Source: Bifidobacterium breve (GTDB lineage Bacteria > Actinomycetota > Actinomycetes > Nanopelagicales > Nanopelagicaceae). From it: DNA of 49,529 bases. Below, one piece after another: positions 1 through 49,529 of this stretch. The stretch covers positions 1 through 49,529 of the forward strand of contig CAMCPZ010000006.1 in the NCBI GenBank assembly GCA_945876865.1, written 5' to 3'. Both the position numbers and the translations under genes were made by a program. The notes under the pieces were generated by a model, which was not told where the DNA came from, did no database searches, and saw nothing but the letters and a program-made list of their open reading frames with translations. The number at the start of each line of letters is the position of its first letter. Positions within the stretch are counted from its first letter, which is position 1.

Positions 1-1211
1 ACAACGAACGAGTCGGCTGTAATACCAACCGCGACAATGATTCCTGCAATGCCGGCCAGTGTCAGCGTAAAGCCAAGCCACTCGCCAAGAAGAAGGATGG
101 AAAGGTAAGCGATACCTGAAGCTACTAAGAGCGACAAAATCGTAACCACACCTAAAGCCTTGTAATAGAAGAGTGAGTATATAAAGACGAGAATAAATCC
201 AATAAGACCAGCTAGTAATCCAGCTTCCAACTGATCAGAACCTAGAGTCGGAGAAACTTGCAGAACTTCCCCTTGGTCGAAAGCAAGAGGTAGCGCGCCG
301 TACTTCAAGACATTCGCTAAATTCGAAGCCTCTTGCTGGCTAAAGCTTCCCGTGATTTGTGCGCTTCCGCCGGTAATTGCTTCATTAATTCTTGGGGCCG
401 ATACAACAAGACCGTCTAGAACAATCGCAACTTGATTCTGCGGAGCAGCAAGTCCAGTTACCGCTTGTGTAAGCGCACCGAACTTAGTTGCGCCTTCACC
501 ATTGAAATCAAGAGAGACAAACCAACCGGCTCCGCTCTGTTGATCAATAGCGGCAGATGCCTCTGAAATCATATTTCCTAATACTTGTGCTGGTGCAAGA
601 ATAAATTTTGCGCTTCCCCCACGATCGCAAGAAACGACTGCTACATCGGGCGATTCTGTTGTTCCGCCCTGCAGATTGATCTTGTTCGTGCAATCAAGAG
701 CTGAAAACTTTGCGCTGAGTTCAGGTGTGACACCATTTGGAAGAGTTACAGTCTGGGTATCTCCGGAAATAGATACAGCATTTGGCGCTGCTTCAACTAA
801 CACTTGACGGAAACGCAGCTCGGCAGTCTGTCCAACAAGTTGAACAATCTCTTCACCAGTTTCACCCGGAACCGAAATTACAATCTGACGGTTGTTTCCA
901 GAACCCTGTGAAGCAACTTCGCTCTCTGCAACTCCGATTGAGTTAACACGCTGTCTAATAATTTCAACTGCTTGCGAAATAGCTTCTGGCGTTACATTCG
1001 CACCTTCAGTTGCACGTGGTGTGAGCGTTACGCTCGTGCCACCTCGAAGATCCAGACCAAGTTTTACTTTGGTTGCACCTTGAATTACTGCAACTGCGCT
1101 GAAGGCAATTAGCACTAAACCAAGAATCGCCATCGACTTTGCAGGCTTACCTGAAGATTTTGCGCTCTTGGAACTGGCGCTCGGGCTCTGAGAATTATTT
1201 ATGGCGGACAT
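1..1211 (-). CDS. secD: Protein translocase subunit SecD (C-terminal part outside window)
   Basis: Minus-strand reading frame open to the window edge, starting at the ATG at 1211: MSAINNSQSPSASSKSAKSSGKPAKSMAILGLVLIAFSAVAVIQGATKVKLGLDLRGGTSVTLTPRA... The LGLDLRGGTSV and RQRVNSIGVAE motifs are typical of SecD. Next to ruvBAC as in other actinobacteria. Confidence 0.93.
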   Translation of the reverse strand, partial: MSAINNSQSPSASSKSAKSSGKPAKSMAILGLVLIAFSAVAVIQGATKVKLGLDLRGGTSVTLTPRATEGANVTPEAISQAVEIIRQRVNSIGVAESEVASQGSGNNRQIVISVPGETGEEIVQLVGQTAELRFRQVLVEAAPNAVSISGDTQTVTLPNGVTPELSAKFSALDCTNKINLQGGTTESPDVAVVSCDRGGSAKFILAPAQVLGNMISEASAAIDQQSGAGWFVSLDFNGEGATKFGALTQAVTGLAAPQNQVAIVLDGLVVSAPRINEAITGGSAQITGSFSQQEASNLANVLKYGALPLAFDQGEVLQVSPTLGSDQLEAGLLAGLIGFILVFIYSLFYYKALGVVTILSLLVASGIAYLSILLLGEWLGFTLTLAGIAGIIVAVGITADSFV

Positions 1212-1222
1212 GAGGCGCAAGT

Positions 1223-2275
1223 CTAGGCATCAGAGGCGGGTGTGTCGAAAAAATCCAACTGTCCAGGCGAGCCTATGGGTGCCTTTAAGCCCAGATGTTC
1301 GAATCCCGCAGGTGTTGCAATGCGTCCGCGTGGAGTGCGTGAGATAAATCCCATCCGGACCAGAAATGGCTCAGCCAAAGATTCGATGGTCTCAGCTTCT
1401 TCCCCAATTGCCATGGCGAGGGTCGAAATTCCAACCGGGCCGCCATTGAATCTCTTGACCAAAGTTTCCAATACAGCCAAATCCAGACGGTCTAAGCCGA
1501 TCGCATCAACTTCATACAATTCGAGCGCAGCTTTTGCTTCCTTAATATCAACTTTTCCATTTGAATGAACCTGGGCATAGTCACGAACTCGTCGTAACAA
1601 GCGGTTCGCCACACGTGGTGTCCCTCGAGATCTCGATCCAAGTTCTTGAATAGCAGCTTCACTAATTTCGATTCCCATTAAAGCTGCGCTTCGTTTAACG
1701 ATTACAGAAAGTTCGGCATCTTCATAGAAATCAAGTTGCGCGGTGAATCCAAATCGATCACGCAAGGGACTTGGCAATAAACCTGCACGAGTTGTTGCGC
1801 CAACGAGAGTGAAATGTGGAAGTTCTAATGGAATCGCAGTTGCTCCTGCGCCCTTTCCAACAATTACATCAACTCGAAAATCTTCCATGGCAAGATAGAG
1901 AAGTTCCTCTGCTGGACGGGACATTCGATGGATTTCATCTAAAAAGAGAATCTCACCCTCTACCAACGAAGAGAGAATTGATGCCAAATCCCCAGCATGT
2001 TGAATAGCTGGTCCGCTAGTTATTCGAATTGGAGCGCTCATCTCGGAGGCAATAATCATTGCTAACGTCGTTTTTCCGAGTCCTGGTGGACCTGAAAGCA
2101 GAACATGATCCGCAGGTGAATTTCGGTTTCTCGCTGCCGAGAGCAATAGATCTAATTGATTAGCGACGCGTTTCTGACCAACGAATTCTTGAAGTGTCTT
2201 TGGACGTAGCGCCAATTCTTGTGCGCGTTCGAAATCATCAGAACTTGAATCAACCAATCTCTGCTCGTCGCTCAT
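1223..2275 (-). CDS. ruvB: Holliday junction branch migration DNA helicase RuvB
   Basis: [12 protein letters not shown], Walker [35 protein letters not shown]. Confidence 0.98.
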
Positions 2276-2278
2276 TTT

Positions 2279-2881
2279 TTAACCACGACCTCGATTTTGA
2301 AGGGCTAACTTAAGAAGCTCGGAGATATCGGTTTCATCCACCTTTGCACCGAGATCACTTGCAACCGAATCAATAGTTGCCTCGGCATCACGCGCTGTGA
2401 ATCCAAGACCAATCAGGGCGCTCTGCAGTTGGGTTCGCCAATGCGACTTACTACTTGAACCAGCACTTTGATTTCTAGCCAAGTCAGAAACTTTATCCTT
2501 AAGCTCAAGAACAGTTCGCTGTGCACCCTTCTTGCCTAACCCGGGAATTCGTTCCAGCGCTGCTGAATTCTCGCTAGCGATTGCACTTGCCAATTCCTCT
2601 GGCTCGTAAATTGAAAGTGCAGATTGCGCAACTTTCGGACCAATTCCACTAACAGACTGCAACAGCTCGAAGAAGTCACGTGAATTTGAGCGATCAAAGC
2701 CAAAGAGGGTTAATGAATCTTCTCTAACAACAAGAGTTGTGAAAATATCGGCATGCGTTCCAACTATCAGCGCAGCGGCGAATCTTGCTGGAAGTGAAAC
2801 TTGGATACCAACTCCACCAACTTCAATGACTGCAGAATTAAGAGTCGTTGCCTTCACAACTCCTGAAACTGAAGCAATCAC
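2279..2881 (-). CDS. ruvA: Holliday junction branch migration protein RuvA
   Basis: MIASVSGVV..., [18 protein letters not shown] HhH motifs; adjacent to ruvB and ruvC. Confidence 0.97.
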
Positions 2882-3417
2882 TTCTTGGCCACCTTTGCTA
2901 ATCGAGCTCTCTCCTTGGCAACTGCTAATTCAATACGAGCGTTGCCAGAACCTCGCCAATGATGACAGATAGCAAGCGCCAAAGCATCGGTGCTGTCGAC
3001 GGGTTTCGGAATTTCTTTTAACGAGAGCAATTTTTGAACCATGAGTGCAACTTGTTTCTTATCTGCACGACCTGATCCGGTAACCGCGGCTTTAACCTCG
3101 GTCGGTGTATGCATGGCAACCGGAATACCTGAGCGTGCAGCAATCAATAGCGCAACTCCAGCAGCTTGACCGGTAGACATTGCAGTTCTGATATTCAACT
3201 GTGAAAAGACTCGTTCAACCGCAATTACATCAGGCTTGTATTCTTTAATCCAAAGCAGTAATTGAGTTTCAAGTTCTAACAATCTTTGGGCGAGTTCAAT
3301 ATCAGTGGAGGTTTGAATGACTCCAACACCGACCATGACTAATTTCTGCGCAGCTCCATTCTCAACAATTCCGAGACCGCATCTTGTTAAACCTGGATCG
3401 ACCCCGAGAACGCGCAT
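2878..3417 (-). CDS. ruvC: Crossover junction endodeoxyribonuclease RuvC
   Basis: [37 protein letters not shown]; overlaps ruvA by 4 nt. Confidence 0.97.
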
Positions 3418-3418
3418 C

Positions 3419-4168
3419 TTAAAGAGTAGCCATTACCTCATCTGATACATCGAAGTTTCCAAAGACGTTCTGAACGTCGTCTAGCTCTTCGATTGCATCA
3501 ATTAGGGCGAAAACTTTCGTTGCCCCTTCAGCATCTAACGGAACCGAAACTGATGGAAGAAATGAAGTGTCAGCAGATTCGTAATCGATACCAGCGCTTT
3601 GAAGAGCTGTTCTTACGGCGACTAAATCGCTAGGTTCGCTAACAATCTCAAATGAATCGCCAAGATCAGTTACATCTTCTGCCCCAGCATCTAAAACATG
3701 TTCCAAGATTTTATCCTCGGTAATCCCCGCTGCCTTTGAAACAATTACAACTCCCTTGCGATTAAACATATAGGAAACCGAACCAGGATCAGCCATCGAG
3801 CCCCCGTTGCGAGTAACAGCAACCCGAACTTCAGATGCAGCGCGGTTTCGATTGTCAGATAAACACTCAATCATTAATGCGACACCATTTGGTCCATAGC
3901 CTTCATACATAATCGTCTGCCAATCAGCGCCGCCTGATTCAAGTCCAGCGCCACGCTTAACCGCACGATCAATATTGTCTGCTGGCATCGAATTCTTCTT
4001 TGCCTTTGCAATTGCATCAAAGAGCGTTGGGTTTCCGGTGATGTCAGCACCACCATTTCGAGCAGCAACTTCAATCCCTTTAATCAGTTTTGCAAAGTTT
4101 TTGGCACGTCTAGAATCAATGATTGCCTTCTTGTGCTTAGTCGTTGCCCACTTGGAATGGCCTGACAC
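3419..4168 (-). CDS. yebC: YebC/PmpR family transcriptional regulator / translation factor
   Basis: [37 protein letters not shown]; yebC-ruvC synteny. Confidence 0.97.
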
Positions 4169-4210
4169 GGTGAAACCCCCTATAAATCAATTGCTGTAGT
4201 TTATCTTGAA

Positions 4211-4801
4211 TTACTTTTTACAAACATCTTCCAAGAAAAATCGATGAATGCGGTTATCCCCGGTCAATTCTGGGTGAAAAGCCGTCGCCATTGCGCGGCC
4301 CTGCCTTACAGCTACCGGATGTGTGACACCTGAGATTTCAATGCTCGATAGAACTTCTACATCGGGACCATGTGACTCGACCCATGGTGCTCGGATAAAG
4401 ACTCCTCTGATTGGGGCACCTGAAATAGATTTAAAAGCTAAGTCCATTTCAAAGGATTCGGTCTGTCTGCCAAAAGCGTTACGGCGGACTTGCATATCAA
4501 TTCCACCAAAGGTTTCCTGATCAGATGCTGGATCAATAATTGATTTCGCAACCAGAATCATCCCTGCGCATGATCCATAAGTAGGCATGCCATCAGCGAT
4601 TCGATTTGAGATTAAATCAGATAAACCAAAGGCGCTAGCTAACTTGCTAATGGTTGTTGATTCTCCGCCCGGGATAATAAGAGCATCTACCGCCTTGATA
4701 TCGGATTCGGTCTTTACTAATTTTCCGGTAACGCCGCACTCACCGAGAGCGATGATATGTTCTCGAAAATCGCCTTGGAGCGCTAAAACTCCAACGTTCA
4801 T
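4211..4801 (-). CDS. pdxT: Pyridoxal 5'-phosphate synthase glutaminase subunit PdxT
   Basis: MNVGVLALQGDFREHI, PGGESTTI, GSCAGMI, AFHPELTGD; next to pdxS. Confidence 0.97.
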   Translation of the reverse strand: MNVGVLALQGDFREHIIALGECGVTGKLVKTESDIKAVDALIIPGGESTTISKLASAFGLSDLISNRIADGMPTYGSCAGMILVAKSIIDPASDQETFGGIDMQVRRNAFGRQTESFEMDLAFKSISGAPIRGVFIRAPWVESHGPDVEVLSSIEISGVTHPVAVRQGRAMATAFHPELTGDNRIHRFFLEDVCKK

Positions 4802-4803
4802 TT

Positions 4804-5703
4804 CTACCAGCCCCGTTCGGCCAATCGATGTGGCACAGGTATGTCAGCAACATTTATGCCAACCATCGCTTCACCTAAACCGCGAGAAGCATCTGCGACA
4901 ACCTTTGCATCGGTGTAGAAAGTCGTTGCCTTCACGCAAGCCGCAGCACGCTTCGCAGCATCGCCTGATTTGAAAATTCCGGAACCAATAAATACGCCAT
5001 CGGCGCCAAGCTGCATCATCATTGCAGCATCTGCTGGAGTAGCGATTCCACCTGCAGTGAAGAGAACAACGGGAAGCTTTCCAGTTTCAGCAACTTCTTT
5101 AACAAGTGCATAAGGCGCCTGTAGTTCTTTAGCAGCTACATAAAGTTCGTCTTCACGCATTGAAGTTAGTCGGCGAATCTCTGAACCAATTTTGCGCATG
5201 TGGGTTGTGGCGTTTGAAACATCGCCAGTGCCAGCTTCGCCCTTAGAACGAATCATTGCTGCACCTTCATTGATGCGACGAAGTGCTTCACCGAGATTAG
5301 TTGCACCGCAGACGAATGGGATTGTGAAATTCCACTTATCAATATGGTGTTCGTAATCCGCTGGAGTAAGAACTTCGGATTCATCAATGTAATCAACGTT
5401 TAAAGTTTGCAAAATCTGTGCCTCTGCAAAGTGTCCGATTCGAACCTTAGCCATAACCGGAATTGAAACTGCAGCTTGAATCTTTTCAATCATGTCAGGA
5501 TCTGACATTCTAGAAACGCCACCTTGGGCACGAATATCTGCAGGAACGCGCTCTAGCGCCATTACTGCAACTGCACCTGCATCTTCAGCAATCTTTGCTT
5601 GTTCAACATTAACAACATCCATGATGACGCCGCCCTTTAGCATCTCGGCCATGCCACGCTTTACGCGTGCGCCACCGACTTGGGCTTCATTCGCTTTAGA
5701 CAT
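4804..5703 (-). CDS. pdxS: Pyridoxal 5'-phosphate synthase subunit PdxS
   Basis: [56 protein letters not shown]: highly conserved family sequence. Confidence 0.98.
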
Positions 5704-5793
5704 TGTCTACTCCTGTTGTCTTTGAATTGTCTTTGTAAATCTTAAATTCTGATTATTGGAAAGCCGTCTAGGTCACAGAGTCTACTTCGACTT

Positions 5794-6801
5794 TTACGGG
5801 CTCGCACTTTTGGCTGGGGTGGGATATTCAAGTTCAGGCTCGATGTCGGTAAGGGCAATCCAGACTTGACCATCCGCAAAGTTAGCCACGGTCCCATCGG
5901 CTAGGGTCCATATTGTTCCCACCTCCGCACTAGGGCGCTGCCAATTTATTGCCACAATTTTGCCGTTTCGGAGCAAGTATCCGGTTCCGCTGCCAACGGT
6001 ATTGCTCATCGGAGTTACTCCTCCGAATTTATCCCCGTAAATTGAATCTGTGATTGAAACTTTTTGGATCACAAAGTTTGGCGAGCCAAGCTGGCGACCA
6101 TTCGAATCCAAATTTGGTTTTCCGTTAAACGTCAGAAGCCAGCGTTTCTCTGAGACCGACCAAGTCATTCCATATTTCGCCGCTGGCCATTTAACAATTG
6201 CCGATTTCAACTTCTTTGCTTCGCTACTTACCTTACCAAACTGCCAGCCAACCGATTTAACAATATCGATCTTTTTGCCTTCATCTTCAATAGCCTTCTT
6301 TAGAAGTGCATTAGCGTCGACCATCATATTGGTCGGTGCATATTTACTTTCATCGCTCTGATAGATCGATGGTGGATTTCGCTCTGCCGACATATTCTCC
6401 AAATTTGCTGCTGCCAAAACTGGGCGCATCTTGCTCTGTGCTCCACTATAGGCAAATCCAACACGACCATATTGTGCGAGAATTTCAATATCACTAATTC
6501 GAGCCGACCGAACTGGCCCAATTAAATCGGGAACTTTGTCGGTGAAAATCGCAGCAAGCCGAGTAAGACCGCCTTCGACCTGTTCGATGTAAACAACATC
6601 TGCACTATTTAAACCAACCTGCGGGTGCGCAGCATTGGTGTCGTCGATTTTAACCGCAAGCAGTGGACCATTTGTGCCCGGTAGATTGGTTAAAACATTC
6701 CTCTCAACCTGCTTCTCTGCGGACTTGTTTACCAAACTGGATGGCGACGCGCACGAACTTAATACTATCAAGATTGAAACTGCAGCAACAAACTTCTTCA
6801 T
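5794..6801 (-). CDS. DUF3048 domain lipoprotein (YerB-like)
   Basis: Lipobox VLSSCAS; LLAVKIDDTNAAHPQVGLNSADVVYIEQVEGGLTRLAAIF and GPVRSARISDIEI motifs of the DUF3048 family. Confidence 0.85.
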   Translation of the reverse strand: MKKFVAAVSILIVLSSCASPSSLVNKSAEKQVERNVLTNLPGTNGPLLAVKIDDTNAAHPQVGLNSADVVYIEQVEGGLTRLAAIFTDKVPDLIGPVRSARISDIEILAQYGRVGFAYSGAQSKMRPVLAAANLENMSAERNPPSIYQSDESKYAPTNMMVDANALLKKAIEDEGKKIDIVKSVGWQFGKVSSEAKKLKSAIVKWPAAKYGMTWSVSEKRWLLTFNGKPNLDSNGRQLGSPNFVIQKVSITDSIYGDKFGGVTPMSNTVGSGTGYLLRNGKIVAINWQRPSAEVGTIWTLADGTVANFADGQVWIALTDIEPELEYPTPAKSASP

Positions 6802-7304
6802 AAAATGTGATCCTCAAATGAATAGCGCATGGGTAGCGGAGCATGTCCGGCTAGTCGGAAGACCCTGAATAGAACTTTACTACGAAGGGATTGAGCGCTC
6901 TGAACCGCTTCAGTATGAATCGTGATCCCAACTGAAATTTTTTCAGAGAGAGATTTTAAAGACTCTACTAAATCGCTTTCAATACCGCCAGGAAGCGTCA
7001 CTTCGTCTAGAAGAATCAAATTCAAGCTTTGCGACAGTGCGATCTCCGCATCACTTCGTTCAACAATATTTGCTTCCCGGGCTTGATAAGCAGCAGCCGT
7101 TAATACCAAACTTGTTGCAGCATCGACTCCTTTAGAGTTTGCAATTTCGAGTGCCAGCGCTGCTCGACGTTGTAACAAAGCATCTAGGTGAGCCCAAGAT
7201 GTTTCTACTCTGTGATGGAGCACATCTAATCTCGATGCAAGGAAAGATAAATACCAACCAGCCAACAGAATCACAAAGAGAGCAGTTGCGATAATTTCAA
7301 TCAT
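6798..7304 (-). CDS. LemA-like N-terminally anchored membrane protein
   Basis: N-terminal TM helix (MIEIIATALFVILLAGWYLSFLA) followed by a helical region (RLDVLHHRVETSWAHLDALLQRRAALALEIA) resembling LemA-type proteins; lies downstream of pimA. Overlaps the DUF3048 gene start by 4 nt. Confidence 0.6.
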   Translation of the reverse strand: MIEIIATALFVILLAGWYLSFLASRLDVLHHRVETSWAHLDALLQRRAALALEIANSKGVDAATSLVLTAAAYQAREANIVERSDAEIALSQSLNLILLDEVTLPGGIESDLVESLKSLSEKISVGITIHTEAVQSAQSLRSKVLFRVFRLAGHAPLPMRYSFEDHIL

Positions 7305-8469
7305 TTGAACGCAACCTATTCCAGAATCGATTCTCTGATGCCAGGCTTACCTTTGTGTTTCCAGCAAGTGCCATTTCATAAACAGACAAGATCTGATCTC
7401 CCACTGAATTCCAATCGAAACTCTTTGCCTTTTCATACCCTGCGACTGCAATTTTCTCGCGCTTCTTTTGATTTTCGAGCAGATTAAGAATCGTATCGGC
7501 CAGGTCATCTGAATCTTCTGAAGCGAATATTGCTCCCGATTCTCCTTCATCAAGAAGTTTCACGAATGCCGGCAGATTGCTAGCGACAATCGGAGTCTTT
7601 GCGGCCATCGCTTCGGCGAGAATTATTCCAAAGGATTCGCTTCCCGTATTTGGCGCGATATATAGTGAGATTGATTTAAAGAATTGGGCTTTCTCAATCT
7701 CCGAGATTCGTCCCAAGAACGTAATTCGATCACGTAGTTCAGAAGGGATTAGCTTTTCAAAATCACTTGCATTACCAGGACCAGCGACCAAGATTCTTAA
7801 GTTCGAAACCTTGTGAGCAATTTGTGGAATCGCGGCTAAAAGAACAGCCAGACCTTTTCTTGGCTCATCAAATCTTCCGATAAATCCAAGAGTATTTGGC
7901 AGCGCCCATTCTGAACGAACTCCGATGCCTTCAAACTTGCTGGTATCTATTCCATTTGGAATCACAACTGCTTCGGTATTAAATCTATCTTTCAGTGTTT
8001 CGCGTGCAATTTCGCTAACTGCAATCTTCGCAGTGATTCTCTCGATTAAAGGATCGAGCATGGCGCCAATGGCATTCGCAACTTTTTGCGGATTGGCTGC
8101 TGCATGAAATGTTGCAACCATCGGTCCATCTCCAGCCCAACCAGCGAGCAGTGATAAAGATGGAATCGCTGGTTCATGCAGATGCAACAAGTCGAAGTCT
8201 CCATTTGCAATCCACTGCTTGACTCTTGACGAAGCTAGTGGCCCGAAAATTACTTTTGCGATTGCTCCGTTGTAAGGAATCGAAATCGGGCGACCAGCAG
8301 AGACCACCCAAGGCTCGATATGTCCGCCTTCATCTGTAACCGGTGCCAAGACCGATACTTCATGTCCCTTTGCAATTAACCATTGCGTTAGTTCCTTTAT
8401 ATGAATCTGAACGCCGCCAGGGGTATCCCATCCATAAGGACAGACGATTCCAATTTTTAAGCTACGCAT
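7297..8469 (-). CDS. pimA: GT4 glycosyltransferase, phosphatidylinositol mannosyltransferase PimA-like
   Basis: MRSLKIGIVCPYGWDTPGGVQIHIKELTQWL, VIPNGIDTSKF, GRFDEPRKGLAVLL, ESFGIILAEAMA. Start chosen at the ATG 8469 rather than the upstream TTG of the track. Synteny pgsA-acyltransferase-pimA. Confidence 0.9.
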   Translation of the reverse strand: MRSLKIGIVCPYGWDTPGGVQIHIKELTQWLIAKGHEVSVLAPVTDEGGHIEPWVVSAGRPISIPYNGAIAKVIFGPLASSRVKQWIANGDFDLLHLHEPAIPSLSLLAGWAGDGPMVATFHAAANPQKVANAIGAMLDPLIERITAKIAVSEIARETLKDRFNTEAVVIPNGIDTSKFEGIGVRSEWALPNTLGFIGRFDEPRKGLAVLLAAIPQIAHKVSNLRILVAGPGNASDFEKLIPSELRDRITFLGRISEIEKAQFFKSISLYIAPNTGSESFGIILAEAMAAKTPIVASNLPAFVKLLDEGESGAIFASEDSDDLADTILNLLENQKKREKIAVAGYEKAKSFDWNSVGDQILSVYEMALAGNTKVSLASENRFWNRLRSND

Positions 8470-9340
8470 TTGCATCATCTCGCCAGATTCGCTGCAACAT
8501 ATGCCAATCAACAGTGTTGACCACTAACTGCTCAGCAAAACGATCTGCAATCACTTGCGTCATAGCCGCGGCCTTCTCTGAAACACTTCCGGTCTCTGGG
8601 ACTGGAATAGCTTCACCGAAAATAATTCGGATTCCAACTTCTTCATACTTAACAAAAGCAGTGATCAAATCGGCGCCGGTTTGTATGGCAAGGAGCGCGG
8701 GGCCCGCTGGCATTTGTCCACCAGTGCCAAAGAAATTGACTGGGATTCCATTCTTAGATAAGTCCCGGTCTGCAACAAGAGCAACCAATTTCCCGGCGCG
8801 CAATCTCTGAGAAAGAACAGCGATGCTTCGAGAATCTAAATCCAGAACTTCCATACCTATCGCTGTGCGATATTCCAGGAACTTTCGAAACAATTTCTCG
8901 GGCTTTAAATGCTCTGCAACAGTAGTAAGCGGGATACCAGTCGCGCAGAAATAAGCCCCGGCGTGATCCCAATTTCCGGCATGCGGAAGCGCAACTATGC
9001 AACCTCGCTTTGCAGCGATTGGATCTCTTAAGTAATTTTCATTCTCACAAACCGTTGTCGAAAGTAGCCGCTCTTTGCTCCACGCCGGAAACCTAAAGGT
9101 GTCACACCAATACCGCAAGTAAGAACGCATACCAGCATTAACCAAAAATTCTAATTGCGCGTCATCGAGTTCGGGACGGACTCGTCGAAAATTAGAGCGC
9201 AACCTATTAACTCCCTTGCCATTTCTAGCATAGAGAAAATCCGCGAAACGATCTGCTAGAGAGTAAGCCTTACGCTCTGGAATCCAACGAATTACTTTCC
9301 ATGCCAGGTTATAACCCCAATAAACAAAAGTTTCGCCCAT
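8462..9340 (-). CDS. Phosphatidylinositol mannoside acyltransferase (LpxL/HtrB-like)
   Basis: ALPHAGNWDHAGAYF (HxxxxD motif), ALVADRDLSKNGIPVNFFG; between pimA and pgsA. Confidence 0.9.
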   Translation of the reverse strand: MGETFVYWGYNLAWKVIRWIPERKAYSLADRFADFLYARNGKGVNRLRSNFRRVRPELDDAQLEFLVNAGMRSYLRYWCDTFRFPAWSKERLLSTTVCENENYLRDPIAAKRGCIVALPHAGNWDHAGAYFCATGIPLTTVAEHLKPEKLFRKFLEYRTAIGMEVLDLDSRSIAVLSQRLRAGKLVALVADRDLSKNGIPVNFFGTGGQMPAGPALLAIQTGADLITAFVKYEEVGIRIIFGEAIPVPETGSVSEKAAAMTQVIADRFAEQLVVNTVDWHMLQRIWRDDANA

Positions 9341-9946
9341 CTATTTTGCGCCCACATAAACAATTCGGAGTCGTTGTAAAACTGTAAGAAGACTTGCTAT
9401 TGCTAAAATCCAGAAGCCAATACCCATGATGTAAGGAACACCAAGACCGGCAAAACCAGTAGTTGTAAGAACGATTATCAATCGCTCAGTTCGTTCCGCG
9501 AGACCCCCATTGCATTCAATGCCTAAAGATTCGGATCTAGCTTTTATATATGAGATTAGAAATCCGAGAACGATTGTTGCTAAGACCAACGGCACCAGCG
9601 CGTCATCTTCTGAAATCAAGTACCAGAGCACTGAACCAAGTATCACTGCATCAGTAAGTCGATCAAGGGTTGAATCTAGAAGGGCTCCCCAAGCATTCGA
9701 ACCTTTTGCCGAAAGTCTTGCGATAGTTCCATCAAGTAAATCAAAGAGAACGAAGAAAACAATCAATAACGTTCCAAGGAAGAGCTCTCCTTTTGGAAAG
9801 GTAAGAAGCGCAGCCGCCATAGTAAAGAGAGCTCCTGCGGCTGTGACCATATTTGCGCTCACGCCAATTCGAATTAATCCGCGACAAATCGGCGTAATTA
9901 ACTTGGTAACTGGGGCGCGTAATGATTCTTGTAACATCTTTCCCAT
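9341..9946 (-). CDS. pgsA: CDP-alcohol phosphatidyltransferase (phosphatidylinositol phosphate synthase)
   Basis: FDLLDGTIARLSAKGSNAWGALLDSTLDRLTDA matches the CDP-alcohol phosphotransferase motif. ATG at 9946 (MGKMLQESLRAP) preferred over the GTG at 9970 given in the track. Confidence 0.9.
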   Translation of the reverse strand: MGKMLQESLRAPVTKLITPICRGLIRIGVSANMVTAAGALFTMAAALLTFPKGELFLGTLLIVFFVLFDLLDGTIARLSAKGSNAWGALLDSTLDRLTDAVILGSVLWYLISEDDALVPLVLATIVLGFLISYIKARSESLGIECNGGLAERTERLIIVLTTTGFAGLGVPYIMGIGFWILAIASLLTVLQRLRIVYVGAK

Positions 9947-9962
9947 CGTAGGCTTAGTTGTC

Positions 9963-10553
9963 GTGAGCACCCAAATCTACCCGCTGATTAAGCCCGAATT
10001 GAAGGTTTGTGTTGTCGGAAAATCAAGTGGCGAGATAGCCGAGTATTTCAATCTCAATCAGGCTCCCTTAGAGCAAGCTGATGGAGCTATGTTTATCGTT
10101 AGCGCTGTTGATGGAATTTCAGCAGGTGACATCGAGATTTGGAACACTGCTCGTGAACTTTATGTTCCTTCTATGGTGTTAATTTCAGAACTAAGCAATG
10201 GCGAAACTGATTTCGATGACATGAGTGCGATTGCCGGGCGAATCTTAGATCCGGTTCAAACTCCATTCCTGGTTCTACATGATGATGCCGGAAATCCAAC
10301 CGCTCTTATCGATCTAGAAACTTTAAAGTTGTCTGACTATTCAACGGGTTCTCGAGTCGAGCTAGAGAGCGATCCTGAACATAAAGTTCTAGTCTTCGAT
10401 TTTCGCAAAGAATTTTTAGAAGCAATTGAAGAATTTGGGCCGAATAGTTTTGAAGAAGCACTTAGCTTTCCAGCTATTCCGTTTATTTCTGTGAACGGTC
10501 TCGGCAGTTTCGAGATAGCCTCTTTGTTAAATAAATTACCAAGCCGCAGCTAG
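9963..10553 (+). CDS. Stand-alone degenerate EF-G-like GTPase domain protein (pseudo-GTPase)
   Basis: GTG start at 9963, in frame with the longer track ORF: VSTQIYPLIKPELKVCVVGKSSGEIAEYFNLNQAPLEQADGAMFIVSAVDGISAGDIEIWNTARELYVPSMVLISELSNGETDFDD... Resembles the EF-G/EF-G2 G domain around LRAADAALFVVSAVDGV and [27 protein letters not shown], but lacks intact G1, G3 and G4 motifs. Confidence 0.75.
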   Translation: MSTQIYPLIKPELKVCVVGKSSGEIAEYFNLNQAPLEQADGAMFIVSAVDGISAGDIEIWNTARELYVPSMVLISELSNGETDFDDMSAIAGRILDPVQTPFLVLHDDAGNPTALIDLETLKLSDYSTGSRVELESDPEHKVLVFDFRKEFLEAIEEFGPNSFEEALSFPAIPFISVNGLGSFEIASLLNKLPSRS

Positions 10554-11069
10554 CTCGGCGCGGGTTTGAGATAACAGCTGCGGAAGCACTTTGGTCTGAC
10601 CAATTAGTGGCATGAAGTTTGCATCTCCGGACCAGCGCGGAATTACATGTTGATGGATATGGTCTGCGACGCCCGCGCCAGAAACAGCACCTTGGTTCAT
10701 TCCCAGATTGAAACCACTTGCACCACTTACCGCTCGAATCGTCTTCATCGCATGTGCCGAGAGTTCGGAGATTTCATTTCGTTCACTAGTTGTTAAATCG
10801 GTTAGATCTCCCACATGTCGATTGCTACAAATTAGCAGATGCCCTGCGTTGTATGGATAAAGATTCATGACTACATAAGCTTCTCGGCCACGGGCAACAA
10901 TCAAACCATCTTCGTCATTTAATCCAATAATTCTGCAGAACGGACATTCAATTGAGTTATTTGGAAGCGGACGATTCTCCCCCGAAAGGTAAGACATGCG
11001 GTGCGGCGCCCATAAACGCTGCCAACGATCTGGCATGCCCACGCCGCTGGAGAATTCTTGATCGCTCAT
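10536..11069 (-). CDS. HIT family hydrolase/phosphorylase
   Basis: CPFCRII, VVMNLYPYNAGHLLICSNRHVGDL, HIHQHVIPRW (HxHxH signature); between thrS and pgsA as in mycobacteria. Confidence 0.94.
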   Translation of the reverse strand: MSDQEFSSGVGMPDRWQRLWAPHRMSYLSGENRPLPNNSIECPFCRIIGLNDEDGLIVARGREAYVVMNLYPYNAGHLLICSNRHVGDLTDLTTSERNEISELSAHAMKTIRAVSGASGFNLGMNQGAVSGAGVADHIHQHVIPRWSGDANFMPLIGQTKVLPQLLSQTRAELAAAW

Positions 11070-11077
11070 TTTGTAAT

Positions 11078-13069
11078 CTAAATCTGAATTCGATTTGCCA
11101 CAGCCGAAAGAACTTCAGCAATAGCATCATCAACTGAAATTCCATTCTTCTGTTCACCATTGCGATATCTGAATGAAACTGCACCAGACTTTTGATCCTC
11201 TTCGCCAGCAATCATCATGAAAGGAATTTTCTCTAGCTGAGCGCTTCGAACTTTCTTCTGCATACGATCATCAGAAGCATCAATATCAACTCGTATTCCA
11301 GCCTTGCGCATCTTCGAGACGACTTCATCTAAGTAAGGAACGAAGGTATCTGCTACTGGAATTGCTCGAACCTGAACTGGTGCAAGCCACGGTGGGAAAG
11401 CTCCTGCATAATGTTCAGTTAAGACACCGAAGAAGCGTTCGATAGATCCAAACAATGCGCGGTGAATCATCACAGGTTGTTGTCTTGAACCATCTGAAGC
11501 TTGATATTCCAGATCAAATCTTTGTGGCAATTGGAAATCAACTTGAATCGTAGACATCTGCCAGGTGCGACCGATTGCATCTTTTGCCTGCACCGAAATC
11601 TTTGGACCGTAGAACGCAGCTCCCTCAGGATCCAACACAAGTTCCAGATTCTGTTTAGTAGCTGCAATTCGAAGTGCCTCGGTAGCAGCCTCCCAATCAG
11701 CTTCAGAACCAACAGATTTCTCGGGATTGCGAGTAGAAAGCTCTAGATAAAAATCTTCTAATCCATAATCTCGCAAGAGATTAAGAACGAAAGTTAAGAG
11801 GCTATCGAGTTCACCAAGCATCTGATCTTTTGTGCAGTAAATATGCGCATCATCTTGGGTAAACCCGCGGGCTCTGGTAAGACCATGAATTACACCAGAT
11901 TTTTCGTAGCGATAAACAGTTCCGAATTCGAATAACCGGAGCGGCAATTGGCGATATGAACGCGAAGAAGACTTGTAGATCAGATTATGAAATGGGCAGT
12001 TCATAGGCTTCATGTAGTACTTCTGGCCCGCCCGCTTTATGGTGCCATCTGCATGTAGCTCTTCATCCATAATCATCGGTGGATACATTCCTTCGGAATA
12101 CCACTGTAAATGGCCTGATGTTTCGAAGAGTGCTGCCTTGGTTAGATGTGGCGAATAAACGAATTGATAATCTTCTTCTTCATGGCGCTTGCGCGAATAA
12201 TCTTCCATCGCCCGACGAATGATTCCACCCTTTGGATGGAAAACCGCGAGCCCTGAACCAACCTCTTCTGGAAATGAGAATAAATCTAATTCAGTTCCAA
12301 GGCGGCGATGATCGCGCTTCTCTGCTTCTTCGAGTAGATGCAAATAGCGATCTAATTTCTCTTGCGACGGCCACGCAGTTCCGTAAATACGTTGCAACAT
12401 TGGATTCTTCTCAGAACCTCGCCAATATGCGGCAGCTGTTCGCATCAACTTAAACGCAGGAATATGTTTTGTGGAAGGAAGATGCGGACCACGACAGAGA
12501 TCGCTCCAAACTGGTTGCCCATCGCGTCCTAAGTTGTCATAAATGGTTAATTCACCGGCACCCACCTCAACGCTTGATTCGTCATCTGCGTTATTTGATT
12601 TAAGCCCAATTAGTTCGCACTTGTATGGCTCGTGCGCCAATTCAGCAAGTGCCTCTTTCTCTGTTGTAACACGACGCTTAAATCTTTGTCCCGACTTAAT
12701 AATCTTGCGCATTGCCGATTCAAGTTTCTCAAGATCATCTGGATTGAATGGCCGCTGTGGGTCAAAGTCATAATAGAAACCATCTGTGATTGGTGGCCCA
12801 ATTCCTAGCTTGGTATCTGCAAAGACTTCCTGAACAGCCTGGGCTAAGACGTGAGCAGTTGAGTGGCGCAAGACTGCAAGGCCCTCTGGAGATTCAATTG
12901 AAATTCCCTCAACCGCATCGCTATCTTTGAGGTCGGTCCAGAGATCTTTTAAATCACCATTTACTTTGCAAACGATAATTTCAGAATTTTCGGCAAAAAT
13001 TTGAGTCGGCTTAACTTCAGAATCGACTGACTGCGGTTTACCGTCAACCACAATCGAAATAATTGCCAT
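11078..13069 (-). CDS. thrS: Threonine--tRNA ligase
   Basis: TGS-type N-terminus, [68 protein letters not shown]. Confidence 0.98.
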
Positions 13070-13073
13070 GTCC

Positions 13074-14774
13074 TTAGCCTATCGAATGCGCATGGAGAAT
13101 TTCCCGCAATTTATCGCTCCACTGCTTACTTATTTCATCCTCTTGCAATTTTCGACCTGCTAATTCACCAACAGGTTGTGCGACTCTAAGTGCCGATAGC
13201 GCAAAGGCATGTGAAGCCCTACTTAATTGCGACTCATCAACCTCAGCTTCTATCGCTAAGCCCGAAGAAATAATTAGGCCACGAATAATTCCCGGCAGAA
13301 CTCCTGCACCCAGCTCAGGTGTTACCCAAAGTCCATCAATTCGAAATACGAAGTTAGATACTGCCCCCTCGCATACCTTTCCATTTTGATTCACAATGAC
13401 GAACTCGTCAAAGCCATCGACTCTGGCTTGCGTTAAAAGATTTAGATTTGAAGTATATGGAAACCTTTTATGCCGCTTTGTTTCTGGCGAGAAATCAAGG
13501 CTCTTCAAACCGACCTTTGCCGAATGCGATGCGTCAATATAAGGATCAATCGAGACCTGGAAATTTTCGCCGAAGGTTAAACGCAGCCTTCCAAGTTCAA
13601 TCTGATCCAATGAACCTATTGCATCCATAATTTCGTAATCACTTGGAATTTCAAATCCCAATTCCCCAGCGCTCTTGCGTGCCCGGTTTAGATGTTCCTT
13701 AAGTAATTGCGGCTTACCATTTTCAACTCGAATAGTTTCAAAAAGGCCAACACCAAAGGGCCAGCGATCACTTTGAAATCCACCAGCTATTGAAAGCAGC
13801 CTCGCAGCCTTTAATTCGGTCTCTTCCCATTCGGCCGTCGCATCGCTCGACCAAGTAATTCCTGCACCAGCTCCAAATTTCAATCTCTCCCCGTTGCGCC
13901 AGAAGATTCGGATTGCAACACTAAGGTTTGCCGATTCACCTTCAATCCAACCAAGTGCTCCACAATATGGGCCACGATCAGTTGGCTCGCTGTCAGCAAT
14001 AATGTTCATTGCAGATTCTTTGGGAGCCCCGCTAACTGATCCTGGCGCAAGAATTTCCGTGAAGATTAGTGGCCAAGTTAATTCATCACGCACTTCTCCG
14101 ACAATATCAGAAACCAAATGTTCTAGCCCTGGATGTAACTCACTTCTAAATAACTGCGAAGCTTTGACGCTTCCTGCTTTGCAGATTCGTCCAAAGTCGT
14201 TGCGCATCAGATCAACAATCATCACATTTTCAGCTCTGTCCTTATCCGAGAAAGCTGCTCCGGTTTCAGATAATTTACGTGTTCCCTTTATCGGACTTGT
14301 TTTAATGTGCGAACCTTCGCGAGCCAAGAAAAGTTCCGGAGACGCAGATGCAATCTCAATGTCAGGCAATCTCAAAAACGAAGCGAAGGGCGCTGGGTTC
14401 TTATCCAGAATCTTCGAGAACAATGGAGCGATTGAGATCTCCTTGGAGATCTTCGTTGAAAGAATGCGGCAGGCATTTACTTGATAAACATTGCCTAACT
14501 TGATCTGCTCGCGAATTTTGTTTACATAATCTTCAAAGTCCGGCTGCAACATTGAACTCTGCCAAACTTCAGAAAGCCCGTTCCACTCCCCGGTCTCAGG
14601 GAAGCTTGCGCCTCGAACAACGGTCGCAAACTTTGCAAATAAATATTTACCCTCAAAGGTTGTTGATACCGCCCAGAATCCGCCGTCGTTTAGCGAATCC
14701 GGATCACTGGTTACTTCGATTAAATCGGTAGCCAGAACCCCATTCATCCAGAAGAAAGGTCGGTTCAAATCCAC
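13074..14774 (-). CDS. pabBC: Fused aminodeoxychorismate synthase component I / aminodeoxychorismate lyase (PabB-PabC)
   Basis: N-terminal chorismate-binding domain ([39 protein letters not shown]) followed by a class IV aminotransferase domain ([57 protein letters not shown]). Confidence 0.93.
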
Positions 14775-14880
14775 GCCCTAACGCTAGATGAACAGAACCG
14801 AATCGTCCCGCTTTGGCGCTTGCCCGTTTGGTGCGCTAGATTTGCCCTCTTGATTCTGCAGGAATGTTGAATATAAGAAT

Positions 14881-14953
14881 GCGGACGTAGCGCAGTTGGT
14901 AGCGCGGAACCTTGCCAAGGTTCAGGTCGCCGGTTCGAACCCGGTCGTCCGCT
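14881..14953 (+). tRNA. tRNA-Gly (anticodon GCC)
   Basis: Cloverleaf by eye: GCGGACG...CGTCCGC acceptor, anticodon loop TTGCCAA, T arm GCCGG-TTCGAAC-CCGGT. Confidence 0.95.
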
Positions 14954-14991
14954 CTGGTGCACCACATGTGACGAAAGCTGCAGGAAAAGAT

Positions 14992-15065
14992 GGTCGGATG
15001 GCCGAGAGGCGAGGCTCAGGACTGCAAATCCTGCTACACGGGTTCAAATCCCGTTCCGACCTCCA
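14992..15065 (+). tRNA. tRNA-Cys (anticodon GCA)
   Basis: GGTCGGA...TCCGACC acceptor, anticodon arm CAGGA-CTGCAAA-TCCTG, T loop TTCAAAT, encoded CCA at 15063-15065. Confidence 0.95.
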
Positions 15066-15113
15066 TAATTAACTAACTTAAATTATGGATCTTCTTACAA
15101 GTAAGGAATGTCA

Positions 15114-15464
15114 ATGAGTGGGTTAGAGAAATCAGAACGACCTTGGGGTCGTTATGAAGTTCTTCAAGAATCTGCAACGCATAAAGTTAAATGCATCTGG
15201 ATGAAACCAGGAACCAGACTTTCATATCAGCGTCACAAGCACCGCGCCGAACATTGGTTCATTGTTCAAGGCACAGGCGAAGTGACAATCGATGGCGCAA
15301 TCTCGCAAGTTAAGCCTGGTGACACCGTTGAATTCAAAGTCGGAGTTCTTCACCGCCTTGCCAATACCGGCAAAGATGAAATTATCTTCGTTGAAGTTCA
15401 GACTGGAAGTTACTTTGGAGAAGATGACATCGAGCGCTTGGAGGATGACTTCGGTCGCGCATGA
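15114..15464 (+). CDS. Cupin domain protein (stand-alone mannose-6-phosphate isomerase type II C-terminal-like)
   Basis: RPWGRYEVL, LSYQRHKHRAEHWFIVQGTGEVTIDG, PGDTVEF: ManC/GMP C-terminal cupin signature. ATG at 15114 preferred. Confidence 0.88.
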   Translation: MSGLEKSERPWGRYEVLQESATHKVKCIWMKPGTRLSYQRHKHRAEHWFIVQGTGEVTIDGAISQVKPGDTVEFKVGVLHRLANTGKDEIIFVEVQTGSYFGEDDIERLEDDFGRA

Positions 15465-15505
15465 AATAGAAGTTGGGTAATATTCGGCATCTTAAGGTTA
15501 CTTAA

Positions 15506-15577
15506 GGATCGTTGGCTCAGCGGTAGAGCACCACATTGACATTGTGGGGGTCACTGGTTCGATCCCAGTACGGTCCA
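15506..15577 (+). tRNA. tRNA-Val (anticodon GAC)
   Basis: GGATCGT...ACGGTCC acceptor, anticodon arm CCACA-TTGACAT-TGTGG, T arm ACTGG-TTCGATC-CCAGT. Confidence 0.95.
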
Positions 15578-15606
15578 CTGAAATATCGCTGTTGTAAGAT
15601 TCCCAA

Positions 15607-16362
15607 ATGAGTTCGGATTCAATCAGTCGCGATGCAGCATGGGTCTCTAATTTTCTAGCTTCTCGCAGGTCCACTCGCGATTTTCTTCCCACTCCTGTTC
15701 CGCAGGAAATAATTGATCAGATTCTGACTGATGCTCTGACCGCGCCAAGCTGGTCAAATACAAGACCATTTAAAATTGCAGTGGCCACCGGCGATGTAAG
15801 AGACCGAATTAGTGGCGAATTTCTTTCTCGTTGGGGCGTGCTTTCAAGAATTATGCGCAAGGGCTTGAAAAACAAATTGCGCCTTATCTATTCACGCTAC
15901 GGATTGCCAACAAGCAACCGAATGATTGTTAAGCCGTATGTACCAGAACTTCGACCAAGAGCCCAAAGAGTTGGTAAAGAACTCTATGAATTATTTGGTG
16001 TAAAACGCGGCGATCGCGATGCCCGAGACAAACAGTGGGGAAAGAACTATTCGTTCTTTGGCGCACCGGTAGAAATGTTTATCTATATCCACAAAAGTCT
16101 TAATGTCTACGCGGCATCTGATGCAGGTTTGATGATGGAAAACTTGATGCTATCTGCTCATGGTCATGGGCTTGGCACATGCGCACAGGGTGCAGTAAAT
16201 ATCTGGGATGACGTAGTCAGAAAAGAATTTGAGATCCCAAAGGATTACCGACTTCTTTGCGGAATGGCTATCGGATACCCGAGTGATTCACCTGTGAATT
16301 CTTTCAAGGCTCACCGCATTGGTGCTGATGAAATTTTGTTCAAGACCAAAAAACACAAGTAG
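15607..16362 (+). CDS. Nitroreductase family protein
   Basis: RRSTRDFLPTPVPQEIIDQILTDALTAPSWSNTRPF, LMLSAHGHGLGTCAQG, GMAIGYP. Confidence 0.92.
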   Translation: MSSDSISRDAAWVSNFLASRRSTRDFLPTPVPQEIIDQILTDALTAPSWSNTRPFKIAVATGDVRDRISGEFLSRWGVLSRIMRKGLKNKLRLIYSRYGLPTSNRMIVKPYVPELRPRAQRVGKELYELFGVKRGDRDARDKQWGKNYSFFGAPVEMFIYIHKSLNVYAASDAGLMMENLMLSAHGHGLGTCAQGAVNIWDDVVRKEFEIPKDYRLLCGMAIGYPSDSPVNSFKAHRIGADEILFKTKKHK

Positions 16363-16413
16363 CAGCATTCATTTCGGGTTGTATATACGGTGGGCCAACC
16401 TTAAAATTTAGGC

Positions 16414-17592
16414 ATGAAAATCACCGGCAAGAAGTCTTTGGCAATTATTGCGGCAATCTCATTACTCCTCGTTTCGCAACCGTCAATGGTTTCAGCGAAG
16501 AGTGCAGACACAAACAATCGTAAGTTCACGAAATGGGATTACTACTCTTACAAATACGTTGGCGACAAACTTCAACGCCAAATTCTTCCATCGCAGGATT
16601 TCAACGGATGTAACCCATGTTCCTGGACCAGCAAGGATGCGCGAAGCGCCAAGAGCTTTGATCCGATTAGAGCGCAAGCATTCAAAGCGATAAAGGCTTT
16701 TGGATCAAACAAGAAGGCTGCTCCATCGACTATCGAATGGGTTCCAACAAAGAATGTTCAACCATCTCTGTTGAAGATGTATAAGAAACTAAACACCGAT
16801 GCAATCAATTATTGGCAGGCGGAACTCTCTAACCCACTTCCCTATCGATTGCTGATCGGCACCGAGAAAGATCGGGCCGAAGTTAAAACGAGATTATCCG
16901 AAACCCAGAACGGTCCAAGTTCTTTGCAGATGATGAATAATTTCTTCGATAGATATTCAAAGCTGCAGGACTACGAGAAAGCTCGGCCTGTTGGCGGAGG
17001 AATGCCTGGGAAAGACACTTTGATTTCTAACGGGAAAGATATTTACCTTGTTACCTACCATGTTGGTTCTTTCACGACTGATCAGAAAGTTTTTACGACA
17101 ACTACAGCACATGAAATAACTCATATTCTGCAAATCGATAGATCAAAGAACATCGGTTATAACAACGATATGCCGCCAACCCTTTGGGAAGGCAGCGCAG
17201 TTCTTTTTGGTTCTGGAATCCCAATGTCTAATGTCGCTTGGTATAGCGATGAACTAGATCATCAATTGATGAGATTCTTGAGCAACTTCGCGACCGAAGT
17301 TCCGATGAAGACTGAAGCTGACGCAGTGAATTTGCTAGTGAAGGCAGAAAGAACTGATGCCGAAGTCAGCATTGAAGCCGGATATTACCTTGGTGCGGTT
17401 CTCTTCGAATGGCTTGTTGCGAAGTATGGTGTTCAGAAATACTTGGATCTGTTGGATGCAACAGGAACTGCGCCAAGTTTTAATGACGCAATGATTAAGG
17501 CTTATGGGGTTGGTAAGGCAGATATCTACAAGCAAGCAGCACCATATGTTCTAAAGAATTATCAGCGGGTTCTCAAAGTATTCAATAGTTAG
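16414..17592 (+). CDS. Secreted HExxH protein, peptidase MA / gluzincin-like
   Basis: N-terminal signal peptide (KSLAIIAAISLLLVSQPSMVSA), TTTAHEITHILQ (HExxH), downstream PPTLWEGSAVLFG and YYLGAVLFEWLVAKYGVQKYLDLLDATG arranged like peptidase MA family domains. Confidence 0.65.
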   Translation: MKITGKKSLAIIAAISLLLVSQPSMVSAKSADTNNRKFTKWDYYSYKYVGDKLQRQILPSQDFNGCNPCSWTSKDARSAKSFDPIRAQAFKAIKAFGSNKKAAPSTIEWVPTKNVQPSLLKMYKKLNTDAINYWQAELSNPLPYRLLIGTEKDRAEVKTRLSETQNGPSSLQMMNNFFDRYSKLQDYEKARPVGGGMPGKDTLISNGKDIYLVTYHVGSFTTDQKVFTTTTAHEITHILQIDRSKNIGYNNDMPPTLWEGSAVLFGSGIPMSNVAWYSDELDHQLMRFLSNFATEVPMKTEADAVNLLVKAERTDAEVSIEAGYYLGAVLFEWLVAKYGVQKYLDLLDATGTAPSFNDAMIKAYGVGKADIYKQAAPYVLKNYQRVLKVFNS

Positions 17593-17625
17593 CGTTATGC
17601 TTGCATGAATTGAAAGAGGGCCGAC

Positions 17626-18393
17626 ATGCTTAAGAAGGTTTTAGTAACTGGTGGCACAAGTGGTATCGGTCGCGAATTTGTAGATGTATTTGCAAAGAAT
17701 GGCTTTGAGGTTTGGTTTACCTATTTCTCTGAGGGAGAAAAACCAGCTGAAGTAACAGGGGTATATCCAAAGGGATCTGTTACTGGATTCAAACTAGATC
17801 TTGCCGACTATGCATCTATCGAATCTCTTGCATCTGCGCTTCCTTCAACTCCTGATGTTTTAATTCACAATGCTGGGCTCGGCTCAAAGACAGTCGAAAA
17901 GGTTTCCAATACACCGCAAGGTCAGGCGGAAGCGCTGATCAAAGTGAATGCGATTGGAACTCTTTGGCTTAACAATCTCTTGCTACCAAAGATGCTTGAA
18001 AGAGGAAGCGGAAAGATCATTCTCCTCTCCTCGGTTGGCGGTGGGGTTACCCAATTTCCAGGATTTAACTATGCAGATGGCATGAGCAAAGCGGCAATTG
18101 CATTTTTGGGAAGAACTTTAGGAGCAGATCTTGCCCAGACTGGTGTTGATGTTTTCACGATCTGTCCCGGAGCAACCAATACGCCAATGTTCCAGGCAAG
18201 CACACTTAATCATTTAAACGCTGACGAGCAGAAGAAAGTAATTGCTTCGCTTCCTAAATTCCGTTTGATAGATCCCCGAGAGATTGCTGAACTGGGTTAT
18301 TTCCTTACAACTGATGCCGGAAAGTTATTGCATGGGGCAGTTCTCGATGCCTCGATGGGGCTCGGAGTGAATCCAGGACTACTACTGAAGTAG
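17626..18393 (+). CDS. Short-chain dehydrogenase/reductase
   Basis: VLVTGGTSGIGREFVDVFAKNG, LIHNAGLGS, YADGMSKAAIAFLGRTL (YxxxSK variant). Confidence 0.9.
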   Translation: MLKKVLVTGGTSGIGREFVDVFAKNGFEVWFTYFSEGEKPAEVTGVYPKGSVTGFKLDLADYASIESLASALPSTPDVLIHNAGLGSKTVEKVSNTPQGQAEALIKVNAIGTLWLNNLLLPKMLERGSGKIILLSSVGGGVTQFPGFNYADGMSKAAIAFLGRTLGADLAQTGVDVFTICPGATNTPMFQASTLNHLNADEQKKVIASLPKFRLIDPREIAELGYFLTTDAGKLLHGAVLDASMGLGVNPGLLLK

Positions 18394-18402
18394 AGTTCGA
18401 CC

Positions 18403-18999
18403 ATGACTCCAAGGATTCAAGAAGCCACGATTCGTGAGCAACGTCAGATGCGTCAGCGTCAATTGATGGATGCTGCGCTGAGTCTTGCGATGGAAGATGG
18501 AGTTGATTCGGTAACTGTTTCTGCCGTAGCAAAGCGCGCCGGCTTAGCCCGCTCTTCGATTTACGAATACTTCGCATCGTCGGCTGATTTGATCGCAGAC
18601 CTTGTAATGGAAGAAATGGCTTACTACAACAAGCGTTTGCTTAAGGCAGTCGATAACGTCGAAGATCCATTCGAATACATCAAACTTTGGATTGAAGAAG
18701 CGCTGCAATATGTAGTTGATGGCCGGCATTTACTTGTTAAAAGTTTGAACACAGTCACTACCCCGAATTATCGCAAGTCAGATATTGCGCAAGGCCACCG
18801 AGATTTAATGGGAACAATCATCAGGCCACTAAGTGAAATTGGTTTACCTGATGTGAAATTGGGACTCGCCTATGTTCAAGCTACTATCGATGTTGCATCT
18901 GTTCGAATTGAATCGGGCAACGACGCAGCGCAAGAGATTAAATTTGCACAAAAATTTGCGATTACCGGTCTGCGCGCTCTACTCGATAATTCGGCATGA
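18403..18999 (+). CDS. TetR family transcriptional regulator
   Basis: RQLMDAALSLAMEDGVDSVTVSAVAKRAGLARSSIYEYFASSADLIADLV HTH. Confidence 0.93.
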   Translation: MTPRIQEATIREQRQMRQRQLMDAALSLAMEDGVDSVTVSAVAKRAGLARSSIYEYFASSADLIADLVMEEMAYYNKRLLKAVDNVEDPFEYIKLWIEEALQYVVDGRHLLVKSLNTVTTPNYRKSDIAQGHRDLMGTIIRPLSEIGLPDVKLGLAYVQATIDVASVRIESGNDAAQEIKFAQKFAITGLRALLDNSA

Positions 19000-19601
19000 T
19001 TGCAATAGTCCCGGGATTTCTAGCCGGGCTTTCACTGATTATTGCTATTGGTGCCCAAAATGCTTTTGTAATTCGTCAGGGACTGACTAAGAAATATGTT
19101 TTATTAACAGTTTTGATATGCGCATGTTCCGACGCTTTATTGATTGCTCTGGGAGCTAGCGGCCTTGGCGCTTTAATTAAGTCGAATAAGGATCTACTCG
19201 AATTCGTTCGCTGGTTCGGAGTTGCTTATCTTTTGTGGTTTGCATTTAAATCAGCAAGGTCCGCCTTTAAAAGTGCAGCCTTAAATTCTGCCGGAGAAGC
19301 TTCCGCTGATAAAAGGAGCGTTGTTCTAACTGTTCTGGCCCTTACCTTTTTAAACCCGCATGTTTATCTCGATACCGTAATTTTGCTTGGAAGTATCTCT
19401 AATCAATTTGGTTCAGATAAGTGGTTCTTCGTTACAGGCGCGATCATCGCAAGTTTTCTCTGGTTTACATCTATCGGTTTCGGGGCTAAGTCGGCCTCGC
19501 GGTTTATGTCACGCCCTATTTTCTGGAAAATACTTGATTCACTAATCGCCGCAATCATGCTTTCAATTGCGGCGTTCTTAGCGTTTTACAATTTCAACTG
19601 A
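18996..19601 (+). CDS. LysE/ArgO-type amino acid exporter
   Basis: PGFLAGLSLIIAIGAQNAFVIRQGL, ALTFLNPHVYLDTVILLGS; overlaps the TetR gene by 4 nt. Confidence 0.93.
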   Translation: MIAIVPGFLAGLSLIIAIGAQNAFVIRQGLTKKYVLLTVLICACSDALLIALGASGLGALIKSNKDLLEFVRWFGVAYLLWFAFKSARSAFKSAALNSAGEASADKRSVVLTVLALTFLNPHVYLDTVILLGSISNQFGSDKWFFVTGAIIASFLWFTSIGFGAKSASRFMSRPIFWKILDSLIAAIMLSIAAFLAFYNFN

Positions 19602-21095
19602 CTAGTTGTTCTGAGGGAAACCTAAGTTAATTCCGCCGTGGCTTGGATCTAACCAGCGGCTTGTAACAACCTTGCCACGAGTGAAGAAGTGAACTCCTTC
19701 GGTGCCGTGTGCATGGGTGTCGCCGAATAATGAATTCTTCCAACCACCGAAGGAGAAGTAAGCCATTGGAACTGGGATTGGAACGTTGATTCCGACCATT
19801 CCAACTTCTACTTCATTCTGGAATCTGCGTGCAGCACCACCGTCGTTCGTGAAGATTGCTGTTCCGTTTCCATAAGGGTGGCTATTTACAAGTGCAAGTG
19901 CTTCATCGTAAGTATTCACGCGCAGAATGCTTAGAACTGGTCCAAAAATTTCTTCTTTATAAATGCTCATGTCAGGTGTTACGTTGTCGAAAAGTGTTGG
20001 TCCAAGGAAGAAACCTTCCCCGTCAACTTTAACTTTGCGACCATCTTCGACAAGAGTGGCACCAGCTTTTTCACCAGCTTCAATATATGACGCAACTTTG
20101 TCACGATGAACTTTGGTAACAAGTGGTCCCATATCTGAACCCTTAGTTCCATCGCCGGTTTTGATATCTGCCATACGCGACTTAATTTTTGCGACCAAGG
20201 CATTTGCGATTGGTTCTACTGCAACGATTGCTGAAATTGCCATGCAGCGCTCTCCTGCTGAACCGAAGCCAGCATTGATTGCAGCATCTGCAGCTAGTTC
20301 TAGATCAGAATCCGGAAGAACGACCATGTGGTTCTTTGCGCCACCAAGTGCTTGAACGCGCTTGCCATGATTGGTTCCGGTTTCATAAACATATTTCGCG
20401 ATTGGTGTTGATCCCACGAATGAAACTGACTTGATTCCTGGGTGAGTTAGAAGCGCATCAACTGATTCTTTATCGCCATGAACAACATTGAAGACACCGT
20501 CAGGAAGTCCGGCTTCTTTCCAAAGTTCAGCCAAGAACATCGCCGCACTTGGATCTTTCTCGGAAGGCTTTAGAACAACTGTGTTACCGCAGGCGATTGC
20601 AATTGGGAAGAACCACATCGGAACCATCGCTGGGAAGTTAAATGGAGAAATTATCGCGACTGGGCCAAGAGGTTGGCGGATTGAGTAAACATCTACCCCG
20701 GTAGAAACTTCTTCAGAGAAGCCACCCTTTAAAAGATGTGGGATACCGCAAGCAAATTCAACAACTTCAAGACCACGAGTAACTTCGCCCGCTGCATCGC
20801 TCAATACTTTTCCGTGTTCAGCTGTTATAAGTGCAGCAATCTTCTCTTTGTTCTGCAGAACTAATTCGCGGAATGCAAAGAGAACTTGGGTGCGCTTTGT
20901 TAATGAGCTGTGGCGCCATGAAACAAATGCATCGCTGGCGGCGGTAACTGCCTTATCAACCATCGCTACATTCGCAAGTGCAACGTTTGCTGAAACCTGT
21001 CCGGTCGCTGGATTAAAAACCTCGCTAGTGCGTTCAGTTTTCCCGGTGTCTAATGCGCCATTTATCCAATGTGTGATGATTTTTGTCTGAGTCAT
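19602..21095 (-). CDS. mmsA: CoA-acylating methylmalonate-semialdehyde dehydrogenase
   Basis: ISPFNFPAMVPMWFFPIAIACGNTVVLKPSEKDPSAA, GSAGERCMAISA, EVGMVGINVPIPVPMAYFSFGGWKNSLFGD. Confidence 0.93.
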   Translation of the reverse strand: MTQTKIITHWINGALDTGKTERTSEVFNPATGQVSANVALANVAMVDKAVTAASDAFVSWRHSSLTKRTQVLFAFRELVLQNKEKIAALITAEHGKVLSDAAGEVTRGLEVVEFACGIPHLLKGGFSEEVSTGVDVYSIRQPLGPVAIISPFNFPAMVPMWFFPIAIACGNTVVLKPSEKDPSAAMFLAELWKEAGLPDGVFNVVHGDKESVDALLTHPGIKSVSFVGSTPIAKYVYETGTNHGKRVQALGGAKNHMVVLPDSDLELAADAAINAGFGSAGERCMAISAIVAVEPIANALVAKIKSRMADIKTGDGTKGSDMGPLVTKVHRDKVASYIEAGEKAGATLVEDGRKVKVDGEGFFLGPTLFDNVTPDMSIYKEEIFGPVLSILRVNTYDEALALVNSHPYGNGTAIFTNDGGAARRFQNEVEVGMVGINVPIPVPMAYFSFGGWKNSLFGDTHAHGTEGVHFFTRGKVVTSRWLDPSHGGINLGFPQNN

Positions 21096-21180
21096 AGCGT
21101 TAATCTACGCCAGAGCAATATGATGGCGCCAATCAATGATGGCAGTTATGTCCAAGTCGTCCAAATGCTAGGGGCAATCG

Positions 21181-22524
21181 GTGAGCACAGGTTCAAAGAG
21201 TAATTCTGAAGTAAGCGCGGCAGACCACAATTTTGTTTTCCACTCCTGGTCGGCCCAAGGTGCGATTTCACCAATCCCCGTTGCAAAGAGTTCAGGATCT
21301 AGATTCTGGGATCACGATGGCAAAGAGTATTTGGATTTCTCCTCCCAATTAGTTTTTACAAATATCGGACACCAACATCCAAAGGTGGTCGCTGCAATTC
21401 AAGAGCAAGCCGCAACTTTAACTGCGCTTGCACCACAACATGCCAGCGATATCCGAAACCAAGCTGCAGAGCGCATTGTTGAACTTGCAGGATTAAACTT
21501 CGCAAAAGTTTTCTTCACCAACGGTGGCGCCGATGCAATTGAAAACGCCATCCGCATGGCTCGTATTCACACCCGTAAACACAAGGTGCTTTCAACTTAC
21601 CGTTCGTATCATGGCAATACTGGCGCTGCGATTAATGCAACTGGCGATCCCCGCAGATTCCCGAATGAATTTGCATTTGGGCATGTGCATTTCTGGGGGC
21701 CCTATCTATATCGGTCTGCATTCTGGGCCAACAGCGAAGAGCAAGAATGTGAACGGGCTCTGCAACATCTAGAGCAAACAATAATCTTTGAGGGCCCGCA
21801 CACAATTGGTGCAATTTTGTTAGAAAGCGTTCCCGGAACTGCTGGAGTTCTAGTTCCACCAACAGGTTATCTCGAAGGTGTTCGTGCGCTCTGCGACAAA
21901 TACAAAATTATGTGGATTGCAGATGAAGTTATGGCTGGCTTTGGCCGAACTGGAAAATGGTTTGCATTCCAATCATCAAAGGTAGTTCCGGACTTAATTA
22001 CCTTCGCCAAAGGCGTAACTTCGGGTTATGTCCCACTAGGTGGAGTTGTTATCAGCAAGGAAATTTCAAAGACATTCGATGAGCAAGTTTTTCCTGGTGG
22101 CCTTACATATATGGGACACCCGCTCGCTGCCGCTACCGCAGTTGCAGCAATTGATGTAATGAAAGACGAGAAAATGCTTGAAAACGCAACATCAATTGGT
22201 GAGAAAATTCTTGGTCCTGGCCTACATGAATTAGCTAAGAAACATAAAGTCATCGGGGATATCCGCGGTGCTGGTGTTTTCTGGGGAGTCGATCTGGTCA
22301 GCAATCGTAAGACGCACGAACCACTTGCGCCTTACGGTGGATCGAGCCCTGCGATGAATGAACTGGTTGCAGCTTGCAAAGCCAATGGCATGATGCCGTT
22401 CACGAATTTCAACCGAATTCATTTGTGCCCACCGTGCAATATCTCTGAAGCCGATGCCCGACTTGGTCTGGAAATTCTCGATAAATCCTTGGCAGTAATC
22501 GGAGAGTATTACACCGGCGAATAA
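21181..22524 (+). CDS. Class III (omega) aminotransferase
   Basis: FWDHDGKEYLDFSSQLVFTNIGHQHPKVVAAI, ADEVMAGFGRTGKWFAFQ, ITFAKGVTSGYVPLGGVVIS. GTG start. Confidence 0.92.
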   Translation: MSTGSKSNSEVSAADHNFVFHSWSAQGAISPIPVAKSSGSRFWDHDGKEYLDFSSQLVFTNIGHQHPKVVAAIQEQAATLTALAPQHASDIRNQAAERIVELAGLNFAKVFFTNGGADAIENAIRMARIHTRKHKVLSTYRSYHGNTGAAINATGDPRRFPNEFAFGHVHFWGPYLYRSAFWANSEEQECERALQHLEQTIIFEGPHTIGAILLESVPGTAGVLVPPTGYLEGVRALCDKYKIMWIADEVMAGFGRTGKWFAFQSSKVVPDLITFAKGVTSGYVPLGGVVISKEISKTFDEQVFPGGLTYMGHPLAAATAVAAIDVMKDEKMLENATSIGEKILGPGLHELAKKHKVIGDIRGAGVFWGVDLVSNRKTHEPLAPYGGSSPAMNELVAACKANGMMPFTNFNRIHLCPPCNISEADARLGLEILDKSLAVIGEYYTGE

Positions 22525-22573
22525 AACTCGTGCCGCGCGGATCTTTTATCGCTGGTTATGACAAACTGCCGCC

Positions 22574-23188
22574 ATGGCTCAGCTAATTTATTACTGCGGA
22601 ACAATGGACAGTGGAAAATCCACTTTGGCGCTGCAGACCGCTCACAACTATGAGAGTCGCGGCCGCCATGGATTGGTCTTTACAAATCGAGATCGAGCCG
22701 GCACTGGAATTATCTCCTCCAGATTAGGTCTTCAAAGCCCAGCTATAGAAGTTGGTAGCGAGATGGATATCTTCTCGTTTGTGGAATCTCATCAAGCAAA
22801 AAGTGGAAAGTTAGACTATTTAATCTTCGATGAAGCTCAGTTTTATGAGAGTGAACAGATCGATCAACTTGCTCGAATCGTCGATATTTTGAATGTAGAT
22901 GTTTTCGCCTTTGGAATCCTTAGTGATTTCAGAACTTCCCTATTCCCTGGTTCGATGCGACTTATTGAATTGGCAGATCGAGTCAACCCATTGCAGGTTG
23001 AAGCGCTCTGTTGGTGCGGGCTTCGTGCAACACACAACGCCAGAATTATTAATGGGCGCATGACTCGTGAGGGAGATCAATTGGTCCCAGGTGACACTTC
23101 GCCTGATGCTGAAGTGGTTTACGAAGTTCTCTGCCGAAAGCACCATATGGCAAATATGAGTTCTAAAGATCACGACGAGAACAGGTAG
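22574..23188 (+). CDS. tdk: Thymidine kinase
   Basis: YYCGTMDSGKSTLALQTAHN, YLIFDEAQFYESEQIDQLARI, VFAFGILSDFRTSLFPGS, RLIELADRV. Confidence 0.95.
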   Translation: MAQLIYYCGTMDSGKSTLALQTAHNYESRGRHGLVFTNRDRAGTGIISSRLGLQSPAIEVGSEMDIFSFVESHQAKSGKLDYLIFDEAQFYESEQIDQLARIVDILNVDVFAFGILSDFRTSLFPGSMRLIELADRVNPLQVEALCWCGLRATHNARIINGRMTREGDQLVPGDTSPDAEVVYEVLCRKHHMANMSSKDHDENR

Positions 23189-23197
23189 GTTTGCCGA

Positions 23198-24016
23198 ATG
23201 AGCGATTTATATTCTGATCCACTTGGCACCGCAGTTTTAGCCGCAGCAAAAATTGCTGAGATAACCGGGAAACCAAAACACGATGTTGCACTTGTAATGG
23301 GATCAGGATGGATGCCGGCAACAGATGCACTCGGGAAACCAACTCACGAATTTGCTGTGACCGATGTTCCAGGATTTCCGGCCCCGACAGTTGTCGGACA
23401 CGGCGGATTGATTCGCTCTTATGTAATCGATGGCGCAAATGGGAAAATCCAAGCACTCGTCTTTCTTGGTCGGACCCACTTATACGAGGGTAAAGGTCTA
23501 GAACCTGTTGTTCATGGGGCGCGCACAGCGGTAAAAGCTGGTTGCAAAGTAGTTGTGTTAACCAATGCCTGTGGCGGAATAAATCGGGGCTACAAAGTTG
23601 GACAACCTGTTCTGATTCGGGACCATATTTCTATGACTGCAACAAGTCCACTGATTGGTGCTGACTTCGTAGATTTAACTGACTTGTATAGCAAGCGAAT
23701 TCGCCAACTTGTGAAGTGTGAAGATCCATCGCTGGCTGAAGGTGTTTATGTTCATTGGCGCGGGCCAGCTTACGAAACACCAGCAGAGATAAATATGTTG
23801 CGAACAGTTGGCGCAGATCTCGTAGGAATGTCTACGGTTCCAGAAGCAATCGCGGCACATGCACTGGGTGCAGAAGTTTTGGGAATTTCGCTTGTAACAA
23901 ATGCTGCCGCCGGTGTCACCGGAGAGAAATTGAGCCACACCGAAGTTATGGAAGCCGGGCAAGCGGCTGCTGGGCGAATGGGTGAATTGCTTGCGAAGGT
24001 GTTAAAACAACTGTGA
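23198..24016 (+). CDS. Purine-nucleoside phosphorylase
   Basis: VALVMGSGWMPATDALG, VFLGRTHLYEG, LTNACGGINRGYKVGQPVLIRDHIS, GPAYETPAEINMLRTVGADLVGMSTVPEAIAAHALG. Confidence 0.94.
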   Translation: MSDLYSDPLGTAVLAAAKIAEITGKPKHDVALVMGSGWMPATDALGKPTHEFAVTDVPGFPAPTVVGHGGLIRSYVIDGANGKIQALVFLGRTHLYEGKGLEPVVHGARTAVKAGCKVVVLTNACGGINRGYKVGQPVLIRDHISMTATSPLIGADFVDLTDLYSKRIRQLVKCEDPSLAEGVYVHWRGPAYETPAEINMLRTVGADLVGMSTVPEAIAAHALGAEVLGISLVTNAAAGVTGEKLSHTEVMEAGQAAAGRMGELLAKVLKQL

Positions 24017-25629
24017 TTGATGAGCAGTTCCGGCTAGAAGTTTTAGATTGGATTGCAAAGGATCCGGATTCAGATACTGCGTCTCTTCTTGCCAAATGGC
24101 TCTCTGAAAATAACGAGGTTGAACTTCGCAAATCATTTAACGGTTTTCTAGAGTTTGGCACTGCAGGATTACGTGGACCAGTTCGACCGGGGCCATCAGG
24201 AATGAACCGCGCAGTTGTTGGACGCACCGCTGCCGGAATCTCTGCATTTTTAATTTCTAGAGGTTTGTCTAAAGTTGTTATTGGCCGAGATGCAAGGCAT
24301 GGTTCAGCAGAATTTATGCAAGAAAGCGCCGAGATTCTCTCGGGCGCGGGCCTAGATGTTTACCTGCTCCCCCGTGAACTTCCAACACCGGTATTAGCAT
24401 TTGCAGTAAATGAAATGAAAATGGATTGCGGAATCATGGTGACTGCAAGTCACAACCCAGCAACCGATAACGGATACAAGGTTTATCTTGGTGGAAACCT
24501 TGATGGCGTCGAATATCGAGGCAGCCAGATAATCGCCCCAATCGATAAAGAAATTTCGAAGTTGATTAGCGGGATTGCGCTTCCAAGTCCACGTGGATCG
24601 AACTGGAAGATAGTCGGCGAAGAAGTAATCCACGGTTACGTTTCAAGCTGCGCTAGTGGAGCCAAAGAAGCATCCGCTCAAAAAATCATTTACACGGCCA
24701 TGCACGGTGTTGGCACACAAACTTTGCTATCGGTATTTCAAGCAGCGAACTTCTCAAAACCAATGTTGGTCGAACAGCAATGTGAACCAGATCCTGATTT
24801 TCCGACAGTTGCATTCCCCAATCCAGAAGAACCTGGTGCGATGGATTTAGCAATCAAATTGGCAATTTCGCAGAATGGGGATTTGGTTATTGCTAGCGAC
24901 CCTGATGCAGATCGTTGCGCAGTAGCAGCACAAGATTCAGCTGGAAACTGGCGGACCCTGCGAGGAGATGAACTTGGAATCATCCTTGGCCATTACATTT
25001 CAAAGACCGAAAGCGTTGCTGGCAGAACCTTTGCTACGACAATTGTTTCTTCAAGTGCTCTGGCGAAGATTGCTAAAAACTGTGGCGCTGATTTTCAAGA
25101 GACGTTAACCGGCTTCAAGAATCTATCCAAGATAAACAATCTGGCTTTTGGATATGAAGAAGCAATCGGATACTGCGTCAATCCTTCAAAGGTAAATGAT
25201 AAGGATGGAATTTCTGCCGCCTTAAAAATCGCACAGATTAACTCTGAATTAATCCGTCGAGGTTCAACCTTGTTTGCCTACCTTGATGAAATCTGGAGCG
25301 AAATCGGTTATCACCGAACCGAACAACTTTCGATCAGGTATGAGGATGTTTCGGAAATTTCTAGAACTATCTCCGAGGTTGTGGCGAATCCACCTAAACA
25401 GATTGCCGGCCTGGATGTAACTAGCTTCGAAGACTTGAGCAGGATTTCACCCTCAACTGTTGGCCTGCGAATTAGATGTGGTGGCAACGCACGAATTATC
25501 ATCAGGCCGAGCGGAACTGAGCCAAAGCTAAAGACCTACATTGAAGTAATTGGTGAAGTTAGCTCCGCCGATGAATTGGTCGAGCAAATAAAGGAAGACT
25601 TTAAGAAATTATTCGCTAGCTATAGCTAA
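24013..25629 (+). CDS. Phosphomannomutase/phosphoglucomutase superfamily protein (PGM2-like, candidate phosphopentomutase)
   Basis: [78 protein letters not shown] overlap with the PNP stop. Confidence 0.9.
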
Positions 25630-26721
25630 ATAACCGGGCTTCACAACTTCTTCGATAATCGCTAGACGTTCCTCAAAAGGAATAAATGAACTCTTTAGCG
25701 CATTTATAGTCACACGTTGCAAGTCTTGAAAGGTCCAATCAAAAGCCTTAACAACTTCGACCATCTCATTTGTCATTGAAGTGCGGCTCATTAATCTGTT
25801 ATCGGTGTTAATTGTTACTCGGAATCTTAACTTTGCGAGGGCGCCGATTGGATGAGATGCAATTGACTTAGCTGCGCCAGTCTGCAAATTGGATGTTGGA
25901 CATAGTTCTAGCGGAATCCGGCGATCACGAACGTAAGCAGATAGTCTGCCAAGTTTTGGTTTGCTGCCAGAAAAATCTATGTCATCAACTATCCGAACGC
26001 CGTGACCTAATCTTTCTGCCCCACACATTTGAATCGCCTGCCAGATTGAAGGTAATCCGTAGGCCTCACCGGCATGAATAGTGAAGTGTGCGTTCTCTTG
26101 ACGAAGATAATTAAAAGTGTCTAATTGATTCGTTGGCGGAAAACCATCTTCGGGTCCAGCAATATCAAAGCCGACAACACCAAGATCGCGATACTTGACT
26201 ACCTTTTCGGCAATTTCTTGCGCAATCGAATTCTGGCGAAGAGCGCATAACAAAGATTCAACTCGAATTTTTAGTCCTTCGGCTGCCGCCGCTTTCTCGC
26301 CCTGACGATAACCTTCGATAGTTGCTTCGATAACTTCATCAAGCGACAAACCTTTGCGGGTGAAAAGTTCTGGCGCACCGCGCACTTCTGCATAAACAAC
26401 ACCGTCGCGAGCGAGATCTAATGCACATTCGCTGGCGACGCGAATGATTGCTTCTCGGGTCTGCATCACGGCAATAACGTGCTCGAAGGTTTCGAGATAA
26501 AGCTCGAGAGATCCGGAATTACAAGAATCGAAATACCAGTCAGCGAGTTCGTCAGCGGTATTTTTTGGAAGTTTGTAATTAATCTTCGCTGCTAAATCAA
26601 TGATTGTTTGGGGCCGAAGTCCGCCATCTAGATGATCATGAATCAACGCTTTTGGTAACCGCTTAATCTGTTCTGCCGTTGGAATCTTTGTAAGTGTCAT
26701 CTCATCCCTCAATTTTCTCAA
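25609..26721 (-). CDS. add: Adenosine deaminase
   Basis: [64 protein letters not shown]. Confidence 0.95.
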
Positions 26722-27997
26722 TTATAAGAGGCAATCGAGGTGCTACCGAACCATCTTGGCCAATAACAAATGAATTTTGAAGTGCGCTCTGAGCACGTTC
26801 GAAGCGCGCCGATTCATCAGCATGTAGCGTGTAAATCAGATCGCCCTTCTTTACCTGTGCACCTGGCTTTGCATGAATTTCGATTCCAGCGCCAAATGAA
26901 ACTTTTTCACCTTGTTTAGAACGGCCAGCTCCTAAGCGCCAAGCTGCAATTCCAACGCTCATTGCATCCATCGATGAAAGCGTTCCATCTTTATCAGCAA
27001 GAATTTTTGCGCTCTCTTTAGCTACTGGAAGTTTTGCATCAGGATCTCCGCCTTGTGCGCGAATCATTTTCTTCCAGCTATCCATTGCGGCGCCGTTTTT
27101 CAAGGCATCAGCTGGATCCATAAGCTGCTTAATTCCAGCGGCATCTAACATCTCGCGAGCTAAAACTAGCGTCAGCTCAACAACATCGGACGGTCCGCCG
27201 CCAGCTAATACTTCAACACTCTCCCGAACTTCCAGCGCGTTTCCTGCAGTTAAACCAAGTGGAACATCCATTGCTGTTACAAGTGCACGGGTCTTTACTC
27301 CAGCGCGGGTTCCTAAATCAACCATAACTCTGGCAAGTTCACTAGCTTTTTTCGGATCTGACATAAAAGCACCAGAACCTGTTTTTACATCGAGAACCAA
27401 TGCGCTGGTTCCTTCGGCAATTTTCTTACTCATGATGCTTGATGCAATTAGAGGAATCGCTCGAACGGTTCCGGTCACATCTCGTAGCGCATAAAGTTTC
27501 TTATCGGCTGGCGCTAGTCCCGCACCTGCGGCACAAATAACTGCGCCACAACTCTTAATTACTTCTAACATCTCGGCATTACTTAGCGAAGCTCGCCAAC
27601 CAGGAATTGATTCCAATTTGTCTAACGTTCCACCAGTGTGACCGAGTCCGCGACCAGAAAGTTGTGGCACTGCTCCCCCGCAAGCTGCAACTAATGGCGC
27701 CAATGGCAAAGTAATTTTGTCGCCGACTCCACCAGTCGAATGCTTGTCAACAGTCTTACGATCGAGCATCGACCATTCCATGCGTTCGCCACTGTTGATC
27801 ATTGCATCAGTCCAGCGAGAAATTTCGCGAGAGTTCATACCATTCAACAGAATCGCCATAAGCAGCGCAGACATTTGTTCATCAGCAACAACGCCCTTTG
27901 TGTAGGCGTCAATAACCCAATCAATCTGCGGATCAGTTAGCTCATTGTTGTCGCGTTTTGCGCCAATTATTTCGACCGCGTCAAAGGCCTCACTCAT
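26702..27997 (-). CDS. deoA: Thymidine phosphorylase
   Basis: [62 protein letters not shown]. Confidence 0.97.
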
Positions 27998-28383
27998 TTT
28001 TCTAAATCATCTGGACCAAAAGCCCAAGGCAATATCACTGACATTGGCGATGGACCATCCGGTGTCATCAATAGCATCTCGTTTCCGCCATGTTCAAATA
28101 GCAATTGACGGCATCGACCACAGGGTGAAAGATAATTTCCATCTGCATCTACACAAACCGCAGCGATTAAACGTCCACCACCAGTGGAGATTAAATTCGA
28201 AACTAGACCACATTCGGCGCAGAGCCCAAGTCCGTAACTTGCATTTTCAACGTTACAACCAGAAACAATTCGACCATCATCTACTAGCGCGGCAACGCCA
28301 ACCGGAAACTTCGAGTAAGGCGCATACGCTTTCTTCATAATCAACTTGGCTTCTGAGTGCAGTGCTTCCCAATCGATATTCAT
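27994..28383 (-). CDS. cdd: Cytidine deaminase
   Basis: YAPYSKFPVGVAALVDDGRIVSGCNVENASYGLGLCAECGLVSN, SPCGRCRQLLFE (the usual E of the CAE motif is present). Confidence 0.96.
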   Translation of the reverse strand: MNIDWEALHSEAKLIMKKAYAPYSKFPVGVAALVDDGRIVSGCNVENASYGLGLCAECGLVSNLISTGGGRLIAAVCVDADGNYLSPCGRCRQLLFEHGGNEMLLMTPDGPSPMSVILPWAFGPDDLEK

Positions 28384-28385
28384 AA

Positions 28386-29657
28386 TTAATGGGCACCGCC
28401 ACGACGATATGGAATTCCATCCGCGGCCGGGGCTCTCACTCTTCCGACCAATCCGGTAACCGCAATGATTGTTGCAATGTAGGGAACCATCAACATAAAT
28501 TCTGATGGGATTGCGACACCAATAATTGAGAGCGTGCTCTGTAAGTTAGTTGCGAAGCCAAACAAGAGCGCTGCAAAGAGAGCGCCGATTGGACTCCATT
28601 TGCCGAAGATAAGAGCTGCGAGTGCGATGAAACCTGCCCCCGCTGTCATCTCTTTACCAAAAGCGCCTACTGAACCAACGGTGTAAAAGGCACCGCCCAC
28701 TCCCGCAATAAATCCGGCGATCATTACATTTCGGAAGCGAAGTTTATTTACATCAATTCCAACAGTGTCTGCTGCGGTTGGGTGCTCGCCTACCGCTCTC
28801 GTGCGCAATCCCCATTTAGTTTTGTAAAGAGTGAAGGTGACACCTGAAACAATCACAAACATGAGATAAACGACGATTGTATGTGTGAAAAGGATGGGAC
28901 CGACCACTGGAATTTTAGAAAGTATTGGAATTGGAATGACTTCAAATGTTGGAGGTGAATTCCAGGTATTCTGAAATGGAATCAGAAGTTTCTTGTATAA
29001 AAAGTCAGTAAGTCCAATTACCAGAACATTTATCACGAAACCAAGGATCACTTGATCTACCGAAAACTTGATGGCAAAAGTTGCTAGCAAGAAAGAAATG
29101 GCTGCGCCGGCAAATGGTGCTGCTAGCAAGCCCCACCAAGACAAACCTGTAAGGCTTGCAACGACAGCGGAGACAAAAGCGCTAGCAAGGAGCTGGCCTT
29201 CAATTGCGATGTTAATTACTCCAGAGCGTTCGCAGACTAAACCTGACATCGCACCAAAAATCAAAGGAATCGAAAGCAGCAACCCACCTTGTAAAAGTCC
29301 GGTGAATGGAATGAATTTTCCAGATGCAATCCAGGTGAGGAAGGACATAAGAATTCCAAAGCTCGCGACCGCTACCGGGACTGAGATAGACCGTCCCTTT
29401 TTAAGGGCAGCGATTGCGATTGCGCTAGCCAGTAATGAGATTATTGAGAAAATTCGGGCGCCCGTCTGTGACGAAATAACCCACTCTTTAATTATTACCC
29501 ACTCATTGTTTAACACAAAGCCAAAAGTTGTTGCTTCTTTGCCTGGTTTTAGAATTCCGAAATACAGGAATGAAAGTGACGCAAGCGTTGAAATTATTAC
29601 AACTCCCTGAAGCCTTCGCTTCTCTACATTTGAACGAATCTTTCTCATCCGTTCCAT
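28386..29657 (-). CDS. BMP-family nucleoside ABC transporter permease (second permease)
   Basis: INIAIEGQLLASAFVSAVVASLTG, RAVGEHPTAADTVGIDVNKLRFRNVMIAGFIAGVGGAFYTVGSV. Confidence 0.93.
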   Translation of the reverse strand: MERMRKIRSNVEKRRLQGVVIISTLASLSFLYFGILKPGKEATTFGFVLNNEWVIIKEWVISSQTGARIFSIISLLASAIAIAALKKGRSISVPVAVASFGILMSFLTWIASGKFIPFTGLLQGGLLLSIPLIFGAMSGLVCERSGVINIAIEGQLLASAFVSAVVASLTGLSWWGLLAAPFAGAAISFLLATFAIKFSVDQVILGFVINVLVIGLTDFLYKKLLIPFQNTWNSPPTFEVIPIPILSKIPVVGPILFTHTIVVYLMFVIVSGVTFTLYKTKWGLRTRAVGEHPTAADTVGIDVNKLRFRNVMIAGFIAGVGGAFYTVGSVGAFGKEMTAGAGFIALAALIFGKWSPIGALFAALLFGFATNLQSTLSIIGVAIPSEFMLMVPYIATIIAVTGLVGRVRAPAADGIPYRRGGAH

Positions 29658-30814
29658 CCCTTCGAAGTTAGAGATGTTGAAGCATTTAACTTCTTCAATC
29701 TAAAGATGTAACGAACGAACATAGGTGCTGCGATAAAGAGCACGATTAAGCCTTGGGTAACAACAACGATATCGAGTGGGACCCCGGTATTTGATTGCAT
29801 CATGCGGCCACCAGTGTGAAGTGCACCAAATAGAAGTGCAGCGAATACAGTTCCCAGAGGCTGAGCGCGCCCAAGCAGCGCAACGGTAATTGCGTCAAAT
29901 CCAAATGATCCTGCTACGTCCGTATTTAGCGCATGCTCACTACCAAGAACATGAACCGCGCCTCCAAGACCAGCCAGTGCACCACAAATCATCATTGTTG
30001 ATGTGATTACGAATGGGACCGAGATGCCCGCGGTCCTAGCGGCCTGGCTATTTGCGCCAACTGCACGAAACTTGTAACCGATTGTAGTTTTTGTAAGAAG
30101 CCACCAGACAAAGAGTGCAGCAGCAAGTGCGATGAAAATACCTGCGTGGATGCGGAAGTTTTCTCCAGCTAAAAGTGGGAGTTTCGCACTGTCAGCGACT
30201 TCTGGGGCAATTGGATCGATACGCCCTGGCCGCAGGAAAGTTTTTGTTTTCAGCAGCCATAGAATAAAAAAAGCAGCGATGTAATTCAACATAATTGTCA
30301 AAATAACTTCGTGGGCACCAGTTTTGGCTTTCAGGAAGCCTACGAGACCGCCCCAGATGGCAGCGAGAACAATTCCGGCTAGAGCCGCGGCTAATATGTG
30401 AATACCTACAGGAAGCTCAAATCTGAAACCAACATAAGAAGCGCCGATTGCACCGAATATAAATTGTCCTTGAGCTCCGATGTTAAAAAGACCTGATTTA
30501 AAAGCTAGAGCAACCGAAAGCCCGGTCAAGATAAGTGGTGTTGCGGTGACTAGGGTTTCAAAAAATGGATAGAAGCCCTCGAAGAAATTGCTCTTAGCCA
30601 ATCTATTGTCATATATCGAACCCTGGAAAAGCGCCAAATAGGCATTCCCGACACTTGCCCCTGCACTCTTCAGGAATTCAATCGGAGATCCAATTTTATT
30701 CATTACTTTTTCATCGGATACCGCAATGATGATTCCAGTAATTGTAAAGGCCATTAAGAAAGATAGGCCAGGAAGTTTTATTGACTGACCAATTCTTGAA
30801 ATTGTATTTTTCAT
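29645..30814 (-). CDS. BMP-family nucleoside ABC transporter permease (first permease)
   Basis: TATPLILTGLSVALAFKSGLFNIGAQGQFIFGAIGA, RAVGANSQAARTAGISVPFVITSTMMICGALAGLGGAVHVLG. Confidence 0.93.
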   Translation of the reverse strand: MKNTISRIGQSIKLPGLSFLMAFTITGIIIAVSDEKVMNKIGSPIEFLKSAGASVGNAYLALFQGSIYDNRLAKSNFFEGFYPFFETLVTATPLILTGLSVALAFKSGLFNIGAQGQFIFGAIGASYVGFRFELPVGIHILAAALAGIVLAAIWGGLVGFLKAKTGAHEVILTIMLNYIAAFFILWLLKTKTFLRPGRIDPIAPEVADSAKLPLLAGENFRIHAGIFIALAAALFVWWLLTKTTIGYKFRAVGANSQAARTAGISVPFVITSTMMICGALAGLGGAVHVLGSEHALNTDVAGSFGFDAITVALLGRAQPLGTVFAALLFGALHTGGRMMQSNTGVPLDIVVVTQGLIVLFIAAPMFVRYIFRLKKLNASTSLTSKGWNG

Positions 30815-32328
30815 TCGGCGCCCACTTTTGCAGAGGTTACGCCAGCCATCAACAGACCAAGTTCTTCTCTGGTTACTTTCGAATCAACGATGCCAAGAAT
30901 TTCACCGCGATACATCACAGCAATTCGATCTGCTAGCGCTATTACTTCATCCAGTTCCGTGCTGAAAAGAATCACGCCACGGCCGGCATCTCGTTCGGCA
31001 AGTATGCGTTCATGAACGAATTCAATAGAGCCAACATCTAGCCCACGCGTTGGCTGCGAAGCAACAAGAACTTTAATTGGCCGCGAAAGCTCTCGCGCGA
31101 TTACAACTTTCTGCTTATTTCCACCAGACAATGTGGAAACCGCGTCCAGTATTGATTGAGTTCTAATGTCAAATTCAGCAACCCGCTTTTCAGCTTCGGA
31201 CTGCATAACCTTTGCTGAAAGATTTATCCCCTTAGAATATGGTGATAGTTCGTGCAAATCCAGAATCAAGTTTTCGGCTATCGAGAAGCTTCCAATAACC
31301 CCATCAAGCTCGCGGGACTCCGGAATGAATGCAATACCTGCATGGAGCGAATCCTTAATGCTGGCACCCCTAATTTCTTCTCCATCTAAGAGAATGGAAC
31401 CTTCGATATGGTCTTCTAAATTAATAAGCGCCCGCGCAAGCTCGGATTGACCATTTCCCTGAACTCCAGCGACAGCAAGAACTTCTCCGGCATTTACATG
31501 AAAATTTACGCCTTTAACTATTGCTGCACCAAGAGCATCTCTAACCGTTAAATTCTTAACTTCTAAAATTGCGCCACCCATTTCGTGCTGATACTTCTCT
31601 GGGGACAGATCTACGGCGCGACCAACCATCATCGACGCCAATTCGCCTTCTGAAGTTTCCGGAGAAACCGCAGCAACAACTTTGCCGCGACGAATAATTG
31701 TTATCTGATCTGCAACGGCACGAACCTCGCGCAACTTGTGCGTGATGAAAATGATCGACGTTCCTTTGTTCTTCAAATCCCGCATAGTGTTTAGAAGTTC
31801 ATCGGTCTCTTGTGGAGTTAGAACCGCGGTTGGTTCATCCAGAATCAATACTTTTGCTTCATAAATCAAAGCTTTAATGATTTCTACTTTCTGCTGGATA
31901 CCAACAGGAAGAGTTTCGACGATTGCATCTGGATCCACTTGTAACCCGAAGTCCTCGGAAATAGCGCGAATTGCTGCACGCGCTTGGTCTAAATCCAAAA
32001 CTCTCAACTTACTTGATTTCTCATGTCCCAACATTATGTTCTCGGCTACAGTGAAAACTGGAATCAACATGAAGTGCTGGTGCACCATACCGATGCCAAC
32101 ATTTAGGGCATCACTTGGATTTGAAATATCTACAACTTTTCCGTCGATTAAAATCTCACCAGAATCGGCCTTCAATAAACCATACACAATATTCATTAAG
32201 GTGGATTTACCGGCGCCATTTTCGCCCAGAATTGCATGAATCTGGCCAGTTTCAACTTTTAAATCAATGGAATCATTGGCGGTAAAAGAACCAAAAGTTT
32301 TAGTGATTCCCCGTAGTTCTAATGACAC
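30811..32328 (-). CDS. BMP-family nucleoside ABC transporter, duplicated ATPase
   Basis: Two ABC domains: GENGAGKSTLMNIVYGL ... LDEPTAVLTPQE, and VAGVQGNGQSELARAL ... LSGGNKQKVVIARELS. Confidence 0.95.
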   Translation of the reverse strand: MSLELRGITKTFGSFTANDSIDLKVETGQIHAILGENGAGKSTLMNIVYGLLKADSGEILIDGKVVDISNPSDALNVGIGMVHQHFMLIPVFTVAENIMLGHEKSSKLRVLDLDQARAAIRAISEDFGLQVDPDAIVETLPVGIQQKVEIIKALIYEAKVLILDEPTAVLTPQETDELLNTMRDLKNKGTSIIFITHKLREVRAVADQITIIRRGKVVAAVSPETSEGELASMMVGRAVDLSPEKYQHEMGGAILEVKNLTVRDALGAAIVKGVNFHVNAGEVLAVAGVQGNGQSELARALINLEDHIEGSILLDGEEIRGASIKDSLHAGIAFIPESRELDGVIGSFSIAENLILDLHELSPYSKGINLSAKVMQSEAEKRVAEFDIRTQSILDAVSTLSGGNKQKVVIARELSRPIKVLVASQPTRGLDVGSIEFVHERILAERDAGRGVILFSTELDEVIALADRIAVMYRGEILGIVDSKVTREELGLLMAGVTSAKVGAE

Positions 32329-32354
32329 TTTGGAATCCTATCGATTAATAGTGC

Positions 32355-32394
32355 AAAAAAACAGGAGGCCCGATTGCTCGGAACCTCCTGTTTT
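32355..32394 (-). terminator. Rho-independent-type terminator between the BMP lipoprotein gene and the ABC ATPase gene
   Basis: Plus strand aaaaaaacaggagg-cccgattgctcggaa-cctcctgtttt. On the minus strand this is an AAAACAGGAGG/CCTCCTGTTTT stem followed by a run of seven T. Confidence 0.8.
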
Positions 32395-32405
32395 GAACTG
32401 CTTAC

Positions 32406-33452
32406 TTATCCGTTTACCTTCAAGGTTCCCGCGATAATTTGATCTCTTAGTTTACGAACTTCAAGCTTCAATTGGCCTGGAACGCGTGAACTTAGATCGT
32501 GATATGGAGCAAGTGAAACACCCTTGTTTTTAAGTGTCCCAACATAGAGGCTTCCGTCGAACTTCTTAGCCGCAACATCCTTAGCAACTGACTTGATTGA
32601 TGCGCCAATTTCCTTGACTACAGTTGTTAGAAGTGTTGATTTTCCTGCTGGAAGTAGACCGTAACCATCTGAGTCAACCCAGATTGTTAGCGCTTTCTTA
32701 GTCTTATCGTTAGCTGCTGCGTAAGGTGCGCCGAGGTTTCCACCAACTGGAAGAATAATATCTGCTCCCTGTTGTTCAAATCCCTTTGACAGTGTTAGTG
32801 CAGCATTTTGGTCAGTGAAGTTACCTACGAAAGAACCAGTCTTGGTCTTTGTATCCCAGCCTAGAACTGAAACTTTCTTGCCCTTGACCTTGTTGTAGTA
32901 GTCAACGCCACGCACATATCCATCCATGAAAATTGTAACTGTTGGATAAGGAGCGCCGCCATAGGTTGCGACCTTGCCGGTCTTAGTCATGCCTGCAGAA
33001 AGGTAGCCAGCCAAGAAAGCAGCTTCATCTGTCTGGAAGGTAAGACCTTTAACATTCTTAACTGGCTTACAGTTGAAGTTTGCATCGCAATCTGCGCCCG
33101 CATCGTCAACCACTGCGTATGAAATCTTTGGATTTGCTTTCGCTGATTTAACTATTTCACTGCTTATAGCAAAGCCAACACCGATGATTAATTCGCAACC
33201 CTTATCAACAAATGCTTTGATATTTGGAGCAAAGTCTGCGGATGAAGCAGCTGCAAGATATTCAGCAGTTGCTACCTTCGAAGTTCTAGCACCGTCCCAT
33301 GCACCTTGGTTGAATGAACGATCGTCCACGCCGCCAGTATCTAGGGCGAGACATAACTTAATTTTTGCTGCTTGTGCTGAAGGAGCAACTGAAACACCTG
33401 TAATAAGTGTTAGAGATGCGGCTACCGCAATAAGCTTTAATGACTTTTTCAA
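32406..33452 (-). CDS. BMP family substrate-binding protein (nucleoside binding)
   Basis: Signal peptide KKSLKLIAVAASLTLITGVSVAPSAQA; LALDTGGVDDRSFNQGAWDGA; GCELIIGVGFAISSEIVKSAK. TTG start at 33452 preceded by gggagg, preferred over the longer track ORF. Confidence 0.93.
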   Translation of the reverse strand: MKKSLKLIAVAASLTLITGVSVAPSAQAAKIKLCLALDTGGVDDRSFNQGAWDGARTSKVATAEYLAAASSADFAPNIKAFVDKGCELIIGVGFAISSEIVKSAKANPKISYAVVDDAGADCDANFNCKPVKNVKGLTFQTDEAAFLAGYLSAGMTKTGKVATYGGAPYPTVTIFMDGYVRGVDYYNKVKGKKVSVLGWDTKTKTGSFVGNFTDQNAALTLSKGFEQQGADIILPVGGNLGAPYAAANDKTKKALTIWVDSDGYGLLPAGKSTLLTTVVKEIGASIKSVAKDVAAKKFDGSLYVGTLKNKGVSLAPYHDLSSRVPGQLKLEVRKLRDQIIAGTLKVNG

Positions 33453-33619
33453 AGCGCCTCCCGGATTCACCCTTTTTTTAAGGGATTGATGTGAGCTAAA
33501 CCCTACTCTTTCGCATATTGCTTGCAAGTTTCACGGGCTCATGTTTCGGTAACAAAGTCTCAACTAGCGGTTTAAAGTTAAATGAAATATGAGCAAATAA
33601 TGGGATTTATACTGCCGGA

Positions 33620-34765
33620 ATGCGAGCAACCCGTCATTTTCAGCTAATTGCACTTCTGGCAATCGCTGGGTGCATCCGCGCTCCTATTACAAGTATCGGT
33701 CCTCAAATAACTGCGATTAGCAAAGGCCAAAATTTAGGGATAGTTCAATTCGGATTTCTCACAGCCATTCCGGTAATTTGCTTTGCCCTTGCGGCGCCAC
33801 TTCCAAGTCTTCGAGCCTTTCGCAAAATCAAGACCGAGCAACTTATAGTTTTCTCACTCCTAGCCCTTGCAGCAGCCACAATCTTGCGAACACTTGGCTC
33901 TAACTCTCTGCTCTTTGGATCAACGATCATTCTTGGTATCAGTATTGCGATTCTAAATATCGTTACACCAGCACTTGTCCGACGGGATTATCCAAAGAAG
34001 ATAACAACTGTCATGCCGATTTACTCTGCAGTTCTTGCACTCATGGCATCACTTGGCGCTGGTCTTTCGATTCCAATCGCTTCTTACTTCGGAGACAATT
34101 GGAAAATTGGAATTTCGGTGTGGGCAATACCAGCGATATTAGTAGCGCTGATTTGGATTCCGCTGCTTCGAAAAGCGAAGCCAATGCCAGATAACCATGA
34201 AAATCATTTCAAAGAATTATTTCGGTCAAAGAAGGCTTGGTTGGTCTCGATATACATGGGAGTTCAATCCGCAATCTTTTATACCCAGGTAGCGTGGATG
34301 CCGAAGATATTGATTGACAAAGGTTATTCAGCCGCCGAGGCCGGCGCACTCTTTGGCCTTTCAACTCTCTGCGGTTTTGCTCTGACTCTAATTCTGCCTC
34401 TGGTTTTTAGTCGTGGTGAAGATTTAAAACTTGCGATTCTCGCAACATCAGTTCCAGGAATCATAGGGTTCTTGCTGCTAAACCATCTCTCAAATAGCTG
34501 GACCATCCCGGCCTTGCTTTTGATTTCGACAACCCACGCAGCACTTCCGCTGGCACTTGGCCTCATTGCAATGAAGTCCCCCAGCGTTGGGGCCACTAGT
34601 CATTTATCTTCGATGGCCCAAGGAATTGGTTATTGCATCGCTGCCATATTTCCAGTCCTGATTGGTTACACCTATGAAGCTTCAAATAGTTGGCTGATTG
34701 CAACATATTTGATTGCCGCTCTTATTCTGGCGCAATCAATTATTGGCATTAAGGCCAACCGCTAA
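33620..34765 (+). CDS. MFS transporter, CynX/NimT-like
   Basis: Twelve hydrophobic segments; IRAPITSIGPQITAISKGQNLGIVQFGFLTAIPVICFALAAPL is characteristic of CynX/NimT-family permeases. Confidence 0.85.
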   Translation: MRATRHFQLIALLAIAGCIRAPITSIGPQITAISKGQNLGIVQFGFLTAIPVICFALAAPLPSLRAFRKIKTEQLIVFSLLALAAATILRTLGSNSLLFGSTIILGISIAILNIVTPALVRRDYPKKITTVMPIYSAVLALMASLGAGLSIPIASYFGDNWKIGISVWAIPAILVALIWIPLLRKAKPMPDNHENHFKELFRSKKAWLVSIYMGVQSAIFYTQVAWMPKILIDKGYSAAEAGALFGLSTLCGFALTLILPLVFSRGEDLKLAILATSVPGIIGFLLLNHLSNSWTIPALLLISTTHAALPLALGLIAMKSPSVGATSHLSSMAQGIGYCIAAIFPVLIGYTYEASNSWLIATYLIAALILAQSIIGIKANR

Positions 34766-34794
34766 ATGTCAGTGCGCCTCCTTAGTATTTTCAA

Positions 34795-35406
34795 ATGGCA
34801 ATCCGAATGACACCTAAAAATCAAGCCTCGTTGGCTGAGATCACATTTATAGTGTTGGATTTAGAAACTACAGGCGCCTCTCCTGCCAATGGTTGCGGCA
34901 TAACTGAAATCGGGGCGATCGCAGTTCGTGGTGGCGAGCTTCTGGAAGAGTTCTCAACCTTTGTGAACCCGCAAGTTGCATTACCGGAATACATAATTAA
35001 TCTAACTGGCATAACCGATGAAATGTTAGAGGGTGCCCCACTTATCGACCAGGCCTTCCCTGAGTTCATCGAATTCATTAACCGCCATGAAGATGTTTAT
35101 CTAGTTGCCCATAACGCACCATTTGATATCGGTTTCCTAAAAGCCGCAGCGCAATCGCTTTCGCATGACTGGCCCAAATATGAGGTTATCGATACCGTGA
35201 AACTGGCAAGGCGGGTAATTGATCGCTCTGAAATTCAGAATTATAAACTTGGCACTCTTTCTCAGTTTTTCGATACCAAGGCGCTACCAAATCACAGAGC
35301 ACTGGATGATGTGAAAACTACGGTTGAAGTTCTACATCGATTGATCGAGCGACTTGCTGGCTTTGAAGTTTTCAGCATCTCGCAGCTAAAGAAATTTATG
35401 CGCTAA
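34795..35406 (+). CDS. DnaQ-like 3'-5' exonuclease (DNA polymerase III epsilon-like)
   Basis: FIVLDLETTGASPANGCGITEIGAIAVRGG, VAHNAPFDIGFL, NHRALDDVKTTVEVLHRLI (DEDDh motifs). Confidence 0.92.
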   Translation: MAIRMTPKNQASLAEITFIVLDLETTGASPANGCGITEIGAIAVRGGELLEEFSTFVNPQVALPEYIINLTGITDEMLEGAPLIDQAFPEFIEFINRHEDVYLVAHNAPFDIGFLKAAAQSLSHDWPKYEVIDTVKLARRVIDRSEIQNYKLGTLSQFFDTKALPNHRALDDVKTTVEVLHRLIERLAGFEVFSISQLKKFMR

Positions 35407-35815
35407 CTTCAGCCTTATCCTTCAGTAACTTCGCCACTTTTGAGGCAAGAGTGAAAGGGTCGATGGGATGAAGAATCGCATCATCTGCCTTCGACCAGGC
35501 GGCGAGCCAGTTGTCTTGGACCCGACCGGTGATGACTAAGACTGGTGGGCAATTAAAAACCTCATCTTTTAACTGGCGGGCCAGACCTAATCCACCTTCA
35601 GGGACTGCTTCACCATCGAGGATAAAGAGATCGACGCTCTGCTTGGAATCTAGATAGAGCCGAAGGGCTGGGCCGGTGGCAAATTCAACAATCTTGTGTT
35701 CTGGAAGATCCGCTGATACCCGACGACCAAGGGCGGTGATGATTGATGAACGAACGGATGAGTCATCCGAATAGAGGGCTATTTTCAGATTGGTGAGATT
35801 TTTCTCAGAAGACAT
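35396..35815 (-). CDS. Stand-alone receiver-like domain protein
   Basis: KIALYSDDSSVRSS (acidic pair), VDLFILDGE (phospho-acceptor Asp), PVLVITGR, but AILHPIDP where KPF/KPI is expected. ATG at 35815 used (MSSEKN). Confidence 0.75.
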   Translation of the reverse strand: MSSEKNLTNLKIALYSDDSSVRSSIITALGRRVSADLPEHKIVEFATGPALRLYLDSKQSVDLFILDGEAVPEGGLGLARQLKDEVFNCPPVLVITGRVQDNWLAAWSKADDAILHPIDPFTLASKVAKLLKDKAEVSA

Positions 35816-35963
35816 GGTCAGAATTCTAGCCACCAAAGCGCCAGAAAAATCCCAGAAAAAGCTGAAAACGAGGGTGTGAATTGGTGATGAGATTCACCAG
35901 AAGTGAGTGCCGCCCTGGCCTATAAATATCTCATTTCCCTCACGAATCGGGAATAATCGCCTC

Positions 35964-36590
35964 ATGACAACTGCCGTTCTGCCACCCCAGAAGATAAACC
36001 GTCCTAATCTGGTTGCGGTCGGAACAATTGTCTGGCTTGCAAGTGAGTTGATGTTCTTCGCCGCGCTCTTTGCAATGTATTTCACAACGCGCGCAGTTCA
36101 GGGTCCACAAATTTGGCTTGAATCAACTGAGCTATTAGCTATTCCTTTTGCTGCTGCGAATACAACAATCTTGGTTCTTTCATCCGTTACATGTCAGTTT
36201 GGTGTTTTCGCTGCTGAACGTTTCCAAGCTAAGCGAACTGGTTCGATCTTTCAATTTAGTAAGTGGGGAATGCGTGAATGGTTCGCGCTGACATTCCTTA
36301 TGGGAGCCTTCTTCATCGGTGGTCAAGTTTATGAATATGCACACTTAGTCCAAGAGAACTTAACACTCTCATCAAATGCTTATGGTTCGGTTTTCTATAT
36401 GACAACTGGTTTCCATGGGTTGCACGTAACGGGTGGCTTAATTGCATTCTTGATCGTAATGATTCGAACCTTTCGCGCCCAAAGATTTGGACATAAGCAA
36501 GCGCAAACAGCAATTGTGGTCTCCTATTACTGGCACTTTGTTGACGTTGTTTGGATCGCGCTATTCGCAACGATTTATCTGATTAAGTAA
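35964..36590 (+). CDS. ctaE: Cytochrome c oxidase subunit III (aa3)
   Basis: [73 protein letters not shown] at 35964. Confidence 0.95.
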
Positions 36591-36613
36591 TGGGCTAGGG
36601 TGAAATAACGAGA

Positions 36614-37429
36614 ATGGAAAAAATGAATTCAGGAATCAAGAAGATCTCCAGATATCGCCGCCATCGCTTTGCTGGCCCAGCGCTTTTAATTGTTGCGCTG
36701 ATAACTCTTGGAACTACCTTTCAAGTTGCCAGTGCGGTTCCTAGTTCAAGCGAGAAAGAGATTGCGCCGAAGTCAACTTTGATTGAAGAAGGTAAGCGAA
36801 TATTCAACTTCGGATGTTCGACCTGTCACGGATTAAACCTTGAAGGAAGTGGCATAGCTCCATCTTTGATTGGCGTGGGTGGCGCATCTGTTGATTTCCA
36901 AGTGGGAACTGGCCGTATGCCAATGGCCGATATGAGCCAACAGGCTATGCGTAAAGAGCCGGTTTACACCGAAGAGGAAACCGCTGCACTTGCTGCATAT
37001 GTTGCATCACTTGCTCCTGGCCCTGCTGTAATTAACGAAGCACAAATAACTTATGAGCGCGATGGAAATACTGCAGAGGGTGGCGAACTATTTCGAACCA
37101 ACTGCGCAATGTGCCATAACTTTGCTGGACAAGGTGGCGCGCTCACTCAAGGAAAATATGCCCCAACTGTCATGGGAGTAGATGTTAAGCATATTTATGA
37201 AGCGATGATTACAGGTCCACAATCAATGCCGGTTTTTAGCGATAAGACCATCACACCCGCAGAGAAGCTTTCAATTATTAAATGGATTAAAGCTGCAGAG
37301 AATGAGCCGAACCTAGGCGGTGCATCTCTAGGTCGTGTTGGCCCAGTTACTGAAGGACTCTTAGTTTGGACACTTGGTCTTGGTTTACTAATTGGAATAG
37401 CCGTCTGGCTAACAGTGAAAGCGAAATAG
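36614..37429 (+). CDS. qcrC: Di-heme cytochrome c subunit of the bcc complex
   Basis: Two CxxCH motifs (CSTCHG, CAMCHN), C-terminal TM helix, followed by qcrA and qcrB. Confidence 0.96.
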   Translation: MEKMNSGIKKISRYRRHRFAGPALLIVALITLGTTFQVASAVPSSSEKEIAPKSTLIEEGKRIFNFGCSTCHGLNLEGSGIAPSLIGVGGASVDFQVGTGRMPMADMSQQAMRKEPVYTEEETAALAAYVASLAPGPAVINEAQITYERDGNTAEGGELFRTNCAMCHNFAGQGGALTQGKYAPTVMGVDVKHIYEAMITGPQSMPVFSDKTITPAEKLSIIKWIKAAENEPNLGGASLGRVGPVTEGLLVWTLGLGLLIGIAVWLTVKAK

Positions 37430-37440
37430 GGTAGCGAAAA

Positions 37441-38433
37441 ATGTCTAATGAGATTCAGAAGTTTCAAGACCCTGGCCTACCTGAACATGTTCATCGCAAA
37501 ACAGATGTAGATCCAAAGGCAGCAGACCGCGCAGAGCGCCAAGTATCAATTCTCTTTGTTCTATCTGCCTTATCTACCGCTTTAGCAATCTACGCATATG
37601 TTTTTATCAGTGATGAAATTTTCTTCTTCCTTCCAATAATGGGTGACACAAATGCCCACCAACTATTCCTCGGTCTTGGCATGGCTTTCTCTCTTTTATT
37701 TATCGGTCTTGGGTTAGTTCATTGGGCAAAAAATTTGATGCCCGATACTGAAGTTATTGCTGAGCGCCATGAATTTCGTTCTCCCGATGAAGATCGTGCA
37801 GATTTTGTAAGAACTGTTAAGGAACAAGCTGGTGCTGCAGGATTAGGGCGTCGCTCTCTAATCAAGAGGACTCTCGGATTAGCGCTCGGCGCCTCTGCCC
37901 TTACCCCAATTGTTTTACTTCGCGATTTAGGCCCGTTGCCAGGAAAAGAACTTGAGAAAACTTCCTGGAAAACTGGAACTCGTTTAGTTACAGATCCGGG
38001 CGATCGACCTATCCGTCCAGAAGATTTAGAAGTTGGTGCTGTCGCGCAGGTTCTTCCTGAGTTAGAGCCTGGCAAGGTGCGCCACTTGTATGACATCGCA
38101 AAAGATGCGGTTCTACTTATCCGACTTCGCCCTTCGGAATTTCAATTAGATGCCGAGCGGCTCTCATGGACTTATGACGGAATCATTGCATTCTCAAAGA
38201 TTTGCTCTCATATGGGATGCGCCGTTGCACTCTACGAACAACAGACAAAACATTTACTCTGTCCTTGCCACCAATCAACATTTGATGTGACGCGAGCAGC
38301 GAAGGTTATCTTTGGACCAGCTGCAAGGCCATTGCCACAACTTGCAATAACGGTTGATAGCGATGGAAATCTAGTCGCACAAAGACCATTTAACGAACCT
38401 GTCGGACCTAGCTTTTGGGAGCGCTCATCATGA
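37441..38433 (+). CDS. qcrA: Rieske iron-sulfur subunit of the bcc complex
   Basis: CSHMGCAVALYEQQTKHLLCPCHQSTFD Rieske motifs; N-terminal TM helices. Confidence 0.96.
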   Translation: MSNEIQKFQDPGLPEHVHRKTDVDPKAADRAERQVSILFVLSALSTALAIYAYVFISDEIFFFLPIMGDTNAHQLFLGLGMAFSLLFIGLGLVHWAKNLMPDTEVIAERHEFRSPDEDRADFVRTVKEQAGAAGLGRRSLIKRTLGLALGASALTPIVLLRDLGPLPGKELEKTSWKTGTRLVTDPGDRPIRPEDLEVGAVAQVLPELEPGKVRHLYDIAKDAVLLIRLRPSEFQLDAERLSWTYDGIIAFSKICSHMGCAVALYEQQTKHLLCPCHQSTFDVTRAAKVIFGPAARPLPQLAITVDSDGNLVAQRPFNEPVGPSFWERSS

Positions 38434-40022
38434 AAAAAGCAGAACGTATTGGCGGCAATGTTGCGAGCTATGTAGATGATCGCACAGGTGCTGCGAAGTG
38501 GCTTCGCAAGAATTTAACCAAGGTCTTCCCAGATCATTGGTCCTTCATGCTCGGCGAGATTGTTCTCTATTCTTTTGTTATTTTGCTTCTTTCAGGAACA
38601 TTCTTAACTTTCTGGTTCGATCCCTCCCAGCGCGAAGTAGTCTATGAAGGAAGTTACGAGCCGCTTCAAGATATAAAGATGTCAGCAGCATACGCATCCG
38701 CGCTTCACATCTCCTTTGATGTTCGCGGTGGTCTGTTAATGCGCCAGATACACCACTGGTCTGCGCTCCTATTCATGGCTGGAATGATCGCCCACTTGAT
38801 GCGCGTCTTCTTTACCGGCGCTTTCCGCAAGCCTCGTGAAGCTAACTGGTTAATTGGAGTTGGACTCGTAACACTTGGAATTGTTGAAGGTTTCCTTGGT
38901 TACTCACTTCCAGATGATTTACTTTCAGGAACTGGTGTGCGAATTGCCGAAGCAATTATTCAAGCACTCCCCGTTGTCGGTTCTTACTTGGCGTTCTTTG
39001 CCTTTGGTGGTGCCTTTCCAGGAGAGGCATTTATTCCTCGAATCTATACGGTGCATGTGCTCTTACTGCCCGCAGCGTTCTTGGCGCTGATAACAATTCA
39101 CTTGATGTTGGTTTGGTATCAGAAGCACACCCAATATCCAGGCCCTGGGCGCACTGAAAAGAATGTTGTTGGCTATCCGCTAATGCCGATCTACATGGCG
39201 AAAGCCGGTGGCTTCTTCTTCATAGTCTTTGGTGTTACTGCCTTACTCGGCGCACTTGCATCTATTAACCCCATCTGGCTCTATGGACCGTACAACCCCG
39301 GGCAAGTATCTGCCGGCTCACAGCCGGACTTTTATATGGGTTGGCTCGATGGTTTAGTTCGAATGTTCCCCCCACTCGAGAGTTACGTTCTCGGCTACAC
39401 AATTTCCTGGAACATTTTAATTCCAGGCCTAATTATTCCTGGCATTTTATTTACCTTGATGGCGCTCTATCCATTTATCGAATCTTGGATGACCGGAGAT
39501 AAGAGCGAACACCACTTGCTAGATCGACCACGCAATAATCCAAACCGCACTGCTATTGGCGCGATGTCATTGTCCTTCGTCTTAGTTACCTTAATTAATG
39601 GTGGAAATGACCTTCTCGCCACCCACTTTGACCTCACTATCAATCAGATCATGTGGTTTAGCAGAATCGGCGTAATTGTTATCCCACCGCTGGTCTTCGT
39701 TATAACTAAGAGAATCTGTCTATCACTGCAGCGCGCTGATCGCGAAAAAGTTCTGCATGGCCGCGAAACTGGTCGCTTAGTGATGCTCCCTCATGGCGAA
39801 TTCGTTGAAATTCACGAAGAGCTAACGCCTGCTGAAAAGTTCACGCTTACCCAGCACCTGCAACCAAAGGCACTTGTTGTTCCGGATACCGATGCGAATG
39901 GTGTAAAAAACCCGCAAGGCATCAAGGGCAAGATTCGGGCGCGATTTAGTCAAGCACATGTCGAACAGATTCCGGCACCGACTGAGAGTGAAGCGAAAGC
40001 GCTAGGAAGTGGACACCACTAA
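38430..40022 (+). CDS. qcrB: Cytochrome b subunit of the bcc complex
   Basis: RQIHHWSALLFMAGMIAHLMRVFFTGAFRKPREANWLIG, GYSLPDDLLSGTG, PPLESYVLGYTISWN. ATG at 38430, ATGA overlap with qcrA. Confidence 0.97.
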   Translation: MKKAERIGGNVASYVDDRTGAAKWLRKNLTKVFPDHWSFMLGEIVLYSFVILLLSGTFLTFWFDPSQREVVYEGSYEPLQDIKMSAAYASALHISFDVRGGLLMRQIHHWSALLFMAGMIAHLMRVFFTGAFRKPREANWLIGVGLVTLGIVEGFLGYSLPDDLLSGTGVRIAEAIIQALPVVGSYLAFFAFGGAFPGEAFIPRIYTVHVLLLPAAFLALITIHLMLVWYQKHTQYPGPGRTEKNVVGYPLMPIYMAKAGGFFFIVFGVTALLGALASINPIWLYGPYNPGQVSAGSQPDFYMGWLDGLVRMFPPLESYVLGYTISWNILIPGLIIPGILFTLMALYPFIESWMTGDKSEHHLLDRPRNNPNRTAIGAMSLSFVLVTLINGGNDLLATHFDLTINQIMWFSRIGVIVIPPLVFVITKRICLSLQRADREKVLHGRETGRLVMLPHGEFVEIHEELTPAEKFTLTQHLQPKALVVPDTDANGVKNPQGIKGKIRARFSQAHVEQIPAPTESEAKALGSGHH

Positions 40023-40050
40023 ACCTTAGGGACTGATACTTAGGAATTAA

Positions 40051-40452
40051 TTAATGAGCGTTGTTAGATGGTTTTTCGTATTCAAGGACGAAACCAAAAA
40101 TGCTAACAACTAATCCACCTACAGCTATCAGCGTTAACCACCAACCGATGATCAGGCCTAAACCTGATAGCACCATGAAGAATGCAAGTGGAAGTGGCCA
40201 CCATGAATGTGGTGAATAGAAACCGAGTTCACCTGCAGAGTCTGAAATTTCGCCAGTGACGTTATCTTCTGGAAGAGTATTTCCAAGACGCTTATCTGTA
40301 AACCAGAGGTAGAAACCAATCAAGCCAGCCAATCCACCAGAGAGAGCCATGGCTGTAATTCCAACCGCTTCACCGCCAAGCAACCAGTAAATTACTGTGA
40401 CGATTGCGTAAAAAGCTGCAAGACCAATAAATAACCAGTAACCAGTTTTCAT
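40051..40452 (-). CDS. ctaF: Cytochrome c oxidase subunit IV (actinobacterial type)
   Basis: Small multi-TM protein with AGLIGFYLWFTDKRLG and EISDSAGELGFYSPHSWWPLPLA, directly downstream of ctaD. Confidence 0.93.
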   Translation of the reverse strand: MKTGYWLFIGLAAFYAIVTVIYWLLGGEAVGITAMALSGGLAGLIGFYLWFTDKRLGNTLPEDNVTGEISDSAGELGFYSPHSWWPLPLAFFMVLSGLGLIIGWWLTLIAVGGLVVSIFGFVLEYEKPSNNAH

Positions 40453-40454
40453 CC

Positions 40455-42110
40455 TTAATGTCCTTCAGTCTTTATGTGAGGGTAATTGAGATCGAATGCT
40501 GGGCGCTCGCTGCGAATACGAGGCATTGATATGAAGTTGTGACGTGGTGGCGGACACGATGTCGCCCATTCAAGCGAGGCGCCATATCCCCACGGATCAT
40601 CCACACCAACCATCGGAGACTTTCTGGTGATCCAGACATTCATGAAGAATGGAATCATTGAAAGTGCCAAGAGAACCGAGCCTATTGTTGAAATTGTATT
40701 CATTGTTGTAAAACCATCGGTAGCTAAATAATCTGCATAACGTCGTGGCATTCCCTTAATTCCGAGCCAGTGTTGAATAAGGAATGTCATATGGAAGCCG
40801 AAGAACAGAGTCCAGAAGTGGATCTTTCCAAGGCGCTCGTTCAACATCTTGCCTGTCATCTTTGGCCACCAGAAATAGAAACCAGCAAACATCGCAAAGA
40901 CCACAGTTCCAAAGAGAACGTAATGGAAGTGGGCAACTACGAAGTAGGAAGCAGAGACTGCAAAGTCAAGTGGAGGTGAAGCGAGAATAATTCCAGTAAT
41001 TCCGCCAAAGAGGAAGGTAATCAAGAAGCCCATTACCCAGAGCATCGGGGTTTCGAATGAAACGCTTCCGCGCCACATCGTTCCGATCCAGTTAAAGAAC
41101 TTAACGCCAGTTGGAACACCGATTAGAAATGTCATGAATGAGAAGAATGGAAGCAGAACCTGCCCGCTAGCAAACATGTGGTGCGCCCAAACCGACACTG
41201 AGAGCGCAGAGATTGCGATTGTCGCTGCGATAAGTCCTTTATAACCGAAGATCGGTTTGCGGCTAAATACCGGAAGAATTTCAGTGGCAATTCCGAAGAA
41301 TGGAAGCGCCAAGATATAAACCTCGGGGTGCCCGAAGAACCAGAAGAGATGCTGCCAGAGCATCGCTCCTCCGTTAGCCGGATCAAAGATATGCGAGCCA
41401 AATAATCTGTCAGATTCCAGAGCTAAAAATGCTGCTGCTAGTGGTGGGAAAGCGAGCAGAACTAAAATTGAAGTCAGAAGAACGTTCCAGGTAAAGATTG
41501 ACATTCGGAACATCGTCATTCCAGGGGCGCGCATTGTAAAAATAGTTGTAATGAAGTTAACGCCACCAAGAATTGTTCCAATACCGCTAATTGCTAATCC
41601 AACAATCCATAAATCCCCACCGATGCCTGGTGAATACTGTGCATTTGAAAGTGGCGCATAAGCAGTCCAACCAAATGATGCTGCTCCGCCTGGTGTTAAG
41701 AATCCGGCAAAAGCCATTATTCCTCCGAAGAGGAAGAGCCAATACGAGAGCATATTCATTCTTGGGAAGGCGACATCTGCTGCACCAATTTGCAGCGGCA
41801 TGATTACATTCGCAAAACCAACGAACAATGGTGTTGCAAACATAAGCAACATAATCGTTCCGTGCATAGTGAATACTTGGTTGTATTGCTCGTTAGAAAT
41901 AAATTGCAGACCAGGGCGTGCAAGTTCGGCACGCAAAATTAGCGCCAATAGTCCAGCAATAAGGAACCAGGCAAATGTTGTATATAGATAGAGATAACCA
42001 ATCATCTTGTGATCAGTAGATGTAATGATTTTTACGAAAAGTTGGCCTTTGGTGAGCTCTCTCTTAACAGGAGCACCCTCGACTGCTGTTCTGGTTGCGT
42101 ATGTAGTCAT
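40455..42110 (-). CDS. ctaD: Cytochrome c oxidase subunit I (aa3)
   Basis: [70 protein letters not shown]. Confidence 0.98.
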
Positions 42111-42111
42111 A

Positions 42112-42876
42112 TTAAGCCACCTTCAAACTGGAGATATATTCTTGGTATTCACTTGGAGTTACTACTTTCACGCTAAAGCGCATCTGGGAGTGGGAACGAC
42201 CACATAAAATATTGCAGAAACCAGGATAGGTGCCGAGTTTGTTTGCACTGAACTCAATATTGTTGGTCACTCCAGGAAGATTTTGGATCTGAATCATGAA
42301 TGCTGGAATCCAGAAACCATGAACAACATCTGTTGAGGTTATTTTAAATTTAACGCGCTCACCTAGAGGAAGTACTAGGGTCGGAGGCTTTGCCGTAGTT
42401 CCAGTAACTATTGGGGCTTCCGGATTGTCACGATAGGTGAATTGCCATGACCATTGAAAAGCATTTACATCAATTAAATGACTGGCTTGGCTATCCGGTG
42501 TGACTTTTACAATTTCAGATTGTTTAACTGCGGTGAAGTAGAAGAGAACTGCAACGATGATGAATGGAATAACCGTGTAAGCAACTTCGACTGGCACGTT
42601 GTACTGAGTTTGCTTTGGAACTTCGTCGCCCTTGCGGCGATGTCGGAACACTGGCCACATAATTAAGATCGCGGTGAAGACTCCAACAACTGCGGCTGCA
42701 ATCCAAGCGCCCTGCCAAAGTGGGATTGTTGTGTCATTCACGCTTGAAACGCCCTTAGGAAATCCCATGCCAGATATGTTTTCTGTGGAGCAAGATGTCA
42801 GAAAGGAAATCGACCCGATTGAAATCCCCGTGAAGAGGGCTCTGGCTAAAGATTTCTTGGTGGGTCTAGAACTCAT
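42112..42876 (-). CDS. ctaC: Cytochrome c oxidase subunit II
   Basis: Lipobox [47 protein letters not shown] CuA site. Confidence 0.96.
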
Positions 42877-42934
42877 TGGATAAGAATATCCCTCGGATTC
42901 GCCTCTTTAACCATGCGGGAGTAGCGTTCGATGC

Positions 42935-43993
42935 GTGGTTTCCATCACCCCAAGTTTCCAATCCGAACCCCGACTCCATGATGCTGCTCGGATGGCACTT
43001 CCCCATATTTTTGAGGTCACTTGGCCAGATCCATCAAAACTTGGCGCCGATTCAAAGAGTGCTGCCCTTCTTTTAAATGAAGCCCGAGAAACCTTTGCTA
43101 GCCATCTGGGAATTCGCACTGATGAAATCCATTTTTTGGGCGAACCGAATCTAGGTTTTCACTTGGGGCTCAGCGGATTGATGTCGAGTCAGAGAAGATT
43201 GGTTTATAGCAACATCGATCGGATGGAAGTCTTTGCAGTAGCCGAGGGCCATACATCCGAAATGCTTGAGGTTGACCCAAATGGTCAGATCAATTTCCCA
43301 GAACTAATGAAGGATGACGTTCTCGCTCTGCAGCTTTGCAACCGCGAAACCGGAACCATTCAAAATGGACGACCAAAATCGCCAGATCTGCTCGCAGGAT
43401 TGTTTGTCGATGCAACTGCCTCCGGCACCAGAATCAAACTTCCGGCAAATTGGAGCACCGCACTCTGGGATTCGACTGCATGGGGCGGACCAAGTGGGCT
43501 TGGAGTGTTTGCCGTTTCGAAGAGCGCTAATTGGAGCAATCCGCTCCCCCATTTAGATGGCCGAATCAATCCTGGACCAGCATCTCTTGCTTTAATTGTT
43601 GCCAGCGCACTTGCGATAGATAGTTGGGTTGCAGATGAGAAGAATCTGGCAGCGAAAATTGCAGCGATAAATAGCGAGATTCGAAGTTACATTTCAAGCA
43701 ATATTCCAGATTCAGATCTTGCACCCGGCGGGGCCGACCATTTAATTAGCGCTTCATTCCTGTATGTAAATGCTGAACAGCTAGTGACAAAGCTTGCGGA
43801 CAAGGGGTATCCCGTGGATTCGGGCTCTGCATGTAGTTCTATCAATATGCAACCAAGTCATGTTCTGGCTGCACTCGGCGTGCTGACCCAAGGAAATATT
43901 CGACTTACAATTCATCACGCAATCACCTTTGAAGAGGTCAAAGAATTTCTAGAAGTTTTATCCCAAACTGTTAGCGAATTGCGTGATAAATAA
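42935..43993 (+). CDS. Cysteine desulfurase-like class V fold protein with PLP lysine absent and Cys loop retained
   Basis: NRETGTIQNGRP, LFVDAT, DSTAWGGPSGLGVFAVS (in place of SAHKFGGPKGVGALYV), YPVDSGSACSSINMQPSHVLAALG (catalytic Cys loop). GTG start. Confidence 0.8.
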   Translation: MVSITPSFQSEPRLHDAARMALPHIFEVTWPDPSKLGADSKSAALLLNEARETFASHLGIRTDEIHFLGEPNLGFHLGLSGLMSSQRRLVYSNIDRMEVFAVAEGHTSEMLEVDPNGQINFPELMKDDVLALQLCNRETGTIQNGRPKSPDLLAGLFVDATASGTRIKLPANWSTALWDSTAWGGPSGLGVFAVSKSANWSNPLPHLDGRINPGPASLALIVASALAIDSWVADEKNLAAKIAAINSEIRSYISSNIPDSDLAPGGADHLISASFLYVNAEQLVTKLADKGYPVDSGSACSSINMQPSHVLAALGVLTQGNIRLTIHHAITFEEVKEFLEVLSQTVSELRDK

Positions 43994-44202
43994 TGATCCT
44001 AGATTGCTTAGGAAAACGTTGCCCACTTCCAATTATTGAACTTGCAAAGGCTCTGGCAGATAAACCGATTGGCTTCACGTTAACGCTCTTGAGCGATGAT
44101 CCCGCCTCCCAGCCTGACCTGATCGCATGGTCACGGATGACCGGAAATTCTGTTGAAACCAGCGGGGCAAACACTTTTCAGATAACTAAGTTAGCCAACT
44201 AA
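43993..44202 (+). CDS. TusA/SirA-family sulfurtransferase
   Basis: LDCLGKRCPLPIIELAKAL (CPxP), LLSDDPASQPDLIAW. TAATG overlap with the upstream desulfurase-like gene. Confidence 0.92.
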   Translation: MILDCLGKRCPLPIIELAKALADKPIGFTLTLLSDDPASQPDLIAWSRMTGNSVETSGANTFQITKLAN

Positions 44203-45180
44203 TCTTGGCTCAAGCTTCGCGCTTACTTCGCCGGCAGCAGCTCCGCCATAGGCCTCGGTAAATCTTGTAATAAATTCAGCTTTTGTAAATCGGTATTCCT
44301 GAGTTCCTTTAATTTCAATACAAAATGTTGCGAGCATCGAACCTATTTGGGCACATCGTTCATGGCTAAGGCCCCAAGCAAGACCTGCAATAAAACCGGA
44401 ACGGAAACAATCACCAACACCAGTCGGATCAATCTTCAACTTCTCTTTTGGCACTCCAACAGTTATTGGTGCTTTGCCATGCTCTTCAACACGCGCACCT
44501 TCGGAACCAAGCGTGATTACCCGAACCGCAACTTTGCTAAAGATTTCGGCATCGCTCCAACCAGTTTTTTGAATGGTCAAAGCAAGTTCGTATTCATTTA
44601 AAAATAAATACCGTGCGCCTTCGATTAACTGCTTGATTGCTTCGCCATCCATTCGAGCCAATTGTTGAGATGGATCAGCAGCGAATGGAATTCCCATGGT
44701 TCGAGCACTCTGGCTGTGGCTCAGCATCGCATCCGGGTCATCCGGTGAAATTATTAGTAAATCGAATTTTCCAGTTTTCTCAACTATCGGTGCGAGCTCA
44801 ATCTCTCTAGCTTCACTCATGGCACCAGGAAAGAAGGATGCAATCTGATTTAACTCTTCATCGGTTGTGACCATAAAGGAGGCGGTTAGTAGCTCTTTAG
44901 AGACCTTTACGTGAGTGGTATCAACGCCATGCCTAGTTAGCCAAGAATCGTAATCCGACCAATCCGTTCCTACTGCCGCGATGAGATATGGGTTTAGACC
45001 TAGCGCACCGATTCCAAATGCAATATTCGCTGCGGTTCCACCGCGTCTGATATCAAGACCATCGACTAAGAAAGAGAGTGAGACTTTATCCAGAGAACCA
45101 ACTACCAAAGAGTCAGTGAACTTTCCGGGAAAAGTCATTAAATGATCGCGCCCGACAGAACCGGCGCAGGCAATCTTCAT
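44191..45180 (-). CDS. adoK: PfkB-family adenosine kinase (mycobacterial AdoK-like)
   Basis: KVSLSFLVDGLDIRRGGTAANIAFGIGALG, QIASFFPGAMSEAR, FAADPSQQLARMDGE, DPTGVGDCFRSGFIAGLA: close to remembered mycobacterial AdoK sequence. Confidence 0.85.
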   Translation of the reverse strand: MKIACAGSVGRDHLMTFPGKFTDSLVVGSLDKVSLSFLVDGLDIRRGGTAANIAFGIGALGLNPYLIAAVGTDWSDYDSWLTRHGVDTTHVKVSKELLTASFMVTTDEELNQIASFFPGAMSEAREIELAPIVEKTGKFDLLIISPDDPDAMLSHSQSARTMGIPFAADPSQQLARMDGEAIKQLIEGARYLFLNEYELALTIQKTGWSDAEIFSKVAVRVITLGSEGARVEEHGKAPITVGVPKEKLKIDPTGVGDCFRSGFIAGLAWGLSHERCAQIGSMLATFCIEIKGTQEYRFTKAEFITRFTEAYGGAAAGEVSAKLEPRLVG

Positions 45181-45203
45181 AACTTTTTTAAGTAACTGTT
45201 TAG

Positions 45204-45575
45204 TTAGTTAAAAGAGTCGCCACAGGCGCATGAACCCTGGGCATTTGGATTATCGATTGTGAATCCTTGCTTTTCGATAGTGTCAACGAAATCAATTGAT
45301 GCGCCCATCAAATAAGGCGTGCTCATCTTGTCGGTAACAACACTTACTGCACCAAACTTAGTAACAGTGTCGCCATCTAATGAACGATCATCAAAATAGA
45401 GTTGGTATTTCAGGCCGGAACATCCACCAGGTTGCACTGCAACACGCAGGCTTAGGTCATCGCGACCCTCTTGAGCTAGAAGCGCAGCAACCTTTGCGGC
45501 AGCTACATCGGTGAGTCCAATTCCAGTTGCAGGCGCATTGGAAATTGTTACCTCTTGTGAAGTCTCTGTGCTCAT
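45204..45575 (-). CDS. erpA: Iron-sulfur cluster insertion protein (A-type carrier)
   Basis: LRVAVQPGGCSGLKYQLYFDD, PNAQGSCACGDSF: HesB/IscA/ErpA conserved cysteines. Confidence 0.93.
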   Translation of the reverse strand: MSTETSQEVTISNAPATGIGLTDVAAAKVAALLAQEGRDDLSLRVAVQPGGCSGLKYQLYFDDRSLDGDTVTKFGAVSVVTDKMSTPYLMGASIDFVDTIEKQGFTIDNPNAQGSCACGDSFN

Positions 45576-45628
45576 CGTTCTCCCCATCTAAATTAGATAA
45601 TGAGTAAAGGCTACTCCATAATGTCCCT

Positions 45629-46780
45629 ATGGGCTCATCAAGACTTTCCGAATTGCTCTTGCTCGGCCAAGGTGCCGATCCGAAGAGCGAACGTGGAGTG
45701 TCATGCGATGGCGAACTGCCCGCAGCAAGTGACCCACAATTAGTAGAGCGAGCTCGGGTAGCAAGAGCCGCACTCGGCGATCGTGCGATGGTGTTAGGCC
45801 ACCATTATCAGCGCGATGAAGTAATCCAATTTGCCGACATAACTGGCGATTCATTTAAGTTGGCTCAGGCCGCACAATCCAATGACTCTGCCGAGTTTAT
45901 CTTCTTCTGTGGCGTGCACTTCATGGCAGAGAGCGCCGACATCCTTACCTCGCCAAACCAAAAAATAATTCTTCCCGATTTAGCTGCGGGTTGCTCGATG
46001 GCTGATATGGCAACTGCTAAACAAGTTGACGATTGCTGGAAAGCGCTGGAGAAAGTAGGCGTAGCAAGTAAGACAACTCCAATTACGTATATGAATTCAT
46101 CAGCTGCGATTAAGTCCTTTACCGGAAAAAATGGTGGCGCAGTCTGCACATCCTCAAATGCGATGCGTGCAATGAACTGGGCTTTTGAGAAGGGCGAGAA
46201 AGTCTTATTCCTGCCCGACCAACATTTGGGACGCAACACAGCAGTATTAAACCTAGGATTAAAACTTGAAGATTGCGTTCTCTGGAATCCCTGGAAACCA
46301 AATGGTGGACTTACTGATGCCCAAATTATTGCGGCAAAGGTAATTCTCTGGCGCGGACATTGCTCGGTTCATGGAAGATTTTCACTTGAAAATATAACTC
46401 AGATGCGGGCGAAACTTCCTGGCGTTCAGATTTTGGTTCACCCAGAATGTCAGCATGAAGTTGTTTCAAATGCCGATGTTGTTGGCAGCACCGAGATGAT
46501 TATTCAGACCATAGAAAATTCGGCCCCGGGTAGCAAATGGGCGGTAGGAACCGAATTGAATCTGGTCCAGCGACTGGCAAATAGATTTTCGGATCGCGAA
46601 GTCCATTTCTTGGATAAAACCGTCTGCTATTGCTCTACCATGAATCGAATCGACCTTCCCCATCTGGTCTGGGTGATGGAGTCCTTAGTAGCTGGACGTT
46701 TGGTTAATCAAATCTCAGTAGATTCGCAGACAGCGACTTATGCAAAAGTTGCGCTAGAGCGAATGCTCGCTCTACCGTAG
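45629..46780 (+). CDS. nadA: Quinolinate synthase NadA
   Basis: VLGHHYQRDEVIQFADITGDSFKLAQAA, FCGVHFMAESADILT, LPDLAAGCSMADMA, VCTSSNAM, VHPECQHEVV, TVCYCSTMNRI. Confidence 0.96.
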   Translation: MGSSRLSELLLLGQGADPKSERGVSCDGELPAASDPQLVERARVARAALGDRAMVLGHHYQRDEVIQFADITGDSFKLAQAAQSNDSAEFIFFCGVHFMAESADILTSPNQKIILPDLAAGCSMADMATAKQVDDCWKALEKVGVASKTTPITYMNSSAAIKSFTGKNGGAVCTSSNAMRAMNWAFEKGEKVLFLPDQHLGRNTAVLNLGLKLEDCVLWNPWKPNGGLTDAQIIAAKVILWRGHCSVHGRFSLENITQMRAKLPGVQILVHPECQHEVVSNADVVGSTEMIIQTIENSAPGSKWAVGTELNLVQRLANRFSDREVHFLDKTVCYCSTMNRIDLPHLVWVMESLVAGRLVNQISVDSQTATYAKVALERMLALP

Positions 46781-46784
46781 TGAC

Positions 46785-47336
46785 ATGACAAAAGCCGACG
46801 ATAAGAATCCTGCAAAGAGCCCAGATAAAAAGGGCAAGGCAACACCTAAGCGAAAAGACGCAGTTGCTGCCACAAAGGTAAATTCAATCACTGCTCCAGT
46901 AACTAAAGCCGATCGCTCAAAGAACCGCTCGGCGCTTAAAGCTGCGCGAGCTGAAGCGCGCGCTGCCTACATGCGTGGCGACGAGAGTGCAATGCCTGCT
47001 CGAGACCGCGGACCGGTGAAGAGATTTGTCCGTGACTATGTCGATTCCCGACGATCACTTGGCGAATATTTCTTGCCGCTCATGATTTTTGTTTTAGCTC
47101 TTACGCTGATTCCATCTCAAGAAATTAGAACACTTGCCATTCTCGTTATGTATGGCGCGATGCTCTATTCGGTCGTCTATGGATATTTCGTTAGCAAAAA
47201 AATCAAAGCGATTGTCTCCGAAAAGTTTCCTGGCGAATCGACTAAAGGCATCGGCATGTATGGCTGGTTACGCTCTACTCAGATGCGCAAATTGCGAGCA
47301 CCAGCACCACAGAAAAAACTTGGTGACCGCGCTTAA
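46785..47336 (+). CDS. DUF3043 domain membrane protein
   Basis: Lys/Ala-rich N-terminus, ARDRGPVKRFVRDYVDSRRSLGEYFLPLM, two TM helices. Confidence 0.88.
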   Translation: MTKADDKNPAKSPDKKGKATPKRKDAVAATKVNSITAPVTKADRSKNRSALKAARAEARAAYMRGDESAMPARDRGPVKRFVRDYVDSRRSLGEYFLPLMIFVLALTLIPSQEIRTLAILVMYGAMLYSVVYGYFVSKKIKAIVSEKFPGESTKGIGMYGWLRSTQMRKLRAPAPQKKLGDRA

Positions 47337-47356
47337 ATAATCTATTCGATTATTAA
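47334..47356. terminator. Possible bidirectional AT-rich hairpin between convergent genes
   Basis: Inverted repeat ttaaAATAATC-tattc-GATTATTaa in the 16-nt gap between DUF3043 and the aldo/keto reductase; AT-rich, so weak. Confidence 0.3.
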
Positions 47357-48360
47357 GCTCTTGGATTTGGGCTCTCTGTTCGTTCTGGATTAGTTTCCGG
47401 AATCGAGCCGAGGGCCTTATCTATTTCGGCAAGAGTTTGCGGTGAGAGCTTCACTCCAGAAGCCTTAACGTTCTCTTTTACTTGTGCTGGCCTAGAGGCA
47501 CCCATAATCACTGACGAAACATTTGGATTGGCCAGCGCCCAGGCAAGGGCGAGTTGTGACATTGTTAAATCTAGGCCTTGTGCGATTGGCTTTAATTTCG
47601 CGACTGCTTCGAGAACCTCATCGCGCATCCAACGAGAAATCATTTCGGCGCCGCTCTTCTTATCAGTGGCTCGTGAACCGGTTGGCGGCTTCTTGCCTGG
47701 CAGATACTTGCCAGTTAAAACTCCTTGAGCTACTGGTGACCAAACTATCTGGCCAATCCCCTCTTCGATGCAAAGTGGAACAACTTTCGATTCAATTACT
47801 CGCCAGAGCATCGAATATTGAGGTTGGCTAGAAACGAAGCGATCAAAGTTATTAGCCTTCTGAATCTTTAGCGCTTGATTTATCTGAGATGAGGTCCATT
47901 CCGAGAAGCCAATGTAATTAACTTTCCCTTGGCGGATTAAATCGTCGAATGCACGTAACGATTCTTCTAATGGAGTTTCATAATCAAAGCGATGCATCTG
48001 ATAAAGATCTATGTGATCGGTATTGAGTCGCTTTAATGACGCATTCACTGATTCCATAATGTGTTTGCGGGAAAGACCGCGATCATTCTTTCCTGGCCCG
48101 GTTGGCCAATAAACTTTTGTGAATAATTCATAGCCCTCACGCTTAACACCTTTAAGTGCTTTTCCCAGAACGCTCTCGGCCTTGGTTCCAGCATAAACAT
48201 CAGCGGTATCGAATGTTGTTATTCCAACATCAAGTGCGGCGTGAACGCATTTGATGGCTGCATCTTGCTCGACTTGCAAGCCGTGGGTAACCCAATTTCC
48301 ATAGGCGATCTCTGAGACATACATTCCTGATGAGCCGAGGCGACGATATTCCATGGACAA
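47353..48360 (-). CDS. Aldo/keto reductase (voltage-gated K+ channel beta subunit-like)
   Basis: MEYRRLGSSGMYVSEIAYGNWVTHG, FDTADVYAGTKAESVLGKALKG, DHIDLYQMHRFD, YIGFSEWTSSQI, SSVIMGASRPAQVKENV. Confidence 0.93.
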   Translation of the reverse strand: MSMEYRRLGSSGMYVSEIAYGNWVTHGLQVEQDAAIKCVHAALDVGITTFDTADVYAGTKAESVLGKALKGVKREGYELFTKVYWPTGPGKNDRGLSRKHIMESVNASLKRLNTDHIDLYQMHRFDYETPLEESLRAFDDLIRQGKVNYIGFSEWTSSQINQALKIQKANNFDRFVSSQPQYSMLWRVIESKVVPLCIEEGIGQIVWSPVAQGVLTGKYLPGKKPPTGSRATDKKSGAEMISRWMRDEVLEAVAKLKPIAQGLDLTMSQLALAWALANPNVSSVIMGASRPAQVKENVKASGVKLSPQTLAEIDKALGSIPETNPERTESPNPRA

Positions 48361-48459
48361 GAGCCTAGCTTCAGATTTGCCAATTGTTCACAGTTGGCGC
48401 ATCGCTGGTCAACGTTCTGGCAAAAGCACTGAAGTAGTGCTAATTTTGCGCCGCTGAGA

Positions 48460-48620
48460 AAAGCCTCGTGCTTCATCAGTAGTAATGCGTTTAGCGAAGT
48501 CCGGTGAAAACCCGGCGCTGTCCCGCAACTGTAGAGATTTGATTTGAAGGAATTTAAATCCAAATCCGAGCCAGGTCGCCTAACACATTATTGATGTATC
48601 CGACCTCGGAGGAAGGTCGG
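48460..48620 (+). ncRNA. Cobalamin (B12) riboswitch aptamer, including a 3' hairpin
   Basis: Core gcgaagtccggtgaaaacccggcgctgtcccgcaactgtag (48494-48534) and gagccaggtcgcc (48568-48580) match the B12-box consensus; followed by hairpin ccgacct-cggagga-aggtcgg (48600-48620). The 5' boundary is approximate. Confidence 0.93.
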
Positions 48621-48654
48621 GCTTCTAGAGAATTTATTTTCTATTTTGCCCAAA

Positions 48655-48687
48655 CTTCCTCCCTCAAACTCTCGAGGGAGATTTTTT
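48655..48687 (+). promoter_or_regulatory. Riboswitch expression platform: terminator / RBS-sequestering hairpin
   Basis: CTCCCTC (48659-48665) pairs with GAGGGAG (48674-48680), followed by six T and then the ATG at 48688. Confidence 0.75.
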
Positions 48688-49529
48688 ATGCTTAAAGTTA
48701 GAAAAGTTTTAACTAAGTTAGTCATTGCAACAACTGTAATTTCGCTTTTGACGGTCTATCCGACACAAGCCAACTCCAACATCCCAAAGCGAATTATCTC
48801 GCTTTCACCAAGTGCCACTGAAATCCTTTATGCAATCGGTTCAGGCAAGCAAGTAATCGCAGTGGACGATCTTTCAAACTATCCAAGTGAAGCTCCGATG
48901 ACAAAACTTTCGGCTTTTAATCCAAATGTCGAGGCGCTCCTAAACTACAAACCAGATTTAATTATCTTGAATGCAGATGCAACGAAAGCTTTAGAAGTTA
49001 AGGCGGCGCTTGAGAAATTGAAGATAAAAGTATTCCTAGAACGGGCGCCAAAAACGCTACGTGAGGCCTATCTTGAAATAACCGCACTGGGCAGAGCTAC
49101 CGGAAAAATATCAGGCGCCCAGAGCGTCGTATCGGGCATGAAGAGAAAAATAGCTGCCGCCGTCAAGAGTGGTAGAACTTCCAAGAAAATCTCGTTCTTC
49201 CACGAATTAGATAACAGCCTTTATACCGCGACGTCAGATACATTCATTGGCAAGGTATACAAAGACTTCAATCTGATTAACATCGCAGACCCTGCTGCAA
49301 CAGCAGATTCTGCTGGTTATCCGCAATTGCAATCTGAATTCGTCATCAAATCAAATCCAAAAATAGTATTTCTTGCAGATGCGCAATATGGCGAATCACT
49401 TGCCACGCTTACTAAGCGCCCAGGTTGGAGTGGAATTGCAGCAGTTAAAAACCAGAACGTCGTTTCACTGCCGGACGATATTCCATCCCGTTGGGGTCCA
49501 AGGCTTGTCGATTTCTATCAATTCATTGC
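48688..49529 (+). CDS. btuF: Cobalamin ABC transporter substrate-binding protein, BtuF-like (truncated by window edge)
   Basis: Signal peptide, KRIISLSPSATEILYAIGSGKQVIAVDDLSNYPSEAPMTKLSAFNPNVEALLNYKPDLIIL: periplasmic binding fold of BtuF type; downstream of the B12 riboswitch; frame open to the edge. Confidence 0.92.
   Translation, partial: MLKVRKVLTKLVIATTVISLLTVYPTQANSNIPKRIISLSPSATEILYAIGSGKQVIAVDDLSNYPSEAPMTKLSAFNPNVEALLNYKPDLIILNADATKALEVKAALEKLKIKVFLERAPKTLREAYLEITALGRATGKISGAQSVVSGMKRKIAAAVKSGRTSKKISFFHELDNSLYTATSDTFIGKVYKDFNLINIADPAATADSAGYPQLQSEFVIKSNPKIVFLADAQYGESLATLTKRPGWSGIAAVKNQNVVSLPDDIPSRWGPRLVDFYQFI

Follow-up and report, generated by a model that had tools for sequence, protein, structure and literature searches.

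Sulfur-donating enzymes are defined by two residues, the lysine that holds PLP and a cysteine on a loop, and the locus described here raises the question of what becomes of such a protein when only the cysteine is left. The window, meaning the whole 49,529-nucleotide stretch that was analyzed, carries on its forward strand an open reading frame of 352 aa with a GTG start (positions 42,935–43,993), called as a group-I (IscS/NifS-type) cysteine desulfurase homologue without the lysine. This frame overlaps as TAATG with that of a 69 aa TusA-family sulfur carrier on the same strand (43,993–44,202), which matches PF01206 (53.5 bits, cutoff 28.6; E 2.2e-14) and has the CPxP cysteine, here as CPLP within LGKRCPLP (44,020–44,031, forward strand). 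A divergent intergenic region of 58 bp (42,877–42,934) separates the desulfurase homologue from ctaC, the gene for cytochrome c oxidase subunit II, on the opposite strand (42,112–42,876, reverse strand). The overlap, the CPLP motif and the 58 bp spacing are thus all present as originally predicted. The other conserved neighbours are a PfkB-type carbohydrate kinase (44,191–45,180, reverse strand), an ErpA-type A-type Fe-S carrier (45,204–45,587, reverse strand) and the quinolinate synthase NadA (45,629–46,780, forward strand). Across the class the gene order is ctaD-ctaC (divergent), desulfurase, TusA, kinase, erpA, nadA, and this shared order supports orthology of the lysine-plus and lysine-minus forms. 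Among the neighbours of the window gene (TusA, ctaC, kinase, erpA), iscU was not found.

Membership of the class-V aminotransferase fold is indicated by the Pfam profile Aminotran_5 (25.6 bits against a cutoff of 21.5). Within NCBIfam the protein matches NifS TIGR03402 (E 1.6e-21) with 76.5 bits against an equivalog cutoff of 530.75 and IscS TIGR02006 with 42.5 bits against an equivalog cutoff of 643.2, and so falls below both. The predicted structure is an IscS/NifS fold, in a high-confidence AlphaFold2 model built from 40 relatives (pLDDT 90.6, pTM 0.90) that is uncertain only at the N-terminus and in the Cys loop at residues 299–305. Top Foldseek matches are all of IscS type (TM 0.84–0.89), among them M. 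tuberculosis, A. fulgidus and E. coli IscS and human NFS1 complexes, while profile alignment gives A. fulgidus IscS as the best PDB sequence match to the family.

Losses and retentions in the active site were located by alignment, for the lysine site by profile alignment to solved desulfurases, and all codons given here lie on the forward strand. Ala182 (43,478–43,480), within DSTAWGGPSG, occupies the position of the Schiff-base lysine (IscS K206) and aligns with the SAHK lysine of T. maritima NifS (1ecx) and with A. fulgidus IscS residue 199. The phosphate-binding SSGT segment is replaced by LGEPNLGF (residues 68–75; 43,136–43,159), the PLP-binding Gln (IscS Q183) by A162, and the PLP-stacking His (IscS H104) by Arg96 (43,220–43,222); position 96 is R in 33 of 36 relatives, and the 14 orthologues from other families all have H there. 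Kept are N136 and E138 of the segment NRETG (residues 136–140; 43,340–43,354; IscS N155 region), each conserved in at least 97% of 213 rows, together with Asp159 (43,409–43,411; IscS D180) and Arg323 (43,901–43,903; IscS R354). Also kept is the mobile catalytic-Cys loop with the helix after it, DSGSACSSINMQPSHVLAALG (residues 295–315; 43,817–43,879; low pLDDT at 299–305), which carries Cys300 (43,832–43,834; IscS C328). These motifs had been read from the window beforehand, along with VDA and YSNIDRMEV, and every one is found in the protein.

His104, Asp180, Gln183, Lys206 and Cys328 have been reported as indispensable in IscS (PMC9978102); here the His, Gln and Lys are gone (R96, A162, A182) and the Asp and Cys are retained (D159, C300). 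Judged as a group-I desulfurase enzyme, the protein thus lacks the SAHK lysine, the His and the Gln, and has the cysteine of the GSAC/GSSC loop. A lysine contributed by another part of the chain was also considered, as this would have undone the original prediction. A column scan gave no conserved substitute: only K35 is present in more than 60% of Nanopelagicaceae rows, and 97% of the lysine-bearing orthologues likewise have Arg or Lys there, so this candidate was rejected. The claim that the protein is no longer a PLP desulfurase is therefore well supported, the equivalents of K206, H104 and Q183 and the phosphate loop all being gone; from its sequence it is very unlikely to work as one. The retained N136, D159 and R323, which lie beside the old substrate site, suggest that the pocket still matters for structure or for binding.

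For the wider comparison, whole genomes and named contigs yielded 213 distinct family proteins. Some form of homologue occurs in 60 of 60 relatives. In the window's own family, the Nanopelagicaceae of the Nanopelagicales (acI; Planktophila, Nanopelagicus), the lysine is absent in 36 of 36 close relatives and present in 0 of 114 distinct proteins. Outside the Nanopelagicaceae it is present in 62 of 99 proteins and absent in 37, the latter spread over about a dozen groups (f22, f23, f26 with 1/5, f29, f31, f32, f33, f37 with 2/6, f38, f39, f41 and f44), and some of the families concerned have genomes of 3–4 Mb. The replacement is mainly Ser or Ala in the Nanopelagicaceae, and a large part of f33 and f44 has Asp. 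A phylum-wide search gave weaker matches outside the class, in which orthologues and ordinary desulfurases are taken together. Conservation across the family (213 rows) is highest in the Cys loop, and Cys300 is found in 212 of the 212 proteins readable at this position, whether or not they have the lysine or a TusA. A cysteine-based role is therefore the natural reading.

The original prediction had allowed that the loss might be family-wide. It is not: SAHKWGG is intact in most other actinomycete families at the same locus, in orthologues divergent from ctaC and linked to TusA, and the loss is recurrent. A maximum-likelihood tree of 78 rows, built without the PLP-site columns, requires 9 state changes, at least 4 of them forced by well-supported branches. 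With long branches removed 8 changes remain, and a tree holding all lysine-less rows together is rejected (p-AU 0.007), which disposes of a single ancestral loss. The tree itself gives no direction; since desulfurases generally carry the lysine, its presence is treated as the ancestral state. A small number of f38 rows, in particular L184, have long branches or are non-syntenic and may be paralogues. In an f33 subgroup (L139, L141, L145) the otherwise invariant Asp159 is His and His309 is Gln, with the Cys retained. One genome (G430) holds two lysine-less copies (L152 and L153) at ctaC loci, with Ile and Ser at the lysine site, and this double copy is possibly contamination by a related strain.

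The window gene is under purifying selection that is somewhat weaker than that on its neighbours: where dS was measurable, dN/dS (Nei-Gojobori) against the nearest orthologues is 0.07–0.22, compared to 0.03–0.07 for ctaC and the kinase. The higher values fit partly relaxed constraint. A sequencing or assembly error, or a recent pseudogene, was rejected on these dN/dS values, on the reading frame being open in all rows and on the lysine being missing from 114 of 114 proteins.

Coupling to TusA, which the original prediction proposed, stands only in part. All 151 linked TusA sequences contain CPxP, and desulfurase-TusA fusions near ctaC, which the original prediction had mentioned, do exist both with the lysine (L057, L087, L187 and L197, in f19) and without it (L131, L136 and L176, in f37 and f31), the latter being useful for testing carrier function in a single chain. 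On the other side, no TusA lies downstream at 47 of 113 Nanopelagicaceae loci, and a whole-genome search, which could miss a very divergent TusA, found none in 15 genomes with the lysine-less gene, 12 of them single-contig. TusA as an obligate partner was consequently rejected. The suggested service to cytochrome oxidase is likewise only partly supported. Eight Planktophila-like genomes (L303–L310) have the desulfurase-TusA pair cleanly excised, the kinase being joined to ctaC with the two open frames less than about 80 bp apart, yet they keep ctaC, ctaD, the kinase and erpA, so that an essential service was rejected as unlikely. In a further genome (L311, genus g5) the kinase is gone too, and erpA, ctaC and ctaD are adjacent.

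Because lysine-bearing desulfurases are present elsewhere, the loss of PLP chemistry at this locus leaves the cell still with a desulfurase. The window genome was searched for another functional SufS and has a complete SUF operon of SufB, SufD, SufC, SufS, SufU and a SufT-like protein, with the SufS bearing SAHK. In the sister Nanopelagicaceae genomes L313, L314 and L315 a group-I desulfurase with SAHK directly adjoins mnmA; no such mnmA-adjacent gene was found in the window's 83%-complete assembly. This same-genus protein shares the superfamily and is a Cys-loop enzyme, but differs from the window protein in having kept SAHK. It presumably serves tRNA thiolation as a dedicated pair with MnmA. 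Thiolation of tRNA through TusA and MnmA was rejected as the main job of the lysine-less protein on account of this arrangement; that task probably has its own enzyme. The group includes lineages that are abundant in fresh water and require reduced sulfur compounds (PMC7527133).

The protein probably handles sulfur or a metal in a role for which the cysteine alone suffices. The best explanation, to which we give roughly an even chance on the evidence above, is a pseudo-desulfurase acting as a thiol or persulfide relay that is fed by another source. The PLP internal aldimine would be unable to form, as the lysine is gone and so are the His, the Gln and the phosphate loop that hold the cofactor, and selection would maintain the protein for its mobile-loop thiol. 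The sulfane sulfur reaching Cys300 would come not from PLP chemistry of the protein itself but from a separate donor, which might be sulfide, a low-molecular-weight persulfide or an active desulfurase; SufS or the mnmA-adjacent group-I desulfurase with SAHK could supply the persulfide. Cys300 would then hand the sulfur to an acceptor, TusA where this is present, by analogy with E. coli IscS-TusA, and where TusA is gone another acceptor would have to serve. A relay to TusA cannot be the whole function, because 15 genomes with the lysine-less gene have no detectable TusA. Counted against the relay are the dispensability of the gene in 8 relatives and a dN/dS above that of ctaC and the kinase. 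The broader proposition is that the module turned repeatedly and independently from a PLP enzyme to a thiol/persulfide carrier without PLP (or a ligand for a metal or cluster), keeping only the mobile-loop Cys, and that it became fixed and TusA-independent in the Nanopelagicaceae; we regard this as falling just short of evenly balanced.

The structural analogy for the TusA step comes from PDB 3LVJ, the solved E. coli IscS-TusA complex, with TusA docked on IscS. The IscS fold and the TusA partner are alike in the two systems (Foldseek TM 0.85–0.86 to the 3LVJ chains), but E. coli IscS is an active PLP enzyme, whereas the window protein is without the PLP residues and can dispense with TusA. The lysine-bearing actinomycete orthologues, either separate from TusA or fused with it by ctaC, have the locus order and Cys loop in common with the window protein; they retain SAHKWGG, the histidine of EH and the phosphate loop, all of which it lacks, and by these residues they are presumably active desulfurases.

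Among the alternatives, a ligand role in Fe-S assembly survives best, though we think it rather unlikely. By analogy with archaea, the loop Cys would ligate a [2Fe-2S] cluster being assembled on SufU or ErpA as scaffold and provide no sulfur. The closest precedent is A. fulgidus IscS, which is reported to have no desulfurase activity, has Asp in place of the lysine and contributes a Cys ligand to the IscU cluster (PMC7585200); it is also the top PDB sequence match, f33 and f44 likewise have Asp at the lysine site, erpA is two genes away and such a role would be independent of TusA. Both A. fulgidus IscS (PDB 4EB5, 4HVK, 4R5F) and Methanosarcina acetivorans IscS1 have a group-I fold in which the catalytic lysine is replaced and the Cys loop kept. 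However, these archaeal proteins are paired with IscU, while the actinobacterial one is linked to TusA and ctaC, with the lysine mostly changed to Ser or Ala and more of the PLP site lost. The window protein therefore resembles the A. fulgidus type in its IscS fold, replaced lysine and Cys loop, and departs from it in having no iscU gene pair. No IscU neighbours it, the linked partner, if there is one, is TusA, and erpA is retained in genomes that have no desulfurase gene.

The three remaining alternatives are less likely than either the relay or the cluster ligand. A decaying remnant, in which the pair is being lost from streamlined genomes and the loss of the lysine was the first step of inactivation, is improbable. 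It would account for the disappearance of TusA from 47 of 113 loci, the clean excision in 8 relatives and the dN/dS above that of the neighbours, but after the lysine was lost Cys300, E138, G297, S298 and R323 stayed essentially invariant, every row has an open frame, dN/dS is well below 1, and families with genomes of 3–4 Mb have lost the lysine as well. Slightly more doubtful still is a repurposed ligand-binding or regulatory protein, whose emptied pocket (E70, R96, W183, D159, R323) would bind another small molecule, with the Cys as a redox switch. E/D70 and R/K96 are themselves conserved within the Nanopelagicaceae, as if a new pocket had been selected, but R96 and E70 are not common to most of the other lysine-less groups. 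Continued PLP dependence, by non-covalent PLP with another base or by a partner-supplied lysine, is very improbable: D159, N136 and R323 are retained, and some PLP was still bound by IscS K206A, for which very slow turnover was suggested, with H104 as the proposed stand-in (PMC9978102), but here the H104 equivalent is also gone (R96), as are Q183 and the phosphate loop, and no conserved lysine has replaced the lost one.

IscS without the lysine is already known from archaea. Searches of the open part of PubMed Central gave nothing direct on actinobacterial desulfurase-TusA fusions, desulfurase pseudoenzymes or ctaC-linked desulfurases, and no description of a lysine-less form being fixed in an abundant family of freshwater bacteria, arising repeatedly or being uncoupled from TusA. 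At this locus of fixed order the lysine has been lost several times and the cysteine never, which separates PLP chemistry from any other role that the cysteine may have. The relatives with and without the lysine, with and without TusA, and with no gene at all make up a ready comparative series. The lysine-less proteins can readily be taken for active cysteine desulfurases, which they very likely are not. Six contigs titled 'Bifidobacterium breve' (L208, L251, L257, L264, L265 and L284) are Nanopelagicales MAGs that contain the lysine-less gene, and their titles look mislabelled.
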